Below are positions 1 through 64,000 of a stretch of DNA of 64,000 nucleotides, piece after piece; position 1 is the stretch's first letter, and the number at the start of each line of letters is the position of its first letter. The notes under the pieces are model-generated. The model did not search any database. It saw only the letters and a list, made by a program, of their open reading frames with translations, and was not told the DNA's origin. The position numbers and the translations under genes were made by a program. The stretch comes from Galbibacter mesophilus (GTDB taxonomy: Bacteria; Bacteroidota; Bacteroidia; Flavobacteriales; Flavobacteriaceae): assembly GCF_023721415.1 (NCBI RefSeq), contig NZ_JAMQVC010000004.1, positions 186,001 through 250,000 of the forward strand. Reading direction: 5' to 3'.

Positions 1-321
1 TTGGACAAAGACGATTTATTTAAAGTAGACGTAAAAGAAAGTTTCTCTTTCTTTAATACCGATGCAGACCATACGGAAGCAGTTTTAGCAAAATTCTCTG
101 AATTTAAAATGGACGGACGTTTTATTAACGTAGAAGTTTCTAAAAATTCCAGAGAAAATTCCAGAGGTCGTGGAGGTCGTTCTGGCGGCGGAGGAAGACG
201 AGGCCGAAGAAGCGACAATAAATCTTCTAAAGGATTTGGTGAAAAACGCTTTGGCAAAAAAGGAAGCAAAGGAAATAAATCCGGAGGCGGTGGTAACCGT
301 AGGTCTAAGAAAAGATTTTAG
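1..321 (+). CDS. DEAD-box RNA helicase, C-terminal part (5' end outside window)
   Basis: The reading frame is open from base 1, so the gene starts upstream of the window and only about 106 residues are seen. The first 50 residues (DLFKVDVKESFSFFNTD, then a segment ending GRFINVEVSKN) match the DbpA-type RNA-binding domain at the end of bacterial DEAD-box helicases of the DbpA/CsdA group. The rest is a basic Arg/Gly/Ser/Lys-rich tail with RG and GGGG runs, typical of the disordered RNA-binding tail of flavobacterial helicases. The likely role is ribosome assembly or RNA unwinding in the cold. The helicase motifs themselves lie outside the window, so the family assignment rests on the tail domain only. 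Confidence 0.85.
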   Translation: MDKDDLFKVDVKESFSFFNTDADHTEAVLAKFSEFKMDGRFINVEVSKNSRENSRGRGGRSGGGGRRGRRSDNKSSKGFGEKRFGKKGSKGNKSGGGGNRRSKKRF

Positions 322-334
322 TTAATAATAAATT

Positions 335-366
335 AAAAATGCGCCTGTTGGCGCATTTTTTTCTTT
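335..366 (+). terminator. Rho-independent terminator of the helicase gene
   Basis: A perfect 7-bp stem, ATGCGCC (339-345) with GGCGCAT (350-356), has a 4-nt loop and a following run of T. It lies 17 bases after the helicase stop codon. Confidence 0.9.
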
Positions 367-572
367 TGTTTATTATTTTTAGCCGCGAATATGTAATGAT
401 GTTGGAACAGATTCGTTCCTTTTGTGATACCTACTAGGCTGTGCTATCAAAAAAATGAAATCGCTAATTTATAGAAATAAGTGATACCCTTTTTAAATTT
501 GGCGATAGATACAACTAAACTAACCGCTCACATTTTTAGACATCAACTTACTTTTTTAGTATGTTTGAAGTG

Positions 573-1337
573 ATGAAAAAAATTTTACTTATCATAACTT
601 TTTTGACGTTTGGAATTTCTTTTTCCCAAGAAAATTCAGATGAGCTTAAAGGTCTTGTTTTTAATACTGCTGATGAAACGCCCATCGATAATGTGCACGT
701 ACTTAACTTAAATCAAGTTATTGGTACCATTACCGATCAAAATGGGGAATTCACCATTCCTGCGCGCGTAAACGACACATTGTATTTTTCCTACATCGGT
801 TTTAAAGAAATAAAAGTTCGGGTAACCAACGATATGCTTAAATTTCAGAATACGAAAATAGGCTTAACGGAGTTGGCATACGCTCTGGAAGAGGTGGTTG
901 TAAAACCGTTTCAGCTAACTGGGTATTTGGAAATCGATGCCAAAAATATTCCTATCAATCAATCGGCACGCTATAGCATTTCTGGACTCAATTTTGGTTA
1001 TGAAGCAGGTAGCAGAAACCCCGGTGCTTTTTCCAATGTAATGGGTTCTATTTTCAATCCAGCGGATTTGTTGCACAATCTCTTCGGAAAGAAACCTCAG
1101 CAAATGAAAAAACTTCGGAAAATGCAGGAGGATGATAAAATACGAAGCTTATTGGCCACAAAATACGACAGGGAAACGCTCATGGCGCTGCTGCAAGTGG
1201 ACAAAGTAGATATCGAAGACATGCTTCGAAACTGTAATTATTCCGATAGTTTTATGGAAACCGCCAATGACCTACAAATACTGGATGCGATTAGCAATTG
1301 TTATGAGGAATATCGAGTATTGAATAGAGGGAATTAA
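573..1337 (+). CDS. Exported protein with carboxypeptidase-like regulatory (CarboxypepD_reg) domain
   Basis: The start was set at 573 (MKKILLI) because it gives a clean signal peptide (hydrophobic core, cleavage after SFSQ); an in-frame ATG exists at 561. Residues 25-105 form the beta-sandwich seen at the start of TonB-dependent receptors and many Bacteroidota surface proteins (GTITDQNGEFTIPA, then DTLYFSYIGFKE and a VVV strand). The remaining 150 residues are polar, predicted largely helical, and not recognised. There is no receptor barrel, so this is a stand-alone periplasmic or surface protein of about 254 residues. The gene appears monocistronic. Its function is unknown. Confidence 0.75.
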   Translation: MKKILLIITFLTFGISFSQENSDELKGLVFNTADETPIDNVHVLNLNQVIGTITDQNGEFTIPARVNDTLYFSYIGFKEIKVRVTNDMLKFQNTKIGLTELAYALEEVVVKPFQLTGYLEIDAKNIPINQSARYSISGLNFGYEAGSRNPGAFSNVMGSIFNPADLLHNLFGKKPQQMKKLRKMQEDDKIRSLLATKYDRETLMALLQVDKVDIEDMLRNCNYSDSFMETANDLQILDAISNCYEEYRVLNRGN

Positions 1338-1446
1338 AAACATTCCCTTGGTTATTACATTTTCAGTTTACAATCTAAAAGGCTATACAACTTAGTATTC
1401 TTTCAATTTTCTAAAGTGGTAAACCAAATTCCACCTTTGAAAGACA

Positions 1447-1995
1447 TTAGAAGCTCATCGACCATTTACCGTAAACTCTACTTTCCGAACTCGAACTTGA
1501 AAATTGAGGATTATAGATTTGCTTTATCCCAGCTTCAAAAAGATGCTCATCAAACGTTGCCCTTAAACCTGCATTTATTTCACTTTGAGGAAAAAAGGGA
1601 GACTTATACAAATAATTCGTCGCGTCTGATTCATTTTCAGTTTTAAACAAATATTGACCATTGGCAAAAATAGTTAGGTTCTGGTTTAAACGATAGCTTA
1701 GTTCTCCACCGATATACGGATTTAAATCGGGGGTATTTGGAGAAAAAGGACTCGAAATCCATTTTTGTATTATTCCCGTTTTCAGACCTATTGTTAACCC
1801 ATTTTTTTCCAAATTAAGCCCATTATTGTAATACACATAACCTCCAACATTGGGAATGGACGTAAGATTTTTAGATTGCTTATATTTTAAATAATTGGAA
1901 AATAAACCATTTTCTTCCTGAGCATTTACAGAAGTCAACGACATTGTAAGAAGACAAACAACTATTTTATGTAATCCCATAATTAAAAATTTCAA
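1447..1995 (-). CDS. Small outer-membrane beta-barrel-like protein
   Basis: The 182-residue product has an N-terminal signal peptide (hydrophobic stretch ending SVNAQ). Alternating hydrophobic and aromatic strands with Gly/Asn turns follow (GGYVYYNNGLNL, GGELSYRLNQNLTIFANGQYLF). The chain ends in a Phe, as outer-membrane barrels often do. No family was recognised beyond that. A second in-frame ATG lies five codons in (1980) and could be the true start. The gene is convergent with the preceding one. Confidence 0.7.
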   Translation of the reverse strand: MKFLIMGLHKIVVCLLTMSLTSVNAQEENGLFSNYLKYKQSKNLTSIPNVGGYVYYNNGLNLEKNGLTIGLKTGIIQKWISSPFSPNTPDLNPYIGGELSYRLNQNLTIFANGQYLFKTENESDATNYLYKSPFFPQSEINAGLRATFDEHLFEAGIKQIYNPQFSSSSSESRVYGKWSMSF

Positions 1996-2081
1996 TTTAT
2001 AGAGCCTTTAAGATTCAATTTACAGTAATTTTGCTGTAGAAATAAATCAATAACTCTATTTTAACTAAAATAGAAATTATT

Positions 2082-2633
2082 TTATATGCTTTTTCTCGGT
2101 TGAGAGTACTCCAAAATTGATTTCATATCTTTTAGACCCTGTTCAAAATCCTTCCCAACCGTTTTGTCCATACTCATAAAAAGCATAATAATATTCATAG
2201 GAAAAGTGTAATTACCTGAAAAACCCCAACTAACTGTAGTCGCTTCTGGAGAAATAGCTTTCACCTTTAAATAAGCATCAGATGTAGAGGCAAAAGGTTT
2301 CAAAAATCGTAATTCGCTATAGATTGCTTCATTTGGTACGAGTTTGGTTATTTCTTGCTCTCCTTCACCTACTTCTTTGTTTCCTTTCCAGTAACTTACG
2401 GCACCTACAGTTCCATCTTCCCCGCTTATTTCTTTATGCATATTGGGGTCTTTTTTGCTCCACGGGGACCATTCATCTTGATTTTTCAAGTATTTGAGGT
2501 ATGAGTACACTTCAGAAAGTGGCCTTTCTACTTCAATACTTCTACTCACGTGGTAATTTTTAGGGGCAATAAGGAATAAGATGAAGCCAAGAATTAGAAA
2601 CCCTATAAGGATATAAAGTATTATAGAAAACAT
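2082..2633 (-). CDS. Membrane-anchored SRPBCC (polyketide cyclase/START-like) protein
   Basis: One N-terminal transmembrane helix (residues 2-24) is followed by the pattern HVSRSIEVERPLSEVYSYL, DEWSPWSKKDPNM and a C-terminal amphipathic helix. This is the helix-grip SRPBCC fold that is widespread in Bacteroidota as uncharacterised membrane-anchored members. Such folds bind hydrophobic ligands, but nothing here identifies the ligand. It lies 60 bases downstream of trmH on the same strand and may be read through from it. Confidence 0.8.
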   Translation of the reverse strand: MFSIILYILIGFLILGFILFLIAPKNYHVSRSIEVERPLSEVYSYLKYLKNQDEWSPWSKKDPNMHKEISGEDGTVGAVSYWKGNKEVGEGEQEITKLVPNEAIYSELRFLKPFASTSDAYLKVKAISPEATTVSWGFSGNYTFPMNIIMLFMSMDKTVGKDFEQGLKDMKSILEYSQPRKSI

Positions 2634-2693
2634 AGTTGGTTGATTTTAAGTTTATTAAATGTACACATTATTGGCTAATTAGCCGAAATAAAC

Positions 2694-3359
2694 TTACTTT
2701 TCGTAGTACGATTTTAACACGTCTTCCACGCTCCTGATGGATTTCTTTGTCCAATCAATACGCTTTTCAAGCATCTCCTCCTTGGAAAGTTGCCAATTTA
2801 TCTGTGTTTTTCGAAGTTTTGCGGTAAGATGCTGAAGAATAATAGCAGCCGACACCGAAATATTCAAGCTTTCCGCAAAACCACGCATAGGAATCTTTAA
2901 AAAGACGTCTGCGTTTTGCATTACAGTTTCACTCAGCCCACTTTTTTCAGTACCAAAGAATAAGGCCAGAGGCTCATTTATGGATAGCTCTTCCAGTGAA
3001 ATGACACCATCATGCGGGGTGGTGGCCACGATTTTATAGTTTTCCGATTTCAACTTATCAATACAATCGGTGGTAGTAGCATGGCGGTAAATATCGACCC
3101 ATTTTTGGGAACCCATAGCAATGTTCTTGTCTAAACGTTTCCCGAATTGTTCTTCCACCACGTGTACCTGTTGTACGCCGAAAGCATCACAGCTCCGTAT
3201 GACTGCGCTTGTGTTATGAAGTTGGTACACATCTTCAATCGCCACGGTAAAAAAATTGGTTCGTTCGGAAAGGATTTGCAAGAAGCGTTGTTTCCGTTCT
3301 TCGGTTATAAATCCCTCCAAATAATTCAGTAAAAGTAATTTATCACTATCTGTATTCAA
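2694..3359 (-). CDS. trmH: tRNA (guanosine-18-2'-O)-methyltransferase
   Basis: This SpoU-family SPOUT methyltransferase of 221 residues is predicted to 2'-O-methylate G18 in the D-loop of tRNAs using S-adenosylmethionine. All three SpoU motifs are visible: NTSAVIRSCDAFG near residue 48 with the catalytic Arg, FFGTEKSGLS near 134, and the knot sequence IPMRGFAESLNISVSAAI near 155. The C-terminal helix with WTKKSIR is typical of TrmH rather than RlmB. The gene follows rfbA by 34 bases on the same strand. Confidence 0.9.
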   Translation of the reverse strand: MNTDSDKLLLLNYLEGFITEERKQRFLQILSERTNFFTVAIEDVYQLHNTSAVIRSCDAFGVQQVHVVEEQFGKRLDKNIAMGSQKWVDIYRHATTTDCIDKLKSENYKIVATTPHDGVISLEELSINEPLALFFGTEKSGLSETVMQNADVFLKIPMRGFAESLNISVSAAIILQHLTAKLRKTQINWQLSKEEMLEKRIDWTKKSIRSVEDVLKSYYEK

Positions 3360-3393
3360 TGAAAATTATATACTATTGTTATTTAGACATTAA

Positions 3394-4254
3394 CTATTTC
3401 AGCAAGCTTAAAAGCTTTTCTCCGTAACCACTTTTTACCAAAGGTTCGGCAAGTGCTTTAAATTCCGCCTTGGAAATATATCCCATCTCATATGCCGTAG
3501 CTTCAATGGAACCTATCTTTAATCCTTGTCGCTCTTCCAGCACCTCTACAAATTGAGATGCCTGCATAAGCGACTGAAAAGTTCCCGTATCGAGCCACGC
3601 CGTTCCACGGTCCATAATACTTACTTGCAACTTCCCTTTGTCTAGATAAGTTTGGTTAACGTCTGTTATTTCAAGCTCTCCCCTTTTGCTGGGTTTTATG
3701 TTTTTGGAAACCTCTACTACATCATTATCATAAAAATAAATACCAGGAACAGCAAAATTAGACTTTGGATTCTCTGGCTTTTCTTCAATGGAAACCGCCT
3801 TTCCTTTTTCGTCGAACTCCACTACCCCATACCTTTCAGGGTCGTGAACGTGGTAGGCATATACAATTCCTCCATCGGGATTGTTATTTTCCTGTAATAA
3901 ATTGCTTAAACCGGTTCCGTAAAAAATATTATCCCCTAAAATAAGTGCTACCTTATCTCTACCAATAAAATCTTCACCTATAATAAAAGCTTCTGCCAAG
4001 CCATTTGGATGCTCTTGAGTAGCATATTCAAAAATGCAACCAAATTTTTTTCCATCACCTAATAACTCTTTAAACAAAGGTAAATCCTTAGGTGTAGAAA
4101 TTATTAAAATCTCCCGAATACCGGCACTCATCAATGTAGATAGCGGATAATAAATCATCGGTTTATCATAGATTGGCATTAGCTGTTTGCTTACCGCCAA
4201 CGTTAAGGGGTGCAATCTAGTTCCTGATCCGCCTGCAAGTATAATTCCTTTCAT
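3394..4254 (-). CDS. rfbA: Glucose-1-phosphate thymidylyltransferase
   Basis: RmlA/RfbA couples dTTP and glucose-1-phosphate to dTDP-glucose, the first step of dTDP-deoxysugar (rhamnose and others) synthesis for surface polysaccharide. The nucleotide-binding start [18 protein letters not shown] and the motifs [24 protein letters not shown] and EKPENPKSN are complete, and 286 residues is the usual length. It sits 11 bases after rfbB on the same strand. The rmlC and rmlD genes are not in this window, so the final sugar cannot be deduced. Confidence 0.95.
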
Positions 4255-4265
4255 TTCACTAACTC

Positions 4266-5360
4266 TTAAGTACTTTTATATTGCTTTTTATAATAATCCT
4301 GATAAGCCCCTGAAGTTACACTTTTTAACCAAGTTTCATTTTCCAGATACCAATCTATGGTTTTTTCAAGTCCTTCTTCAAAAGTAACCGAAGGTTTCCA
4401 GCCCAATTCATTATTTATTCTTGAGGCATCAATAGCGTAGCGTAAATCGTGACCAGGTCTATCTTTAACATAGGTAATTAATTTTTCTGAAGAACCTTCT
4501 TCTCTACCCAGTTTTTTATCCATTACTCTGCAAAGAAGTTTCACCAAATCGATATTCTTCCATTCGTTAAAACCGCCCACATTGTAGGTTTTGTTTTTTT
4601 CTGAATGATGAAAAATACGGTCGATTGCTTCGGCATGGTCGATTACAAAAAGCCAATCCCGAGTGTAATTTCCATCACCATAAACCGGTAAAGGATTCTT
4701 CTGAAGAATATTATGAATAAAAAGCGGTATTAATTTCTCGGGAAACTGATTTGGACCGTAGTTATTACTACAATTACTTACAACATAAGGCAAGCCATAG
4801 GTTTCTCCGTACGCACGCACGAAATGATCGGAACTGGCTTTGGAAGCAGAATATGGCGAATTTGGAGCATAAGGAGTTTCTTCCGTAAACAGACCTGACT
4901 CCCCTAAAGTTCCATAGACTTCATCGGTGCTTATGTGGTAAAAAAGTTTTTCCTCTAAGCCTCCTTCTCCAGAAGGAGGCGTATCAATCCATATTTTTTT
5001 AGCAGCATTCAATAAATTCATGGTGCCGATTACATTTGTTTTTACGAATGCCAAAGGATCGGATATAGAACGATCTACGTGACTTTCTGCTGCCAAATGA
5101 ATCACCGCATCAAATTCATATTTTTCAAACAAATTGTTGATTAATTCAGTATCCAGAATATCTCCCTTTACAAAAGTGTAATTTGGAGCATTTTCAATGT
5201 CTTTAAGGTTTTCTAAATTACCGGCATACGTAAGCGCATCTAAGTTTACGATTTCATAATCGGGATATTTTGTTACAAAAAGTCGCACCACATGAGACCC
5301 AATGAAACCAGCACCACCTGTGATTAAAACTTTCAACTTCTTTTTATCTTTATTAATCAT
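4266..5360 (-). CDS. rfbB: dTDP-glucose 4,6-dehydratase with an in-frame palindromic insertion
   Basis: RmlB/RfbB converts dTDP-glucose to dTDP-4-keto-6-deoxyglucose. The product is a short-chain dehydrogenase with the NAD motif [11 protein letters not shown], the substrate region [12 protein letters not shown], the catalytic [15 protein letters not shown], and [14 protein letters not shown]. At about residues 126-137, between the AAKKIW helix and the [10 protein letters not shown] strand, there is an extra loop, [12 protein letters not shown]. It is encoded by a 22-bp palindrome (see repeat at 4959-4980). At 364 residues the enzyme is slightly longer than usual; the frame is intact and all catalytic residues are present. 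Confidence 0.94.
4959..4980. repeat. 22-bp palindrome inside the rfbB coding sequence
   Basis: GCCTCCTTCT (4959-4968) and AGAAGGAGGC (4971-4980) are exact reverse complements separated by CC. On the coding strand the element reads as Pro-Pro-Ser-Gly-Glu-Gly-Gly and adds a hydrophilic loop to an otherwise conserved enzyme. It looks like a small mobile or dispersed palindrome that inserted in frame. Confidence 0.8.
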
Positions 5361-5438
5361 TTTAGTCTTTTTTCCCTTGACCTGTGAAATAGGTTTTGAG
5401 GCGATTCCCTAAAAACATTTTTTACTCTTTCAAAATTT

Positions 5439-5480
5439 GAAAATCACAATTCGTAAATCATAAATCGTAATTCGAAAATC
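5439..5480. repeat. Short degenerate AT-rich direct repeats
   Basis: The spacer between rfbB and the nucleotide-sugar dehydrogenase is built from imperfect units of AATC(A/G)(C/T)AATTCG and AAATC type (AAATCACAATTCG, TAAATCATAAATCG, TAATTCGAAAATC). The rest of the 121-bp spacer shows nothing recognisable. Confidence 0.5.
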
Positions 5481-5481
5481 C

Positions 5482-6747
5482 CTACAGTCTATCCGTAACT
5501 TGTTCTTTTGGTAAAAAGCTTTTGACATCATAAACCACTGTGCGCGGACTCGATTTTAATTTTTCAAAATCCAATTCGGCAAAGGTATCATGACCAACTG
5601 CTAAAACAATGGTTTCATACCGTTCCTTCAACTCATCAATTAAATCTACGCCATAATATTTTTTCACCTCTTCTTTATCAGCATAAGGATCGTATGTATC
5701 GACTTGGAGTCCGAAGCCGCTTAATTCTTCAATTACATCAATCACCCGAGAATTTCTCACATCCGGACAGTTTTCTTTAAACGTCATTCCCAACACCAAC
5801 GCTTTTGCATTTTTTATCGGCAATTGATCACGTACCATTAATTTAACCACTTTATTGGCAATAAAAACGCCCATGTTGTTATTAATACGTCTTCCAGAAA
5901 GAATTACTTGTGGGTGATACCCCAAACGCTCCGCTTTGTGCGTTAAATAATAAGGATCTACACCGATACAATGACCGCCCACCAAACCGGGCCTAAAAGG
6001 TAGGAAATTCCATTTTGTCCCCGATGCTTCCAATACCTCTACCGTATCAACACCTATTCTATCAAAAATCAATGCAAGTTCGTTTACCAAGGAAATATTG
6101 ATATCACGCTGGGTATTTTCAATAATTTTGGAAGCTTCCGCCACCTTAATGCTGGAAGCTTTATGCGTACCTGCTTCAATAATAGCCTTGTACAATTGAT
6201 CGATTTCTTCGGCTTTTTCAGGAGTACTGCCCGAAGTAACCTTCATAATATTCCTTAAACGCCGCTTTTTATCTCCGGGATTAATTCTTTCAGGCGAATA
6301 ACCGCAGAAAAAATCTTCGTTATATTTTAATCCACTCACTTTTTCCAAAACAGGTACACAATCGTCTTCAGTACAACCTGGGTAAGTAGTAGACTCATAA
6401 ACAACAACATCACCTTTTTTAAGATGACGTCCAACCGTGGCGCTGGCTGCCAAAAGCGGACGTAAATCAGGTTGTTTAAAGTCGTCTACGGGGGTAGGAA
6501 CTGTTACAATTAACATGTTGCAATCGTCCAAATCTTCTTCCTTTGCAGAAAAAATCAAATCTTTGGCTTCGTTTAATTCCTCCTTGGTAACTTCATCGGT
6601 AACATCTTTTCCTTCTTTTAGCTCCCCCACTCTTTTATCATTGATGTCGAAACCTACTACCGAAAACCCTTTTCTTGAAAATTCTACCGCCAAAGGTAAA
6701 CCCACGTACCCTAGTCCGATTACTGCAATTTTATATTTATCTGTCAT
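5482..6747 (-). CDS. Nucleotide sugar dehydrogenase (UDP-GlcNAc/UDP-ManNAc 6-dehydrogenase type)
   Basis: This NAD-dependent four-electron dehydrogenase oxidises C6 of a UDP-sugar to a uronic acid for capsule or O-antigen. The start was set at 6747 (MTDKYKIAVIGLGYVGLPLA), not the longer open frame to 6792, because the Rossmann fold begins immediately. The catalytic Cys lies in GGHCIGVDPYYLTH near residue 260. The substrate-region sequence (NELALIFDRIG, KWNFLPFRPGLVGGH) resembles the TviB/WbpA N-acetylhexosamine group more than UDP-glucose dehydrogenase. It heads a minus-strand nucleotide-sugar cluster with rfbB and rfbA, but 121 bp separate it from rfbB. The exact substrate is not settled by sequence. 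Confidence 0.88.
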   Translation of the reverse strand: MTDKYKIAVIGLGYVGLPLAVEFSRKGFSVVGFDINDKRVGELKEGKDVTDEVTKEELNEAKDLIFSAKEEDLDDCNMLIVTVPTPVDDFKQPDLRPLLAASATVGRHLKKGDVVVYESTTYPGCTEDDCVPVLEKVSGLKYNEDFFCGYSPERINPGDKKRRLRNIMKVTSGSTPEKAEEIDQLYKAIIEAGTHKASSIKVAEASKIIENTQRDINISLVNELALIFDRIGVDTVEVLEASGTKWNFLPFRPGLVGGHCIGVDPYYLTHKAERLGYHPQVILSGRRINNNMGVFIANKVVKLMVRDQLPIKNAKALVLGMTFKENCPDVRNSRVIDVIEELSGFGLQVDTYDPYADKEEVKKYYGVDLIDELKERYETIVLAVGHDTFAELDFEKLKSSPRTVVYDVKSFLPKEQVTDRL

Positions 6748-6911
6748 AATTATTTTTAAGATTGAATCGTAAAAATAGGATTTCTTATCCAATTGAAACT
6801 AGGCTCTTAAATTTACTTTAACATTTAGATTTTTCGGCTTTGTTTTGTTTCTGAATAAAGAAAACAATACCTTCCAAAGTAATACCATTTGTAAAAAGAA
6901 AAACAATTTAA

Positions 6912-7598
6912 ATGAGGAAAATAGTAGTACTTACCGGTGCTGGCGTTAGTGCCGAAAGCGGATTAAAAACATTTAGGGATGCCGACGGACTTTGGGAAGG
7001 GCATGATGTTATGGAAGTTGCTTCGCTTAAAGGTTGGGAATACAACCCAGAATTGGTATTGGAGTTTTACAATGAACGACGTAGGCAGTTACAAGAAGTA
7101 ACACCCAACGATGCACATTTTGCACTTGCTGAACTAGAAAAAGATTACGACGTAACCATAATTACTCAAAATGTTGATGATTTACACGAACGGGCAGGAA
7201 GCACGCACGTAATTCATCTTCATGGAGAACTTTTAAAAGCCCGAAGTTCTTTTGATGAAGACTTGGTTTTCGATTGGAAAGAAGATATTAAATTAGGCGA
7301 CCTCTGCGAGCATCATAGTCAGATTAGGCCTCATATTGTTTGGTTCGGGGAAGCCGTTCCCCTTATTAATGTAGCCGCGGAAAAAGTTGCTAAAGCGGAT
7401 ATTGTAATGGTTGTAGGCACCTCGATGCAGGTTTACCCCGCAGCGGGATTGGTAGATTACAAACCATACGAAGCGCCACTATATTTTATAGACCCGCGGC
7501 CTTCTATAAGTGAAAACGCCATAGACGGACTCGAAATTATTGCTGAAAAAGCCTCCGTTGGAGTGCCTATTGCGGTTTCTCGGCTTTTAGATAATTAA
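6912..7598 (+). CDS. Sirtuin-family NAD-dependent protein deacylase lacking the zinc cysteines
   Basis: A Sir2/CobB homologue of 228 residues. The NAD motifs GAGVSAESGLKTFRD and TQNVDDLHERAG and the catalytic His in HLHGE (about residue 101) are present. The Tyr and Arg of FYNERRRQ (Y-x-x-R) correspond to the class III desuccinylase/demalonylase signature, so acyl removal beyond acetyl is plausible. The four Zn-binding Cys of canonical sirtuins are absent: only one Cys occurs in the whole chain (GDLCEHH), where the zinc module should be. Its last 32 bases overlap the convergent haem-protein gene. Confidence 0.9.
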   Translation: MRKIVVLTGAGVSAESGLKTFRDADGLWEGHDVMEVASLKGWEYNPELVLEFYNERRRQLQEVTPNDAHFALAELEKDYDVTIITQNVDDLHERAGSTHVIHLHGELLKARSSFDEDLVFDWKEDIKLGDLCEHHSQIRPHIVWFGEAVPLINVAAEKVAKADIVMVVGTSMQVYPAAGLVDYKPYEAPLYFIDPRPSISENAIDGLEIIAEKASVGVPIAVSRLLDN

Positions 7599-8040
7599 GT
7601 CGAAGCATACTAGCCCAATCAGCTACCGCTTTACTTTCTTCCTCGGATAGATTGGCACTCTTGTGTATCCATTTGTAGGATTCCAGTGGCATCCAACCTT
7701 CCGTAACCGATTCTGCAATTTCTTCCAATTTATGTGCTTTCTTTTTTGCTGAATACAAATCCCATTGGGAAAAATCCAAATGTTCTTTTCCTTCTTCAAT
7801 ATGTCCGGCAAGCCAATAAGATAGCGGTTCTATTCCCGCATACCACGGATAATTGGTGTGATTGGAGTGGCAGTCGTAACAAACATTGGTAAGGGTTGCA
7901 TTCACTTTTTCTGGAACATTTTCTACCAATAAAAGATCAGTTGGCGGTGTAGTGTCCGATTTGTTTGGAGTTGGTGGAAAAAATTGTATCACAATTAGAA
8001 CTAATAGAAGAAAAAATAGAATGCGTTTAAAAAGTTTCAT
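7567..8040 (-). CDS. Membrane-anchored haem-binding domain protein
   Basis: The start at 8040 (MKLFKRILFF) places a transmembrane anchor at residues 6-22. It is followed by a c-type haem site CYDCHSNHTNYPWY near residue 55, the hallmark of the Haem_bd domain common in Bacteroidota. The remaining helices (WLAGHIEEGKEHLDFSQWD, WMPLESYKWIH) are also typical. It probably faces the periplasm and binds haem covalently. The 3' end overlaps that of the sirtuin gene on the other strand by 32 bp. Confidence 0.85.
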   Translation of the reverse strand: MKLFKRILFFLLLVLIVIQFFPPTPNKSDTTPPTDLLLVENVPEKVNATLTNVCYDCHSNHTNYPWYAGIEPLSYWLAGHIEEGKEHLDFSQWDLYSAKKKAHKLEEIAESVTEGWMPLESYKWIHKSANLSEEESKAVADWASMLRLNYLKAEKPQ

Positions 8041-8134
8041 AGGTTGTTCATTTCTAAGCAATAGAGAGCTATCACCCTTGTTTTAATAGATTAGTTTGAT
8101 TAATTTCAAGGCTCTAATTTAAGGAAAATATAAA

Positions 8135-8689
8135 TTGAATAAGATTTTAACCGACAAACTTTCCTACGTAAGTGGTTACAGAAAACACCGCCAAAAGACC
8201 GCAGATTATGTATTAGAACATCCCGAAATGTTTCCCGACCTACTACAATTCTGTTTTTCTAATGATGAAGAATTGTCTCATAAAGCTTGTTGGGTCACAG
8301 AATTTGTGTGCAAGAAAAAACTGGAATGGATTTACCCGCATTTGGATGAATTCACCCAAAAACTGCCGTCTTTAACCAATGACTCCGCCATACGACCTTT
8401 AGCAAAGGTGTGTGAATTGTTGTGCGGAAAATATTTTAAGAAGAACGGAACAGACCTTTCCCTCACACTAAAAGAAGAACACCTAAACAAACTGGTAGAA
8501 ATAAATTTTGATTGGCTTATCGCAGACGTGAAAGTAGCCACCAAAGCTTATGCTATGCAAAACCTATTTTATCTCGGTCAAAAATACGATTGGATTTACC
8601 CAGAATTAAAACAAACCCTTTTAAACGGAATTCCAAATCATTCTTCTGCCTACAAAGCGCGGGCACAGCATATTTTGAGAAGGATTTAG
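8135..8689 (+). CDS. Conserved hypothetical helical-repeat protein
   Basis: The 184-residue protein starts at TTG (8135), preceded by AAGGA at a proper distance; the first ATG lies 31 codons in and would cut conserved-looking sequence. It is all-helical with HEAT-like repeats (HKACWVTEFVCKKKLEWIYPHL; ATKAYAMQNLFYLGQKYDWIYPEL), where WIYP recurs. Related flavobacterial proteins are often labelled adenylosuccinate lyase, but no lyase signature is present, and that name should not be used. Function unknown. Confidence 0.75.
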   Translation: MNKILTDKLSYVSGYRKHRQKTADYVLEHPEMFPDLLQFCFSNDEELSHKACWVTEFVCKKKLEWIYPHLDEFTQKLPSLTNDSAIRPLAKVCELLCGKYFKKNGTDLSLTLKEEHLNKLVEINFDWLIADVKVATKAYAMQNLFYLGQKYDWIYPELKQTLLNGIPNHSSAYKARAQHILRRI

Positions 8690-8738
8690 AAACTTTTTGT
8701 GCTTTAAAAATATGTCTACCATAATCCAGCTCTCCAAT

Positions 8739-9275
8739 TCACGTGGTAGTAATAAAATACTCTAAAATTCTAAGCGTCGCAAAAATTAAAAATGCTATAA
8801 CGAACTTTAAAACTGTTTTTGTCTTCAAATTAAACGCTCCTGTAGACAAGACTAACATTTTAATTCCATTGATCAATTTTTGTCGATGTATCCAAAGTAT
8901 AATTATAAGTAGAGTTTGGTAAATTAGCGCTGCTTTTAATGCTCCCAAATTAACATCAAAATAAATATCCTGTAAAATAACGTTTACCAGAATAGTCGTT
9001 GTAAAAAGACAACCTATTATCCTCGTTTTCTTAAATAAAATGAGCAACCCTCCAATTATTTCTAAAGCCCCAAGCGTTAAGGCAAAAGATTTAGAATAGC
9101 CATAAAATGCCCACATTATTTCCATACCAGAGAGCTCTGGAATGGTTTTATTGATATCTATAGCTCCTTCGAACTGAATAATTTTGGCGCCTCCGTAAAT
9201 AAACATCGCTAACACCACTATCCAGCTTAATGAGTTCTCAAAAATATCCAGCCAATCCTTCTTATTTAAATTCAT
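8739..9275 (-). CDS. DoxX-like membrane protein
   Basis: About 178 residues with four to five hydrophobic helices. The pattern WIVVLAMFIYGGAKIIQF and ALEIIGGLLILFKKTRIIG fits the DoxX/DoxD-like family of small inner-membrane proteins, often tied to quinone or thiol redox. The gene is convergent with the preceding one, 50 bp away, and stands alone. Confidence 0.75.
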   Translation of the reverse strand: MNLNKKDWLDIFENSLSWIVVLAMFIYGGAKIIQFEGAIDINKTIPELSGMEIMWAFYGYSKSFALTLGALEIIGGLLILFKKTRIIGCLFTTTILVNVILQDIYFDVNLGALKAALIYQTLLIIILWIHRQKLINGIKMLVLSTGAFNLKTKTVLKFVIAFLIFATLRILEYFITTT

Positions 9276-9317
9276 TCGAGTTTGCTATTTTTTGGTGTTT
9301 GTAGAATGGCTTAAAAA

Positions 9318-9593
9318 TTAAACTCCTGTATACTGCTTAACATGCAATATCCTTAATATATAAACTACATCCTCTTCCACAAAATAGTGAATTGAGTAAT
9401 TGAATTTACTGAAATGTATTCTTCGAACCTTTTTATAATAAAGCTGAAATAGAAACGGATTACTCTTTAGATATTCAATCTGATTTATGAAGTCTGAGCT
9501 GAAGGCGCTTTCGAGATTCGACATTTTGTAATAACATAAAGCCTTTTGAATATCCCTTTCCGCTTCACTTGAAATATTAATTCGATATTCCAT
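9318..9593 (-). CDS. RelE/ParE-family toxin
   Basis: The 91-residue product has the ParE/RelE fold pattern: an N-terminal strand (YRINISSEAERDIQKALCYY), a two-helix hairpin, and C-terminal strands with RRIHFSKFNYSIHYFV and VVYILRILHVKQ. Such toxins act on gyrase (ParE) or ribosome-bound mRNA (RelE); the sequence alone does not decide which. Its start lies inside the end of the antitoxin gene (17-bp overlap), the classical coupled arrangement. Confidence 0.88.
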   Translation of the reverse strand: MEYRINISSEAERDIQKALCYYKMSNLESAFSSDFINQIEYLKSNPFLFQLYYKKVRRIHFSKFNYSIHYFVEEDVVYILRILHVKQYTGV

Positions 9594-9822
9594 TTCTTTT
9601 TAAAACGTCTTCAATAGAAAAAAAATCGACTTTCTTATTATCGCATTTATCCAATAGATCATCCATCATTTTCATATATTCTTCAGATGGTACTTCAAGC
9701 CGCTTTGCTTCTTGAATTGCTAAATGTTCTAAATAATTTTTCAGGCTTCTATTTTGACGCTTTGCTTCCTTTTCCAGAGAAGCTATCACTTTTTCATCTA
9801 GATGAAGTTCTTTTCGTACCAT
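9577..9822 (-). CDS. Antitoxin of the RelE/ParE pair
   Basis: The 81-residue protein has an N-terminal ribbon-helix-helix-like DNA-binding segment (RKELHLDEKVIASLEKEAKRQ, then SLKNYLEHLA) and an acidic, flexible C-terminal tail (MMDDLLDKCDNKKVDFFSIEDVL) that would wrap the toxin. It precedes and overlaps the toxin gene. A tandem palindrome immediately upstream is the likely autoregulatory operator. Confidence 0.85.
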   Translation of the reverse strand: MVRKELHLDEKVIASLEKEAKRQNRSLKNYLEHLAIQEAKRLEVPSEEYMKMMDDLLDKCDNKKVDFFSIEDVLKRNGISN

Positions 9823-9835
9823 AATAATGAAAAAA

Positions 9836-9856
9836 TTATACGTATAACTTACGTAA
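9836..9856. promoter_or_regulatory. Probable toxin-antitoxin operator: two phased TACGTA sites
   Basis: Two palindromes lie just upstream of the antitoxin start: TTATACGTATAA (9836-9847) and TTACGTAA (9849-9856). The TACGTA cores start at 9839 and 9850, exactly 11 bp apart, about one helical turn. This suits side-by-side binding of ribbon-helix-helix dimers. Confidence 0.65.
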
Positions 9857-9881
9857 AGATAGCTCTTTTTTCAATAATAAA

Positions 9882-9914
9882 AAACCCCAAAGCTTTCTAC
9901 AAACTTTGGGGTTT
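9882..9914 (-). terminator. Rho-independent terminator of acs
   Basis: An 11-bp perfect stem, AAACCCCAAAG (9882-9892) with CTTTGGGGTTT (9904-9914), has an 11-nt loop and is followed on the minus strand by a T-rich tract. It lies 20 bases past the acs stop. Confidence 0.85.
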
Positions 9915-9934
9915 CCTGTAGTTTCAATTAAGAA

Positions 9935-11845
9935 CTAGTCTATTTTTTCTTTTATAACTTCATCAACAACATCTGGATTTAACAGTGTGCTGGTATCACC
10001 GAGGTTGGAAAGGTCATTGGAAGCTATTTTACGCAATATCCTACGCATAATTTTACCACTACGCGTCTTTGGTAATCCGCTTACGAACTGAATTTTATCC
10101 AGCTTCGCAATCGGACCGATATGTTCGGTTATCTGCTGATTGATTTCTTTGCGTAAATTCTCTCGGTCACGGGTCTCCCCTACTTCTTTTAAGATAACAA
10201 ATCCGTACAGAGCATTTCCTTTCACATCATGCGGATAGCCTACAATTGCTGATTCTGCCACAGCAGGATGTTCGTTGATGGCATCTTCAATAGGCGCTGT
10301 ACCCAAATTATGACCAGAAACAATTACAACATCATCTACCCTACCCGTAATTCTATAATATCCGACGGCATCGCGAAGCGCCCCATCTCCCGTAAAATAC
10401 ATGTTTTCGTAGGCTGAAAAATAGGTATCTTTATAACGCTCATGATTCCCCCAAATGGTTCTAGCAATAGACGGCCAAGGAAATTTAATACACAAACGGC
10501 CATCCACAAGATTCCCTTTAATCTCTTTGGCGTTCTCGTCCATTAAAGCGGGTTGAATTCCTGGTAACGGTAAAGTCGCATACGTTGGAATAGTTGGCGT
10601 AGCGTACGGAATGGGAGATATCATAATCCCTCCCGTTTCTGTTTGCCACCACGTATCTACAATAGGGCATCGGCTTTTTCCAACGTTATCATTATACCAG
10701 TGCCACGCCTCCTCATTAATGGGCTCTCCTACCGATCCCAATACTTTCAATGACGACAAATCGTGTTTGGTAACAAAGTCCAAATTATTCTTTGCCAACG
10801 CCCGAATAGCGGTTGGCGCGGTATAAAACTGATTTACTTTATGCTTATCTACAATTTCCCAGAATCTCCCGAAATCAGGATACGAGGGAACACCTTCAAA
10901 CATCACCGTAGTCGCTCCATTCGCTAAAGGTCCGTACACAATATAACTATGCCCGGTAATCCAACCGATATCGGCGGTACACCAATACACATCATCTTCT
11001 TTGTACTGAAATATATTTTTAAAAGTATACGCCGTATAAACCATATAGCCTCCCGAAGTGTGAACCATCCCTTTCGGTTTTCCCGTAGAACCGGAAGTAT
11101 ACAAAATGAAAAGTGGATCTTCAGCATCTACAATTTCTGGCTCGCAATTAGCATCCGCGGCATCCAACAAAGGTTGTAGCCATTCATCACGACCTTCCTT
11201 AATTGAAATATCTGAAGCAATGCGCTTCGCTACCAAAACTGATTCAATACTTGGGCAATCTTCCAAAGCTTCATCTACAATCCCTTTAAGATCGATGGTT
11301 TTGCTTCCGCGGAAAGAACCATCCGCTGTAATGACCATTTTACAATCGGCATCGTTGATCCTAGTGGAAAGCGCTGTGGATGAAAATCCTGCAAAAACTA
11401 CGGAATGAATAGCGCCAATTCGGGCACATGCCAGTACAGACACCGCCAATTCCGGGATCATAGGCAGATAAATACAAACCCTATCCCCTTTTTCAATTCC
11501 TTTGGATTTTAAAACATTGGCAAACTTGCAGACGCGTTCGTGTAGTTCTTTGTACGTTATGTGCAAAGCTTCTTCTTCGGGACTGTTTGGTTCCCAAATA
11601 ATGGCGGTTTTATCGCCGCGCGTTCTTAAATGTCTATCAATGCAATTTTCGGTAATGTTTAGTTTGGCTCCTTCAAACCATTTAATCTCGGGTTTGGTGA
11701 AATCCCATTGTAAAACATTATCCCATTTTTTACGCCATAAAAAGTGCTCTTCGGCTACTTCTCCCCAAAAATTTTCTGGTTCGCGTACAGACTTTCGGTA
11801 AACTTGAAAATACTCCTCTAAGTGTTTGATGTGGTAATTACTCAT
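9935..11845 (-). CDS. acs: Acetyl-CoA synthetase (acetate-CoA ligase)
   Basis: This AMP-forming enzyme makes acetyl-CoA from acetate, ATP and CoA. The P-loop YTSGSTGKPKGMVHT is near residue 249, WWQTETGG near 400, YFTGDGA and the hinge near 485, and the acetyl-target Lys in PKTRSGKIMRR near 595. The 636-residue length is standard. The Lys of SGKIMRR is the residue deacetylated by sirtuins in other bacteria, and a sirtuin gene lies 2.3 kb away, though not in the same operon. It is monocistronic with its own terminator. Confidence 0.97.
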   Translation of the reverse strand: MSNYHIKHLEEYFQVYRKSVREPENFWGEVAEEHFLWRKKWDNVLQWDFTKPEIKWFEGAKLNITENCIDRHLRTRGDKTAIIWEPNSPEEEALHITYKELHERVCKFANVLKSKGIEKGDRVCIYLPMIPELAVSVLACARIGAIHSVVFAGFSSTALSTRINDADCKMVITADGSFRGSKTIDLKGIVDEALEDCPSIESVLVAKRIASDISIKEGRDEWLQPLLDAADANCEPEIVDAEDPLFILYTSGSTGKPKGMVHTSGGYMVYTAYTFKNIFQYKEDDVYWCTADIGWITGHSYIVYGPLANGATTVMFEGVPSYPDFGRFWEIVDKHKVNQFYTAPTAIRALAKNNLDFVTKHDLSSLKVLGSVGEPINEEAWHWYNDNVGKSRCPIVDTWWQTETGGIMISPIPYATPTIPTYATLPLPGIQPALMDENAKEIKGNLVDGRLCIKFPWPSIARTIWGNHERYKDTYFSAYENMYFTGDGALRDAVGYYRITGRVDDVVIVSGHNLGTAPIEDAINEHPAVAESAIVGYPHDVKGNALYGFVILKEVGETRDRENLRKEINQQITEHIGPIAKLDKIQFVSGLPKTRSGKIMRRILRKIASNDLSNLGDTSTLLNPDVVDEVIKEKID

Positions 11846-12115
11846 GCTGACTAAAGTACTTATTTTTATAAAAACAACCTAATGCGAAAACGTTGTATTT
11901 ATAGTACTTAGCATCTATTTAAACACTTTTAGAATAACATATTTAACTGAAAATCAATTTAATAAATAAAACACAAATACGATTCTCAAAAAAATCTATC
12001 GTAGCTAATTCGATGGAGTTCATCGAGTATTACTTGTGGTTAATAGTTTATGAGATGTAATTGAGCGAAAAAACGGGCAAAAACTGTTTTCTTCAAAGGA
12101 ATTAAGTGGAATAAT

Positions 12116-12682
12116 TTAAAATTGGTAGGATATTCCTGCGTTTACAACTCCTTTATAACCAAAACCTAATTCTAAAACGCCTGCAAAGGATCTTCCGAAG
12201 CGAAATCCTAAAGCGTTTATTTGGTAATTAAACAGACCATCGCTTTCATCTTCGTAATTTGGGGATGAAGTGGTATAATCACTGTTTTGCGAAGCATACG
12301 CAATTGAACCCCCAGAATACATTTGGAACCAATCTCGCGCTATATAATGATATTCTGTACCAAAACCTACAGCAAAGAAGTTATGGGACACATCCCCTAT
12401 TTTCACATTATTTTCGTTAACATCTTCCGTAATACTTTGGTATACACCATCGGCAAAAAAGAACCAATTGTCTTTAATCGCATACTTATAAGTCAAACCA
12501 ATTGCTGGCGTTGTAGATGCATTTGAAAATGTTGAACCGCTTATGGTTTCTTCAAAAATGTTTAAAATTTCATTACTGGTAAAAAAACCAGCGGTTAATG
12601 ATAAATCTTGAGTTCCTTGTTGTTGGGCATTAGCCGTAAAAACAAATAATGTTACAACAGCCAGTGTTACTAACTTTTTCAT
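12116..12682 (-). CDS. Outer-membrane beta-barrel protein
   Basis: The 188-residue product has a signal peptide ending TANAQQQ. Eight or so amphipathic strands follow (TPAIGLTYKYAIKDNWFFFADGVYQ, VGFGTEYHYI, FGRSFAGVLELGFGYKGVVNAGISYQF), and the terminal residue is Phe. This matches the small OmpW/OmpX-like barrels common in the phylum. There is no substrate clue. About 270 bp upstream, to the acs start, hold no other recognisable feature. Confidence 0.8.
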   Translation of the reverse strand: MKKLVTLAVVTLFVFTANAQQQGTQDLSLTAGFFTSNEILNIFEETISGSTFSNASTTPAIGLTYKYAIKDNWFFFADGVYQSITEDVNENNVKIGDVSHNFFAVGFGTEYHYIARDWFQMYSGGSIAYASQNSDYTTSSPNYEDESDGLFNYQINALGFRFGRSFAGVLELGFGYKGVVNAGISYQF

Positions 12683-12768
12683 AATTAATCTATTTAACTC
12701 GTTCTATACTAATTTGATTAGAACAAAATTAGTTTAAATTGAATAAAGTTTCTCTGTAGGAAAAGTAT

Positions 12769-13056
12769 TTAATATTTTTTTAAATATTCCAAAACATTCT
12801 TTTCTATACGCTCCTGAATGTTATTTACGTCTCCTTTTACGAACTTTTCGCCAGTAATTTTCTCGTAAAGTTCGATGTACCTTTCAGAAACCGAATTCAC
12901 ATAATTTTCGTCCATTGTTGGGATTTCTTGCCCCTCTTTTCCTTGAAATCCATTGCTTATTAACCACTGGCGCACAAACTCTTTGGAAAGTTGCTTTTGT
13001 GGCTCTTCTTTGGCCTTATCTATTTTCAATGTTAATCTTATGAAAACGGAATTCAT
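12769..13056 (-). pseudogene. Duplicated 3' fragment of purC
   Basis: From residue 15 to near the end this frame matches the C-terminal 79 residues of the intact PurC encoded at 14179-15126. The first 14 residues are unrelated. It lacks the whole catalytic part, so it cannot be a SAICAR synthetase. The duplicated stretch is 12782-13016. All six base differences from the intact copy are synonymous, which is odd for a dead fragment. See the finding on the purC duplication. Confidence 0.85.
12782..13016. repeat. Direct repeat, copy 1 (purC 3' end)
   Basis: This stretch is 235 bp and colinear with 14186-14420, without gaps and with six substitutions (97.4 percent identity). Together the copies flank the lipoprotein gene at 13157-14095. 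Confidence 0.95.
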
Positions 13057-13094
13057 TGGACTAAAATCAAAAGATTACAAGGCCTACATAAATA

Positions 13095-13139
13095 GAAAAT
13101 CCCCTTTAATAAATACTTAAATTTTAAAAGGGGATTTTC
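13095..13139 (-). terminator. Terminator after the Fn3 lipoprotein gene
   Basis: A 13-bp perfect stem, GAAAATCCCCTTT (13095-13107) with AAAGGGGATTTTC (13127-13139), has a 19-nt AT-rich loop. It stands between the lipoprotein stop and the purC fragment. The arms supply T-tracts on both strands, so it could act bidirectionally. Confidence 0.75.
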
Positions 13140-13156
13140 CAAACTGTACTTGTATC

Positions 13157-14095
13157 TTATTGCAAGATTGCTAAATCTTCAATAGTATAGTGTAAAAATG
13201 TTCTATTTTTTAGCTTAACGAATATAACTTTATTTTTTAGCAAATCATCATTACTCCATACACCTTCACTTATAATTTCTTCATCTTGAGTAATAGTGTA
13301 TTCACCATTTTCTGTTACGGTAGCGATTCTCTCATATTCACTATTATAACTTTCTTTATCCGAAGACACTGTAGAACTTTTTATTCTATAAGTGCCTGCT
13401 AAAAAGTTTTCATCACCATCTATTTTTTCAAATGCCACTTCTGAAAACATGGTTTCACCATTAAATTCAAATGAATAAGCATTAACATTTTGCTGTAATA
13501 GATACGCCACGTGGTCTTTATTTCCGTATTCGTCTACTCCATAATATTCTACATCTTTTGTATAGCTGCCATCAGCATTTGCTTTTAGTGTTCCTTCCCA
13601 AATAAATTGAAATCCACTACCCGAAACAAACTTCCTTTTGTAATTTTCCCCATCAATCGTGATTTGGAACTTGATTTGGTTTTCTCCATCTGTTAAATAA
13701 GTTCCGGAAACCACTTCAGTAGCTTCATAAGCGGAAACATATTCATCAGGCGTAGCAGCCACCGATACAACCTCTGAAACCATACCCGCTTCATCGGCTG
13801 CAGTTACGAGAAAAGAATATTCACTTTTGTTGGTCAATTCTGTTACTTCATAGCTGTTTTGATCCTTATTTACCTCCCTGGTTTTACCGTCATATCGAAT
13901 TATTATTTTGGCAAGATCTGAATCCGAAGGGTTATTCCATTCTAAATGGACAGATTGATTTCCTGGAGTTGCTACTAGATTCTCCACCTGTCCAGGCGCG
14001 ACTTCAGCCATTTCAGAAGTATCATCTCCACTACAAGAAGCAAATACCGCAAATGATATTGCGATTAACGTAGGTTTAAAATAATTTAGGCTCAT
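13157..14095 (-). CDS. Lipoprotein with a fibronectin type III-like domain
   Basis: A lipobox FASC (Cys at about residue 21) is followed by SGDD, the acidic sorting signal for surface-exposed lipoproteins in Bacteroidota. Residues 36-115 form an Fn3-like domain (PGQVENLVATPGNQSVHLEWNN, then LTNKSEYSFLVTAADEAGMVS). The 190 C-terminal residues are beta-rich, contain two GTY repeats (SGTYLTDG, AGTYRIKS), and are not recognised. The gene lies alone between two copies of the purC 3' end, as the only passenger of that duplication. Confidence 0.8.
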   Translation of the reverse strand: MSLNYFKPTLIAISFAVFASCSGDDTSEMAEVAPGQVENLVATPGNQSVHLEWNNPSDSDLAKIIIRYDGKTREVNKDQNSYEVTELTNKSEYSFLVTAADEAGMVSEVVSVAATPDEYVSAYEATEVVSGTYLTDGENQIKFQITIDGENYKRKFVSGSGFQFIWEGTLKANADGSYTKDVEYYGVDEYGNKDHVAYLLQQNVNAYSFEFNGETMFSEVAFEKIDGDENFLAGTYRIKSSTVSSDKESYNSEYERIATVTENGEYTITQDEEIISEGVWSNDDLLKNKVIFVKLKNRTFLHYTIEDLAILQ

Positions 14096-14178
14096 TTAAT
14101 AAGATTTATTTATAGTTTATATGAGGGCGAATATATGCATTAATATAAACATAAACAATCTCGTTTGTCGAAATTTTA

Positions 14179-15126
14179 CTACTTCAAATATTCCAAAACA
14201 TTCTTTTCTATACGCTCCTGAATGTTATTTACGTCTCCTTTTACGAACTTTTCGCCAGTAATTTTCTCGTAAAGTTCGATATACCTTTCAGATACCGAAT
14301 TCACGTAATTTTCGTCCATTGTTGGGATTTCTTGTCCCTCTTTTCCTTGAAATCCATTGCTTATTAACCATTGGCGTACAAACTCTTTGGAAAGTTGCTT
14401 TTGTGGCTCTTCTTTGGCCTGTCGTTCTTCATATCCTTCCGAATAAAAATAACGGGAAGAATCAGGAGTATGGATTTCATCAATCAAAACAATTTTTCCT
14501 TCTTTTGTTTTTCCAAATTCGTATTTAGTATCTACCAAAATAAGTCCGCGTTCGGCAGCAATTTCGGTTCCTCTTTGAAATAAAGCACGCGTATATTTTT
14601 CCAGTACTTTGTAATCTTCTTCAGAAACAATTCCTTTTTTAAGGATATCTTCCCTAGAAATATCTTCGTCATGATCTCCTTGATCGGCTTTTGTGGAAGG
14701 TGTAATAATGGGTTCTGGAAACTTATCATTCTCTTTCATCCCTTCTGGCATGGCGACACCACAAAGTGTTCTTTTTCCTGCTTTGTACTCCCTTGCCGCG
14801 TGACCGGATAGATAACCGCGAATAACCATTTCTACCTTAAAAGGCTCACAAAGATGACCAACAGCCACGTTGGGATCTGGGGTAGCCATCAACCAATTAG
14901 GTACAATGTCTTTTGTTGCCTCCATCATTTTCGTAGCGATTTGATTGAGGATTTGGCCTTTAAAAGGGATTCCTTTGGGCATAATCACATCAAAAGCAGA
15001 AAGCCTATCGGTAGCTATCATAACAAGTATCTCGTCATCGATATTATATACTTCCCTTACTTTTCCTTTGTATACATTTTTTTGCTTCGGAAAATTAAAA
15101 TTGGTTGCTGTGATGGTATTGCTCAT
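14179..15126 (-). CDS. purC: Phosphoribosylaminoimidazole-succinocarboxamide synthase
   Basis: SAICAR synthetase (purine step 7) ligates CAIR and aspartate using ATP. The motifs [13 protein letters not shown] near residue 18, [34 protein letters not shown] and [10 protein letters not shown] are intact. At 315 residues it is the longer Bacteroidota/eukaryote-like form, with a C-terminal extension ([16 protein letters not shown]). This extension is the part duplicated at 12782-13016. The gene is monocistronic. Confidence 0.95.
14186..14420. repeat. Direct repeat, copy 2 (3' end of intact purC)
   Basis: Partner of 12782-13016. The homology stops exactly at TGGCCT (right boundary) and AAATATTCC (left boundary) in both copies. 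Confidence 0.95.
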
Positions 15127-15270
15127 TGGAATTTTTGTCTTTTAATTGCTGCCACAAATATAATGTATATTTTGGGTTGAAGAACAGTCATCTTCTTTCA
15201 ATTATGATGCTATAGAAATCGCTGTCATTATATTTATTTTGAAGATTTCATAAAATCAAAGTCCTTAACG

Positions 15271-15278
15271 TACCTTTG
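15271..15278 (+). promoter_or_regulatory. Promoter -7 element before the FUSC gene
   Basis: TACCTTTG exactly matches the Bacteroidota -7 consensus TAnnTTTG, 22 bases before the ATG at 15301. A convincing -33 TTTG at the usual distance is not seen. Confidence 0.5.
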
Positions 15279-15300
15279 CATGAAATTTTTTTAGCAAATA

Positions 15301-17520
15301 ATGCAAAAAGCCATACAATTCTTAAAAAGCTATAATTTCACCAAAGGTCTGCTGATAAGCTTTGCAGCTTTTAGCGCGATTGCAATTTGCTATTTTTTCT
15401 TTAATATGACTATAGGAATTGGCGCCGCTTTTGGGGTGCTTATTGCATGTTTTAGTGATATTCCGGGTAATAAAAAACACAATGTGTATGGCATTCTTAT
15501 TTCTTTACTGATTGCCATTGTAAGTTACATTACCATACACCTAACTATTTTCAATCTTTATTTTCTTATTCCGGCGCTAGTTGTACTCATTTTTATAAAC
15601 TCTTATATTTCCGTATACGGATTTAGGGCTTCTTTAATAGCCTTTTCCGGTTTGGTTGGGGTGGCACTTAGTTTTGCCCATCCGCTTACCGGAATAGAAA
15701 TTTTTTACAATGCTTTTTACATACTCCTGGGCGGTTTGTGGTATTTGCTTATTTCCCTTTCTTTTGAAACCATTAGAACAAAACAATATAGCGACGAACT
15801 CCTCACCGACTGCATGGAGCTCACCGCTAATTATTTAAACACTCGTGTCGCCCTTTTCTACACTACCGACCGTGAAAATGTACTAAACAAACAGCTTCAA
15901 TTACAAAACGAACTGAATGAAAAACATGAAGCTTTGCGTAATTTATTGTTGGCACAAAGACTTCGATCTGGAGCTACGAAATCCAAACAACAACAACTTC
16001 TTATTTTTATTGAGCTGATTGATATTTTGGAGTTTGCGGTTGCAAATCCATTCAATTATTCTCAATTCGACCAAAGCAGTGGCGAATTCCAAAAAACAGC
16101 TCTTCAGATAGGCCAAACCATGGAGGCGGTGGCAGACCGACTTTTCTTAGTTGCTGGATTGCGATTGAAAAACAAAAAGATTCAGCCGAGCGATTCCATT
16201 AACAAAATGCTCAAGGAAGCCGATGAAGCTATTGAACGTTTTAAAAGCGCTGTGGATATTAAAACCAATCGGGACGGTATTCTTATTCTTCGCAATCTTT
16301 ACGATTATACAAAAAGGCAGCATGAAAAGGTTACGGCTATTGAAAAGATTATCAACAACGATCTTACCAACGAAGTTTCCATTATCAAGAGAACTGATAG
16401 ACTGCGGTTTTTAACTTCGCAGAACTATAGTTATAAAATTTTTCTGGAGAACCTCTCTTTAAAATCCCCCATTTTTAAACATTCCTTACGACTGGTCGTT
16501 ACCGTTTTACTGGGATATGCCATAGGAAGCATATTTTCTTTACAGAATGCCTATTGGATTATCCTTACCATAATTGTAATCATGCGTCCGGGATATGTAC
16601 TTACGAAAGAACGGTCCAGACAACGTATTTTGGGGACATTAATTGGCGGAGCCATTGCTGTAGGAATTGTGTTGCTCACCAACAATATGGTGGTTTACAT
16701 TGTAATCACTTTTATAGCGATGACGTTGTCCTTTACTTTTATTCAGCAAAACTACAAGGCTTCAGCTGTTTATATAACGCTCACCATCATTTTTGTTTAT
16801 GCCATGCTGTACCCAGATGCTATTAGTATAATTCAGTACCGAATTATAGATACTTTGGTAGGTGCTGGTTTGGCAAGTATCACGAACTTATTGCTATGGC
16901 CTGCTTGGGAAAGTCAAAACATTAAAAGTTTAATTGCTGAAACCGTAAAAACCAACAGGAATTACTTGAAAGAGGTGAATAAACTGTACGCCAGTAAGGA
17001 AAAGGCTAAAACTTCTTACAAAATATCCCGTAAAAATGCATTTATTGCTATCGGAAACTTGCACGCAGGGTTTCAGCGCATGACACAGGAACCGAAAAAC
17101 AAACAACGGAAATTAGATCAGTTATATCAAATAGTGGTTACGCAAAATACCCTTTTATCGGCAACGGCTTCGTTGGGGACGTATATTCAAATTCATCATA
17201 CCACGGATGCTTCAGAATATTTCACGGCTTATATTACTGCTATTGATAATGAACTTTTCAACGGAGAATCAGTTTTATTTGATGTGAATTCCGCACCAAA
17301 ACAACCTATAGATCTGGCAGATGCCAAACGCTATTTAAAACAAATTTTTGATGAATTATCTGCGGAAAGAGATCGGGAAATCGATGAAGGAAAACTACAA
17401 ATCACCGTAGAACAGCGCGAATTTTTAAAGGAAGTCCGTATTATCTCAGAACAATTGGAATGGCTACACAAATTATCGCTCAACCTGTACGCTGCTATTG
17501 AAAACTATGTGAAGCAGTAA
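15301..17520 (+). CDS. FUSC/YccS-family inner-membrane protein
   Basis: The 739-residue protein has the two-block layout of the fusaric-acid-resistance/aromatic-acid-efflux (FUSC) superfamily. About six hydrophobic helices lie in residues 15-150, followed by a long cytoplasmic helical region (150-395) and a second set of helices (400-530: SLRLVVTVLLGYAIGSIFSLQNAYWIILTIIVIMRPGY). A helical tail of about 200 residues completes it. The NAYWIILTIIVIMRPGY segment is the conserved FUSC signature. The substrate is unknown. It probably is an exporter component, but no membrane-fusion partner lies nearby. Confidence 0.85.
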   Translation: MQKAIQFLKSYNFTKGLLISFAAFSAIAICYFFFNMTIGIGAAFGVLIACFSDIPGNKKHNVYGILISLLIAIVSYITIHLTIFNLYFLIPALVVLIFINSYISVYGFRASLIAFSGLVGVALSFAHPLTGIEIFYNAFYILLGGLWYLLISLSFETIRTKQYSDELLTDCMELTANYLNTRVALFYTTDRENVLNKQLQLQNELNEKHEALRNLLLAQRLRSGATKSKQQQLLIFIELIDILEFAVANPFNYSQFDQSSGEFQKTALQIGQTMEAVADRLFLVAGLRLKNKKIQPSDSINKMLKEADEAIERFKSAVDIKTNRDGILILRNLYDYTKRQHEKVTAIEKIINNDLTNEVSIIKRTDRLRFLTSQNYSYKIFLENLSLKSPIFKHSLRLVVTVLLGYAIGSIFSLQNAYWIILTIIVIMRPGYVLTKERSRQRILGTLIGGAIAVGIVLLTNNMVVYIVITFIAMTLSFTFIQQNYKASAVYITLTIIFVYAMLYPDAISIIQYRIIDTLVGAGLASITNLLLWPAWESQNIKSLIAETVKTNRNYLKEVNKLYASKEKAKTSYKISRKNAFIAIGNLHAGFQRMTQEPKNKQRKLDQLYQIVVTQNTLLSATASLGTYIQIHHTTDASEYFTAYITAIDNELFNGESVLFDVNSAPKQPIDLADAKRYLKQIFDELSAERDREIDEGKLQITVEQREFLKEVRIISEQLEWLHKLSLNLYAAIENYVKQ

Positions 17521-17702
17521 ACTTCAATTCATCACAAACTCTTCAGTGTACTTTACTTAAAACATGTTGAAAAGCTTATTTCAGCATTCTAAAAATGAAT
17601 GAAAAGAATGCGAATTTTATTTAGTTTCAGAAGGAAAAATCAAAACAAGGACATGCTTCAATTTAAACCTTAAAATTGTAACTTTACGGTTTTGTATTTT
17701 GT

Positions 17703-20534
17703 ATGACAAATTTTGAAGAAAATATTGAGGTTAAGGGCGCCCGCGTCCACAACCTAAAAAATATAGATGTTACCATCCCAAGGGAGAAATTGGTGGTGAT
17801 CACCGGACTTTCAGGAAGTGGTAAATCTTCCCTCGCTTTCGATACGATTTATGCTGAAGGACAACGTCGTTACATCGAAACATTTTCTGCTTATGCCAGG
17901 CAGTTTTTAGGCGGACTGGAACGACCGGATGTAGATAAAATAGACGGCCTCTCTCCTGTTATTGCCATCGAGCAGAAAACAACATCCAAATCGCCCAGAT
18001 CCACCGTTGGAACTATCACCGAGATATACGATTTTCTTCGTTTATTGTATGCGCGAGCTGGTGATGCCTATAGCTACAACACCGGTGAAAAAATGGTAAG
18101 CTATAGCGATGAGCAAATTAAGGAGCTCATTCTAACCGATTTTAAAGGGAAACGCATCAATGTTTTAGCGCCAGTGGTACGCAGTAGAAAGGGGCATTAC
18201 CGCGAATTGTTTGAGCAAATCGCCAAACAAGGCTTTGTTAAAGTACGCGTAGATGGCGAGGTTTTGGACCTTACAAAAGGCATGAAGGTAGATCGGTACA
18301 AGACGCATGATATTGAAATTGTAATTGACCGTTTACAGGTTGATGACAGTGAGAATACCTCCAAGCGGTTGAGTGAAACCATCAACACAGCGATGTACCA
18401 TGGGGATGATGTTTTAATGGTATTGGAACATGAAACCAATGAAGCCCGCTTTTTTAGTCGGAATTTAATGTGTCCCACCACGGGGATTTCCTACCCCAAT
18501 CCGGAGCCAAACACCTTTTCTTTTAATTCCCCAAAGGGAATGTGCCCGACGTGTAGTGGTTTGGGAAAAGTTCATGAAGTAAACTTGGAAAAAATTATTC
18601 CGAATGATAAATTGAGTATCAAGTCGGGAGGAATTGCTCCATTGGGAGAATATAAAAAATCATGGATTTTTAAGCAGTTGGAAGTGATTGCCCAGAAATT
18701 TGATTTTAAACTTACCGACCCCATTTCCAGCATTCCAAAAGAGGCGATGGAAATGATTTTGCACGGTGGAAATGAAAAATTTTCGGTAGAATCGAAAACC
18801 TTGGGAATTACACGTGATTATAAAATAGATTTTGAAGGCATCATCAGTTTTATAAAAAATCAATTTGAGGAAAGTCAGTCTACCTCTATTCGCCGTTGGG
18901 CTAAAGGATTTATGGATAAAATTGATTGCCCGACATGCAATGGAAGTAGGTTACGGGTGGAATCGTTGTACTTCAAAATAAATGAAAAAAATATCGCAGA
19001 GCTTTCTTCCATGGACATGGTTGATTTGGCTGCGTTCTTTAAAAACCTTCCGAAGTCACTTTCAGAAAAACAATTACAAATTGCTGAAGAAATTTTAAAG
19101 GAAATAAATGCCCGTATCAGCTTCTTGTTAGATGTTGGGTTGGATTACCTTTCTCTAAATAGAAGTTCGAAATCACTTTCCGGAGGGGAAGCACAACGAA
19201 TTCGTTTGGCAACTCAAATTGGTTCGCAACTGGTTGGTGTTTTATACATTCTAGACGAGCCGAGTATCGGTTTACACCAACGAGATAACGATCGTTTGAT
19301 AAAATCGTTGGAATCTCTACGGAATATAGGCAACTCAGTAATTGTTGTCGAACACGATAAGGATATGATAGAGCGTGCCGACCACGTAATCGATATTGGT
19401 CCGAAGGCGGGAAAAATGGGTGGTGAAATTATTTCTGAAGGCAAACCGGAAGATTTAAAAAATTACAATACACTCACGGCAGATTATATTACAGGGAAAA
19501 AAGAAATTCCGGTTCCGAAAGAACGTAGAAAAGGAAACGGAAAATCTATCGTACTTAAAGGATGTACAGGTAATAATTTAAAAAAGGTAAATGTTGAGTT
19601 TCCTTTGGGTAAAATGATTGGTGTAACTGGCGTTTCTGGCAGCGGAAAATCCACCTTAATAAATGAAACCTTGTACCCAATTCTAAATGCACATTTCTTC
19701 AATGCGGTAAAAATTCCCATGCCTTACAAAAGCATAAAAGGACTGAAACATATAGATAAGGTAATTGACATAAATCAGTCGCCAATCGGGCGGACACCGC
19801 GTTCCAATCCGGCTACGTACACAGGGGTTTTCAGTGAAATACGAAGTCTCTTTACCCAAACTCCGGAAGCCATGATTCGTGGTTACAAACCAGGAAGATT
19901 CAGTTTTAATGTGAAAGGCGGGCGTTGCGAAACATGCCAAGGAGCAGGCGTTAGGGTTATTGAAATGAATTTCCTCCCGGATGTTACCGTGGCGTGTGAA
20001 ACTTGCAACGGGAAGCGATTCAACAGGGAAACTCTTGAAATACGTTATAAAGGAAAATCGATTTCCGATGTGTTGGATATGACGATTAATGAAGCGGTTG
20101 ACTTTTTTGAGAATATTCCTAAAATTCACCGAAAACTTGCTACTTTGCAAGATGTTGGTTTGGGGTACATTACGCTTGGGCAACAATCCACTACCCTTTC
20201 CGGCGGAGAAGCACAACGTGTTAAATTGGCTACAGAGCTCTCTAAAAAAGATACAGGAAATACGTTTTATATCTTGGATGAGCCTACTACCGGACTTCAT
20301 TTTGAAGATATCAATGTGTTGATGGGTGTTTTAAATACTTTAACCGATAAAGGGAATACGGTTTTGATTATTGAACATAACTTAGATGTGATAAAAATGG
20401 TAGACCATATTATTGATATCGGTCCGGAAGGTGGAAAAGGCGGTGGAAAAGTAATCGCCACGGGCACTCCTGAAGAAATTATAAAAATTAAAGAAAGTTA
20501 TACCGCAAAATATTTAAAGAACGAATTAAAATGA
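17703..20534 (+). CDS. uvrA: Excinuclease ABC subunit A
   Basis: UvrA recognises bulky DNA lesions with UvrB. It has two ABC ATPase modules: Walker [15 protein letters not shown] near residue 32 and GVSGSGKST near 645, signatures [11 protein letters not shown] and [11 protein letters not shown], Walker [13 protein letters not shown] and [12 protein letters not shown]. The second zinc module (CETCQGAG ... CETCNGKRF) is intact. The first has CPTT in place of the usual CxxC at about residue 255 (partner CPTCSGLG is present), so one Zn ligand is replaced. The 943-residue length is normal. It stands alone, with an AT-rich upstream region. Confidence 0.97.
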
Positions 20535-20576
20535 AGTACTTTGATGCCTTTTGGCATCTACAAAAGATAAATACGC

Positions 20577-21266
20577 ATGAGAAAAGAACAACATCACAAA
20601 GGCTGGAATGAAATAAAAACGAACGACTCTTGGGCGATTTTTAAAATAATGAGTGAGTTTGTAAGTGGTTACGAACGCCTCAGCAGAATTGGCCCATGTG
20701 TTTCTATTTTTGGTTCAGCAAGAACCAAACCCGACCATAAATATTACAAACTAGCGGAAGAAATTGCAGCTAAAATTGTGGAGTCGGGGTATGGAGTAAT
20801 TACTGGCGGCGGACCTGGAATCATGGAAGCTGGAAATAAAGGTGCCCACTTGGCGGGAGGAACTTCTGTGGGTTTGAATATTGAATTGCCTTTTGAACAG
20901 CACGACAACCCGTACATTGATAGCGATAAAAATCTGGACTTTGATTACTTTTTTGTTCGAAAAGTTATGTTCGTAAAATATTCCCAAGGATTTGTGGTTA
21001 TGCCAGGAGGTTTTGGAACGCTCGATGAACTTTTTGAAGCCATTACTCTTATTCAAACTAATAAAATAGCCAAATTCCCTATTATTTTGGTAGATAGTAG
21101 TTTTTGGGGCGGACTCATGGATTGGGTACGCAACACGCTTTTGGAAGCCAATAACAATGTAAGTCCGGGTGATCTTGATTTAATTAAATTAGTAGATACC
21201 GCAGATGAAGTAATTGATGTATTAAATACCTTCTACAATAAATACAATTTGAGTCCGAATTTCTAG
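20577..21266 (+). CDS. LOG-family protein (TIGR00730 Rossmann fold)
   Basis: The 229-residue protein has GGGPGIMEAGNKGAH near residue 79 and MPGGFGTLDELFEA near 142, the PGGxGTxxE signature of the LONELY GUY (LOG) family. These hydrolyse nucleoside 5'-monophosphates, releasing the base; characterised bacterial members act on AMP or cytokinin ribotides. It lies 42 bases after uvrA and is probably co-transcribed with it, ending in the terminator at 21313-21345. Confidence 0.88.
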   Translation: MRKEQHHKGWNEIKTNDSWAIFKIMSEFVSGYERLSRIGPCVSIFGSARTKPDHKYYKLAEEIAAKIVESGYGVITGGGPGIMEAGNKGAHLAGGTSVGLNIELPFEQHDNPYIDSDKNLDFDYFFVRKVMFVKYSQGFVVMPGGFGTLDELFEAITLIQTNKIAKFPIILVDSSFWGGLMDWVRNTLLEANNNVSPGDLDLIKLVDTADEVIDVLNTFYNKYNLSPNF

Positions 21267-21312
21267 AAGCTAAAGAATTGTATTAGTTTACGTTGGTTTT
21301 ATTATAAAAATT

Positions 21313-21345
21313 AAAGCTGTCTCTTCACGGAGACAGCTTTTTTAT
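21313..21345 (+). terminator. Rho-independent terminator of uvrA-LOG unit
   Basis: An 11-bp stem, AAAGCTGTCTC (21313-21323) with GAGACAGCTTT (21330-21340), has a 6-nt loop and is followed by TTTT. Confidence 0.92.
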
Positions 21346-21380
21346 TATCGATTGATTTTTAATCTTTTTAAACTAAAAAC

Positions 21381-22106
21381 TTATTGGTTACGTGATGTTT
21401 TTGCGTTTATGATAAATCCTGTGATAAATAGCCCGTAATGCATATAATTCAAAACGGTAAGTAAAACTACGTAAGTTAAATGAGTGAAGTGTAATTTGTG
21501 AGCAAATAAGAATACCGGGGTTACTGTTATGTAAAAACAACAAGTACTTAAAACAATCCAAAAGTCTAAAGAAAGTAAGATCTGGTGAATTCGATTGCTG
21601 AATAATACCATTCTAAAGTAAAGGTTTGAAGCAATAAATATGGATAAGGCACCGTATATGTATATCCCTCGCATTAAGGACCTATTAAACGTTTCGAAGT
21701 TGAAATAGAAATCTGAAAGTACAACGATGGGAAATATAACTGCTAAAATTGAAATTATAAGCTTATCATATTTGTACTGAATTAATGAATGGTAATAGAT
21801 TAGATAGAGTGCAAAAATAAAGACGCAATTTATGTTAAACATCCAAATATTCATCCTTAAAAAATCGGGTGGAAGAAAAATCAACAACCTTTGTATCAAC
21901 CATGAATTTTCATAATATTTATAGCTGAAAGCTACTATTCCAGCTAGAATTTCAACTAGAACTGTGAGAATCAAAATAAAGATAATATATCTTGCTCCCG
22001 TTTTCTTGAAAGATGAATAAGTGGCTATCGCAAGAATCATAGCTACAACTTCCAACAGTATCGGTGAAAGCCTAAAATAATCTATGAAATTTAAATCTGT
22101 ATTCAT
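21381..22106 (-). CDS. Seven-TM membrane protein of unknown function (paralogue of 23141-23848)
   Basis: The 241-residue product is almost entirely hydrophobic with about seven transmembrane helices and short loops. It aligns along its length with the protein at 23141-23848: an N-terminal YFRLSPILLEVVAMILAIATY helix, the central NIWMFNINCVFIFALYLIYYHS (compare NYWVYNLFRILTFYIYLLYFFN), LDFWIVLSTCCFYITVTPVFLF (compare LAFWLIIGSVFYYLLTIPIMMF), and the terminal GFIINAKT shared by both. No enzymatic motif is visible. It lies downstream of a terminator and a decayed copy of the family, so it needs its own promoter. Confidence 0.8.
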   Translation of the reverse strand: MNTDLNFIDYFRLSPILLEVVAMILAIATYSSFKKTGARYIIFILILTVLVEILAGIVAFSYKYYENSWLIQRLLIFLPPDFLRMNIWMFNINCVFIFALYLIYYHSLIQYKYDKLIISILAVIFPIVVLSDFYFNFETFNRSLMRGIYIYGALSIFIASNLYFRMVLFSNRIHQILLSLDFWIVLSTCCFYITVTPVFLFAHKLHFTHLTYVVLLTVLNYMHYGLFITGFIINAKTSRNQ

Positions 22107-22203
22107 AAGGAGGACATTCCCCCTACCAGTGTGTTAAAAGGGGATATTTCTTGAAGGTTAACACTTTTTGATTTTTCTATAATTAATTACGCTCCTGTAT
22201 AAA

Positions 22204-22378
22204 GCATAGTTTTTTTTATATTTGATTTGGTTTTAATTTCTTAAAATGAAATTAAAATTCTCTTCCGGTTTAACCAAGAGGTATTTAATAAAATTATTTT
22301 TTGTTGTTTTTTTGGCATTAATTACAATACCAGTAATAAAGCTACTTTAAAGAATAATTAAAAAAAACAGAATAAAAT
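22204..22378 (-). pseudogene. Decayed third copy: 3' end of a 7-TM gene plus following spacer
   Basis: This stretch matches 23046-23230 along its length with scattered substitutions and small indels. Anchors are TGATTTGGTT, GAAATTAAAATT, TCTTCCGG, AACCAAGA and TTTTGGCATTAATTA (copies differ slightly). Read on the minus strand it still encodes SSFITGIVINAKK, like the C-terminus GSFIIGFIINAKT, but a stop codon replaces the preceding Tyr codon. The similarity runs on to the start-codon region of the lost downstream lipoprotein gene. This is the remains of another gene pair in the array. Confidence 0.75.
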
Positions 22379-22408
22379 ATTGAAGTCTATAAATTCACTA
22401 GCATAAAA

Positions 22409-22437
22409 AAAGTGCCGATTTAAAATCTCGGCACTTT
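22409..22437 (-). terminator. Terminator of the FWW/WPP-7TM operon
   Basis: A 10-bp stem, AAAGTGCCGA (22409-22418) with TCGGCACTTT (22428-22437), is followed on the minus strand by a run of six T. It ends the unit 24243 to 22506. Confidence 0.88.
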
Positions 22438-22505
22438 ATAAACTTTATTGATTTGACAGTTGTTATTAATGTCTTACATACACATATTCATGTCGCCTCT
22501 TAATT

Positions 22506-23066
22506 TTATTTAGGGGGCCAATCGAATATAGAGTCATTATATCCATCCACATCGTCAATCATAACTTGCTGCCCACCATCACCGCTCGATTTACTAGATC
22601 CTTTGGATTTCAAAACACCTGTTGGTTGCATAAATAAAGTTACACTACCATTTTTATGCCCTTCACCGTATTTCCCCAATCTAAACCGGATACCCAAGTT
22701 TGAATATCCTTTTTGATTAGCCTCCTGTTTTACGAAAGCCAAATAATTCTCTAAATCTTCAACAGTCCACCAAAAATCTTTTGCATGAGCTATCCCTTTT
22801 TGCTGTAGGTACAAAGGTTGTATAGCATTGTCATAATTTTGTCTTAATGCTTCCGCTTCACTTTTAGTAAGGCATTTTTCGGGCCTTTCAATTTCCTCGA
22901 CAGATTCTTGGCTTGATTGAACAGTCTCATCAGAAGATGATAAAAAATAATTAGAACCAGAAACGGCTCCACTTTCATTTGACACTGTTGTTTCGTCCTC
23001 TTTAGAACATTTAACAAATAATGCTAAAGCACAAAACAGTGCAACGCATAAATAAATTTTTTTCAT
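22506..23066 (-). CDS. FWW/WPP-family lipoprotein (undescribed family)
   Basis: The start at 23066 (MKKIYLCVALF) gives a lipoprotein signal with lipobox LFVKC followed by SKED; the open frame upstream to 23120 is not needed. After a Ser/Glu-rich linker (residues 25-63) comes a domain of about 120 residues shared with the protein at 23863-24243. In order it has EKCLTKSEAEALRQNY, HAKDFWWTVEDLENYLAF, GYSNLGIRFRLGKY, MQPTGV and the C-terminal DDVDGYNDSIFDWPPK. I do not recognise the family. It follows the 7-TM gene by 74 bp in the same operon. Confidence 0.8.
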   Translation of the reverse strand: MKKIYLCVALFCALALFVKCSKEDETTVSNESGAVSGSNYFLSSSDETVQSSQESVEEIERPEKCLTKSEAEALRQNYDNAIQPLYLQQKGIAHAKDFWWTVEDLENYLAFVKQEANQKGYSNLGIRFRLGKYGEGHKNGSVTLFMQPTGVLKSKGSSKSSGDGGQQVMIDDVDGYNDSIFDWPPK

Positions 23067-23140
23067 AATTGATTTGGTTATAATTTCTTGCAGTGAAATT
23101 AAAATTATCTTCCGGATCAACCAAGAAGTTTTTTGTAAAA

Positions 23141-23848
23141 TTATTTATTCCTATCAGTATTAGTTTTGGCATTAATTATAAAACCAATGATAAAACTTCC
23201 GTAAAGAATAATATTAGACAAAAATAGAATTGTCACATATACTTCTTGAAATCTTTGAAAGAATTTACCAAACATCATAATTGGAATTGTTAGTAAGTAG
23301 TAAAATACAGAACCAATAATTAACCAAAAAGCTAAATCTTTATAGATTTTCAGTACTTTATCAGAGTTGAAAACCTCACCAAAATAAAGGATTGCCCCAA
23401 TCAGTATTCCAAAACTTCCAAAAATCCTAATTATCATTTGATTTCCTTCAAACAAACTATTGCTATCAATTATAAATTCAATTCCAATACCAATGGAATA
23501 AATTAGGAGCAATCCACAGATAATAACTTTGTCTTTTCTTTGCTTGAAATAATTAAAGAAATATAAAAGATATATGTAAAAAGTTAATATTCTAAATAAA
23601 TTGTATACCCAATAATTTCTTGCTAAAAGATTTTCAGGAACAAATTCTTTTAAAAACAATGAGATACTTGTCTCTTTATGGAAGTAACAGTAAACTGGGA
23701 TGTACGCTATAAACTCTGTTGTTAAAGTTAATAACAACAAGTATAAAAAATACCGATTAGGAGTAAATCGGTATTTTTTATAAGTTAAAATTGCTACTAA
23801 AGTTGTAATAGCAATTAAAAAATGATTTAAGTACCTTAAGTAATACAT
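23141..23848 (-). CDS. Seven-TM membrane protein of unknown function, paired with FWW/WPP proteins
   Basis: The 235-residue product has about seven hydrophobic helices, for example residues 8-22, 32-55, 78-101, 107-126, 137-160, 170-192 and 206-229, and ends with GFIINAKTNTDRNK. It starts 14 bp after the cytoplasmic FWW/WPP gene, so the two are surely co-translated. It is a paralogue of 21381-22106. No kinase, transporter or protease motif is visible. A role as membrane partner or sensor for the FWW/WPP proteins is inferred only from gene order and co-duplication. Confidence 0.8.
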   Translation of the reverse strand: MYYLRYLNHFLIAITTLVAILTYKKYRFTPNRYFLYLLLLTLTTEFIAYIPVYCYFHKETSISLFLKEFVPENLLARNYWVYNLFRILTFYIYLLYFFNYFKQRKDKVIICGLLLIYSIGIGIEFIIDSNSLFEGNQMIIRIFGSFGILIGAILYFGEVFNSDKVLKIYKDLAFWLIIGSVFYYLLTIPIMMFGKFFQRFQEVYVTILFLSNIILYGSFIIGFIINAKTNTDRNK

Positions 23849-23862
23849 CTAGGATGGATTAG

Positions 23863-24243
23863 CTACGCAGGAGGCCATTCGGAATAACTATCATTATAAG
23901 CATCTACATCTTGAATCATTATTTGAGAACTGGCGCTTTTTGTAAGTGTGCTGGATTCCTGCACACCTGTAGGTTTTATAAATGCAGAAATATTACCTTC
24001 CTTTTCATCGTCTTCATATTTACCTAAAGAAAAACGCAACCCAAGCTCTTTATAACCTTTTTTCTTTGCTTCTTCTTTAAAATAAGCTAAATACTCTTCC
24101 AGTTCTTCCACACTCCACCAAAACTCGTGGGAAAAATCTTTCCCAAACTCTTTTTTAAGTGCTTTTTCAATGGTTTTTACGTATTTGTCTTGTAGTTTAC
24201 TCGCCTTCTCCGGCGAAATACATTTTGTTGGTTTTTTTGCCAT
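23863..24243 (-). CDS. FWW/WPP-family protein without signal peptide
   Basis: The 126-residue product has no signal sequence, so it is probably cytoplasmic. It is the homologue of the lipoprotein at 22506-23066: KCISPEKASKLQDKYV, HEFWWSVEELEEYLAYFKEEAKKKGY, LGLRFSLGKY, IKPTGV, and a C-terminal QDVDAYNDSYSEWPPA. The invariant features are one Cys near the start, FWW(S/T)VE(D/E)LE, LG(L/I)RF.LGKY, PTGV and DVDxYNDSxxxWPP. It is the first gene of the operon. Function unknown. Confidence 0.8.
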   Translation of the reverse strand: MAKKPTKCISPEKASKLQDKYVKTIEKALKKEFGKDFSHEFWWSVEELEEYLAYFKEEAKKKGYKELGLRFSLGKYEDDEKEGNISAFIKPTGVQESSTLTKSASSQIMIQDVDAYNDSYSEWPPA

Positions 24244-24603
24244 TTTGTAGTAGTATTGATTTAGTAAAAAATTTTAGTTAGTAGGGTATACATATAATGT
24301 ACCGCTGGTAAAAATAAAAAACTTTAACAATTATAATACCTCCCCGGACACTTTTTTATCGTGTATTTTCCGTTTTTAAATAAATATCGCAAAACCTAGA
24401 AGAATTGTTACGAGTACGTAAATACTTACTTCTTGAAAACCATTGGTTGCTCCGAAAGCCTCTTCAATTCGCAAAAAGCTTTCTATGCTTAACGAGAACG
24501 TCGGTTTGACTTTAGCATTTACCGCTTTGTAAACAAAATTGTGTATTTTTATAACGCTTAAAAGAGAGATTGTAATTTGTAATGAAAATTGCTTCATAAA
24601 GCT
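24244..24603. other. 360-bp spacer between divergent units
   Basis: The region separates the WPP operon (minus) from fur (plus). It presumably holds the WPP operon promoter. The only open frame (24376-24597, minus) has random-looking composition and its start abuts the fur promoter, so I do not call a gene. Confidence 0.4.
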
Positions 24604-24611
24604 TACATTTG
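24604..24611 (+). promoter_or_regulatory. Promoter -7 element of fur-purA
   Basis: TACATTTG matches TAnnTTTG exactly, 23 bases before the fur start. A TTTG at 24576-24579 could be the -33 element, although the spacing (24 bp) is at the long end. Confidence 0.6.
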
Positions 24612-24634
24612 CATCTTAATTCGTAGATTTAATC

Positions 24635-25078
24635 ATGGCGAACGAAAAAAATCAAGAAATCGTTAAAAATGTGTTTACTAAATTTTTAGAGGAACACAAA
24701 CACAGGAAAACTCCTGAACGATACGCTATACTCCAAGAAATTTACGATAGTACCGAACATTTTGATATAGAATCCCTCTACATTAAAATGAAAAACAAAA
24801 ACTATCGTGTAAGTAGGGCTACTTTATACAATACAATAGAACTTCTTTTGGAATCTGGATTGGTAAGGAAACATCAGTTCGGGCAGAATCAGGCGCACTA
24901 CGAAAAATCGTATTTCGACAAACAACACGATCACGTAATCTTAACCGATACCGGTGAGGTTATGGAGTTTTGCGACCCGAGGATTCAAAACATCAAAAAA
25001 ACTATTGAAGAAGTTTTCAATATAAAAATTCAAAATCACTCGTTGTATTTTTACGGTACCAAAAACGAGAAAAGCTAA
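24635..25078 (+). CDS. Fur-family metal/peroxide-responsive repressor
   Basis: The 147-residue product has the Fur winged helix ([16 protein letters not shown], then [25 protein letters not shown]) and the dimerisation region [23 protein letters not shown]. The His-rich HDH metal ligands are present; the C-terminal CxxC structural zinc pairs of classical Fur are missing, with a single Cys in EFCDPR. Whether it senses iron, zinc or peroxide cannot be told. It lies 18 bp upstream of purA, apparently in an operon with it. Confidence 0.88.
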
Positions 25079-25096
25079 TAATCTTATTTAATAAAA

Positions 25097-26368
25097 ATGG
25101 CAGTAGATTTACTACTAGGACTACAATGGGGAGACGAAGGCAAAGGTAAAATCGTTGATGTCCTCACTAAAAATTACGATATCATTGCACGTTTTCAAGG
25201 AGGCCCAAATGCTGGACACACCTTAGAATTTGATGGCATAAAGCATGTTTTACACACTATTCCTTCTGGAATTTTCCATGACAATGCTGTAAATATTGTT
25301 GGAAATGGAGTGGTTATAGACCCTGTGATTTTCAAAAAAGAGCTTGAAAACCTAGAGAAGTTTAATATCGATATAAAGTCGAAGTTATTAATTTCGAGAA
25401 AAGCCCATCTTATTCTTCCAACGCATAGGTTGCTCGATGCTGCTTCTGAAGCTTCTAAAGGAAAGGCTAAAATTGGCTCTACGTTAAAGGGAATCGGTCC
25501 GACGTACATGGACAAAACAGGAAGAAACGGTATTCGTGTAGGGGATTTGGAATTGGATAATTGGAAAGAAAAATATAGAAATCTAGCCGATAAACATGAG
25601 GCTATGATTAATTTTCACGATGTAAATATTCAATACAATCTTGCAGAATTGGAAGCTGAGTTTTTCGATGCTGTTAAAATGCTAAAATCCCTCACCTTTA
25701 TAGATAGCGAAGAATATGTTCATCAAGCACAGGTAGACAAAAAAACTATTTTAGCTGAAGGAGCCCAAGGTTCTCTTTTGGATATTGATTTTGGAACCTA
25801 TCCATTTGTAACTTCTTCCAATACAACGGCTGCTGGTGCTTGCACAGGCTTGGGTGTTGCTCCTAATAAAATTGGAGAAGTATTTGGTATTTTTAAAGCC
25901 TACACCACTCGTGTAGGAAGCGGACCATTCCCTACCGAACTTTTTGATGAAGATGGTGAAACTATGGGACGTGTTGGTAACGAATTTGGGGCTACTACCG
26001 GAAGAAAAAGACGTTGTGGATGGTTAGACTTGGTTGCCCTTCGCTATGCAGTGCAAGTAAGTGGTGTTACTCAACTTATCATGATGAAAGCCGATGTTTT
26101 GAGTGGTTTTAAAAAGCTTAAAGTTTGTACTGCTTACAATTACCGCGGTGAAACTATTCATCATTTACCTTACAATATTGAATCGGAAAATGTAACCCCG
26201 GTTTATACTGAAATCAACGGTTGGGATAAGGATTTGACAAAGATTAAAAGTAAAGAAGAGTTCCCAAAAGAGCTTAACAATTACATTGAATTTTTGGAAA
26301 AAGAACTCAATGTTCCTATCAAAATAGTTTCCGTAGGACCTGATAGAACACAAACTATTCCGAGATAA
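25097..26368 (+). CDS. purA: Adenylosuccinate synthetase
   Basis: The enzyme makes adenylosuccinate from IMP, aspartate and GTP, the first committed step to AMP. Evident are QWGDEGKGKIVD at residues 10-21, GGPNAGHT near 35, the IMP-binding GSTLKGIGPTYMDKTGRNGIRVGD near 126, and the GTP-site TTGRKRRCGWLD near 297. The 423-residue length is normal. Its terminator (26388-26517) carries an inserted palindromic repeat. Confidence 0.97.
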   Translation: MAVDLLLGLQWGDEGKGKIVDVLTKNYDIIARFQGGPNAGHTLEFDGIKHVLHTIPSGIFHDNAVNIVGNGVVIDPVIFKKELENLEKFNIDIKSKLLISRKAHLILPTHRLLDAASEASKGKAKIGSTLKGIGPTYMDKTGRNGIRVGDLELDNWKEKYRNLADKHEAMINFHDVNIQYNLAELEAEFFDAVKMLKSLTFIDSEEYVHQAQVDKKTILAEGAQGSLLDIDFGTYPFVTSSNTTAAGACTGLGVAPNKIGEVFGIFKAYTTRVGSGPFPTELFDEDGETMGRVGNEFGATTGRKRRCGWLDLVALRYAVQVSGVTQLIMMKADVLSGFKKLKVCTAYNYRGETIHHLPYNIESENVTPVYTEINGWDKDLTKIKSKEEFPKELNNYIEFLEKELNVPIKIVSVGPDRTQTIPR

Positions 26369-26387
26369 TATATTATCTTAAAGTACG

Positions 26388-26517
26388 AAAAGAGGTCTAA
26401 AAAGCAAATATGACTCGAAATGTCAGCCTGAGCCTGTCGAAGGATTATTAATATCAGAAAGTTAAAACTTCGACAAGCTCAGTTTGACAATAACGGTCTG
26501 CTTTTTAGACCTCTTTT
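26388..26517 (+). terminator. purA terminator split by a palindromic repeat
   Basis: The outer arms are 19 bp and perfectly complementary (26388-26406 and 26499-26517, core AGAGGTCTAAAAAGC and its complement), and are followed by T/A-rich sequence. Between them lie 92 bases containing a second inverted repeat, so the hairpin loop appears to have received an insertion. Confidence 0.8.
26420..26490. repeat. REP-like palindrome in the purA terminator loop
   Basis: TGTCAGCCTGAGCCTGTCGAAG begins at 26421 and its imperfect complement CTTCGACAAGCTCAGTTTGACA ends near 26490. The core GCCTGTCGAAG/CTTCGACAAGC is the kind of dispersed palindrome common in flavobacterial intergenic DNA. Similar CTTCGAC or CTCGACAAGCTCGAG cores occur at 41325 and 47269. 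Confidence 0.7.
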
Positions 26518-26559
26518 ATAAATTATTACTAACACTTAAGCTTCTAAACGAAAAAACTT

Positions 26560-26567
26560 TATTTTTG
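26560..26567 (+). promoter_or_regulatory. Promoter -7 element before the OstA-like gene
   Basis: TATTTTTG matches TAnnTTTG exactly, 17 bases before the TTG start at 26585. This short leader supports the TTG start. Confidence 0.55.
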
Positions 26568-26584
26568 AAGCAAAATTTAAGCGG

Positions 26585-28381
26585 TTGAATCAGTTACAAA
26601 CATATTTTTGCCTCCTCTTACTTAGTTTTTCTTTTCTGCTTTCCGCACAGGAAAAAAAAGAAATCACCATTGTTCATGGTGGAGATTTCAACAAGGACGA
26701 AGAAAAATATCCTGGGGCTTCCATTTTCAGTAAAGACGACCAACAGGTTCAATTTGAACATCAAGGAATAGATCTTTGGTGTGATTTAGCGGTTTATTAT
26801 CAAACTGAAAATCGCATTCAAGCTTATGGAAACGTTTTCTTTCAGCAAGGAGATTCTATAAAAATGAATAGTGAATATGTTGAGTACGATGGAACTACGA
26901 AAATTGCACTTGCCCGTGTAAAAGTAATTCTTAGGAACAATTCCATGACGCTCAATACGGAAGAATTGGAATTTGACCGAAACAAACAAGAAGCTTTCTA
27001 CGAGAATTTTGGAACCGTAAAAGACAGCGCCAATGTTTTAACGAGCGACAAAGGGCGCTACTACATGGAAATTGATAAATATGAATTTAAGAGTGATGTA
27101 AAAATCACCAATCCGGATTATGTTATAAATTCGGCACGAATGGATTATTACACCAATTCCAAAAATGCATACATGTATGGCCCCTCTACCGTTGTTGGTG
27201 AAGACTATAAAATGTATTGCGAGCGCGGTTACTACAACACCACAGCAGAAACGGGTTACGGAGTTAAAAATACAAGAATTGATTATAGCGACCGTATTAT
27301 TTATGGCGATAGCTTGTATTTTGACAAGGCAACTGAATTTGCTTCGGCCACCAATAACATTAAAGTTATCGATACGGTAAACGATGGCGTCTTACGCGGA
27401 CATTATGCCGAAATTTACAAATCCAAAGACTCCGTTTTGGTAACCAAAAAAGCATTGGCCATTAGTGTTTTTGAAAAAGATTCAATGTATATCCATGCGG
27501 ATACACTCATGGTTACAGGTAAGGAAAATGAACGCATTGTAAGGGCTTTTCGCGATGCTCGCTTTTACAAAACAGATTTAAGCGGAAAATGCGACTCCAT
27601 CCATAGTGATGAAAAAACTGGAGTTGCCCAGCTGATTACTAAAATTCCACCTGGAACCCCCGAAAATAAATTACCGGCTTTTAGGCCTGTTCTTTGGAGC
27701 GGGGACACCCAAATGACTGGAGATAGTATTCATATTATTTCCAATGTGAAAACTGAAAAATTAGACTCCTTAAAGGTTTGGGACAATGCTTTTATCATTC
27801 AAAAAGATTCTTTAAGCGGAATTAAGTTTAAAGACTCTTTAAAGCAAGGTTACAATCAAATTAAAGGAAAATATCTATACGGTTTATTTGAAGAGAATGA
27901 ACTGAAGATTGTAGATATCGTTAAAAATGCTGAGCTTATCTACTACCTTTGGGACGATGACGATGAGTTTGTGGGTATAGACAAACGTTTGTGCGGACTC
28001 ATACAAATGGTCATGGTAGAAAACGAAATAGACAACACCACTTCTTTCATAAATGTAGAAGGCGATATTTTTCCGGATGATGAGCTCCCTATCAATGGGC
28101 GGAAATTTAGAGGGTTCTACTGGCGCGGCGATGAAATAATCCTAAGCGTTGATGACCTTTTTAGCGAAGCTGATAAAAATATAGAACTCCCAATTATCAA
28201 TGGTGTTAACAATCCAATTGATATCGACAATCCTAATTTAGCGCCCGAAGAAACGTTAAAAGGCACCGAGCCGACTTCAGAAAAAGAAGAAAAGCCGAAA
28301 AAAGCAGGGCAAAGTTCAAACAACAAAGCTACTTTGCCAAAACAGGCCCCTACCAAGAAAAAGGAATCTACCAATAGTTAA
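26585..28381 (+). CDS. OstA-like protein (LptA/LptD N-domain family)
   Basis: The 598-residue product has a signal peptide (residues 1-21, ending LLSAQ). A long beta-jellyroll/OstA region follows, with repeated segments of the type AYGNVFFQQGDSIKMNSEYVEYDG, NTEELEFDRNKQEAFYENFG and KGRYYMEIDKYEFKSDVKI, characteristic of periplasmic LPS-transport proteins. The C-terminus is a Lys/Pro/Ser-rich tail. It starts at TTG 17 bp after a -7 element. It probably shapes the LPS bridge (LptA-like), but no Lpt genes flank it. The next gene is 33 bp downstream. Confidence 0.82.
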   Translation: MNQLQTYFCLLLLSFSFLLSAQEKKEITIVHGGDFNKDEEKYPGASIFSKDDQQVQFEHQGIDLWCDLAVYYQTENRIQAYGNVFFQQGDSIKMNSEYVEYDGTTKIALARVKVILRNNSMTLNTEELEFDRNKQEAFYENFGTVKDSANVLTSDKGRYYMEIDKYEFKSDVKITNPDYVINSARMDYYTNSKNAYMYGPSTVVGEDYKMYCERGYYNTTAETGYGVKNTRIDYSDRIIYGDSLYFDKATEFASATNNIKVIDTVNDGVLRGHYAEIYKSKDSVLVTKKALAISVFEKDSMYIHADTLMVTGKENERIVRAFRDARFYKTDLSGKCDSIHSDEKTGVAQLITKIPPGTPENKLPAFRPVLWSGDTQMTGDSIHIISNVKTEKLDSLKVWDNAFIIQKDSLSGIKFKDSLKQGYNQIKGKYLYGLFEENELKIVDIVKNAELIYYLWDDDDEFVGIDKRLCGLIQMVMVENEIDNTTSFINVEGDIFPDDELPINGRKFRGFYWRGDEIILSVDDLFSEADKNIELPIINGVNNPIDIDNPNLAPEETLKGTEPTSEKEEKPKKAGQSSNNKATLPKQAPTKKKESTNS

Positions 28382-28414
28382 GTCCATTATAATTTTAATT
28401 TAAAAGAGCTGTTA

Positions 28415-29608
28415 ATGCAAGAGGACTTTTTAAAATATCAAGCCCAAACTGGCCCTACCCCATTGAGTGTAGAGGTTTCCCGTGCCGAAGGAAGTTATAT
28501 TTATGATACTTCTGGTAAGGCGTATTTAGATTTTGTAGCGGGCGTTTCTGCAAATACGTTGGGACACAGCCACCCAGCCATCGTAAAAGCGGTTCAAGAA
28601 CAAGCGGCTTCGTATATGCACGTGATGGTGTATGGGGAATACATTCAAAAACCTGCGGTAGATTACGCCAAGTTACTGGCGGCCCATCTTCCCTCCTCTT
28701 TAAGCACTACGTATTTGGTGAATTCGGGAACTGAGGCTATTGAAGGCGCTATGAAATTAGCAAAACGCGCCACGGGAAGATCAGAATTTATTAGCGCAAA
28801 ACATGCGTACCACGGAAACACACAGGGCACCATGAGCCTTATGGGGTACGAAGAACGAAAAAAAGCGTACAGACCACTGCTGCCTGATATTAAATTTATT
28901 GAATTCAACAGCCAAGAAGAAATTCAAAAAATCACTCGAAAAACTGCGGCCGTTGTACTGGAAACGATACAAGGAGGCGCTGGCTTTTTAGAGCCAACAA
29001 ACGATTACTTGCAAAAGGTAAAAGAGCGCTGTGAAGAAGTTGGCGCTTTGTTAATTTTAGATGAAATCCAGCCTGGATTTGGTAGAACAGGCAAACTTTT
29101 TGGCTTTATGCATTACAACGTGGTTCCAGACATTCTTGTTATCGGTAAAGGAATGGCAAGCGGAATGCCCGTAGGTGCTTTTGTTAGTTCTTATGACAGG
29201 ATGGCACTTTTAAAAGAATCACCAAAAATGGGACACATAACCACTTTTGGCGGACACCCAGTAATTGCTGCCGCAGCCTTGCAAACACTTAAAGAACTTA
29301 CCACCTCATCAATCATTGAGGAAACACTGAAAAAAGAAAAAGAATTTCGTAAGCATTTGGTACATCCTTTGATTAAGGAGATTAGAGGAAGAGGGTTAAT
29401 GCTGGCCATTATTGTTGAAAATCCTGAAATAACCAATTATTTGGTGCTTGAAGGAATGAAACGAGGCCTAATATTATTTTGGCTTCTTTTTGAACCAAAA
29501 GCGGTAAGAATAACACCACCATTAACTATCTCAAATGAAGAAATTGAAAAAGGTTGCGCTCTAATTTTAGCCTTGCTAAATGAATGGGAAAACCAAAATG
29601 TTAACTAA
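28415..29608 (+). CDS. Class III pyridoxal-phosphate aminotransferase
   Basis: The 397-residue product belongs to the acetylornithine/ornithine aminotransferase subgroup. Motifs are GVSANTLGHSHPAIV near residue 45, NSGTEAIEGAMKLAKRATGR near 105, HAYHGNTQG near 130, the cofactor Asp in LILDEIQPGFGRTG near 215, and the Schiff-base Lys in IGKGMASGMPVGAF near 245. The amino donor cannot be fixed from sequence. It lies between the OstA-like and TPR genes and is likely co-transcribed with them, although nothing links their functions. Confidence 0.9.
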   Translation: MQEDFLKYQAQTGPTPLSVEVSRAEGSYIYDTSGKAYLDFVAGVSANTLGHSHPAIVKAVQEQAASYMHVMVYGEYIQKPAVDYAKLLAAHLPSSLSTTYLVNSGTEAIEGAMKLAKRATGRSEFISAKHAYHGNTQGTMSLMGYEERKKAYRPLLPDIKFIEFNSQEEIQKITRKTAAVVLETIQGGAGFLEPTNDYLQKVKERCEEVGALLILDEIQPGFGRTGKLFGFMHYNVVPDILVIGKGMASGMPVGAFVSSYDRMALLKESPKMGHITTFGGHPVIAAAALQTLKELTTSSIIEETLKKEKEFRKHLVHPLIKEIRGRGLMLAIIVENPEITNYLVLEGMKRGLILFWLLFEPKAVRITPPLTISNEEIEKGCALILALLNEWENQNVN

Positions 29609-29696
29609 TTTGTTAATAACAATAAGGCAAGTAGTTCGATCTTAACACTACTAAACCCTAAATTTATTAACGTAGAAATCTAAAAATGCATCGCCT

Positions 29697-31097
29697 ATGC
29701 CATTTAGTGCTCACGAAGATCATAATTTACCGTTAGCAAAATTCGAATCAATGCTAAAAACAAATGATGTTTATTTCTTTGATTCCGAAGATTTCCAGGA
29801 GATTACCCATCATTATCTAGACTCAGGAAAAATTTCTTTAGCCAAAAAAGCTATTAAAATTGGTTTGGAGCAACATCCAGCCTCTTCAGAGCTAAAACTA
29901 TTGCATGTTGAGGTACTGGTTTTTGAAAACCGTTTTGAAGCTGCGGAAAAAATTCTTGATGAATTACAATCAATAGAATCTTCCAACGAGGAAATTCTCA
30001 TTCAAAAAGCAAACATTTATTCTAAACAGGACAATCATCAAAAGGCTATAATTCTTTTACAGGAAGCCATCACAATGACTGATGATAATTCTGATATTTA
30101 TTCTTTACTTGGGATGGAATATTTGTTTTTGGATGACTATGTTTCTGCTAAAGATGCTTTTATCAATTGCCTTTATGAAGATTATGAAGACTATGCGGCA
30201 CTTTACAATGTAATCTACTGCTTCGACTTTTTAGAAGATTTTGATGGCGCCATTGAGTTTTTAAATTCTTATTTGGATCAAAATCCGTATTGCGAAGTAG
30301 CTTGGCATCAACTTGGGAAACAATTTGTTAGCAAAAAAATGTACAAGGAAGCCCTGTCTAGTTTTGATTTTGCCATCTATTCCGACGATACTTTTATTGG
30401 AGCATATCTTGAAAAAGGACGTGTTTTAGAACGTTTAAAAAGATATAATGAAGCGATTGAGAATTACGAAATAACACTGGGTTTAGACGATCCTACTTCT
30501 TTTGCTTACTTAAGAATAGGGAAATGCCACAACAAATTGGGCAATTACGACCTTGCCAAGAAATTCTTTTACAGAACTGTACACGAAGATCCGTTATTAG
30601 ACAAAGGTTGGATTGCGATTACCGATTTTTACTACAATCAGCGTAACTATCAAAAAGCGTTGTACTACATCAACAAGGCTATTAACATAGATAGTGAAAA
30701 TGTTTTGTATTGGAAACGGAGCGCCAAAATAAATGAATTGCTTCATTTTTATGAAGAAGCAGACCTTGCATACCAAAAAGCGATTGAACTCGGAAATTAC
30801 GAGCTACAAACTTGGATTTCATGGTCGGATATTCTATTGAAACTTGGTGAGTATGACAGTGCCATCCATACGTTGCTTCAAGCATTGGAATTCTACCCAG
30901 AACATGCCGATTTGGAATACCGTTTGGCGGGAATGTATTACCTGTCTTCTGATTCCTTAAAAGGCACTTATCACTTAAAAAATGCTTTGAAACACAATTA
31001 TGAAGAACACGATACCATGGAAATTTTATTCCCTGCAGTTTACAACCGTAAAACGGTAAAAAATATTATCCATAGTTTTAAAAACACACCTTTGTAA
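29697..31097 (+). CDS. Tetratricopeptide-repeat protein
   Basis: The 466-residue soluble protein is built of about ten TPR units with the usual W/L/G/Y/A/F/A/P spacing, for example YAALYNVIYCFDFLEDFDGA, AWHQLGKQFVSKKMYKEAL, AYLEKGRVLERLKRYNEAI and AYLRIGKCHNKLGNYDLA. It has no signal peptide, so it is a cytoplasmic scaffold of unknown partner. It lies 88 bp downstream of the aminotransferase. An earlier in-frame ATG is not needed. Confidence 0.88.
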   Translation: MPFSAHEDHNLPLAKFESMLKTNDVYFFDSEDFQEITHHYLDSGKISLAKKAIKIGLEQHPASSELKLLHVEVLVFENRFEAAEKILDELQSIESSNEEILIQKANIYSKQDNHQKAIILLQEAITMTDDNSDIYSLLGMEYLFLDDYVSAKDAFINCLYEDYEDYAALYNVIYCFDFLEDFDGAIEFLNSYLDQNPYCEVAWHQLGKQFVSKKMYKEALSSFDFAIYSDDTFIGAYLEKGRVLERLKRYNEAIENYEITLGLDDPTSFAYLRIGKCHNKLGNYDLAKKFFYRTVHEDPLLDKGWIAITDFYYNQRNYQKALYYINKAINIDSENVLYWKRSAKINELLHFYEEADLAYQKAIELGNYELQTWISWSDILLKLGEYDSAIHTLLQALEFYPEHADLEYRLAGMYYLSSDSLKGTYHLKNALKHNYEEHDTMEILFPAVYNRKTVKNIIHSFKNTPL

Positions 31098-31175
31098 AAT
31101 TGTTGCTTTTCAAACGGACATTGGTTAGGTATAAATAAAAAAAACCATGTATTTTTGTTCGCCTAAGAACAAAAT

Positions 31176-32093
31176 ATGCAACGATCATTTTTAGAATATT
31201 TCATTATAACTTTAAAGGGAATTGCCATGGGAGCAGCGGATGTTGTTCCTGGGGTTTCCGGCGGAACTATTGCTTTTATTTCGGGCATCTATGAAGAGTT
31301 AATTAATTCTATTAACAACGTAAATTTACAAGCCTTAAAAATCCTTCGAAAAGAAGGCGTAAAAAAAGCGTGGGAACATGTAAATGGTAATTTTCTTGCA
31401 GCACTATTTCTTGGAATTGCCATTAGCGTACTTTCCTTGGCCAAACTTCTGGAATGGCTTTTGGAAAACCATCCCATTTTACTTTGGTCTTTCTTTTTCG
31501 GACTAGTCGTAGCTAGTGTAATTTTTGTAGGAAAGCAAATCAGTAAATGGAGCATTGGAACTGCAATTGCATTAATAGTTGGTGCGCTGGCAGCTTATTA
31601 TATTACAACTTTACCTCCCATGCACGATACTGGAGGTTACTTACATCTCTTTTTTGCAGGAGCTTTGGCTATTTGTGCGATGATTTTACCTGGGATTTCA
31701 GGAGCTTTTATTTTGGTACTTTTGGGAGCTTACGGAATTATCCTAGGAGCTATTAATACCCGTGACCTCAAAACAATTGCAGTAGTTGGGCTTGGTGCCG
31801 TTTTCGGAATCTTAACATTTTCCAGACTTTTAAAATACCTTTTCGACAATTACAAGAATATTACTTTAGCTATTCTAACTGGATTTATATTGGGCTCTCT
31901 AAACAAAATTTGGCCTTGGAAAGCAATAACTGAAATTAAAAAGTTTGGTGATAAAACCATTATTATCGACCATAGTGTGAGTCCGTTTAATTTTGATGGA
32001 AATCCACAATTATTTTCAGCAATTATTTTGGCAATTATCGGTTTTTTAACCATCTTTCTTCTAGAAAAGTTAGCCTCGGTAAAAGAAACGTAA
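31176..32093 (+). CDS. DUF368 membrane protein (undecaprenyl-phosphate translocase family), copy 1
   Basis: The 305-residue product has about eight hydrophobic helices. The N-terminal signature GIAMGAADVVPGVSGGTIAFISGIYEEL and the internal repeat CAMILPGISGAFILVLLGAYG define DUF368. Family members (PopT) have been shown to flip undecaprenyl phosphate for recycling of the envelope lipid carrier. The stop codon abuts the ATG of the second copy with no spacing. Confidence 0.92.
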   Translation: MQRSFLEYFIITLKGIAMGAADVVPGVSGGTIAFISGIYEELINSINNVNLQALKILRKEGVKKAWEHVNGNFLAALFLGIAISVLSLAKLLEWLLENHPILLWSFFFGLVVASVIFVGKQISKWSIGTAIALIVGALAAYYITTLPPMHDTGGYLHLFFAGALAICAMILPGISGAFILVLLGAYGIILGAINTRDLKTIAVVGLGAVFGILTFSRLLKYLFDNYKNITLAILTGFILGSLNKIWPWKAITEIKKFGDKTIIIDHSVSPFNFDGNPQLFSAIILAIIGFLTIFLLEKLASVKET

Positions 32094-33116
32094 ATGCAGC
32101 AACCAACCCGCACACTACTGGATAAATTCTTCCTTTTTATCAAAGGTTTGGCCATGGGAGCTGCCAATAAGGTACCTGGCGTTTCTGGAGGTGTGGTGGC
32201 GTTTGTAGCTGGATTTTATGAAGAGTTTATCTATTCCCTTCAAAAAGTCAACTTGAAGGCTTTTAAACTACTAATTAATGGCCGTTTTAAAAGTTTTTAC
32301 CAGTACATTAATGGTCGTTTCTTGTCCCTTTTGCTTTTGGGGATGCTAGTTAGCTATTTTAGCGTTTCTAAAATTCTGGACTATTTTATTGCTCACAAAG
32401 AACTCTATGTTTGGGCTGCTTTCTTTGGGATGATTGTTGGTTCCATCTATTACATCGGTAAAGACTTCAACCACTGGAATAAAAAGACAATTGTTTTTAG
32501 TATTATCGGAATCTTAATTGGAGTTTCCCTAAGTTTTTTAAATCCGGCAAAGCAAAACGATAATCTGCTTTTTGTTTTTTTCTGCGGAATTATTAGCGTC
32601 TCCGGTATGACATTGCCCGGACTTTCAGGCTCATTTATCCTAATTCTCTTAGGAAATTATGTATTGCTGCTGGTAGATTCCGTAAACGCCTTATACGATA
32701 CTTTTGCTGAACTTTTTCAAGGCGATTTTAGCTTTGTCAGCAATTCTGAACGCCTAACCATGCTAAAAATATTAGCGGTTTTCACATTGGGTTCGGTTAC
32801 CGGTTTGGTCACTCTTTCCCATCTGCTAAGCTATGTTTTAAAAAACTTTAAAAATAGTACCACCGCAATAATACTCGGATTTATAACAGGCTCTTTGGGA
32901 GTTGTTTGGCCATGGAAAAAAACAATTTACCGTGTGGACGATTACGGCAATATCTTAAAAGATTCCGCAGGGGAAAAAATCGTGGTAAATTACCAAAGAT
33001 TTATACCAGAAATTTCATCCATGGAAACTTGGGCAGCTATCGGGTTTATAATCTTAGGAATATTAATTGTACTAGCATTGGACTGGTACGGTAAAAAAAC
33101 ACTGAAAAATGAATAA
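32094..33116 (+). CDS. DUF368 membrane protein, copy 2
   Basis: The 340-residue paralogue of the preceding gene starts directly after its stop. It carries GLAMGAANKVPGVSGGVVAFVAGFYEEF and SGMTLPGLSGSFILILLGNYV. A longer extracytoplasmic insertion near the C-terminus (the DDYGNILKDSAGEKIVVNYQ region) sets it apart. Its end overlaps aroE by 8 bp. The two may form a heteromeric translocase or work on different lipid carriers. Confidence 0.92.
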   Translation: MQQPTRTLLDKFFLFIKGLAMGAANKVPGVSGGVVAFVAGFYEEFIYSLQKVNLKAFKLLINGRFKSFYQYINGRFLSLLLLGMLVSYFSVSKILDYFIAHKELYVWAAFFGMIVGSIYYIGKDFNHWNKKTIVFSIIGILIGVSLSFLNPAKQNDNLLFVFFCGIISVSGMTLPGLSGSFILILLGNYVLLLVDSVNALYDTFAELFQGDFSFVSNSERLTMLKILAVFTLGSVTGLVTLSHLLSYVLKNFKNSTTAIILGFITGSLGVVWPWKKTIYRVDDYGNILKDSAGEKIVVNYQRFIPEISSMETWAAIGFIILGILIVLALDWYGKKTLKNE

Positions 33117-33846
33117 GCTTTTTGGATTATTGGGAAAAAATATTTCCTATTCTTTTTCTAAAGGATATTTTACTGAAAAATTTAAAGAACTTGGAATAAG
33201 CGATACCCACACCTATGTTAATTTCGATTTAAAAGAAGTAAGTGAAATTGAAAAGGTTCTTGCTGAAAAGCCAAATACCGTTGGCTTTAACGTTACCATT
33301 CCTTACAAGGAAGCAATTATACCGTACTTATCGGATATTGATAAAAAAGCGAAAGAAATTGGTGCTGTAAACGTAGTTAAAGTTACTGAAGACGGACTAA
33401 AAGGCTACAATACTGATGTAGATGGATTTGAAAATTCCATAAAGCCCCATCTCAAATCATCTCACAAAAACGCCCTGATTCTAGGAACCGGAGGTGCTTC
33501 CAAAGCGGTAAAATACGCTCTTGAAAATATGGGAATGCAATGCACCTATGTTTCTAGAACGGCTTCCGAAGGAAAAATCAGTTACGAAAGCCTCTCAAAA
33601 GAGGTTATGGAAAAAAATTTGGTTATTGTGAATTGTACTCCTTTGGGAACACACCCTAATATTGAACTAAGACCAGCTATTCCTTATGAATTTATTACTG
33701 ATGAACATCTGGTCTTTGATCTTATTTATAATCCCTCGCAAACCACTTTCATGAAATTAGCCGAAGAAAATGGCGCTTTTGCCCTAAACGGACATGAAAT
33801 GCTGAAGCTTCAAGCCGAAAAAGCATGGGAAATTTGGAATGACTAG
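33109..33846 (+). CDS. aroE: Shikimate 5-dehydrogenase
   Basis: NADPH-dependent reduction of 3-dehydroshikimate in chorismate synthesis. Shikimate binding: GLLGKNISYSFSKGYF at residues 4-19 and NVTIPYKEAIIP near 63. Cofactor loop: LILGTGGASKAVKYAL near 122. Also NTDVDG near 103 and the C-terminal NGHEMLKLQAEKAWEIW. At 245 residues it is the compact Bacteroidota form. It overlaps the DUF368 copy 2 gene by 8 bp, so translation is coupled. Confidence 0.95.
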   Translation: MNKLFGLLGKNISYSFSKGYFTEKFKELGISDTHTYVNFDLKEVSEIEKVLAEKPNTVGFNVTIPYKEAIIPYLSDIDKKAKEIGAVNVVKVTEDGLKGYNTDVDGFENSIKPHLKSSHKNALILGTGGASKAVKYALENMGMQCTYVSRTASEGKISYESLSKEVMEKNLVIVNCTPLGTHPNIELRPAIPYEFITDEHLVFDLIYNPSQTTFMKLAEENGAFALNGHEMLKLQAEKAWEIWND

Positions 33847-33877
33847 TCAAATTTAATTCCAAATTTCCCGTGAAAAA

Positions 33878-35809
33878 TTAATAATCAAAGCGCTTAAAGG
33901 CTTCTATAGCCGCATAATCTGCCAATCCTAATTTGCGATAATGCGCTGCTGTCTTTTTATTTCGGTCTTCGGCACGTACCCAGAATTCACGTAAGTCCTC
34001 TCCTTGGAATAAAACGCCATCTTTTTGGGTTTGATGAAAGAAAATCGCCTTTCTTTTTCTTAAAACCTGATCTGGACTCATGGGAACTGCCATATCAATT
34101 TCATGGATTTCCCATTCATGCCATGCACCGCGATACAACCATAACCAGCAGTCTTTCATAAATGGCTCTGACTTCAACTCACGCATTGACTTAAAAACAG
34201 CGTCCAAACAAACTTTATGCGTTCCGTGTGGATCGGCTAAATCTCCTGCAGCGTAAACTTGGTGCGGCCTAACCTTGGCTATCAAGTCTTTTACTATTTC
34301 AATATCCTTCTGCCCTAGCGGATTTTTCTTAACCGCTCCTGTTTCATAAAAAGGAAGGTTTAAAAAATGTACTTGATCATCGGGAACATTAAAATAGCGC
34401 GTAGCAGCAATTGATTCCCGCTTTCGTATTAATCCTTTTAGTTCCCTAACTTCCACTGGATCTATTTCATTCTCTTTCTTCTTATTGATACTTTGAATAG
34501 CTTTTTGAATTTTTTCCAACTCTTTCCCTTCCGGAAGGAAATCCATCGCTACTTCAGCAAATTTTAACGCATCGGCATTGGAAACGGCAATATTCCCTGA
34601 AGTTTGATAAGCAATATGAACTTCATGTCCCTGTGCCACCAAACGATCGAAAGTTCCACCCATGGAAATTACGTCATCATCGGGGTGCGGACTAAAAATA
34701 ATTACACGTTTCCGTTCTGGAGATTTGCGCTCTGGGCGGTTAGTATCATCCGCGTTGGGCTTTCCTCCGGGCCAACCGGTAATGGTATGCTGTAACTGGT
34801 TGAACATTTCAATATTCAACTCATACGACGATCCTTTTTCAGCCAAAAGCGAAGCCAATCCGTTTTCATTGTAATCCTTATCCGTAAGTCGTAAAATAGA
34901 CTTTTCCAATTTATCACATAGCCAAACAACAGCTCTTTTAATCATTGGATTTCTCCATTCCACGGCATCTACCAACCACGGAGACTCAAAACGGGTAAGC
35001 ATAGAGGCTGCTTCTGTGTCCAGCACAAAAGTAGTATTGGGATGATCTTGCAAATAAGTAGCCGGGATGTGCGCATCTTCTTCGCCTTCAATAGTTTTTT
35101 TAACTATTTCTGCTTTTTTATGTCCCCATGCCAACAAAACGATACGCTTCGCACTTTTAACCGTTCCAACACCCATGGTAATGGCTTTTTTAGGAACGTT
35201 TTCAATTCCCAAAAATGAACCAGCGGCATCTTCACGTGTTAATTGATCTAAGGTAATACTGCGGGTAATGGAATTAAAGTGAGACCCCGGTTCGTTAAAA
35301 CCAATGTGCCCCGTTCTACCAATACCCAAAAGCTGAAAATCGAGTCCGCCTGCTTGTTCTATTTTTTCTTCATACGCTTTACAATAGGCATGTATTTCTT
35401 CTTGAGGAATAGTCCCGTCTGGTATGTGAATCTGTTCTTTTGGAATATCAATATGGTTGAACAAGTGTTCGTTCATAAAATAATGGTAACTATGAATGCT
35501 TTCAGGATTCATAGGGTAATACTCATCCAAATTAAAAGTGATTACATTCTTAAAGCTTAACCCCTCTTCCTTATGCATTTTAATAAGTTCCTCATACACT
35601 CTTATAGGTGAAGACCCCGTTGCCAAGCCAAGTACACATTTTTCCCCTTTGCTTGCTTTATCGCGAATAATATCAGCGATTTCTTTTGCAACGAGATAAG
35701 AAGCTTTGGAAGATTTTTCAAAAACTACATTATGTATTTTTTCAAACCTACTGTATTCGTAAGTTCCCACTTTTACGTGGCGTATGCCGTCCATTACTTG
35801 ATCTTTCAT
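33878..35809 (-). CDS. nagB: Glucosamine-6-phosphate deaminase fused to a PIG-L/LmbE deacetylase-like domain
   Basis: Residues 20-270 are a NagB deaminase (GLATGSSPIRVYEELIKMH; NLDEYYPMNPESIHSYHYFMNEHLF; LLGIGRTGHIGFNEPGS), converting glucosamine-6-P to fructose-6-P and ammonia. Residues 365-630 are a PIG-L/LmbE domain with the metal motif HPDDDVISMGGTFDRL near 373 and a late DLADPHGTHKVCLDAV, typical of GlcNAc deacetylases. The fusion is known in Bacteroidota and suggests deacetylation and deamination in one polypeptide. The neighbouring DeoR regulator and Na+ symporter make a catabolic amino-sugar locus. Confidence 0.93.
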   Translation of the reverse strand: MKDQVMDGIRHVKVGTYEYSRFEKIHNVVFEKSSKASYLVAKEIADIIRDKASKGEKCVLGLATGSSPIRVYEELIKMHKEEGLSFKNVITFNLDEYYPMNPESIHSYHYFMNEHLFNHIDIPKEQIHIPDGTIPQEEIHAYCKAYEEKIEQAGGLDFQLLGIGRTGHIGFNEPGSHFNSITRSITLDQLTREDAAGSFLGIENVPKKAITMGVGTVKSAKRIVLLAWGHKKAEIVKKTIEGEEDAHIPATYLQDHPNTTFVLDTEAASMLTRFESPWLVDAVEWRNPMIKRAVVWLCDKLEKSILRLTDKDYNENGLASLLAEKGSSYELNIEMFNQLQHTITGWPGGKPNADDTNRPERKSPERKRVIIFSPHPDDDVISMGGTFDRLVAQGHEVHIAYQTSGNIAVSNADALKFAEVAMDFLPEGKELEKIQKAIQSINKKKENEIDPVEVRELKGLIRKRESIAATRYFNVPDDQVHFLNLPFYETGAVKKNPLGQKDIEIVKDLIAKVRPHQVYAAGDLADPHGTHKVCLDAVFKSMRELKSEPFMKDCWLWLYRGAWHEWEIHEIDMAVPMSPDQVLRKRKAIFFHQTQKDGVLFQGEDLREFWVRAEDRNKKTAAHYRKLGLADYAAIEAFKRFDY

Positions 35810-35930
35810 TTAAAATATTTTAGTTTTGATTTGGTGAATAAAACTTATATCCTTTACAATTTTCAATACTCTTTAAAAAGTTATGTCGTAAATCATGTTT
35901 TTCAACATTTCCCATTCCATTAAACACAAA

Positions 35931-36698
35931 CTATAAAATTTGCAATCCCGTACTTAAGTAATCCTGCAATTTAGGTTCATTTAAATCAAGCTCGGTTACC
36001 AGTGTGTTAATTTCCTTTAAGTCGCATACACTATAATTTTGCCGCAAATTCAATTTATTTGATGTAGCCAATGCTACCACTTTATCAGAAGCTTTAATCA
36101 TAACTTTTTTAATTAAAGAAATCTCGTATCCCTCATCCGTTAACCCATTCGGGAGATTTATACTGCTGACCCCGATAAAACATACATCAGCTATTATTTC
36201 AGAAAGCGATTGCACCACGTCTACGCCAACCGTTACCATGGACTTTTTATTTATTTTCCCACCTAGAAAAATAACTTCTACGGAAGGATGCTCGGAAAGC
36301 TGCATGGCAATAGGGAAACTGTAAGTGTATATGGTTGCCTTAAGATCTTTTGGCAGCTGTTTCGCAAACATTAAATTAGTGGTACCTCCACTTATAATCG
36401 CCACCATGCCGTCTTTAATTATGGAATTGGATTTTTGTGCGATAATCGCTTTACTTTCTTTATTGAATATAACATCCTCGTTGTAATGATATAAACGTTG
36501 AATAGTAGACACTGCACCTCCATGAACCTTCATAACCAGTCCTTTTCTATCCAAATCGTTTAAGTCGCGGCGAATGGTATCCTCAGAAACTTGAAGCTTT
36601 TCAGCCAAGACCGAAGATGAAACATTTCTATTGGTTCTAACTTCTTCAACAATTAAAGCTTGTCGCTCTTTTTTTTGCATCCCTCGATATTTATTCAC
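35931..36698 (-). CDS. DeoR/GlpR-family transcriptional regulator of the amino-sugar locus
   Basis: The 255-residue product has an N-terminal DeoR helix-turn-helix (ERQALIVEEVRTNRNVSSSVLAEKLQVSEDTIRRDLNDLDRKGLVMKVHGGAV). The C-terminal sugar-phosphate sensor domain has GGTTNLMFAKQL, FLGGKINKKSMVTVG and ADVCFIGVSSIN. It lies between nagB (same strand, 121 bp) and the divergent symporter. It probably responds to a hexosamine phosphate. The TGCA array at 36727-36769 lies directly upstream of its start. Confidence 0.9.
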   Translation of the reverse strand: MNKYRGMQKKERQALIVEEVRTNRNVSSSVLAEKLQVSEDTIRRDLNDLDRKGLVMKVHGGAVSTIQRLYHYNEDVIFNKESKAIIAQKSNSIIKDGMVAIISGGTTNLMFAKQLPKDLKATIYTYSFPIAMQLSEHPSVEVIFLGGKINKKSMVTVGVDVVQSLSEIIADVCFIGVSSINLPNGLTDEGYEISLIKKVMIKASDKVVALATSNKLNLRQNYSVCDLKEINTLVTELDLNEPKLQDYLSTGLQIL

Positions 36699-36726
36699 TT
36701 ATCTCAAAAGCAAATTTAATTTTAAA

Positions 36727-36769
36727 TATGCAATTAACATGCATAAATTTGCATTTTATTTGCATTTTA
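36727..36769. promoter_or_regulatory. Operator-like array of four phased TGCA cores
   Basis: Cores TGCA start at 36729, 36740, 36750 and 36761, spaced 11, 10 and 11 bp. The last two are an exact tandem direct repeat TTTGCATTTTA (36748-36758 and 36759-36769), and the first two form an inverted-type pair (TATGCA / CATGCATA). The array lies between the divergent deoR and symporter starts, a natural binding platform for the DeoR protein. Confidence 0.7.
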
Positions 36770-36898
36770 CTAATTTTTAATCGTAAATTTACTCTGAAAT
36801 ATATGATTTTTGGTATTTTCTGAAACAGGTCATATTGCAGAAACTCAATTAACCAAACCAATTAAAACTTCTTAAATTCAAGAAAGTCACCCAAACTT

Positions 36899-38374
36899 AT
36901 GAACGCACCATTATTCTTATCAATATTTATAGCATACTTCTTACTTCTTGTTGGTATTTCTTACATTGTTTCAAAAAAGTCGGGTATCGATGCATATTAT
37001 ACTGGAGACCGCCAATCGTATTGGCCTCTGGTTGCGTATGGAATGATTGGTGCTGCCATGTCTGGTGTTACTTTTGTCTCCATTCCCGGTATGGTTTCCA
37101 ACAATTACTTTTATTACTTTCAATTTGTAATTGGCAATGTAATAGGATACAGCTTTATCGTTTTTGTATTGATTCCTATTTATTACAAGTACAATTTAAT
37201 TTCCATCTATACGTATCTGTCCACTCGATTTGGTTTTTACTCTTACAAAACAGGATCTTTATTTTTTATTATTTCACAATCCTTTGGGGCGGCATTGCGC
37301 CTTTTGCTAGCGGTAAAAGTCCTCGATTATGCGATGTTTGCTCCTTTGGGAATACCATTTCCCGTCACAGTTATAATAATTCTAGTACTTATTTGGATAT
37401 ACACCAATAAATCAGGGATTAAAACAATTGTATGGACGGATACCTTGCAAACCACATTTTTAATTACTGCGGCCGTGGTTGCCATTTTTGCCATTAAAAA
37501 CGCATTGAAATTTTCCTTTTCAGAAACTGTTGATGCGGTAACATCCCATAATTACTTTCAAGTATTTGATTGGGATCTCAAATCTGGTAATAATTTCTTT
37601 AAACAAATCATTTCTGGGATTCTAATCGCTATTGCAATGATGGGATTGGATCAAAATATTATGCAAAAAACGCTTACCTGCAAATCCAAAGGTGAAGCGC
37701 AAAAGAACGCATTAGTGTTTAGTTTTATCCTGGCAATAACGCAATTTTTATTCTTATGCTTGGGAATATTGCTCTATATTTTTGCTGAAAGAAAAGGGAT
37801 TTATCTTCCCGTAAATGAAGAAGGGGTTTTCATCAATACAGATGACCTTTTTCCTAAACTGTCTTTAAACTATTTCGGATTAACCGCTGCCATAACTTTT
37901 ATTTTAGGAATTACCGCTGCTGCTTTTTCTAGCGTAGATTCGGCATTAACAGCGTTAACCACATCTTTTACCCACGACTTTCTGAGTATGGAAAAGAAAT
38001 CACTTTCAGAAAGAAAAAAAGCAAAAAACCTTACTCTTCTTGGATTCAACCTGGTTGTTTTCGCCATCATTATGGCATTTGCCAATAGTACGGGAGACAT
38101 TATTACGAGCATATTTAAAGTAGCAGGATACACTTACGGACCACTACTTGGACTTTTTATTTTGGGGATTTTCACTAGGTTAAAAGTAACCGATAAGTTC
38201 GTACCTTTTATTTGCATTCTCTCCCCTATTTTAACCTATGTTTTAAATGAAGTGCTCTTAAAGCAATTTAATTTTGACCTTGGTTTTATGACCATTTTTA
38301 TAAATGCGCTTATCACCACCTTATTTCTCGTAATGCTAAGGTTTAAAAGCGAAGCTTCATTGAAACAATCATAG
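36899..38374 (+). CDS. Sodium:solute symporter (SSS family)
   Basis: The 491-residue protein has about 13 transmembrane helices. Family features include SGVTFVSIPGMVSNNYFYYFQF near residue 55, GLDQNIMQKTL near 250 (the SSS signature DQNxMQK) and TAAAFSSVDSALTALTTSFTHDF near 345. It probably imports a sugar or amino sugar with Na+, judging from the nagB and DeoR neighbours. The divergent start with the shared operator array supports co-regulation. Confidence 0.9.
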   Translation: MNAPLFLSIFIAYFLLLVGISYIVSKKSGIDAYYTGDRQSYWPLVAYGMIGAAMSGVTFVSIPGMVSNNYFYYFQFVIGNVIGYSFIVFVLIPIYYKYNLISIYTYLSTRFGFYSYKTGSLFFIISQSFGAALRLLLAVKVLDYAMFAPLGIPFPVTVIIILVLIWIYTNKSGIKTIVWTDTLQTTFLITAAVVAIFAIKNALKFSFSETVDAVTSHNYFQVFDWDLKSGNNFFKQIISGILIAIAMMGLDQNIMQKTLTCKSKGEAQKNALVFSFILAITQFLFLCLGILLYIFAERKGIYLPVNEEGVFINTDDLFPKLSLNYFGLTAAITFILGITAAAFSSVDSALTALTTSFTHDFLSMEKKSLSERKKAKNLTLLGFNLVVFAIIMAFANSTGDIITSIFKVAGYTYGPLLGLFILGIFTRLKVTDKFVPFICILSPILTYVLNEVLLKQFNFDLGFMTIFINALITTLFLVMLRFKSEASLKQS

Positions 38375-38445
38375 TTTTATTCTGAATGAATTAGCGTCTG
38401 AAAAACATAAAGGTATATATCATTCACGAGCAGAAGTATAAAAAA

Positions 38446-38472
38446 AATCGCCCACTTTAAAAGCAGGCGATT
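38446..38472 (-). terminator. Terminator of fabH
   Basis: Stem AATCGCC (38446-38452) with GGCGATT (38466-38472); on the minus strand it is followed by a run of T. It lies 29 bp past the fabH stop. Confidence 0.85.
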
Positions 38473-38500
38473 ATTTTATAAAAGTAAATTATATAATTGA

Positions 38501-39511
38501 TTACCATTTAATAATGGCGCTTCCCCAAGTAAAACCACTTCCAAAAGCAGCCAATACCACGGTATCTCCTTCTTTGACCTTTCCTTGCTCCCACGCTTCC
38601 GTTAAGGCAATCGGAATAGAAGCCGCAGTAGTGTTTCCGTATTTCATGATGTTATTGAACACCTGATCGTCTTTCAGTTTAAATTTCTGCTGAATAAACT
38701 GAGAAATCCTCAAGTTTGCTTGATGCGGCACCAATAAATCTATGTCTGCCGGTGTTAAATTATTGGCTTGTAAGCCTTCATTTATAACTTCGCTAAAACG
38801 AACCACCGCATTTTTAAACACAAACTGTCCGTTCATGTATGGATAATAAGAAGTATCTTCCTCATTGTCATCCTCTAAAATATCGGTAACCCAACGTTTT
38901 CCCATTCCGGGAGCAATTAATGAAAGTTCCTCCGCATGTTCTCCTTCAGAATGTAAATGTGTGGAAAGTACTCCTTTGGTGGTGTCTTCTTCCCTACTTA
39001 AAACAGCTGCTCCCGCGCCATCTCCAAAAATAACGGAAACACCACGGCCACGAGTACTCATATCCAATCCAGTGGAATGCAATTCGGAACCTATAATTAA
39101 AATATTCTTGTACATCCCCGTTTTTATAAACTGATCGGCAACAGACAAAGCATAAATAAATCCGGAGCACTGGTTTCTTACATCTAATGCACCCACTGTT
39201 TTTATACCTAATTCCCTTTGTACCAACACTCCAGGTCCAGGAAAATAATAATCGGGACTAAGCGTGGCAAAAATGATAAAATCAATCTCGTCTTTATCCA
39301 AACCAGATCTTTCAATTGCCACTTTCGCAGCCTTTACGCCCATCGTTGTAGTAGTATCGCCATCGCCTTTCTCAACATGGCGTCTTTCTTTAATACCGGT
39401 ACGCTCTTGTATCCAAGCATCATTGGTATCCATTATTTTGGACAAATCGTCGTTGGTTACCACATTCTCTGGAACATAATAGCCTAAACCCGTTATTTTT
39501 GAATTGTACAT
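38501..39511 (-). CDS. fabH: 3-oxoacyl-[ACP] synthase III
   Basis: KAS III condenses acetyl-CoA (or a branched primer) with malonyl-ACP to start fatty-acid synthesis. The catalytic triad is visible: Cys in ALDVRNQCSGFIYAL near residue 115, His in LVPHQANLRI near 258, and Asn in YGNTTAASIPIAL near 290. The 336-residue length and N-terminus ITGLGYYVPENVVTN are standard. It stands alone, away from other fab genes, as is common for a second FabH. Branched-chain primer use is likely in this phylum. Confidence 0.94.
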   Translation of the reverse strand: MYNSKITGLGYYVPENVVTNDDLSKIMDTNDAWIQERTGIKERRHVEKGDGDTTTTMGVKAAKVAIERSGLDKDEIDFIIFATLSPDYYFPGPGVLVQRELGIKTVGALDVRNQCSGFIYALSVADQFIKTGMYKNILIIGSELHSTGLDMSTRGRGVSVIFGDGAGAAVLSREEDTTKGVLSTHLHSEGEHAEELSLIAPGMGKRWVTDILEDDNEEDTSYYPYMNGQFVFKNAVVRFSEVINEGLQANNLTPADIDLLVPHQANLRISQFIQQKFKLKDDQVFNNIMKYGNTTAASIPIALTEAWEQGKVKEGDTVVLAAFGSGFTWGSAIIKW

Positions 39512-39659
39512 CTGTAAGTTTTTTTCTGAAAAAATAAAAAATATCGTATTACGTTACGATTCAATTAAAAATTAGCGCCGCAAGTTACACAATATTACTA
39601 AATCTGTAAATAAGCGAATGACAAAAGATACTTAAAATATTTTGATTATTATTTGAATT

Positions 39660-40865
39660 TTATTCCTTTCCGTCCACATAATCCTGCAAATAGCTGTAAC
39701 GCTCGGTTAATTTCCCTTGATAGGTCATTCGAGCCCGTTGCAATACGCCATCTTTATCATTATTGAAAAAAGCAGGAATCACGTGTTTAATAAAGCTCTC
39801 GCCAAAGCCTTCACTTGCATCCGCCGGAAGCTCGCATGGTAAGTTATCTACTGCCATAACCGCAATAGCGTTCTGGTCTTTGAAATCGACTTCCTTTTCT
39901 GAAATAGCATCGTACCCATAAATAGGATCAGCAATGGTTGAGGGCCTAATAGTTGAAGCTACTGGGCCATCAATATCACAACTGATGTCTGCCACCACTT
40001 TAATATTGAAATCGGTTGACTTGGCGTCTTCCCTTGTAAAAATATACGGAGCGCCATCTCCATAAAAATGTCCCGCTATGTAAAAATCGGATACTTTGGC
40101 GAAACGTTTAAAGTTCGATTCGTACTCGCTGGGATTGTCATAAAAATCTTGCACAGCAGGAAATGTACCATCTTTTCGTTTATTATAATCCAGTACATCG
40201 ATTTGGCAATACACTGGCTCTTCAAATTCTTGATTTAGATAATCATCAACTTGCACTTCCCGAACGTCCATGGCATCCAACATTTCCTTGGCGCCATTGC
40301 CAACCCTTCCTTTTCCGGTAAGGATAATTTTTATCGCTGGCAATTTAATGCGCAGCAATGCATCGATAAGCGCTTGTTGATTGGGAAGGTTTTCGGCTTT
40401 GGGAAGTTCGAATAAATTAAATTTTAATCCGTATGCCCTAATTCCGTTATAAGCCCCAACAATACCCGCATACCTGCCAAATGCAACCAATCGTTGCCCT
40501 TTTTTATTGGTAATTACTTCGTGGTCGAAAAGTTCTATATTTCTTTCTAGAACCGCCTGTAGAAGTTTACGGTTATAAGGTTGTTTTTTTATGGTATGTG
40601 AAAAAAAGAAATACTTCTTATTCGGAATCAAATTCTCTATTGGTACTTCCTTAACACCAAAAAGAACATCGCATTGCGCCATATTTACTGAAACTTCGAA
40701 ACCCATCTTTTGGTACTCTGCATCTTTGAAAATCCTTATGCCTGAAGGTTCTACAATGAGTTCTGCTTCTGAAAATTGCTTCTTGACAGCCTGACAGGCT
40801 TTAGGTGACAATACTACACGTCTATCGGGTGGAGATTTACGTTCTTTTATGAGTCCGAATTTCAT
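39660..40865 (-). CDS. Saccharopine/alanine dehydrogenase-like NAD(P)-dependent oxidoreductase
   Basis: The 401-residue product has the alanine dehydrogenase/transhydrogenase N-domain: MKFGLIKERKSPPDRRVVLSP, then PSGIRIFKDAEYQKMGFEV, DVLFGVKEVP and KKYFFFSHTIKKQPYNR. The tract HTIKKQ and the central LTGKGRVGNGAKEML Rossmann loop resemble lysine-forming saccharopine dehydrogenase (LYS1 type) more than alanine dehydrogenase. The substrate is unconfirmed. It is monocistronic, 148 bp upstream of fabH on the same strand. Confidence 0.75.
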   Translation of the reverse strand: MKFGLIKERKSPPDRRVVLSPKACQAVKKQFSEAELIVEPSGIRIFKDAEYQKMGFEVSVNMAQCDVLFGVKEVPIENLIPNKKYFFFSHTIKKQPYNRKLLQAVLERNIELFDHEVITNKKGQRLVAFGRYAGIVGAYNGIRAYGLKFNLFELPKAENLPNQQALIDALLRIKLPAIKIILTGKGRVGNGAKEMLDAMDVREVQVDDYLNQEFEEPVYCQIDVLDYNKRKDGTFPAVQDFYDNPSEYESNFKRFAKVSDFYIAGHFYGDGAPYIFTREDAKSTDFNIKVVADISCDIDGPVASTIRPSTIADPIYGYDAISEKEVDFKDQNAIAVMAVDNLPCELPADASEGFGESFIKHVIPAFFNNDKDGVLQRARMTYQGKLTERYSYLQDYVDGKE

Positions 40866-40939
40866 TTAGAAAATAGTTTAAACAGGCGAAATAGCACGCC
40901 AATAACAAAAGTACACCGATTCTTAAGACCGTACAAACA

Positions 40940-41152
40940 TTAATCTGCCCGCTCCACTTCGCTTTCTGACTTTAAAACATAATCGCCATCTTCTTGTTTG
41001 ATGTAAAGGGCTTTATCGCCTTCCTTCCCTTCCCTGGTCACTTCATTTCCTTTAATTGTTTTAGTGATTTTTTTGGTGAATGTTTCTTCTACCTTACCTG
41101 TTGCGGTTCCGTTTCCCCATTTCCATGTAACTTGTGTTCCTTCTTTTATCAT
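40940..41152 (-). CDS. Small Tudor-like (DUF2945/HVA1) protein
   Basis: The 70-residue, highly charged protein starts IKEGTQVTWKWGNGTATGKVEE and ends KALYIKQEDGDYVLKSESEVERA, the DUF2945 (hypervirulence-associated TUDOR domain) pattern of small bacterial proteins. No partner is identifiable. It is the last protein gene before the candidate RNA and tmRNA. Confidence 0.85.
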   Translation of the reverse strand: MIKEGTQVTWKWGNGTATGKVEETFTKKITKTIKGNEVTREGKEGDKALYIKQEDGDYVLKSESEVERAD

Positions 41153-41254
41153 TTTTTTCTTTTAAAGATACCCTCTTTATGTCAGACATACTCTTAATAT
41201 TCTTTTAAAACGACTTTGGTATGCCTTTTGAATATATATTTTTACTATTTTCGC

Positions 41255-41462
41255 AATCCTTTATGCTGGATATAGGTATAAAGATGCATTAAGGAAAGTA
41301 GCGGCATCCTTTTTTAAAATTGTCCTTCGACCTACCCGTTCAGTAGGCGGGCAAGCCGAGGGTGACACACTCGAGAGGCTCAAGATGACAATTTTAAAAA
41401 AGATAAAGCGGATAGCCTGGTCCTGCAGCCGACCTTAGGGAGGCGAAAGGAAATGCCCAAAT
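41255..41462 (+). ncRNA. Candidate structured RNA, possibly 6S-like (flavobacterial type)
   Basis: The 370-bp space before ssrA has no coding potential but folds well. GCGGCATCC and the T-run at 41301-41315 face AGATAAAGCGG at 41402-41411, and a long stem pairs ATCCTTTTTTAAAATTGTC (41306-41324) with GACAATTTTAAAAAAGAT (41387-41404), one bulged C. Sequence blocks TAGCGGCATCCTTTTTT and AAAGATAAAGCGGATAGCC look like the flavobacterial 6S-like RNA as I remember it, but I cannot search Rfam here. The ends are approximate. The loop carries an apparent palindromic insertion. Confidence 0.45.
41321..41390. repeat. REP-like palindrome in the apical loop of the candidate RNA
   Basis: TGTCCTTCGACCTACCCG at 41321-41338 and CTCAAGATGACA at 41379-41390 delimit a block containing GTAGGCGGGCAAGCCGAGG and a CTCGAG core. 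The TGTCCTTCGA/CAAGATGACA type ends match the family of palindromes at 26420 and 47261. Confidence 0.55.
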
Positions 41463-41523
41463 AGTGAAATACGTTCTTTGAATACGCATTCAAGTAGTTT
41501 AAAATAAATTTACAATTTCAAAT

Positions 41524-41920
41524 GGGGTCGACTGGTTTTGACAGCGAGTCTAATGGAAGTGTAAGCATGCAGAGCGCTGGGATACAGCTCTTAAATCTCA
41601 TATTTCACACTTTTTAAATGGCGAGAATAACTACGCTCTTGCTGCCTAATCTGAAGTTATAGTAAGATTTCGGCCACGTCCCTGCAAGGCAGGGAGGCGA
41701 GATGTCTCAGGGTAGCCCTTGTTGATGGCGACCCGTTTTGAGACACCATAAAAGTCAACATAGAAACGGTATAGCTTCGGTACTGTTTCAAAACTTAAGA
41801 AGCTAAGCGCGCAATGGGCGGTTTTCGGTCAGTTGCGTGTCGACAATTAAACGAAGACTAAGCATGTAGAAAGCATTTTTATTGCTTGTTTGGACGGGAG
41901 TTCGAATCTCCCCGACTCCA
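41524..41920 (+). ncRNA. ssrA: Transfer-messenger RNA (tmRNA)
   Basis: The 5' end GGGGTCGACTGGTTTTGACAG and the 3' T-arm GGGAGTTCGAATCTCCC with acceptor CGACTCC pair as in tRNA-Ala-like tmRNA (one G-U). The tag ORF 41620-41649 encodes GENNYALAA followed by TAA, the Bacteroidota tag. Four pseudoknot-like regions lie between. The final CCA is not encoded (genome reads CGACTCCACA). It rescues stalled ribosomes. It ends at the terminator at 41936. Confidence 0.97.
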
Positions 41921-41935
41921 CAAATAAAGGTAGAA

Positions 41936-41969
41936 AAAGTCGTCTAAAACTATTTAGACGACTTTTTTT
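41936..41969 (+). terminator. tmRNA terminator
   Basis: A 13-bp perfect stem, AAAGTCGTCTAAA (41936-41948) with TTTAGACGACTTT (41953-41965), is followed by TTTTT. Confidence 0.93.
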
Positions 41970-42126
41970 TCAACTTTAAATATTACACATTTAAGAAATC
42001 TGCATATTTTACTAATAAAGAACCTGTTAAAGATTGTCAGTATCCATTAGGATTGAAGTATTGTTTTAAATCAGTTTCTTACGACCTATAAAAACGAGCA
42101 GGCTTTTAATTACGGTACCTAAGAGA

Positions 42127-43611
42127 TTAAACCACTTTCCCATTTTTAAGGGTTAGTACTTTATCCACACAGGCAGGAATTTCTTCCGGTTTATGCGACA
42201 CGTAAATCATAGTCACTTTTTTTTCTGTACAAATATAATCCAGCAAACTTGTAAAATAGTTGATTTGAGCACTATCCATTCCTTGGCAAGGCTCATCTAG
42301 AATAAGTAACGCCGGATTTTTTATCAATGCCCTTAGCAGAAGTAAAACTCGTTGTTCCCCTAAAGAGGCATTTACAAATAACATATACTTTGCATCAGGC
42401 AGCCCTACTAATTTCAACCACCGCTCGGCCATTTCTTCCTGAAGCTTTGAAGGTTTAGAAAGAGTACCAACCTCATCATTATACCCTGAAAGAACAACAT
42501 CCATACCTGTTAAACGACTATAAGTTGAAGATTGAGAATGTATATTTGGGACTGTATTTAAAACCCCTTTGCCACGCATAAAATAGATATGAAGTTCTGG
42601 CGACAGAAAGCCTATTTTTTGCTTTATATCCCAAATGCTTTCACCACTCCCCCGCTGTTTGTCGAATAAAATTAAATAGTTATTATATCCCTGCGGATTA
42701 TCAGCCGTAATTAAACTTAACAAAGTAGACTTTCCGGCGCCATTATGCCCCAACAAAGCCCAGCATTCACCCGACTCTATCCTCCAATTAATATCGCTCA
42801 ATATACTTTTCCCCTTCATAGTAACCGAAACCGATTGCATTTCTACAATAGTCTTGAAGTTTTCCGAATTATTCCTGAAAGGTACTTCCGCAGAAAACGA
42901 AGGCTTAAATACAGAATCTAAAGAATTGTCTTGAAAATCGTTCGGCTTTCCCTCTTTCTTTATTTGCCCGTTCTCCAAAACAATCGCTTTTTCAACAAAA
43001 GGAGGAATTTCATCCAGCCCACAAATAATAACAAATGAGACTCCATTAGTATACATCTTTTCAAAAATGGACGAAAGTCTTTTCCGTGAAGCAGGATCCA
43101 ACCCTGTAAATGGCTGATCTAGAACCAATAATTCGGGGTTATCTAAAAAAGCAACTACAAATTGGAGCTTTTTACGCTCGCCATTGCTAAGTGCCAATAA
43201 ATTTTTAGATAGCAAGTTTTCAATTTTAAAATCAACTAAAAGAGCGTCTAAGTCTTCAGTAGACGTCTCGCTTTTCCGAAGACAATTTTTCAAAAACTCA
43301 GCTACCGAAATTTGCTTTTCGTAGTCATGAAACTCATAACGTTTACTGTAATAATTACTTGGCAAACCTGAAAGCTCGCTAAAATCATCTTGCTGGGAGA
43401 CGTATTGCGTTTTCAAATCATTTTGAACAAGACCGTTGGAAGGTTTTAGATAACCTGCGATTAGTTTGGCTAAGGTAGTTTTTCCACTTCCAGAAACACC
43501 ACAAATAGCCGTTGATTCTCCTTTATTTAGATGAAAATCAATATCATTTAAAACCACCCTCCTACTGGATATAAAACTCACATTTTTCAGTAAAATCGCT
43601 CTTTCTTTCAT
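42127..43611 (-). CDS. Tandem-domain ABC ATPase (ModF/PhrA-like)
   Basis: Two nucleotide-binding domains lie in one 494-residue chain. The first has Walker A GVSGSGKTTLAKLIAG near residue 39, signature LSNGERKKL and Walker B LLVLDQPFTGLDP. The second has Walker A GHNGAGKSTLLSLIT near 290, signature-like ASLGEQRVL and Walker B LLILDEPCQGMDS. The layout and sequence resemble E. coli ModF (photorepair protein PhrA), an ATPase of unclear role. There is no permease domain, so it may act without a membrane partner. The flanking genes are unrelated. Confidence 0.85.
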   Translation of the reverse strand: MKERAILLKNVSFISSRRVVLNDIDFHLNKGESTAICGVSGSGKTTLAKLIAGYLKPSNGLVQNDLKTQYVSQQDDFSELSGLPSNYYSKRYEFHDYEKQISVAEFLKNCLRKSETSTEDLDALLVDFKIENLLSKNLLALSNGERKKLQFVVAFLDNPELLVLDQPFTGLDPASRKRLSSIFEKMYTNGVSFVIICGLDEIPPFVEKAIVLENGQIKKEGKPNDFQDNSLDSVFKPSFSAEVPFRNNSENFKTIVEMQSVSVTMKGKSILSDINWRIESGECWALLGHNGAGKSTLLSLITADNPQGYNNYLILFDKQRGSGESIWDIKQKIGFLSPELHIYFMRGKGVLNTVPNIHSQSSTYSRLTGMDVVLSGYNDEVGTLSKPSKLQEEMAERWLKLVGLPDAKYMLFVNASLGEQRVLLLLRALIKNPALLILDEPCQGMDSAQINYFTSLLDYICTEKKVTMIYVSHKPEEIPACVDKVLTLKNGKVV

Positions 43612-43813
43612 TTAATTTATTGACTTCTACGTGGTTGCTTCAAAAAGAAATACTCATTTTTTCGGAACAAGGACTTCCTTCAGAGAAATAGCTCTTCACT
43701 ACATCTTATTTTCAGCATTGAAAATAATAAATTACAAACTGTCTTAATCATGATAAAGCACACTATTTTTTTGATTAACTTTATAATCACGTAATCATCT
43801 AAAAATCAAACAA

Positions 43814-44428
43814 ATGAAATTTTTAATCATCATAGCAATCATTTTTTGTGCAGCCTGCAAGGAATCTCCAAAGGAAAAATCAACTAGCATGCCTACTGAA
43901 GAGACGGCGCCAATTGCTTCCGAAGAAAACAAAAGCAGTACAATCGATGATAATATGGAATATGCGCAAGCGTCAGTTAATGATGGTTTAGCCAAAAAAG
44001 TAGCTAACTACCTTAAAAACGATTATCTAAAAGATGACTATTCGATTTTAATGGAAAGGGATAAAAAATTTCAACTTTATGAAATTGATTTAAATGAAGA
44101 TGGTGAAAAGGAAATTTTTATCAATTTTATGACTCCCTATTTCTGCGGAACAGGCGGATGCTCCATGCTTTTATTGAATGCCGATTTAAAAAAAATATCA
44201 CATTTTTCCGTAATGAATCCTCCGCTCTTTGTGGAAAAAACTATGAAAAATGGTTGGAAAATACTATTGATAAAAGACCGTGGCGAGTTTAAGGAACTGC
44301 TGCACCTAAAAGATGGTTACCCATCCAACCCAAGTGTACTACCAAAAGCTCCGTACGACGCGCCAAGTGGACACGCAGAAATTCTTTTTGATGAGAATTA
44401 TAGTAAGGCAAAAACGTATACTTTTTAA
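43814..44428 (+). CDS. Lipoprotein of unknown function
   Basis: The 204-residue product has a lipobox (CAAC, with the lipidated Cys near residue 16) followed by KESP. A Ser/Thr/Glu linker leads into a beta-rich domain with YEIDLNEDGEKEIFINF (a calcium-loop-like DLNEDGEKE) and YFCGTGGCSMLL (two Cys, possible disulfide). It is periplasmic or surface-exposed. It stands alone; function not recognised. Confidence 0.7.
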   Translation: MKFLIIIAIIFCAACKESPKEKSTSMPTEETAPIASEENKSSTIDDNMEYAQASVNDGLAKKVANYLKNDYLKDDYSILMERDKKFQLYEIDLNEDGEKEIFINFMTPYFCGTGGCSMLLLNADLKKISHFSVMNPPLFVEKTMKNGWKILLIKDRGEFKELLHLKDGYPSNPSVLPKAPYDAPSGHAEILFDENYSKAKTYTF

Positions 44429-44490
44429 TTTTTTCGGTTCTTATTTACACCTAAAAATTTCAAGTTAAACTCTATTTATCCTAACCTAAC

Positions 44491-45684
44491 TTATCCTTGT
44501 AGCGCCATTTGACGTTTCGTCATTCGCTGTTTCCTACGGAAAAGGATAATCGTTGCTAAAATGACACCAGAACCAGCCATCGCAGCACCTACCACACTAG
44601 CGGAAGTATAACTTAATCCGTATGCTATAGGAAGTCCAGCCAGATAAGCTCCTGAAGCATTTCCCATATTAAAAGCGCTATGGTTGGCGGAAGAACCTAA
44701 CATTTCCGATTCTTTCGCACTATTAATAACCGCCATTTGGATAGGTGTTGAAACGGTAAACGCCACCATACCAATAATAAAAGTCATCAACAAAACAATG
44801 TATCCACTCGAAGCAACAAAACTGTTGATTAGCAAAACTGTAACCATAACTCCCAAGCTTATAATCACAGCTTTTAGAGGTGAAAAAACATCGGCTAGCT
44901 TTGCTCCCACAAAATTTCCCACAACCATGCCCAATCCCGCAAGAATCATTGCGTAACTCACCATATTTTCACTAAGTCCGGAAACCTCTGTAATAAGCGG
45001 AGCTATATAACTGTACCAAGCGAAAAAGCCTCCCGTACCCACCATGGTTAATACAATAAGGCCTAAAAAGTCAATATTTTTGAACAATTTAAATTCATCT
45101 TTCATGGATTTTTCAGGCGCTTTTTCCAAAGTTGGCATCCAAAAATAAACGCTTAGCATGGTTAAAATTCCAATTACCCCAACAATCATAAATGAAATAC
45201 TCCAATGAAAATGATGTCCCACATAAGTACCAATGGGCACACCAATTACGTTGGCCACTGTTAGTCCTGAAAACATCGTGGCAATGGCTTTAGCCGCTTT
45301 ACCGTCCTTGGCCAAACGACCCGCTACTACCGCTCCAATACCAAAGAAAGCACCATGCGGTAACCCTGATAAAAATCTAGCAGTAAGCAACATATAATAA
45401 TTATTGGCAAAAGCGGAAGCCGTATTGAAAATTGTAAACCATACCATTAAGTAGAGTAACATTTTGTGCGGCGCGAATTTATTCCCGTACGCACTCAATA
45501 AAGGTGCCCCAACCACTACTCCCAATGCGTATGCAGAAATAAAGTGGCCAGCTTGCGGAATGGAAATCTTTAGTGCATTGGCAACGTCTGGCAGAATTCC
45601 CATAATTACAAATTCGGTCATACCAATACCAAAACCACCAATCGCTAGTGCTAATAAAGCTTTTTTATTTGTTACTTCTGCCAT
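44491..45684 (-). CDS. MFS sugar/drug efflux transporter (AraJ/DHA1 type)
   Basis: The 397-residue product has 12 hydrophobic helices and the pattern GGFGIGMTEFVIMGILPDVA at the N-terminus, GHFISAYALGVVVGAPLLSAY, RFLSGLPHGAFFGIG and the mid-protein STPIQMAVI. This is the DHA1/arabinose-polymer-efflux (AraJ) group of H+-coupled exporters. The substrate is unknown. It stands alone with only a short promoter region. Confidence 0.88.
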   Translation of the reverse strand: MAEVTNKKALLALAIGGFGIGMTEFVIMGILPDVANALKISIPQAGHFISAYALGVVVGAPLLSAYGNKFAPHKMLLYLMVWFTIFNTASAFANNYYMLLTARFLSGLPHGAFFGIGAVVAGRLAKDGKAAKAIATMFSGLTVANVIGVPIGTYVGHHFHWSISFMIVGVIGILTMLSVYFWMPTLEKAPEKSMKDEFKLFKNIDFLGLIVLTMVGTGGFFAWYSYIAPLITEVSGLSENMVSYAMILAGLGMVVGNFVGAKLADVFSPLKAVIISLGVMVTVLLINSFVASSGYIVLLMTFIIGMVAFTVSTPIQMAVINSAKESEMLGSSANHSAFNMGNASGAYLAGLPIAYGLSYTSASVVGAAMAGSGVILATIILFRRKQRMTKRQMALQG

Positions 45685-45806
45685 ACTTCTACTTTAAGTA
45701 TGCAAAAGTAAGGGTATTACTTGCTTTTCTACTATGTTGTATTGTCAAGATTATGTGAAGAAATAACTATTTAAATAGGAAAATGTTAAAATGTAAAGAA
45801 ATAGGA

Positions 45807-46931
45807 TTAATCCTCGTCCTCTGCAGTTTTTGGCATTATTTTCATAATTCCTTTGCCTTCAACAGCAAGATATAGGTAGCCATCAGGCGCTTGCTTTACA
45901 TTTCGAACGCGCCCGGTGTCTTCAAATAACTTTTCCCTTTTGGTTACTTCATTATTTTCAATTACTAAACGTTCCAAGTAACTGAATTTTAAAGAACCAA
46001 CCAATAAACTTCCTTTCCAGTCAGGATACATGTCTGATGTTACAAAATCCATTCCACTGGGGGCGATAGAAGGCACCCAATAATAAAGTGGTTGTTCCAT
46101 CCCTTCCTTTTCAGTGATATCCGTAAAGGAAGAACCATCATAATTCTTTCCGTAACTAATTACTGGCCAGCCATAATTAGCTCCCTTTTTAATAATATTT
46201 ATTTCATCACCTCCCTGAGGTCCGTGTTCGTGCGTCCAAATTTCACCAGTTTGGTAATGCTTCACCATACCTTGCGGGTTTCTATTTCCATAGGCATAAA
46301 TTGCCTCTTTGACGTTTGGTTCTCCTACAAAAGGATTATCCTGCGGAATGGAACCATCATCTTTCAATCGGTATATTTTACCACCATCTTTAGTGATGTC
46401 TTGCGGATTCAAATCCCTTTGTCCACGGTCACCAATGGAAAAATATACATAGCCATCATTGTCGAATGCAATACGGGAACCAAAATGTTGCCCTCTACCT
46501 GAATTTGGAGTAGCTTTATAAAGAACAGAAGTTTCTGTTAAGCTCGTTCCACTTAATTTTGCCCTCGCCAACGCTGTATTTGCCCCGTCTCCATCGCCTT
46601 CATCGGAAGCGTAGGTAAAGTAAATCCAACCATTATTTTCGTAATTTGGGTGCAGTGCAACGTCCAACAACCCTCCTTGTCCTTGCTCAACTACTGAAAA
46701 ATTGTGGCTCACTTCTGTTTTTTCTCCACTAGAAACCAAATAAAGCTCACCTTCCTTTTCTGTAACCAGCATATCTCCGTTGGGCAAAAAAGCCATTCCC
46801 CACGGCACATTTATACCCTCCACAACAGTCTCAAGCTCATAACCAATTATTTCTGGAGTCTCTATGGTAGTATCTTCTTCAGAGCATGATGCCTGAATGA
46901 GCACCACTAATAATAACCAAATATTTTTCAT
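45807..46931 (-). CDS. PQQ-dependent soluble aldose dehydrogenase-like lipoprotein
   Basis: The 374-residue product has lipobox IQASC followed by SEED. It is a six-bladed beta-propeller of the glucose/sorbosone dehydrogenase family, with the active-site pattern NVPWGMAFLPNGDMLVTEKEGELYLV, GLLDVALHPNYENNGWIYFTY, HFGSRIAFDNDGYVYFSIGDRG, AYGNRNPQGM and THEHGPQGGDEINI. It is expected to oxidise aldoses periplasmically using PQQ and pass electrons to the respiratory chain. No PQQ-synthesis genes are in the window, so the cofactor must come from elsewhere. Confidence 0.9.
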   Translation of the reverse strand: MKNIWLLLVVLIQASCSEEDTTIETPEIIGYELETVVEGINVPWGMAFLPNGDMLVTEKEGELYLVSSGEKTEVSHNFSVVEQGQGGLLDVALHPNYENNGWIYFTYASDEGDGDGANTALARAKLSGTSLTETSVLYKATPNSGRGQHFGSRIAFDNDGYVYFSIGDRGQRDLNPQDITKDGGKIYRLKDDGSIPQDNPFVGEPNVKEAIYAYGNRNPQGMVKHYQTGEIWTHEHGPQGGDEINIIKKGANYGWPVISYGKNYDGSSFTDITEKEGMEQPLYYWVPSIAPSGMDFVTSDMYPDWKGSLLVGSLKFSYLERLVIENNEVTKREKLFEDTGRVRNVKQAPDGYLYLAVEGKGIMKIMPKTAEDED

Positions 46932-47260
46932 TTTTTCTAAGTTTTAAATTCTAGTTTAATTTAGGACTTGCTGCGTAAAGCTATACTTTTTACAATGAAG
47001 TAACGTCATCATTTTAGAAAGATTGTAGATAAATCCTTCAACTTATTCTCCAATGCAAGCAGCAATTAATTAAATATAGCAGAATTAATAGTAAGTGACT
47101 GGTTTTCAATCATAAATATTCGTTAACACATATTTTTTCAAAAAAAACCTTCAGAATGTCTTTATATTCTAAAAAAGATTAATAATTTTGTGCCCGATTT
47201 GGGAAGGACGTTAGTCTTATTTCAAAAGAGAATTGAACTTTACTCAAAAGACAATTCTAG
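46932..47260. other. 330-bp intergenic region
   Basis: No coding frame or RNA is evident. A TAATTTTG sequence (47183-47190) matches the -7 consensus and may be a promoter reading toward the tRNA, though it is 124 bp upstream. The palindrome at 47261-47295 then lies between it and the tRNA. Confidence 0.35.
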
Positions 47261-47295
47261 GTGTAGCCTCTCGACAAGCTCGAGATAAACTACAC
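47261..47295. repeat. Palindromic repeat upstream of tRNA-Pro
   Basis: GTGTAG (47261-47266) pairs with CTACAC (47290-47295), with TCTCGA and TCGAGA nested inside around CAAGC. The CTCGACAAGCTCGAG core resembles the other palindromes in the window. Confidence 0.6.
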
Positions 47296-47313
47296 TACGA
47301 GAAACAACACCTT

Positions 47314-47388
47314 CGGGGTGTAGCGTAGCCCGGTTATCGCGCCGCGTTTGGGACGCGGAGGTCGCAGGTTCGAATCCTGCCACCCCGA
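47314..47388 (+). tRNA. tRNA-Pro (anticodon TGG)
   Basis: The 7-bp acceptor stem CGGGGTG (47314-47320) pairs with CACCCCG (47381-47387), discriminator A. The anticodon arm is CCGCG-TTTGGGA-CGCGG with TGG at 47349-47351 (reads CCA). The T-arm is GCAGGTTCGAATCCTGC. CCA is not encoded. A terminator follows at once. Confidence 0.97.
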
Positions 47389-47390
47389 CT

Positions 47391-47425
47391 AAAAAATCCA
47401 GTAACTTCTATTACTGGATTTTTTT
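47391..47425 (+). terminator. tRNA-Pro terminator
   Basis: The stem AAATCCAGTAA pairs with TTACTGGATTT, followed by TTTT. It starts within a few bases of the tRNA 3' end. Confidence 0.9.
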
Positions 47426-47446
47426 ATTTACACCTTATTATTTACT

Positions 47447-49156
47447 TCAATTAATTCTTTTCGGCTTCAATTTAAGCACATAAGCCGTATCCAATTGGGA
47501 AGCTCTACGGGATGGATTTAAAAATTTTGCAGATACTTTTGTAATTCTGAATCGGGGAACTACCATTTTTTCTTCAACAGTAATATTTTTTAAAGTCCTT
47601 AGCGTATCTACTTTTTCTTTTTTTGTAGTTACTACAAAAACTTCATCTTTTATGTGGGTTGTTTCTTCAATGGTCATACTGGGAATAATGTGTTTCGTAT
47701 AAAAATCCAAAGACCATCGGTATTCCTTATCTAAAATATAAATCTTTTCTTTATCAATTTCACCTTCATTAACGGCAACGGCTATTTGTCCGCCACTTTG
47801 ATATTTCAATAAGTGGGGATAATAATAGGTATTCAATGAAAAGTTCAGAAAAACCATAAAAGTTACAGAAACAACTAATATTTTTTTGGCTACGGAAGAA
47901 AAACTCCCTCTAAAAACAAAATAAAGTAGTAAAAGAAAAAAGGCCGAGCAAACTATTATTGTTAGTACTTTGGGCGAACCGAAAGTAAAACCAAACAAAC
48001 CAACTACCGCTAACAACCCGATAACACAGACACCGTATTGAATGTAAAGAAAGATTCGCAACGTTTTGTCGTTCTTCCCTAACGTAAGTTTGTACAAATA
48101 CCCAGCGGTTAAGACCGATAAAATGGGTAGAATAGGATTTAAATAATGTGGTAGTTTAAATTGTGAAAAACTAATAAGAATGAGTGTTACTAAAAACCCG
48201 CCCAAGGTTAGAACCTCCATATTTCCGTTATACCTAAATTTTTCCCGAACAAGATTTTTTATGCCGTTGAAAATACCGCTATATGCTATAATTGACCACG
48301 GCAAAAACACCCAAAGAAGGGTGTGAAAAAAGAAGAAATAATCAGGGTTTTGCTTTTGAAAACCCGTGGATGAAAAACGATCGAAATTTTGATCCCACAG
48401 GATAAACTTTACTCCTTCAATGTTAGAACGCCCTTTCACCATAACTTCCGGATGCATATCATATTGAAGATAATAGGCGTAAAGTGTCGGACTAATGGTT
48501 AGTGCAAAGATTACAATCCCAAGAAGAATTTTGGGGTTGTAGAGAATCCTCCACCGTTTTGTATAGGCTATATGACATAGCAAGGCTATCCCGATAACAC
48601 CTACTCCAAACCAACCTTTTGTCGAAAAAGTGATCCCAGCGGCCACAGAACCCAGTAGCAGGGACAGCATTTTTTCGTTTCTAACAAACTCATATAGTTG
48701 CCAGATAGCAAAAATAACGGCTCCAGTAAGTACTGCATCCGTACGTACATCATGATTTGCTAAAATGATGGCTTGAGACGATAGAAAAATTAAGGATCCG
48801 AAATGCGCAAAATCTTTATGGTACAAACTTTTGGTTAGCTTAAAGCAAGAAAAAGCACCTATCGCCGTAAACAATAGAGCCGGAATTCTATATGCCCACT
48901 GGTTTAAGCCAAAAATGGTGTATGAAAATGCAGCTAACCAAAAATGCATATGTGGCTTATCTAAATAAGCATCGTATCCCCTCATTAAACTTACATAATC
49001 ATTTTTTAAATACATCCGCATTGCCATGAAAGCATGTTGCGCAGCATCATTTTCCATCAACGGAATAAAAGTTCCACTTACATAAACCATCGCCAAAAGG
49101 ATGTAAAGTAGTAGATATATTTGCTTGTTAGAGAAAAGTGTTTTAAGGTTGCTCAT
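47447..49156 (-). CDS. Family 39-like lipid-linked-sugar glycosyltransferase (ArnT-like)
   Basis: The start was set at 49156 (MSNLKTLFSNKQ), overlapping the upstream stop, rather than the open frame to 49201. The chain of about 569 residues has a long N-terminal block of helices and the substrate-binding loop FIPLMENDAAQHAFMAMRM with the acidic pair typical of GT39/ArnT/PMT enzymes that use undecaprenyl-phosphate-linked sugars. A soluble periplasmic tail follows. It is the last gene of a three-gene overlapping operon. The acceptor is unknown (lipid A, protein or glycan). Confidence 0.82.
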   Translation of the reverse strand: MSNLKTLFSNKQIYLLLYILLAMVYVSGTFIPLMENDAAQHAFMAMRMYLKNDYVSLMRGYDAYLDKPHMHFWLAAFSYTIFGLNQWAYRIPALLFTAIGAFSCFKLTKSLYHKDFAHFGSLIFLSSQAIILANHDVRTDAVLTGAVIFAIWQLYEFVRNEKMLSLLLGSVAAGITFSTKGWFGVGVIGIALLCHIAYTKRWRILYNPKILLGIVIFALTISPTLYAYYLQYDMHPEVMVKGRSNIEGVKFILWDQNFDRFSSTGFQKQNPDYFFFFHTLLWVFLPWSIIAYSGIFNGIKNLVREKFRYNGNMEVLTLGGFLVTLILISFSQFKLPHYLNPILPILSVLTAGYLYKLTLGKNDKTLRIFLYIQYGVCVIGLLAVVGLFGFTFGSPKVLTIIVCSAFFLLLLYFVFRGSFSSVAKKILVVSVTFMVFLNFSLNTYYYPHLLKYQSGGQIAVAVNEGEIDKEKIYILDKEYRWSLDFYTKHIIPSMTIEETTHIKDEVFVVTTKKEKVDTLRTLKNITVEEKMVVPRFRITKVSAKFLNPSRRASQLDTAYVLKLKPKRIN

Positions 49157-50024
49157 GTAATAAAACAAGTTTGGGGTTTTTAAAATGATTGTAGATTCCA
49201 ATTAAAGAAATAGCTGCTGTTATTATTGAAAAAATGGCACCAATAGAAATAGCTATATTTTTTTCTAGTTGAAGATATACGGACGCCTGTAGAAAAATAT
49301 ATTCCCTTATTCCAATTCCAGCGAACGACAACAGCGACAATACCGACGAAATAAGAAAAACAAAAAGATAAACAGGAAAAAGCAAAGTTTCAACACTCAT
49401 ACTTTTCATTATAAAGACTACTGAAAGCAGCTGAAATAATTGTACAATTAAAGAAAAAAGCAGAGCTAAATAGTACGCTTTTAAAGATAAGTGAAACAGG
49501 TATTTTGTTAGCTTATATAATACAACTATTCCTACAACTGCTGCTAGTAGCAATATACCTTGGAATAAGGATGTTTTAAAAAACTCCCACGGCAGTTTAG
49601 TTAATAGAGCTAATAAGATGAAGCCAATGGCTATTAGCCCCATGTACCGATCTACAAAAACTGCTTTTAAAACTTTCTTACGGGGCCAATGAAAGGTTTT
49701 ATTTAACAAGTAAACTTTATAAGCATCTCCACCTATACCTCCTGGAATAAAAAAGTTATAGAACATCCCTAAGAAATACAGCTTTAAATTACTCCGCTGA
49801 GACAACAACATACTTTCCTGATGCAAAATATAATTCAGTCTATATGAAGATATAATTTGTGAAAATATAAAACTAGCAACAGCCAAGAGAAGAAAAGAAA
49901 TTTCAGTAGAACGCAAAGTCTGCCAAATATCTTTTAAATCTATTTTGGTAAAAACGAAGATAATCAAAACTAGGCTAACACCTATTTTAATATAAGACTT
50001 GAAGGCTTTCACGGTGCTTTTCAT
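49143..50024 (-). CDS. Lysylphosphatidylglycerol synthase TM-region/UPF0104-family membrane protein
   Basis: The 293-residue product has seven or eight helices and resembles the flippase-like domain of MprF: IFVFTKIDLKDIWQTLRSTE, FYNFFIPGGIGGDAYKVYLL (the conserved GGxGGD region) and a C-terminal SFAGIGIREYIFLQASVY. It would fit a role in moving or controlling a lipid-linked intermediate. It overlaps both neighbours: 38 bp with the upstream GT2 and 14 bp with the downstream GT39-like gene. Confidence 0.82.
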   Translation of the reverse strand: MKSTVKAFKSYIKIGVSLVLIIFVFTKIDLKDIWQTLRSTEISFLLLAVASFIFSQIISSYRLNYILHQESMLLSQRSNLKLYFLGMFYNFFIPGGIGGDAYKVYLLNKTFHWPRKKVLKAVFVDRYMGLIAIGFILLALLTKLPWEFFKTSLFQGILLLAAVVGIVVLYKLTKYLFHLSLKAYYLALLFSLIVQLFQLLSVVFIMKSMSVETLLFPVYLFVFLISSVLSLLSFAGIGIREYIFLQASVYLQLEKNIAISIGAIFSIITAAISLIGIYNHFKNPKLVLLHEQP

Positions 50025-50973
50025 TTAGTTTATTAGCGGTCCTGTACACTTTCCTTATTTTGTATGGCTTTTCTTTTTGAGACTCGTAGTATGTCCTCAT
50101 TAACAAATCTGCCAAAACCCCTATAGTAACAAATTGAATTCCAACAATTATAAACAACACTCCCATGGTGAGCAGCGGTCGGTTGCCAATTTCATTGCCG
50201 CTGATTTTTTGAATGAATAAAAAACCTGTTGTAAGAAAGCCTAAAATGAAAAACACAAGACCAATATTACCAAAAAAGTACATAGGTTTCTGCAAATGTT
50301 TTCTTTTAAAAATGATAAGAAGCAAATCATTAATTACTTTAAATATGCGTTCCAGTCCGTACTTCGATTTTCCGAATTTTCTCGGATAATGATTTACGCT
50401 CACCTCTTTAATTCTAGCACCATTTAAGTACGCCAGTAAATTAATAAACCGATGCATTTCTCCATACAACTTTAACTCTTTAGCGGTTTCCCTGGTAAAT
50501 ACTTTTAGTGCACAACCCTGATCCTTTAAGTTTAACTTAGTGGATTTACGGATAATGAAATTGGCAATTTTAGAAGGGATTGTTTTTATGAAATGATCTT
50601 TTCGTTTTTCCCGAAAACCAGTAACCACATCCCAATCTTCACTTTCTGCTATTTCAATCATCGAAAGAATATCAGCAGGGTCATTCTGCATGTCGCCATC
50701 CATTGTAACTATAAATTTTCCGGTAGCAAATTCTATTCCAGCGGCAAGCGCCAGGCTTTGTCCATAATTCTTTTTCAGTTCAATCAAAAACAAATTGGAA
50801 TGCTGAATACCTTTAATAGTCGCCCTTGTGTTATCCGTCGAAAAATCATCAATAAGTATAATCTGATAAGAAAATCCAACAAGTGCCTCATCAATCTGTT
50901 TTACCAAAGGAGTAACATTTTCTTCTTCATTATAAACAGGAATAACAAGGGATATATAGTAATCTTGATCCAT
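49987..50973 (-). CDS. Polyprenyl-phosphate-type family 2 glycosyltransferase (DPM1/ArnC-like)
   Basis: The 328-residue product has a GT-A fold with VIPVYNEEENV near residue 10, IDDFSTDNT near 42, the DxD equivalent in TMDGDMQNDPADIL near 92 and two C-terminal helices (FFGNIGLVFFILGFLTTGF; ILFIIVGIQFVTIGVLADLL). It likely attaches a sugar from an NDP donor to undecaprenyl phosphate on the cytoplasmic side. It is the first gene of the operon; its end overlaps the next start by 38 bp. Confidence 0.88.
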   Translation of the reverse strand: MDQDYYISLVIPVYNEEENVTPLVKQIDEALVGFSYQIILIDDFSTDNTRATIKGIQHSNLFLIELKKNYGQSLALAAGIEFATGKFIVTMDGDMQNDPADILSMIEIAESEDWDVVTGFREKRKDHFIKTIPSKIANFIIRKSTKLNLKDQGCALKVFTRETAKELKLYGEMHRFINLLAYLNGARIKEVSVNHYPRKFGKSKYGLERIFKVINDLLLIIFKRKHLQKPMYFFGNIGLVFFILGFLTTGFLFIQKISGNEIGNRPLLTMGVLFIIVGIQFVTIGVLADLLMRTYYESQKEKPYKIRKVYRTANKLNEKHRESLQVLY

Positions 50974-51532
50974 AACTTTTAGTTCGTTGTAGCAAACAGT
51001 AAAAGTGGAGAATAAAAATTTTAACTGCGGAACCTTAATGTTAACTTTAGATGATGATAAAGGAAACGGATGGATACATAACCGTTATTACGATAAGTTT
51101 TCTTAACAAAAGAAAGCACTCATGATCGAAAACCAATGTTCTATTAAAAAATGACACTGTTTCAGTTAAGCAGACTATTTTGTTTAAAATTTTTCAATTA
51201 TTTTTATAATTATGTAAGTATTTTACTATATTTACCGTGCGTATAGGTCACATATTATGATGTAATATTCTATATGAGATTGCGGTATTTCACAAAAGAC
51301 AATTTTATACCGCAGTATACCCCTTCAAAATCAATTTATTACAACCCAATGTCGGTTATTACTGATGCTCTAACGAGTAACAGGAAAGCATACGTAAGGA
51401 ATTAAATCCTGTGGAGACATATTTAGTATATACTTCAAAAGAAACTTTTTTTGAAGAATTGACTTACTAAATATCCTATGGTTTATTCTTTAAAGTGAAT
51501 ATGGCAAATTTAAATTCCAACAGAGGGTTAAC
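50974..51532. other. 559-bp region before the AraC operon
   Basis: There is no convincing gene. Only an 8-bp inverted repeat TGCGGTAT/ATACCGCA (51281-51288 and 51307-51314) with an 18-nt spacer stands out, perhaps an operator. The araC-type start at 51533 has a short leader ending GAGGGTTAAC. Confidence 0.4.
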
Positions 51533-52357
51533 ATGAAATACATAGGAGTCCAAAACGAATATTTTGAAATCCAAAAAGTAGATCACACAAATTGTCATCT
51601 TTTAGAAGAAACTCAAAAAGATGTCCTGAAACTTTTTTGGTTCACTTCCGATGACAACAGAGTAACTATTGACAGGGAGCATTATGTGTTCAATAAAAAT
51701 GAGATAGTTTGCCTTACCCAGTTTCATAAAATCAACCATCTACATGTAAATACGGTGAATCTATTGCGCTTTAATCGCCAATTTTACTGTGTCTTAGATC
51801 ATGACAGCGAGGTGGGCTGTAAAGGAATTTTATATTACGGTGCGGCTAAAATGCCGAAACTCCACGCCAAAGAAACCCATTTGGATATATTGCAAACGGC
51901 ATGGCACATGGCTTCCTTAGAGTTTGAAATGAACGACGAACTTCAGCAGGAAATGCTTCAAATGATGCTGAAACGTATCTTAATTTTATGTACAAGAATG
52001 TACAGGCAACAAAATGCTGATGAAGAATTAAGCATTGAGCAGCACAACTTGGTAAGAGAATTTAATTTCCTTGTGGAAAAACATTTTAGGACCAAACATA
52101 CGGTAGTTGCCTATGCCGAATTATTGTTTAAATCGCCCAAAACAATTTCAAATACATTTAAAAAGCTAGGCGAAAAAACACCCTTGCAATTTATACAGGA
52201 ACGAATCACGTTGGAAGCAAAACGATTGCTGTATTACACCGATAAAGATATTTCTGAAATCGGCTACGAAATTGGTTTTCCAGATATACAGACTTTTAGC
52301 AGGTTTTTTAAGAAACAAACCGGAAAATCACCAAGTGATTTTAGAAATACGGTTTAA
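51533..52357 (+). CDS. AraC-family transcriptional regulator of the redox operon
   Basis: The 274-residue product has a C-terminal AraC DNA-binding domain at residues 180-270: HTVVAYAELLFKSPKTISNTFKKLGEKTPLQFI, then the recognition part TDKDISEIGYEIGFPDIQTFSRFFKKQTGKSPSDFR. The N-terminal domain of about 160 residues holds several Cys (NCHLL, EIVCLTQ, FYCVLDH, VGCKGI, ILCTRMY). It could sense an oxidant or electrophile. It is transcribed in the same direction as ten downstream redox genes, which carry a shared promoter motif. Confidence 0.9.
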   Translation: MKYIGVQNEYFEIQKVDHTNCHLLEETQKDVLKLFWFTSDDNRVTIDREHYVFNKNEIVCLTQFHKINHLHVNTVNLLRFNRQFYCVLDHDSEVGCKGILYYGAAKMPKLHAKETHLDILQTAWHMASLEFEMNDELQQEMLQMMLKRILILCTRMYRQQNADEELSIEQHNLVREFNFLVEKHFRTKHTVVAYAELLFKSPKTISNTFKKLGEKTPLQFIQERITLEAKRLLYYTDKDISEIGYEIGFPDIQTFSRFFKKQTGKSPSDFRNTV

Positions 52358-52391
52358 ATAATAATAAACGGGAAAAATTGCCAACTCTAAA

Positions 52392-52435
52392 GGAGTTTTG
52401 CCCTACCGCTACCCTACTTAACCGCCCCATATTTG
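52392..52435 (+). promoter_or_regulatory. Promoter P1 of the redox unit with putative AraC site
   Basis: GGA (52392-52394), seven bases, CCTACCGCTA (52402-52411), sixteen bases, then the -7 element CATATTTG (52428-52435, one mismatch to TAnnTTTG). The arrangement is repeated base for base in spacing at P2 (53986-54029). Confidence 0.65.
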
Positions 52436-52472
52436 CATTGTAATTAATTCATAAACATAAAAAAGAATCAAT

Positions 52473-53012
52473 ATGACAACAACAGCATTTAGCGTACCGA
52501 AGAAAGAAGAAGTATCCGAAAAAAATCAAGGGATTTTAAACCAAGTCGAAAAACAAGTTGGTTTTATTCCTAACCTGTATGCGTATTACGCTAAAAACGA
52601 TACAGCTCTGGCAGATTATTTGGCTTTAAACAATCGAAAATCCACCCTTAGAGCAAAAGAAAAAGAAGTCGTAAATTTAGTAACCAGTCAAATTAACGGT
52701 TGTAGATATTGCCAATCTGCCCATACGGCGATTGGAAAGATGAACGGTTTTAGTGAAGATGAAATTCTTGAAATAAGAAAAGGTTCTGCCTCTTTTGATG
52801 CTAAGCTAGACGCATTGGCAAAATTTACAGCAGAAGTGGTAAAAAACAGAGCACAAGTTTCTGCCGAAGTAAAAGAAGCATTTTTTAATGCCGGTTATTC
52901 TGAAGCTAATTTAATCGATGTAATCGTTTTAGTGGGTGATAAAATTATTAGCAACTACATTCACAACTTGGCAGGATTTGAAATAGATTTTCCTATCTCG
53001 AAAGAGTTATAA
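52473..53012 (+). CDS. AhpD/carboxymuconolactone-decarboxylase-like protein 1
   Basis: The 179-residue product has the AhpD-type active site NGCRYCQSAHTAIGKMNGFSEDEI near residue 72 (Cys-x-x-Cys with a downstream His). Such proteins reduce peroxides or quinone-like electrophiles by thiol-disulfide exchange. It is the first gene after P1. It lacks a transmembrane or signal segment. Confidence 0.88.
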   Translation: MTTTAFSVPKKEEVSEKNQGILNQVEKQVGFIPNLYAYYAKNDTALADYLALNNRKSTLRAKEKEVVNLVTSQINGCRYCQSAHTAIGKMNGFSEDEILEIRKGSASFDAKLDALAKFTAEVVKNRAQVSAEVKEAFFNAGYSEANLIDVIVLVGDKIISNYIHNLAGFEIDFPISKEL

Positions 53013-53067
53013 GTAAGTATTAAAATAGTAGCGGAGCTATTGCTTCGCTACTAAAAAAACAAAAATT

Positions 53068-53535
53068 ATGTCTGATATTAAATTTAAAAACACAAGGTTC
53101 AATCCGGAAACAGAAATCTCGGATTTTTTTGGTTTAGCAAAGCAAATGGCTGGCGCCTATGGATATACAGCCGATTTAAGTTTGGATAAAAAACTAGCTC
53201 AGTTGTTAAGACTTCGTGTTGCTCAAAAAAATGAATGTGCTTATTGTATCATTTTACATTCAAAAACATCCCGGGAAATAGGAATTAACGAAGCAAAAGT
53301 GGATAATATTTCATCCTATTGGAACAGCGATTTATTTACTGAAAAGGAATTAAGTGCGCTCCGTTATACAGATGCCGTAACCGTTGGAACTCATCCCAAT
53401 TTTGATGAAATTCATAAAGACGTCGCTAACCATTTTTCAGAAAGAGAAATAGCGGAAATAGCTGCGGTAGTCATCAATATGAATCTTTGGACACGCCTTA
53501 AATTGGCGCAAGGGGAAACTCCTTATATAGGATAA
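53068..53535 (+). CDS. AhpD/carboxymuconolactone-decarboxylase-like protein 2
   Basis: The 155-residue relative of the preceding gene has NECAYCIILHSKTSREIGINE near residue 55, again CxxC with a His five positions on. A tandem pair of distinct AhpD-like proteins is notable; they may form a heteromer or act on different substrates. It ends one base before the next start. Confidence 0.88.
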   Translation: MSDIKFKNTRFNPETEISDFFGLAKQMAGAYGYTADLSLDKKLAQLLRLRVAQKNECAYCIILHSKTSREIGINEAKVDNISSYWNSDLFTEKELSALRYTDAVTVGTHPNFDEIHKDVANHFSEREIAEIAAVVINMNLWTRLKLAQGETPYIG

Positions 53536-53536
53536 T

Positions 53537-53917
53537 ATGGACTGGTATATTCCCATAACAATTGTTCCTGGAATTGGGATGTTCGTACTTTCCACAACGT
53601 CCCAAATGATGAGTTTGAGCGCAGAAATAGGACAACTTCTAAAAGAATGTAAAAACGATTTTCAGCACCATATCGCTGATTTAAAAATATTGCAGCTCAC
53701 CCGATTAACAAGGGCCGCAACCCTCCTCTATTCGGCAGCAGCATTGTTCGTTTTATCTGGTATTTGGGGTGCTATTTATGAGGCAAGTGAATGGAGCGAA
53801 TGGATTTTATTTGCGGGAGTTGCCAGTACATTTGTTGCCATGGGTATACTTATAAATTATAGCTATCACACCATAAAAATAAGAAAGAAACAACACCAAC
53901 ATATCCATACTAAGTAG
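53537..53917 (+). CDS. Small membrane protein (DUF2721-like)
   Basis: The 126-residue product has helices at residues 5-23, 62-83 and 90-110 (VPGIGMFVLSTTSQM, TLLYSAAALFVLSGIWGAIYE, WILFAGVASTFVAMGILIN) and a basic His-rich tail. It resembles DUF2721 proteins. It is tightly coupled to the upstream AhpD-like gene (1-base gap). Function unknown. Confidence 0.7.
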   Translation: MDWYIPITIVPGIGMFVLSTTSQMMSLSAEIGQLLKECKNDFQHHIADLKILQLTRLTRAATLLYSAAALFVLSGIWGAIYEASEWSEWILFAGVASTFVAMGILINYSYHTIKIRKKQHQHIHTK

Positions 53918-53985
53918 CCAAAAATACTATAGATACGTACTTTTTACAATCCCTTTTTAAGACGGGAATTATTGTTAAGTCCTTA

Positions 53986-54029
53986 GGAAATCCGACCTAC
54001 CGTTAAGGGCAATGTCCTGTGTATTTTTG
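53986..54029 (+). promoter_or_regulatory. Promoter P2 of the redox unit with putative AraC site
   Basis: GGA (53986-53988), seven bases, CCTACCGTTA (53996-54005), sixteen bases, then a perfect -7 element TATTTTTG (54022-54029). The elements and distances equal those of P1 upstream of 52473. A leader of about 80 bp follows. Confidence 0.7.
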
Positions 54030-54111
54030 TACTACAATAAAAAGAACGGATTTATTAACAATTACAAGCACTTCTATTCAATAGAAATGCGTTTAAAGAA
54101 AGGAAAATAGG

Positions 54112-54597
54112 ATGGCACAAGAACAAACGATATTGAGAGCGCCAGAATTAAGAGTTACACAGTGGATTGATGCACAAGGTAATAAATTGGACACCCCTAT
54201 TAAACTAGCCGACTATAAAGGTAGGTTTAAAGTTATTTATGGTTTTCAACATTGGTGTCCAGGCTGTCACAGTGTTGGACTCCCATCTTTAAAGAAAATG
54301 GTAGAGGCTTTGGAGGGAAATGACAATGTGGTATTTTTAGCTATACAGACTGTTTTTGAAGGTGCTTCTAAGAACACTTTTTATAAAATTGTAGAAACAC
54401 AGAAAGAATATGGATTGGCCATCCCGTTTGGCCATGACGATGGTTCCCAAAACGGTGAGAGCAGAAGTTCAACTATGACCGATTTTCAAACGGGAGGCAC
54501 ACCTTGGTTTATATTTATAGACAAACACGATAATATTGTTTTTGCTGATTTTCACTTAAATACAGAGGCGGCCATAGAATTTTTAAAAAAGAGATAA
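54112..54597 (+). CDS. Thioredoxin-fold redoxin with CPGC active site 1
   Basis: The 161-residue product is of TlpA/AhpC-TSA type with active site [19 protein letters not shown] near residue 50, then [10 protein letters not shown] and [19 protein letters not shown]. There is no signal peptide, so it is cytoplasmic. It is the first gene after P2 and is likely a thiol reductase or peroxidase in the stress response. Confidence 0.88.
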
Positions 54598-54598
54598 A

Positions 54599-55798
54599 AT
54601 GAATATTGAAAAACTGCAAATTAGCAATCGAAATGGGCAGCAATTGGCTACCTCCATCGATTTTCCAAACCATCAAAAACCGAAACAATTTGCGCTTTTT
54701 GCCCATTGTTTTACGTGTACGAGCCAGCTAACGGCTGTAAGAAATATTAGCAGGGCCCTGAACAATAAAGGTATTGCCGTGGTACGTTTCGATTTTACGG
54801 GACTTGGAAAAAGCGAAGGAGATTTTGCAAACAGTCATTTCGAGGCTAATGTGGAAGATCTAATAGATGTAAACGAATATATAACCACACATTTCAAAGC
54901 ACCGCAGCTCATTATTGGACATTCGCTAGGTGGCTCTGCAGCTATCGTTGCAGCCTCTAAACTAGATAATATAAAAGGTGTGGTAACTATTGGATCTCCA
55001 GCAGATATTCAACACACCGCCCGTCATTTTGCGGGGCAAGTGGAAGATTTAAAAGTTGGCGAAAAAGCAGAGGTGGTTATTGGCGGGAGATCTTTTACCA
55101 TAAGTGGCGAATTTGTAGAAGGTTTTAAACGGCATAAACTTTCTGAAACCATAAAATCACTACGAAAGCCAATTTTAGTAATGCACGCTCCTTTTGATGA
55201 AATTGTGGGAATTAACAATGCACATGACATCTATCATAGTGCAATGCATCCAAAAAGTTTTATTTCGCTGGATAAAGCAGACCATCTTTTAACCAAAAAA
55301 GAAGACAGTATGTATGCTGGCGAAGTAATTTCTTCATGGGCGGGAAGGTATATTGATTTGTCGGCATTTGAAACTCCAAATCCTGATAGCCATCAGTTGG
55401 TGGCACATCTAAATTTGGAAGAAAATAACTTTACCACGAGCATCAATACCAAAAACCACGGTATCATTGCAGATGAACCTAAAAGTGTTGGTGGTGATGA
55501 TTTTGGAATGACGCCTTTTGAATTGGTTTCTGCCGGATTAGCTGCTTGTACGGTTATGACTTTAAAGCTTTACGCAGAACGGAAAGAATGGGACTTACAA
55601 GAGGTTTTCACGTATGTAGACCATAGCAAGGAAACCATTAACGGAGAAAAAATTGATGTCTTCTCAAAAGCTTTGGAGTTTAAAGGGAATTTAGACGACA
55701 AACAAAAAGAACGTTTGAGGCAAATTGCTGCTAAGTGTCCGGTACACAGAACTCTTCAGCGGGCTTCAGAAATAAAAACAGAAATTAGAAATGGATAG
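54599..55798 (+). CDS. Bifunctional alpha/beta hydrolase-OsmC protein
   Basis: Residues 1-250 are an alpha/beta hydrolase: oxyanion and Ser nucleophile in [13 protein letters not shown] near 103, Asp in [10 protein letters not shown] near 200, His in [10 protein letters not shown] near 225. Residues 265-399 are an OsmC domain with both peroxidatic Cys: [19 protein letters not shown] and [11 protein letters not shown]. OsmC proteins reduce organic hydroperoxides; the hydrolase may cleave their ester precursors. It starts one base after the redoxin stop and overlaps the GNAT gene by 8 bp. Confidence 0.92.
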
Positions 55799-56072
55799 AA
55801 AGTTATTGCACAATAAATTTGAAAATCAGTTTGAATTACAACTGGAAAATAATCAAAAAGCAATTATTACTTATCGTAAAAATGGCAACCATCTAAGTTT
55901 ACTTCATTCAGAAGTACCAATGTCATTGAGAGGTCAAGGAATTGGGAAAGAATTGGTTGAAAAAACTTTTCAAACCATAGAAAAAGAAGGCTACACAGCT
56001 ACGGCACACTGTTCATACGTTCGAACGGTGGCAAAACGTAGTGATTATTGGTCTAAAATTATTCAACATTAA
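55791..56072 (+). CDS. Small GNAT-family (YjdJ-like) N-acetyltransferase
   Basis: The 93-residue product contains [20 protein letters not shown], the acetyl-CoA loop (RGQGIGKEL), and [15 protein letters not shown]. It is the short yjdJ-type GNAT domain. It overlaps the OsmC fusion gene by 8 bp, so expression is coupled. Confidence 0.85.
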
Positions 56073-56086
56073 AAAAGGAGAAAAAT

Positions 56087-56593
56087 ATGGAAAATGTAAA
56101 AAAAGCATATGTAGCAGGCGGTTGTTTTTGGGGAATGGAAGAGCTCTTTAGAGTTCGGCCCGGTGTTTTAGACACGGAAGTAGGTTATATTGGAGGTGAA
56201 AACGATCATCCAACTTACGGAAACCATCCTGGTCATGCGGAAGGTATCGAAATTACCTATGACGCAGACCAAACCAATTTCAAGGAGCTTCTGGATTACT
56301 TCTTTAGAATGCACGATCCAACAACTGTGGATAGACAAGGAAATGATAGAGGTTCGAGCTACCGTTCGGCTATTTTTTATCAGAATGAAGAGGAAAAGTC
56401 TGAAGCGGAAGAAATAATTAAAATAGTGAATGATTCTAATAAGTGGCCAAACAAAGTGGCTACAACCTTAGAACCTTACACCACTTTTTGGGCTGCAGAA
56501 CCAGAACATCAAGATTATTTGCAACGAATCCCAAATGGTTATACATGCCATTATGAAAGATTCAGCGAAAGCTACTTGGAAAAAACGGCCTAA
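56087..56593 (+). CDS. msrA: Peptide-methionine (S)-S-oxide reductase
   Basis: The 168-residue MsrA has the catalytic signature [17 protein letters not shown] near residue 10, [21 protein letters not shown], and [23 protein letters not shown]. It repairs oxidised methionine, which fits an oxidant or hypochlorite response. It lies 14 bp after the GNAT gene. A stable hairpin follows it. Confidence 0.96.
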
Positions 56594-56601
56594 TTATCAA
56601 C

Positions 56602-56632
56602 AACCCACGAATGCCACTGGTATTCGTGGGTT
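56602..56632 (+). terminator. Intra-operon hairpin after msrA
   Basis: An 11-bp stem, AACCCACGAAT (56602-56612) with ATTCGTGGGTT (56622-56632), has a 9-nt loop and is followed by TTTC. It may attenuate or process the mRNA, since genes in the same direction follow closely. Confidence 0.65.
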
Positions 56633-56652
56633 TTCACCCAAAATATTCAGAA

Positions 56653-57117
56653 ATGAGTGAATCAAACGAAGCTTTCGGTTCCTTAAAGCCGTTCTCTTTA
56701 GAAGCTCTAAAAAAGGAAACTACTCCAACACCGGAAACGTTCTTAGGGAAACCTCTTTTAATTTTATTTTTCAATTTAGGTTGCCCCGGTTGTGTAGGTA
56801 GAGCGGTTCCTTTTGCCAACAAAATGAAAGTGGAACATGGAGATAAAATAAATATACTGGGGATACACAGCAACTTTGAAGGAACCGAACTATCCGATAG
56901 TGAAATCATTAATAAAATGGAAGAATTGTATGCTAGGTTTCCTTTTTTTCGGGATGCTGGGTCGATGACTACTTTTAAAGAATATGAAGCCGGCGGCACG
57001 CCTCACTGGATTTTGGCCGATAAAAACGGCGTCATCGTCCAAAGCATTTTTGGTTCCGATCCAAATAGGGCGTTACTTCGATTGGATTTTAGCATACAAG
57101 AATTAATAACGGATTAA
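56653..57117 (+). CDS. Thioredoxin-fold redoxin with CPGC active site 2
   Basis: The start at 56653 (MSESNEAFG) was chosen because the ATG at 56611 lies inside the hairpin. The 154-residue product has FNLGCPGCVGRAVPFANKM and later YEAGGTPHWILADKNGVIV, the AhpC/TlpA layout. It is related to but distinct from the redoxin at 54112. It ends one base before the next gene. Confidence 0.85.
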   Translation: MSESNEAFGSLKPFSLEALKKETTPTPETFLGKPLLILFFNLGCPGCVGRAVPFANKMKVEHGDKINILGIHSNFEGTELSDSEIINKMEELYARFPFFRDAGSMTTFKEYEAGGTPHWILADKNGVIVQSIFGSDPNRALLRLDFSIQELITD

Positions 57118-57118
57118 A

Positions 57119-57316
57119 ATGAGTCTGGAAAGAATAGATAGCGAAACATATAATCAAAACCCTTCTCAGTACCGATTGGTACGCGGCGACACCAAAGATG
57201 CTCCGAAATGTCCATTCGGACATTCATACGAGTGGATAGGATATGACGATGTTAACCAAAAGTTCGTGCGATTTACAAAATCGGTTTTCAAAAAATTAAT
57301 TCAAAAACAAACATAA
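57119..57316 (+). CDS. Small hypothetical protein of the redox operon
   Basis: The 65-residue, charged product contains KCPFGHSYEWIGYDD and starts one base after the redoxin stop. It has a single Cys. No domain recognised. Its placement is the only clue. Confidence 0.7.
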   Translation: MSLERIDSETYNQNPSQYRLVRGDTKDAPKCPFGHSYEWIGYDDVNQKFVRFTKSVFKKLIQKQT

Positions 57317-57318
57317 GC

Positions 57319-57606
57319 ATGCAAATATTTAATACAATCAAAAATTTCTTAATCAAAAAATCCAACAATCAAGAAATAAAAGCACCCGAAGGATTTTGCC
57401 CAAACTGCTGGGGAAGACAAGAATATGGTGGGGATTTCTTCGAAGCCATGAAAAAAGAAGGGATAAACGTTACCAACATCGATCATAAAAAAGGATGGAT
57501 ATTGGATTATGTTGAAAAAAACTTAAGTGGTATTATTTTACAAACTGTTGGCAAAACACAGGTTTGTAATGTTTGCTACACCACCTATCCCCACGACCAT
57601 AACTAA
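57319..57606 (+). CDS. Small two-CxxC protein of the redox operon
   Basis: The 95-residue product carries GFCPNCWGRQEYGG near residue 26 and QVCNVCYTTYPHDHN at the end, two CxxC pairs that could bind zinc or form a redox site. It is the last gene of the operon, before a large hairpin terminator. Function unknown. Confidence 0.72.
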   Translation: MQIFNTIKNFLIKKSNNQEIKAPEGFCPNCWGRQEYGGDFFEAMKKEGINVTNIDHKKGWILDYVEKNLSGIILQTVGKTQVCNVCYTTYPHDHN

Positions 57607-57616
57607 AGATTTTTAT

Positions 57617-57694
57617 AAACCTTGTAAGTAAAATGTTTTTAATTTATCCGATGCCACCTAAATGAAAACATTTTATGCTTACAAGGTTTTTTAG
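57617..57694 (+). terminator. Large terminator hairpin of the redox operon
   Basis: Two stacked stems: AAACCTTGTAAG (57617-57628) pairs with CTTACAAGGTTT (57678-57689), and TAAAATGTTTT (57629-57639) with AAAACATTTTA (57665-57675), bulging TG. TTTTT follows. Confidence 0.85.
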
Positions 57695-57874
57695 TTTTGC
57701 ACCCGACTAAACAATTAATGATTTCTTTTACGTCTCTCATCAAACCTCTTCATTTACATAAATCACTATTTCTTTAAACTATCGTTATATAACTAAATAA
57801 AATTGCCATAATCACGTAGAAATACGTAATTTTAGCCTTTCAATTTAGAACTACAGTTTCTCAAGCAGTTATTA

Positions 57875-58339
57875 GTGAAAATAGGCATCACAGCAGACCA
57901 TGCAGGATTTGATAGAAAGGAAGAGTTAAAGACGCTTCTTTTAGAACATAATTACCAAGTTGAAGATTTTGGAGCTCATGAATATGATAAAAATGATGAT
58001 TATTCAGACATTATCATTCCGCTAGCCGAAGCCATTTCCGAAGGTTCAATTAATAAAGGAATTGCTATTTGTGGAAGTGGCGTTGGTGTATCCATAGCAG
58101 CCAATAAGTTCTCTGGCGTTCGGGCTACGCTTATCACTGAAAACTACTCGGCCCATCAAGGTGTAGAACATGACGACATGAACCTAATGTGTTTAGGTGG
58201 TAGAGTAATTGGTCCTGCGCTAATCTGGGAACTTACCGAAACTTTTTTACAAGCAGAATTTCAGCAGGAAGAACGCTTTGAAAGACGCTTGAACAAAGTA
58301 AAAGAAATTGAAAAGAATAATTTTAAAAATATAAAATAA
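57875..58339 (+). CDS. rpiB: Ribose-5-phosphate isomerase B
   Basis: The 154-residue product starts at GTG (57875). GITADHAGFDRKEELKTLL and CGSGVGVSIAANKFSGVRA with active-site Cys are typical of RpiB, which interconverts ribose-5-P and ribulose-5-P. It lies 11 bp before gnd and forms an operon with the oxidative pentose phosphate genes. Confidence 0.93.
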   Translation: MKIGITADHAGFDRKEELKTLLLEHNYQVEDFGAHEYDKNDDYSDIIIPLAEAISEGSINKGIAICGSGVGVSIAANKFSGVRATLITENYSAHQGVEHDDMNLMCLGGRVIGPALIWELTETFLQAEFQQEERFERRLNKVKEIEKNNFKNIK

Positions 58340-58350
58340 GCAATATACAC

Positions 58351-59754
58351 ATGGGAAATTTTGACTTTGGCATTGTAGGCCTTGGCGTAATGGGAAGAAA
58401 TTTACTGCTGAACATGGCAGACCATAATTTTTCAGTAGCGGGATTGGACCTCGATGCAGAAAAAGCAGCTTCCCTTGAAAACGAAGCAGACGAAAAACAC
58501 GAAATTAAAGGTACTACCGATGCGAAAGAGTTTATTCAGCTCATAAAAAAACCAAGGGCCATTATGCTTTTGGTTCCTGCTGGAAAACCAGTAGATAGTG
58601 TCATTAATTCTTTGCTGCCACATTTGGAAGAAGGTGATATTGTTGTAGATGGTGGAAATTCTTATTTTGAAGACACCAACAGAAGAGTAGCTGATTTAAA
58701 TGCAAAGGGAATTAATTACTTCGGAATGGGAATATCCGGAGGTGAAAAAGGTGCGCGCTTTGGTCCTAGTATGATGCCAGGTGGAAATGAAAACGCTTAT
58801 GAAAGACTGCGTCCTATTTTTGAAGCTGTAGCCGCTAAAGTAGATGGTGAACCTTGTGTTACCTATCTTGGTAGAAGTTCCGCTGGAAACTATGTGAAAA
58901 TGGTGCATAACGGAATTGAATATGCCATTATGCAACTTATTGCTGAAACATACGATGTTCTAAAACGTGGATTCAATTTTAGTGATAATGAATTACAAGA
59001 GGTTTTCGAATCTTGGAACAACAGTGAATTACAATCGTATTTAGTTGAAATTACAGCGGCCATTCTTAAAAAGGAAGATGACCTTACCGGAAAACGACTG
59101 GTAAGCTTAATATCCGATACGGCCAAATCCAAAGGGACTGGAAAATGGACCTCCCAAAATGCTATGGAAATTCAAGCTCCTGTACCTTCTATTGATTTAG
59201 CAGTGACCATGCGTGATATTTCCAAATACAAAGAAGAGCGTGTTAAAGCGGCCTCCCTTTACTCTTGGGATGGCGATACCAATAATTCTCGTCAGCAGAA
59301 TGTAGTAGCCTTGTTTAAAGACGCCTTTTATTTTGCAATGATAAATATCTACGCCCAAGGTATGGCTCAGTTGTCTATTGCTTCCAAAGAATTTGATTAC
59401 GGATTGAATCTTGAAGAAGTGGCCAAAATATGGCGAGGTGGTTGCATCATCCGTGCTGCAGTATTGGAGGATTTTAGAAATGCGTATAAAAACAATAAGG
59501 AACTCCCTAATTTGTTACTCGATAAAGACCTTTCTAAGCGATTAAACCTAAAACAAAGAGCAATGCGTGAAGTGGTAAAAACTGGAATCGATAAAGGTAT
59601 TCCTATGTCTGTTTACAGTGCTACTCTTTCGTATTTTGATGCATACAGAAGCGCAACGTTACCTACCAACCTAATTCAAGCTCAAAGGGATTATTTTGGT
59701 GCTCACAAGTATGAACGCATCGATAGGGAAGGGATTTTCCATACCGAATGGTAA
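58351..59754 (+). CDS. gnd: 6-Phosphogluconate dehydrogenase (decarboxylating)
   Basis: The 467-residue product has the NADP fold GLGVMGRNLLLNM at residues 8-20, DGGNSYFEDTNRRV, GISGGEKGARFGPSMMPGG near 130 and HNGIEYAIMQLIAE near 187. It converts 6-P-gluconate to ribulose-5-P with NADPH. It is followed by zwf after 64 bp. Confidence 0.97.
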   Translation: MGNFDFGIVGLGVMGRNLLLNMADHNFSVAGLDLDAEKAASLENEADEKHEIKGTTDAKEFIQLIKKPRAIMLLVPAGKPVDSVINSLLPHLEEGDIVVDGGNSYFEDTNRRVADLNAKGINYFGMGISGGEKGARFGPSMMPGGNENAYERLRPIFEAVAAKVDGEPCVTYLGRSSAGNYVKMVHNGIEYAIMQLIAETYDVLKRGFNFSDNELQEVFESWNNSELQSYLVEITAAILKKEDDLTGKRLVSLISDTAKSKGTGKWTSQNAMEIQAPVPSIDLAVTMRDISKYKEERVKAASLYSWDGDTNNSRQQNVVALFKDAFYFAMINIYAQGMAQLSIASKEFDYGLNLEEVAKIWRGGCIIRAAVLEDFRNAYKNNKELPNLLLDKDLSKRLNLKQRAMREVVKTGIDKGIPMSVYSATLSYFDAYRSATLPTNLIQAQRDYFGAHKYERIDREGIFHTEW

Positions 59755-59818
59755 CATTCAAAACATTCCAACCAAAAGTATAACCCTGAAATGAAACGAA
59801 CCTTAAGAAAATATACGA

Positions 59819-61360
59819 GTGAAGACAAATAAAAAGGCAACCCCCACCGTAATTGTAATATTTGGAGGCACAGGCGATTTAGCCAAGCGAAAATTAATCC
59901 CTGCATTCTACAATTTATTTATTGAAAATTGGATGCCGGAAAATTTTGCCATCTACGGTCTCGGACGTACGGAGCTTACCGATGAAGAGTATAGGGAAAA
60001 CCTGTATGAAGGACTGGTAGATTTTTCAAGAAGTGGAAAGCCAGAAGAAAAACAATGGGAAAAATTTAAAAAGTCGCTTCACTATTTTACCTCCAATATA
60101 AATGATGAAGCTGCTTATAAAGAACTCCTTACCAAGGTAGAAGGTGCAGACGATTCTTGGGGCGTACGCGCAAACAGACTTTTCTATTTATCGGTTTCGC
60201 CTAAATTTATTGAAACTGCCACCTCTAATATTAAAAATTCGGGACTGGCTTGCGATAAAAAGAATGATAGAATAATTATTGAAAAGCCTTTTGGTTACGA
60301 TAAAGCTTCCGCAGTAGAACTTAACCAAATGCTTACCAGTACATTTGATGAAGAACAAATCTTTAGAATAGACCATTACCTGGGTAAAGAAACGGTTCAG
60401 AATATTCTTGCATTTCGATTTGCTAACACCCTGTTTGAGCCACTTTGGAACCGAAATTATATCGATTCGGTACAAATAACGGTTGCTGAAGAGGTGGGCG
60501 TGGAAGATCGCGGCGGATATTACGAAGGTTCAGGGGCGTTGAGGGATATGATTCAGAATCATTTGCTTCAAATTTTATGTATGGTTGCCATGGAACCACC
60601 AGCTTCTTTTGATGCTGAGGAAATACGGAGTAGAAAATATGATGCCTTAAAAGCTATCCGAAGAATAAAACCGGACGAAGTTCACCACTATGCGGTGAGA
60701 GGACAATATGCAGAAGGTTGGATTAAAGGTGAGAAAGTGCCCGGTTACCGACAGGAAGACGGCGTTGACGAAAAATCGAATACCGAAACTTTTGCCGCTA
60801 TTAAGTTTTATTTGGATAACTGGCGTTGGCAAAATGTTCCTTTCTATTTACGCACCGGAAAACGTATGCAGGAAAAAACATCCTCTATCACTATTCAGTT
60901 TAAACCTGTTCCACATGCCTCTTTTCCAGCTACGCAAGTAGACAGTATAAAGCCAAATCGACTCACGATCAACATTCAGCCGCAAATGGATATTCGTTTA
61001 CGGTTTATGACCAAACGTACCGGCTTGGAAATGAATTTGAATCCCTCTGAGATGATTTTTGATTACGATACCGGTTCAAAACACACTCCAGAAGCTTACG
61101 AAACTTTACTGTTGGATGCCATGGTGGGCGACACAACACTCTTCATGCGATCTGATCAAATTGAAGAGGCTTGGGATGTTATCTCTACCATCCAGGAAGC
61201 TTGGGAAAACCGCGATTCTTTAGACTTTCCAGATTATCCTGCAGGAAGTTGGGGTCCTGAAACGGCAGAAGCTTTAATTGCGCGACAAGGTCATGTTTGG
61301 GCGGTAAATAAGAAAAACATTACCACGGGTAAGTCGGCTAGTGATTCGAAAGAAAAATAA
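59819..61360 (+). CDS. zwf: Glucose-6-phosphate 1-dehydrogenase
   Basis: The 513-residue product starts at GTG (59819). The cofactor loop [21 protein letters not shown] is at residues 14-34, the substrate motif [15 protein letters not shown] near 180, with IEKPFGYD before it. It generates NADPH and 6-phosphogluconolactone. It is in an operon with gnd upstream and pgl 39 bp downstream. Confidence 0.97.
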
Positions 61361-61399
61361 AATAACGCATATCAAAAAGGATAACGAAAAGAAAGAACA

Positions 61400-62125
61400 A
61401 TGATTGAAGTTTTTGAAAATACAGAGAATTTAAACAAACAAACGGCTGCTATTTTTATTGAAAAGGCTCAGGAAGCCATCAAAGCAAATGGGAAATTTAC
61501 CGTAGCATTAACGGGAGGCTCCTCCCCTGCCGGACTCTATCGTTTGTTAGCTTCCGATGATTATAAAAATAAAATCGATTGGACTAAAGTATTTGTATTC
61601 TGGGGTGATGAACGTTGGGTGCCAATTGATGATGAAAAGAGTAATGCCGGTGCCGCCTTTAATGATTTTTTAAACCATATTCCTATTCCGAAGGAAAACA
61701 TTTTCCCTATGTGGAAAAAAGATGTGGAACCTGAAGAATATGCCAAGGAATATGAAGCTATTTTGGAGGATCATTTGGAGCAAGGGGAACGTTTCGACCT
61801 TATTTTATTAGGTATGGGAGATGACGGGCATACCGCTTCGCTTTTCCCGAACCAACAAATTATCCTTCAGGAAAAAGAAAAGAAAGTAGCCGCTTATTAT
61901 TTAGCTCCACAGAGCATGCACAGAATTACGCTTACGGCTCCGCTCATTAACAAAGCAAAGCAAATTGTGTTCTTGGTGTTTGGAGAGAAAAAGTCCAATG
62001 CCCTTTACGAAGTACTACAAGGAGAACGTAACAGCGACCTTTACCCTACCCAATTAATCAATATGGACAAAGGCAATGTTACTTGTATGGTTGATAAAGC
62101 CGCCGCCAGTAAATTAAGTCTCTAA
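61400..62125 (+). CDS. pgl: 6-Phosphogluconolactonase
   Basis: The 241-residue DevB-type enzyme has ALTGGSSPAGLYRLLA near residue 38, FVFWGDERWVPIDDEKSNAG near 70 and LLGMGDDGHTASLFP near 135. It hydrolyses the zwf product. It completes the rpiB-gnd-zwf-pgl unit. Confidence 0.95.
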   Translation: MIEVFENTENLNKQTAAIFIEKAQEAIKANGKFTVALTGGSSPAGLYRLLASDDYKNKIDWTKVFVFWGDERWVPIDDEKSNAGAAFNDFLNHIPIPKENIFPMWKKDVEPEEYAKEYEAILEDHLEQGERFDLILLGMGDDGHTASLFPNQQIILQEKEKKVAAYYLAPQSMHRITLTAPLINKAKQIVFLVFGEKKSNALYEVLQGERNSDLYPTQLINMDKGNVTCMVDKAAASKLSL

Positions 62126-62213
62126 GCATACGTGAAAACTTCGTTAATTTAGGGGTTAAATTTTGGAGGTGCTTTTCTTCTTAGTACTTTAGGGCAACTT
62201 AAAAACAATCAAC

Positions 62214-62834
62214 ATGAAAAAAATAGGTTTTCTCATCTGTGCACTTACATTGGTTTTCGGTGCCAGTTGTAAACAATCAGAAAAAAAAGAAGCTTCGGAA
62301 GTAGAAACAGAGGTTACTACAGAAGTTGAAACTTCAGCAAAAAAAGAGGCGTTAGTACTTAACGATTCCCTGCGGTTTACTGCCTTTAAAACTCCTAAAA
62401 AGGTTGGCGTTAATGGAACCTTTACGGAAATCAACCTTTCCGATTATAATGAAGACAAATCCAACATTACGGATATTCTTACCGGTGCCGGATTTTCAAT
62501 AGCAACTGCGAGTGTTAATTCCGGAGACCCGGCGAGGGATGCCAAACTAAAGACTTTCTTTTTTGACAATCTTGCTTCTGATAAAATCTCTGGAACTTTT
62601 AAAAGCTTTGATGGCGAAAAAGCAGTGGTAGAATTACAAATGAACGGTGTAACAAAAGACGTTACCTTTGATGCGCACACCACGGACAGTGAAGTGACGC
62701 TGAAAGGTAGCATCGATATGATTGAAGACTTCACCGCAAACAAGGCATTTCAAGCGATTCATGAAGCCTGTAAAGTTCTCCACGAAGACAAGACTTGGAC
62801 TGATGTAGAATTGTATATCTCTGTAAGCAAATAA
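62214..62834 (+). CDS. YceI-family lipoprotein
   Basis: The 206-residue product has lipobox FGASC followed by KQSE and a Glu/Thr-rich linker, then the YceI lipocalin-like barrel: FTAFKTPKKVGVNGTFTEI, ATASVNSGDPARDAKLKTFFFDNL, SGTFKSFDGEKAVVELQMNGVTKDV. YceI proteins bind isoprenoid or amide lipids in the periplasm. It has its own terminator. Confidence 0.88.
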   Translation: MKKIGFLICALTLVFGASCKQSEKKEASEVETEVTTEVETSAKKEALVLNDSLRFTAFKTPKKVGVNGTFTEINLSDYNEDKSNITDILTGAGFSIATASVNSGDPARDAKLKTFFFDNLASDKISGTFKSFDGEKAVVELQMNGVTKDVTFDAHTTDSEVTLKGSIDMIEDFTANKAFQAIHEACKVLHEDKTWTDVELYISVSK

Positions 62835-62863
62835 GCAAACAACATACGAAATTTAAGAACAAG

Positions 62864-62892
62864 AAGGCCGCTATAATCAGCGGTCTTTTTTT
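62864..62892 (+). terminator. Terminator of the YceI gene
   Basis: Stem AAGGCCGCT (62864-62872) with AGCGGTCTT (62879-62887), one G-U pair, followed by TTTTT. Confidence 0.85.
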
Positions 62893-62920
62893 ATATCCTA
62901 TGGCAGTATAAATTTCAGTT

Positions 62921-63088
62921 GGGAGGATGTAAAGTCCAATCGCGAGAATATAAAATCCAATCGCGAGAATGTAAAGTTCCGTCGGGAGAATATAAAGTTC
63001 CGTCAGGAGAATATAAAGTTCCGTCAGGAGAATATAAAGTTCCGTCAGGAGAATATAAAGTTCCGTCAGGAGAATATAAAGTTCCGTC
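62921..63088. repeat. Minisatellite: eight 21-bp units
   Basis: Units start at 62921, 62942, 62963, 62984, 63005, 63026, 63047 and 63068. The last four are identical (consensus AGGAGAATATAAAGTTCCGTC, 21 bp, here written in two parts: AGGAGAATATAA and AGTTCCGTC). The first three are degenerate. Because 21 is a multiple of three and no stop occurs, both strands stay open. Confidence 0.95.
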
Positions 63089-63172
63089 AGGTATTTCGTC
63101 GCGTAGCTCCGAAGAGCTAACCTTATGCCCAGTGTTTTCTAAACACCAATTACCAGAAATAACCCATAAAAA

Positions 63173-63197
63173 AAGCCGCTTGAAAATCAAGCGGCTT
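63173..63197 (-). terminator. Terminator of nqrF
   Basis: An 11-bp stem, AAGCCGCTTGA (63173-63183) with TCAAGCGGCTT (63187-63197), has a 3-nt loop; on the minus strand it is followed by T-rich sequence. It lies 23 bp beyond the nqrF stop. Confidence 0.9.
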
Positions 63198-63219
63198 GTA
63201 TATTAATTTTGGATTCTTA

Positions 63220-64000
63220 TTACCCTCCGAAGTCGTCAAAACGAACGTTTTCTGGTGGTACACCGAAATCGTCACACATTTTTTCAACAGCTTTGTTCAT
63301 CAATGGAGGTCCACAGAAATAGAATTCTATGTCTTCCGGTGCGTCATGGTGATTTAAATAGTTATCAATTACCACTTGGTGCACAAAACCTACAAAACCA
63401 TCTCCTTCACCATCCAATCCGTCTTTGACTTTCCAGTTGTCTTCTTCCAAAGGTTCAGAAAGAGCGATATAGAACTTAAAGTTAGGGAAATCTCTCTCCA
63501 ACTCTCTAAAGTGCTCCAAATAGAATAACTCTCTCTTAGAACGTCCACCGTACCAATACGTTACCTTTCTTCCTGTCTTTAAGGTTTTGAAAAGGTGGTA
63601 CAAGTGTGAACGCATTGGCGCCATTCCAGCTCCACCCCCAACATATAGCATTTCCGCTTCACTATGGTTAATGAAGAATTCTCCGTAAGGTCCTGAGATA
63701 ACTACTTTATCGCCAGGTTTTTTAGAAAAGATATAAGACGAAGCTATACCAGGATTTACATCCATCCATCCGTTTTTGTTACGATCCCATGGTGGGGTAG
63801 CAATACGAACGTTTAGCATAATATCTCTTCCTTCCGCTGGGTAAGAAGCCATAGAATAGGCTCTTTCCACAGTTTCAGTATTCTTCATAGTTAGTGGCCA
63901 TAAGTTGAACTTATCCCACTCCAATTGGAATTTCTTAGGATCGTCGTGCTCTTCTGGGTGCGCAGTAATATCGATTTCTTCATATTTTACTTCACATGGT
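63220..64000 (-). CDS. nqrF: Na+-translocating NADH:quinone reductase subunit F, 3' part
   Basis: The frame stays open to the window edge with no stop, so about the C-terminal 260 residues are seen. It includes the FAD site [13 protein letters not shown] near the first third, a flavodoxin-reductase-like [30 protein letters not shown] and the C-terminal [17 protein letters not shown] with DDFGG end. NqrF accepts electrons from NADH and passes them, via 2Fe-2S and FAD, to the Na+-pumping complex. The N-terminal ferredoxin domain lies outside the window. Confidence 0.95.

Follow-up and report, generated by a model that had tools for sequence, protein, structure and literature searches.

Paired FWW/WPP and seven-transmembrane genes as the probable input half of a split-sensor two-component system

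A tandem array of two protein families

The window analyzed here is a 64-kb stretch of DNA whose minus strand carries a tandem array of four genes (Table 1). In reading order, these encode a leaderless protein with FWW and WPP motifs (FWW protein), a seven-transmembrane (7-TM) protein, a leader-bearing FWW protein, and a second 7-TM protein. A preliminary description of the locus had called the same four ORFs, with the same spacing of the first pair, and its claims of homology were borne out: the two small proteins are 45% identical (E 2.2e-33) and have FWW, PTGV, and DVDxYNDSxxxWPP in common, and the two 7-TM proteins are paralogs (31% identity, E 5.9e-27) that both contain GFIINAKT. That description took one small protein to be without a leader, which holds, and the other to be a lipoprotein, which is uncertain, because a Lys precedes the candidate lipid-bearing Cys (FVKC) in an atypical lipobox. 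The start assigned to this second small gene is an inner start within the open frame 22506-23120.

A relic of a duplicated unit separates the second small gene from the second 7-TM gene. It reads IIL*SSFITGIVINAKKTT, followed by a region like that found 5′ of FWW genes, and is made up of 85% and 84% direct repeats spaced 847-854 bp from the corresponding segments of the intact unit. From the relic and its repeats, we infer that the array probably grew and decayed through tandem duplication. A 73-aa ORF with a hydrophobic end (24376-24597, minus strand) is situated 5′ of the leaderless FWW gene; it has no family match and may be a chance ORF.

Table 1. Coordinates of the array features within the 64-kb window
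Feature	Position	Strand	Basis or remark
FWW/WPP protein, leaderless, 126 aa	23863-24243	-	ORF and homology; predicted helix-helix-strand-strand domain plus tail
Conserved C-terminal tail DVDAYNDSYSEWPPA and stop, codons	23863-23910	-	Tail conservation
7-TM protein 1, 235 aa	23141-23848	-	14 bp 3′ of the leaderless FWW gene
FWW/WPP protein with signal-like leader, 186 aa	22506-23066	-	Lipoprotein likely, lipobox atypical
Conserved C-terminal tail DVDGYNDSIFDWPPK and stop, codons	22506-22553	-	Tail conservation
Relic of duplicated unit: 3′ end of a 7-TM gene and region preceding a lost FWW copy	22210-22358	-	
7-TM protein 2, 241 aa	21381-22106	-	Counterpart in the full cluster of sister genome G005, 67% identity

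The preliminary description knew of no family that fits either protein. Profile searches of the window proteins against Pfam, NCBIfam, PHROGs, and PADLOC agree, having returned no convincing match and placed neither protein in a characterized family. When 96 FWW and 98 7-TM members were scanned against Pfam and NCBIfam, the matches were scattered and weak (best E 2.5e-4). We read as noise the matches of FWW members to NEL (E 2.5e-4, in just two of the 96) and to the MAG3960 lipoprotein (E 3.4e-4, one of the 96), that of one of the 98 7-TM members to the folate ECF S component (E 6.6e-4), and those to PADLOC JAB (E 0.0038) and to a PHROG of unknown function (E 0.0059). The NCBIfam lipoprotein or toxin models BSAP5b, BamJ, and PG1828 all aligned to the N-terminal part of the leader-bearing protein, at 14.6-17.4 bits against curated cut-offs of 50-380. 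With PDB sequence profiles, the best E for FWW was 0.12 and the 7-TM protein had no hit; structural comparison of the FWW model with solved folds gave no clear match. Among the titles and abstract openings covered by a literature search, we recognized no paper on the module described below.

AlphaFold modeled the FWW protein as helix, helix, strand, strand, and a tail of mixed confidence (pLDDT 87.4). The model of 7-TM protein 1 has the seven membrane-length helices expected from the preliminary description, the last of them long (pLDDT 95.5). Because Lys and Arg occur in the loops after helices 1 and 3, the positive-inside rule suggests that the N-terminus of this protein is outside and its C-terminus inside. 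The conserved columns of the 7-TM alignment contain no obvious catalytic set and no protease-like residue set. The C-terminal WPP motif is real at this locus, but it is the local form of a wider family tail, LNxGxxGxPPxxYP, which is conserved and preceded by a variable linker. Among the 96 aligned rows, PP is present in 72/74 and 73/73 of those with a letter at the two positions; about 22/96 have a gap there, so that some members lack the pair. For this extreme C-terminus, a role in docking or processing had been proposed; it found no support. In the model, mean pLDDT is 86 at residues 111-120 and 53 at the last six residues.

Conservation of the pair and its linkage to a histidine kinase

To place the array among its relatives, we collected 118 loci from 115 genomes, comprising 109 of the 122 FWW-positive genomes of the family, five further genomes of the window's genus, and one genome of another family. 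Three genomes contribute two loci each (L008 and L010, L213 and L214, L117 and L118). The set leaves out L217 and L218, which have no FWW gene, and L111, L219, and L233, which at ~100 bases were unusable. The fetched stretch was mostly ~12 kb around the FWW match, and for about twenty loci the choice was manual, guided in part by long or multiple copies. As ORF starts were called mechanically, small overlaps and leader lengths should be taken as approximate.

In these loci, 130 of 135 FWW genes are followed by a 7-TM gene on the same strand within 700 bp, 125 of them within 100 bp (median gap, 10 bp); the remaining five are additional FWW copies, and their clusters do contain a 7-TM gene. An earlier set of relatives gave the same order in 29/29 loci. 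Across 199 genomes of the family, the FWW profile matched 122, the 7-TM profile 124, and both profiles 121 (as read from two tables). Thus, the FWW protein is present in about six in ten sampled family genomes, nearly always with a 7-TM protein, and both lack a family name in the searched libraries. In a phylum-wide draw, the FWW profile matched 38/395 genomes. Of the short loci obtained from the phylum search, some of which are from genomes already counted, all 29 hold FWW and 7-TM genes and 24 hold a kinase. Among these 24 are 4/4 loci from other orders of the class, which represent four of the eight positive genomes outside the order. Multiple 7-TM genes (fragments included) are present in 31/118 loci, with up to four preceding one kinase. 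The proposal of a conserved partner system, and the usual linkage that it implied across relatives, are therefore upheld by the 130/135 adjacent genes and the 121 genomes with both proteins.

Some loci carry additional or unusual members. L100 (6035-7003 and 7282-8214) and L101 (7448-8419) encode long relatives of 310-323 aa, in which by eye two FWW-type domains are present per chain; these adjoin a normal operon of FWW, 7-TM, kinase, and regulator genes. What we take to be 5-oxoprolinase-like genes (pxpABC) flank the module in L108, L110, L114, L116, L008, and L215, perhaps reflecting shared gene order rather than shared function.

The two proteins are partners, as had been proposed, but they do not stand by themselves: mostly they form the front of an operon. 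The recurring cluster comprises an FWW/WPP gene, one to four 7-TM genes, and a short, DesK-like histidine kinase with one TM segment (97/118 loci), with an adjacent LuxR/NarL regulator in 49/118. Both the kinase and the regulator escaped the preliminary description, because they lie outside the window. Profile matches assign HisKA_3 and HATPase_c domains to the kinase and Response_reg and GerE domains to the regulator, and the nearest solved relatives are DesK (YocF) for the former and NarL, VraR, and DesR for the latter. The phospho-acceptor His80 of the kinase, together with the key ATP-site residues Asn188, Gly217, Gly219, and Gly254, is present in 99/99 aligned sequences. The kinase thus has the dimerization domain, catalytic domain, and phospho-acceptor His of a two-component system; for the window, it is unlinked. 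The kinase of the window's genome is 268 aa long and has one hydrophobic N-terminal segment, with no recognized sensor domain and no DesK-type multi-TM sensor. As judged from mechanically called starts, the 7-TM and kinase genes often overlap or abut.

No kinase was found within the fetched stretch in 21/118 loci, the window included; some of these stretches reach the end of the contig. A candidate cognate regulator is adjacent in the 49 loci noted above, and another accompanies the unlinked kinase in the window's genome. In a large group of clusters, the kinase has no regulator nearby (L102, L105, L106, L107, L109, L110, L114, L115, L120-L125, and others). Searching 14 kinase-only genomes, with two further genomes as positive controls, revealed no close regulator in 14/14 (best identity 32-36% in 13, none at the cut-off in one). 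A diverged regulator may exist in these genomes, since regulators at the loci themselves reach down to 34% identity (median 51%). In L117, from a genome of another family of the order, a caspase-like protein (8585-9430; PADLOC caspase, E 6e-23) is encoded just after the regulator.

Cytoplasmic and envelope-facing versions of the small protein had been suggested from the window, and both occur widely. Of the 96 FWW proteins in our tree, 64 have a lipoprotein-like or membrane-anchor leader and 32 are leaderless, the latter count having been 30 before four rows were assigned to that class by eye. The best tree, which is built on few columns, has eight gains or losses of the leader, at least five of them forced by well-supported branches. 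The leader-bearing copy of the window may have regained its leader, as suggested by its nesting inside an otherwise leaderless group, a placement that is well supported and on a long branch. Both forms occur together in several clusters. A tentative reading, which we regard as possible but on the whole doubtful, is that the accessory subunit repeatedly switched membrane sides while keeping its 7-TM partner, tail, and kinase, and that one kinase reads both versions of a shared sensor domain through stacked 7-TM receptors. The module raises the unusual question of one protein domain serving a membrane receptor from either side.

A split cluster and a candidate operator

In the sister genome G005, a single cluster encodes a leader-bearing FWW protein, a 7-TM protein, a leaderless FWW protein, two 7-TM proteins, a 7-TM fragment, the kinase, and the regulator. 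The same kinds of part are found in three places in the window's genome (G000): the window array, a second FWW/7-TM pair at C2:332 kb, and a pair of unlinked kinase and regulator genes at G000:C2:735958-737402, whose products are 90% and 92% identical to their G005 counterparts. Genes that we take to be UvrA-like and LOG-like flank the window array and one side of the G005 cluster; presumably 5-oxoprolinase-like genes flank the second pair and the other side of that cluster. The simplest history suggested by this gene order is that one ancestral cluster was broken into three, with each kind of part retained.

By eye, we chose from upstream regions of the window's genus a dyad, AAGGGG(A/T)nCCCCTT, as a candidate operator. 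This motif is ~23-fold enriched before the operons (26 sites in 42 kb of upstream sequence versus 37 in the remaining 1.41 Mb of the same loci). The pattern GGG(A/T)4-8CCC is present in 24 of 119 upstream regions, those of the 118 loci and of the unlinked kinase, compared with a mean of 1.2 and a maximum of 4 in 100 dinucleotide shuffles; four of the 24 matches come from the window's genus, where the motif was first spotted. When at least 9/12 half-site matches were demanded, the dyad was found at 27/48 loci with a regulator, 1/48 kinase-only loci, and 4/22 loci with neither, classes that follow slightly different rules than the counts of 97 kinases and 49 regulators. Three of the four dyad-bearing "neither" loci belong to the window's genus. 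One simple shuffle per region, scored in the same way, gave 0/48, 0/48, and 3/22, respectively. By counts, the association between dyad and regulator is strong (Fisher p 5e-6); it amounts to two independent events, because the regulator label changes just twice on the kinase tree. Within the window's genome, a dyad precedes the unlinked kinase (C2:735839-735855), and an imperfect one (10/12) precedes the second FWW/7-TM pair. The dyad is absent at the window array, as is GGG(A/T)4-8CCC from the whole 64-kb window, and the strict pattern is not enriched across the whole genome (10 sites versus 17 for a control pattern).

Proposed role, alternatives, and related systems

Because the FWW and 7-TM genes usually stand in front of a sensor kinase in relatives, the two proteins are probably the undescribed sensing end of a signaling system, and we consider it likely that the window array is the sensing (input) half of a split-sensor two-component system built from two undescribed families. 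The 7-TM protein would be the membrane receptor or transducer, since the kinase has one TM segment and no recognized sensor domain of its own. The FWW/WPP protein would be an accessory to it, or a subunit that presents the signal, located on the envelope side in leader-bearing forms and in the cytosol in leaderless ones, and the two proteins would jointly set kinase activity. The kinase would then phosphorylate the regulator, which may bind the candidate dyad and thereby act on its own operon. For the window array, the unlinked kinase and regulator of the same genome would act in trans. Linkage to the kinase provides a testable role for two orphan families, and the dyad offers a ready reporter.

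The main rival places the FWW/WPP and 7-TM proteins at the other end of the pathway, as an envelope-protection or transport module switched on by the kinase and regulator. Such an output would be consistent with the position of the dyad upstream of the FWW gene, with the 21/118 loci in which the pair has no nearby kinase, and with the multiplication of 7-TM genes in 31/118 loci (fragments counted). However, a one-TM kinase with no recognized sensory domain probably needs a partner, and overlapping or abutting 7-TM and kinase genes are frequent (starts called mechanically). Neither protein has a convincing match to a transport or enzyme family, and no obvious catalytic set is conserved in the 7-TM columns. 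We judge the output reading to be unlikely.

Peptide signaling, in which a C-terminal peptide (LNxGxxGxPPxxYP), carried by the FWW/WPP protein or released from it, is processed or received by the 7-TM protein, appears quite improbable. The tail is well conserved beyond its variable linker, as the counts for PP attest, and the four-gene combination of a precursor with a membrane protein, a kinase, and a regulator resembles agr-type systems. Nevertheless, 32/96 of the proteins in the tree are leaderless, residues 111-120 are modeled at fair confidence, and some family members lack the PP pair. The tail is also alike across genera, unlike private pheromones, and the 7-TM family has no protease-like residue set. 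The lack of a nearby kinase in 21/118 loci, and of any in the window, could instead mean that the two proteins form a self-standing system that is near kinases by chance. This we hold to be very improbable indeed, given that a single kind of kinase accompanies them in 97/118 loci and in other orders of the class, and that the window's genome has kept the kinase despite its split cluster.

Under the preferred reading, in which the array is the input half, several known systems offer parallels. The 7TMR-DISM receptors also have seven TM helices and a signaling setting, but their 7-TM part is typically fused to signaling domains, whereas the present 7-TM protein stands alone. The window proteins did not match this family (Pfam PF07695); 7TMR-DISM_7TM matched one of the 98 members weakly (E 0.0014), which we likewise read as noise, and the other 97 were unmatched at E 0.01. 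In the UhpABC system of enteric bacteria, a kinase and a NarL-type regulator work with a separate multi-TM sensor protein, a plan like that of the present module. UhpC is a transporter-like protein of a known family, unlike the present 7-TM family, which has no convincing family match, and UhpABC is not known to include an FWW protein. DesK/DesR of Bacillus likewise joins a HisKA_3-type kinase to a NarL/LuxR-type regulator, and both proteins are among the nearest solved relatives noted above. DesK has its own multi-TM sensor within the kinase chain; the kinase of the present module has one TM segment, and the 7-TM and FWW proteins are encoded by separate genes. The abstract openings on QseG-QseE and LiaFSR, which name no 7-TM component, describe a lipoprotein or other accessory protein that modulates a kinase (PMC12691602, PMC3543457), and in this action on a kinase these proteins resemble, by role, the proposed FWW subunit.
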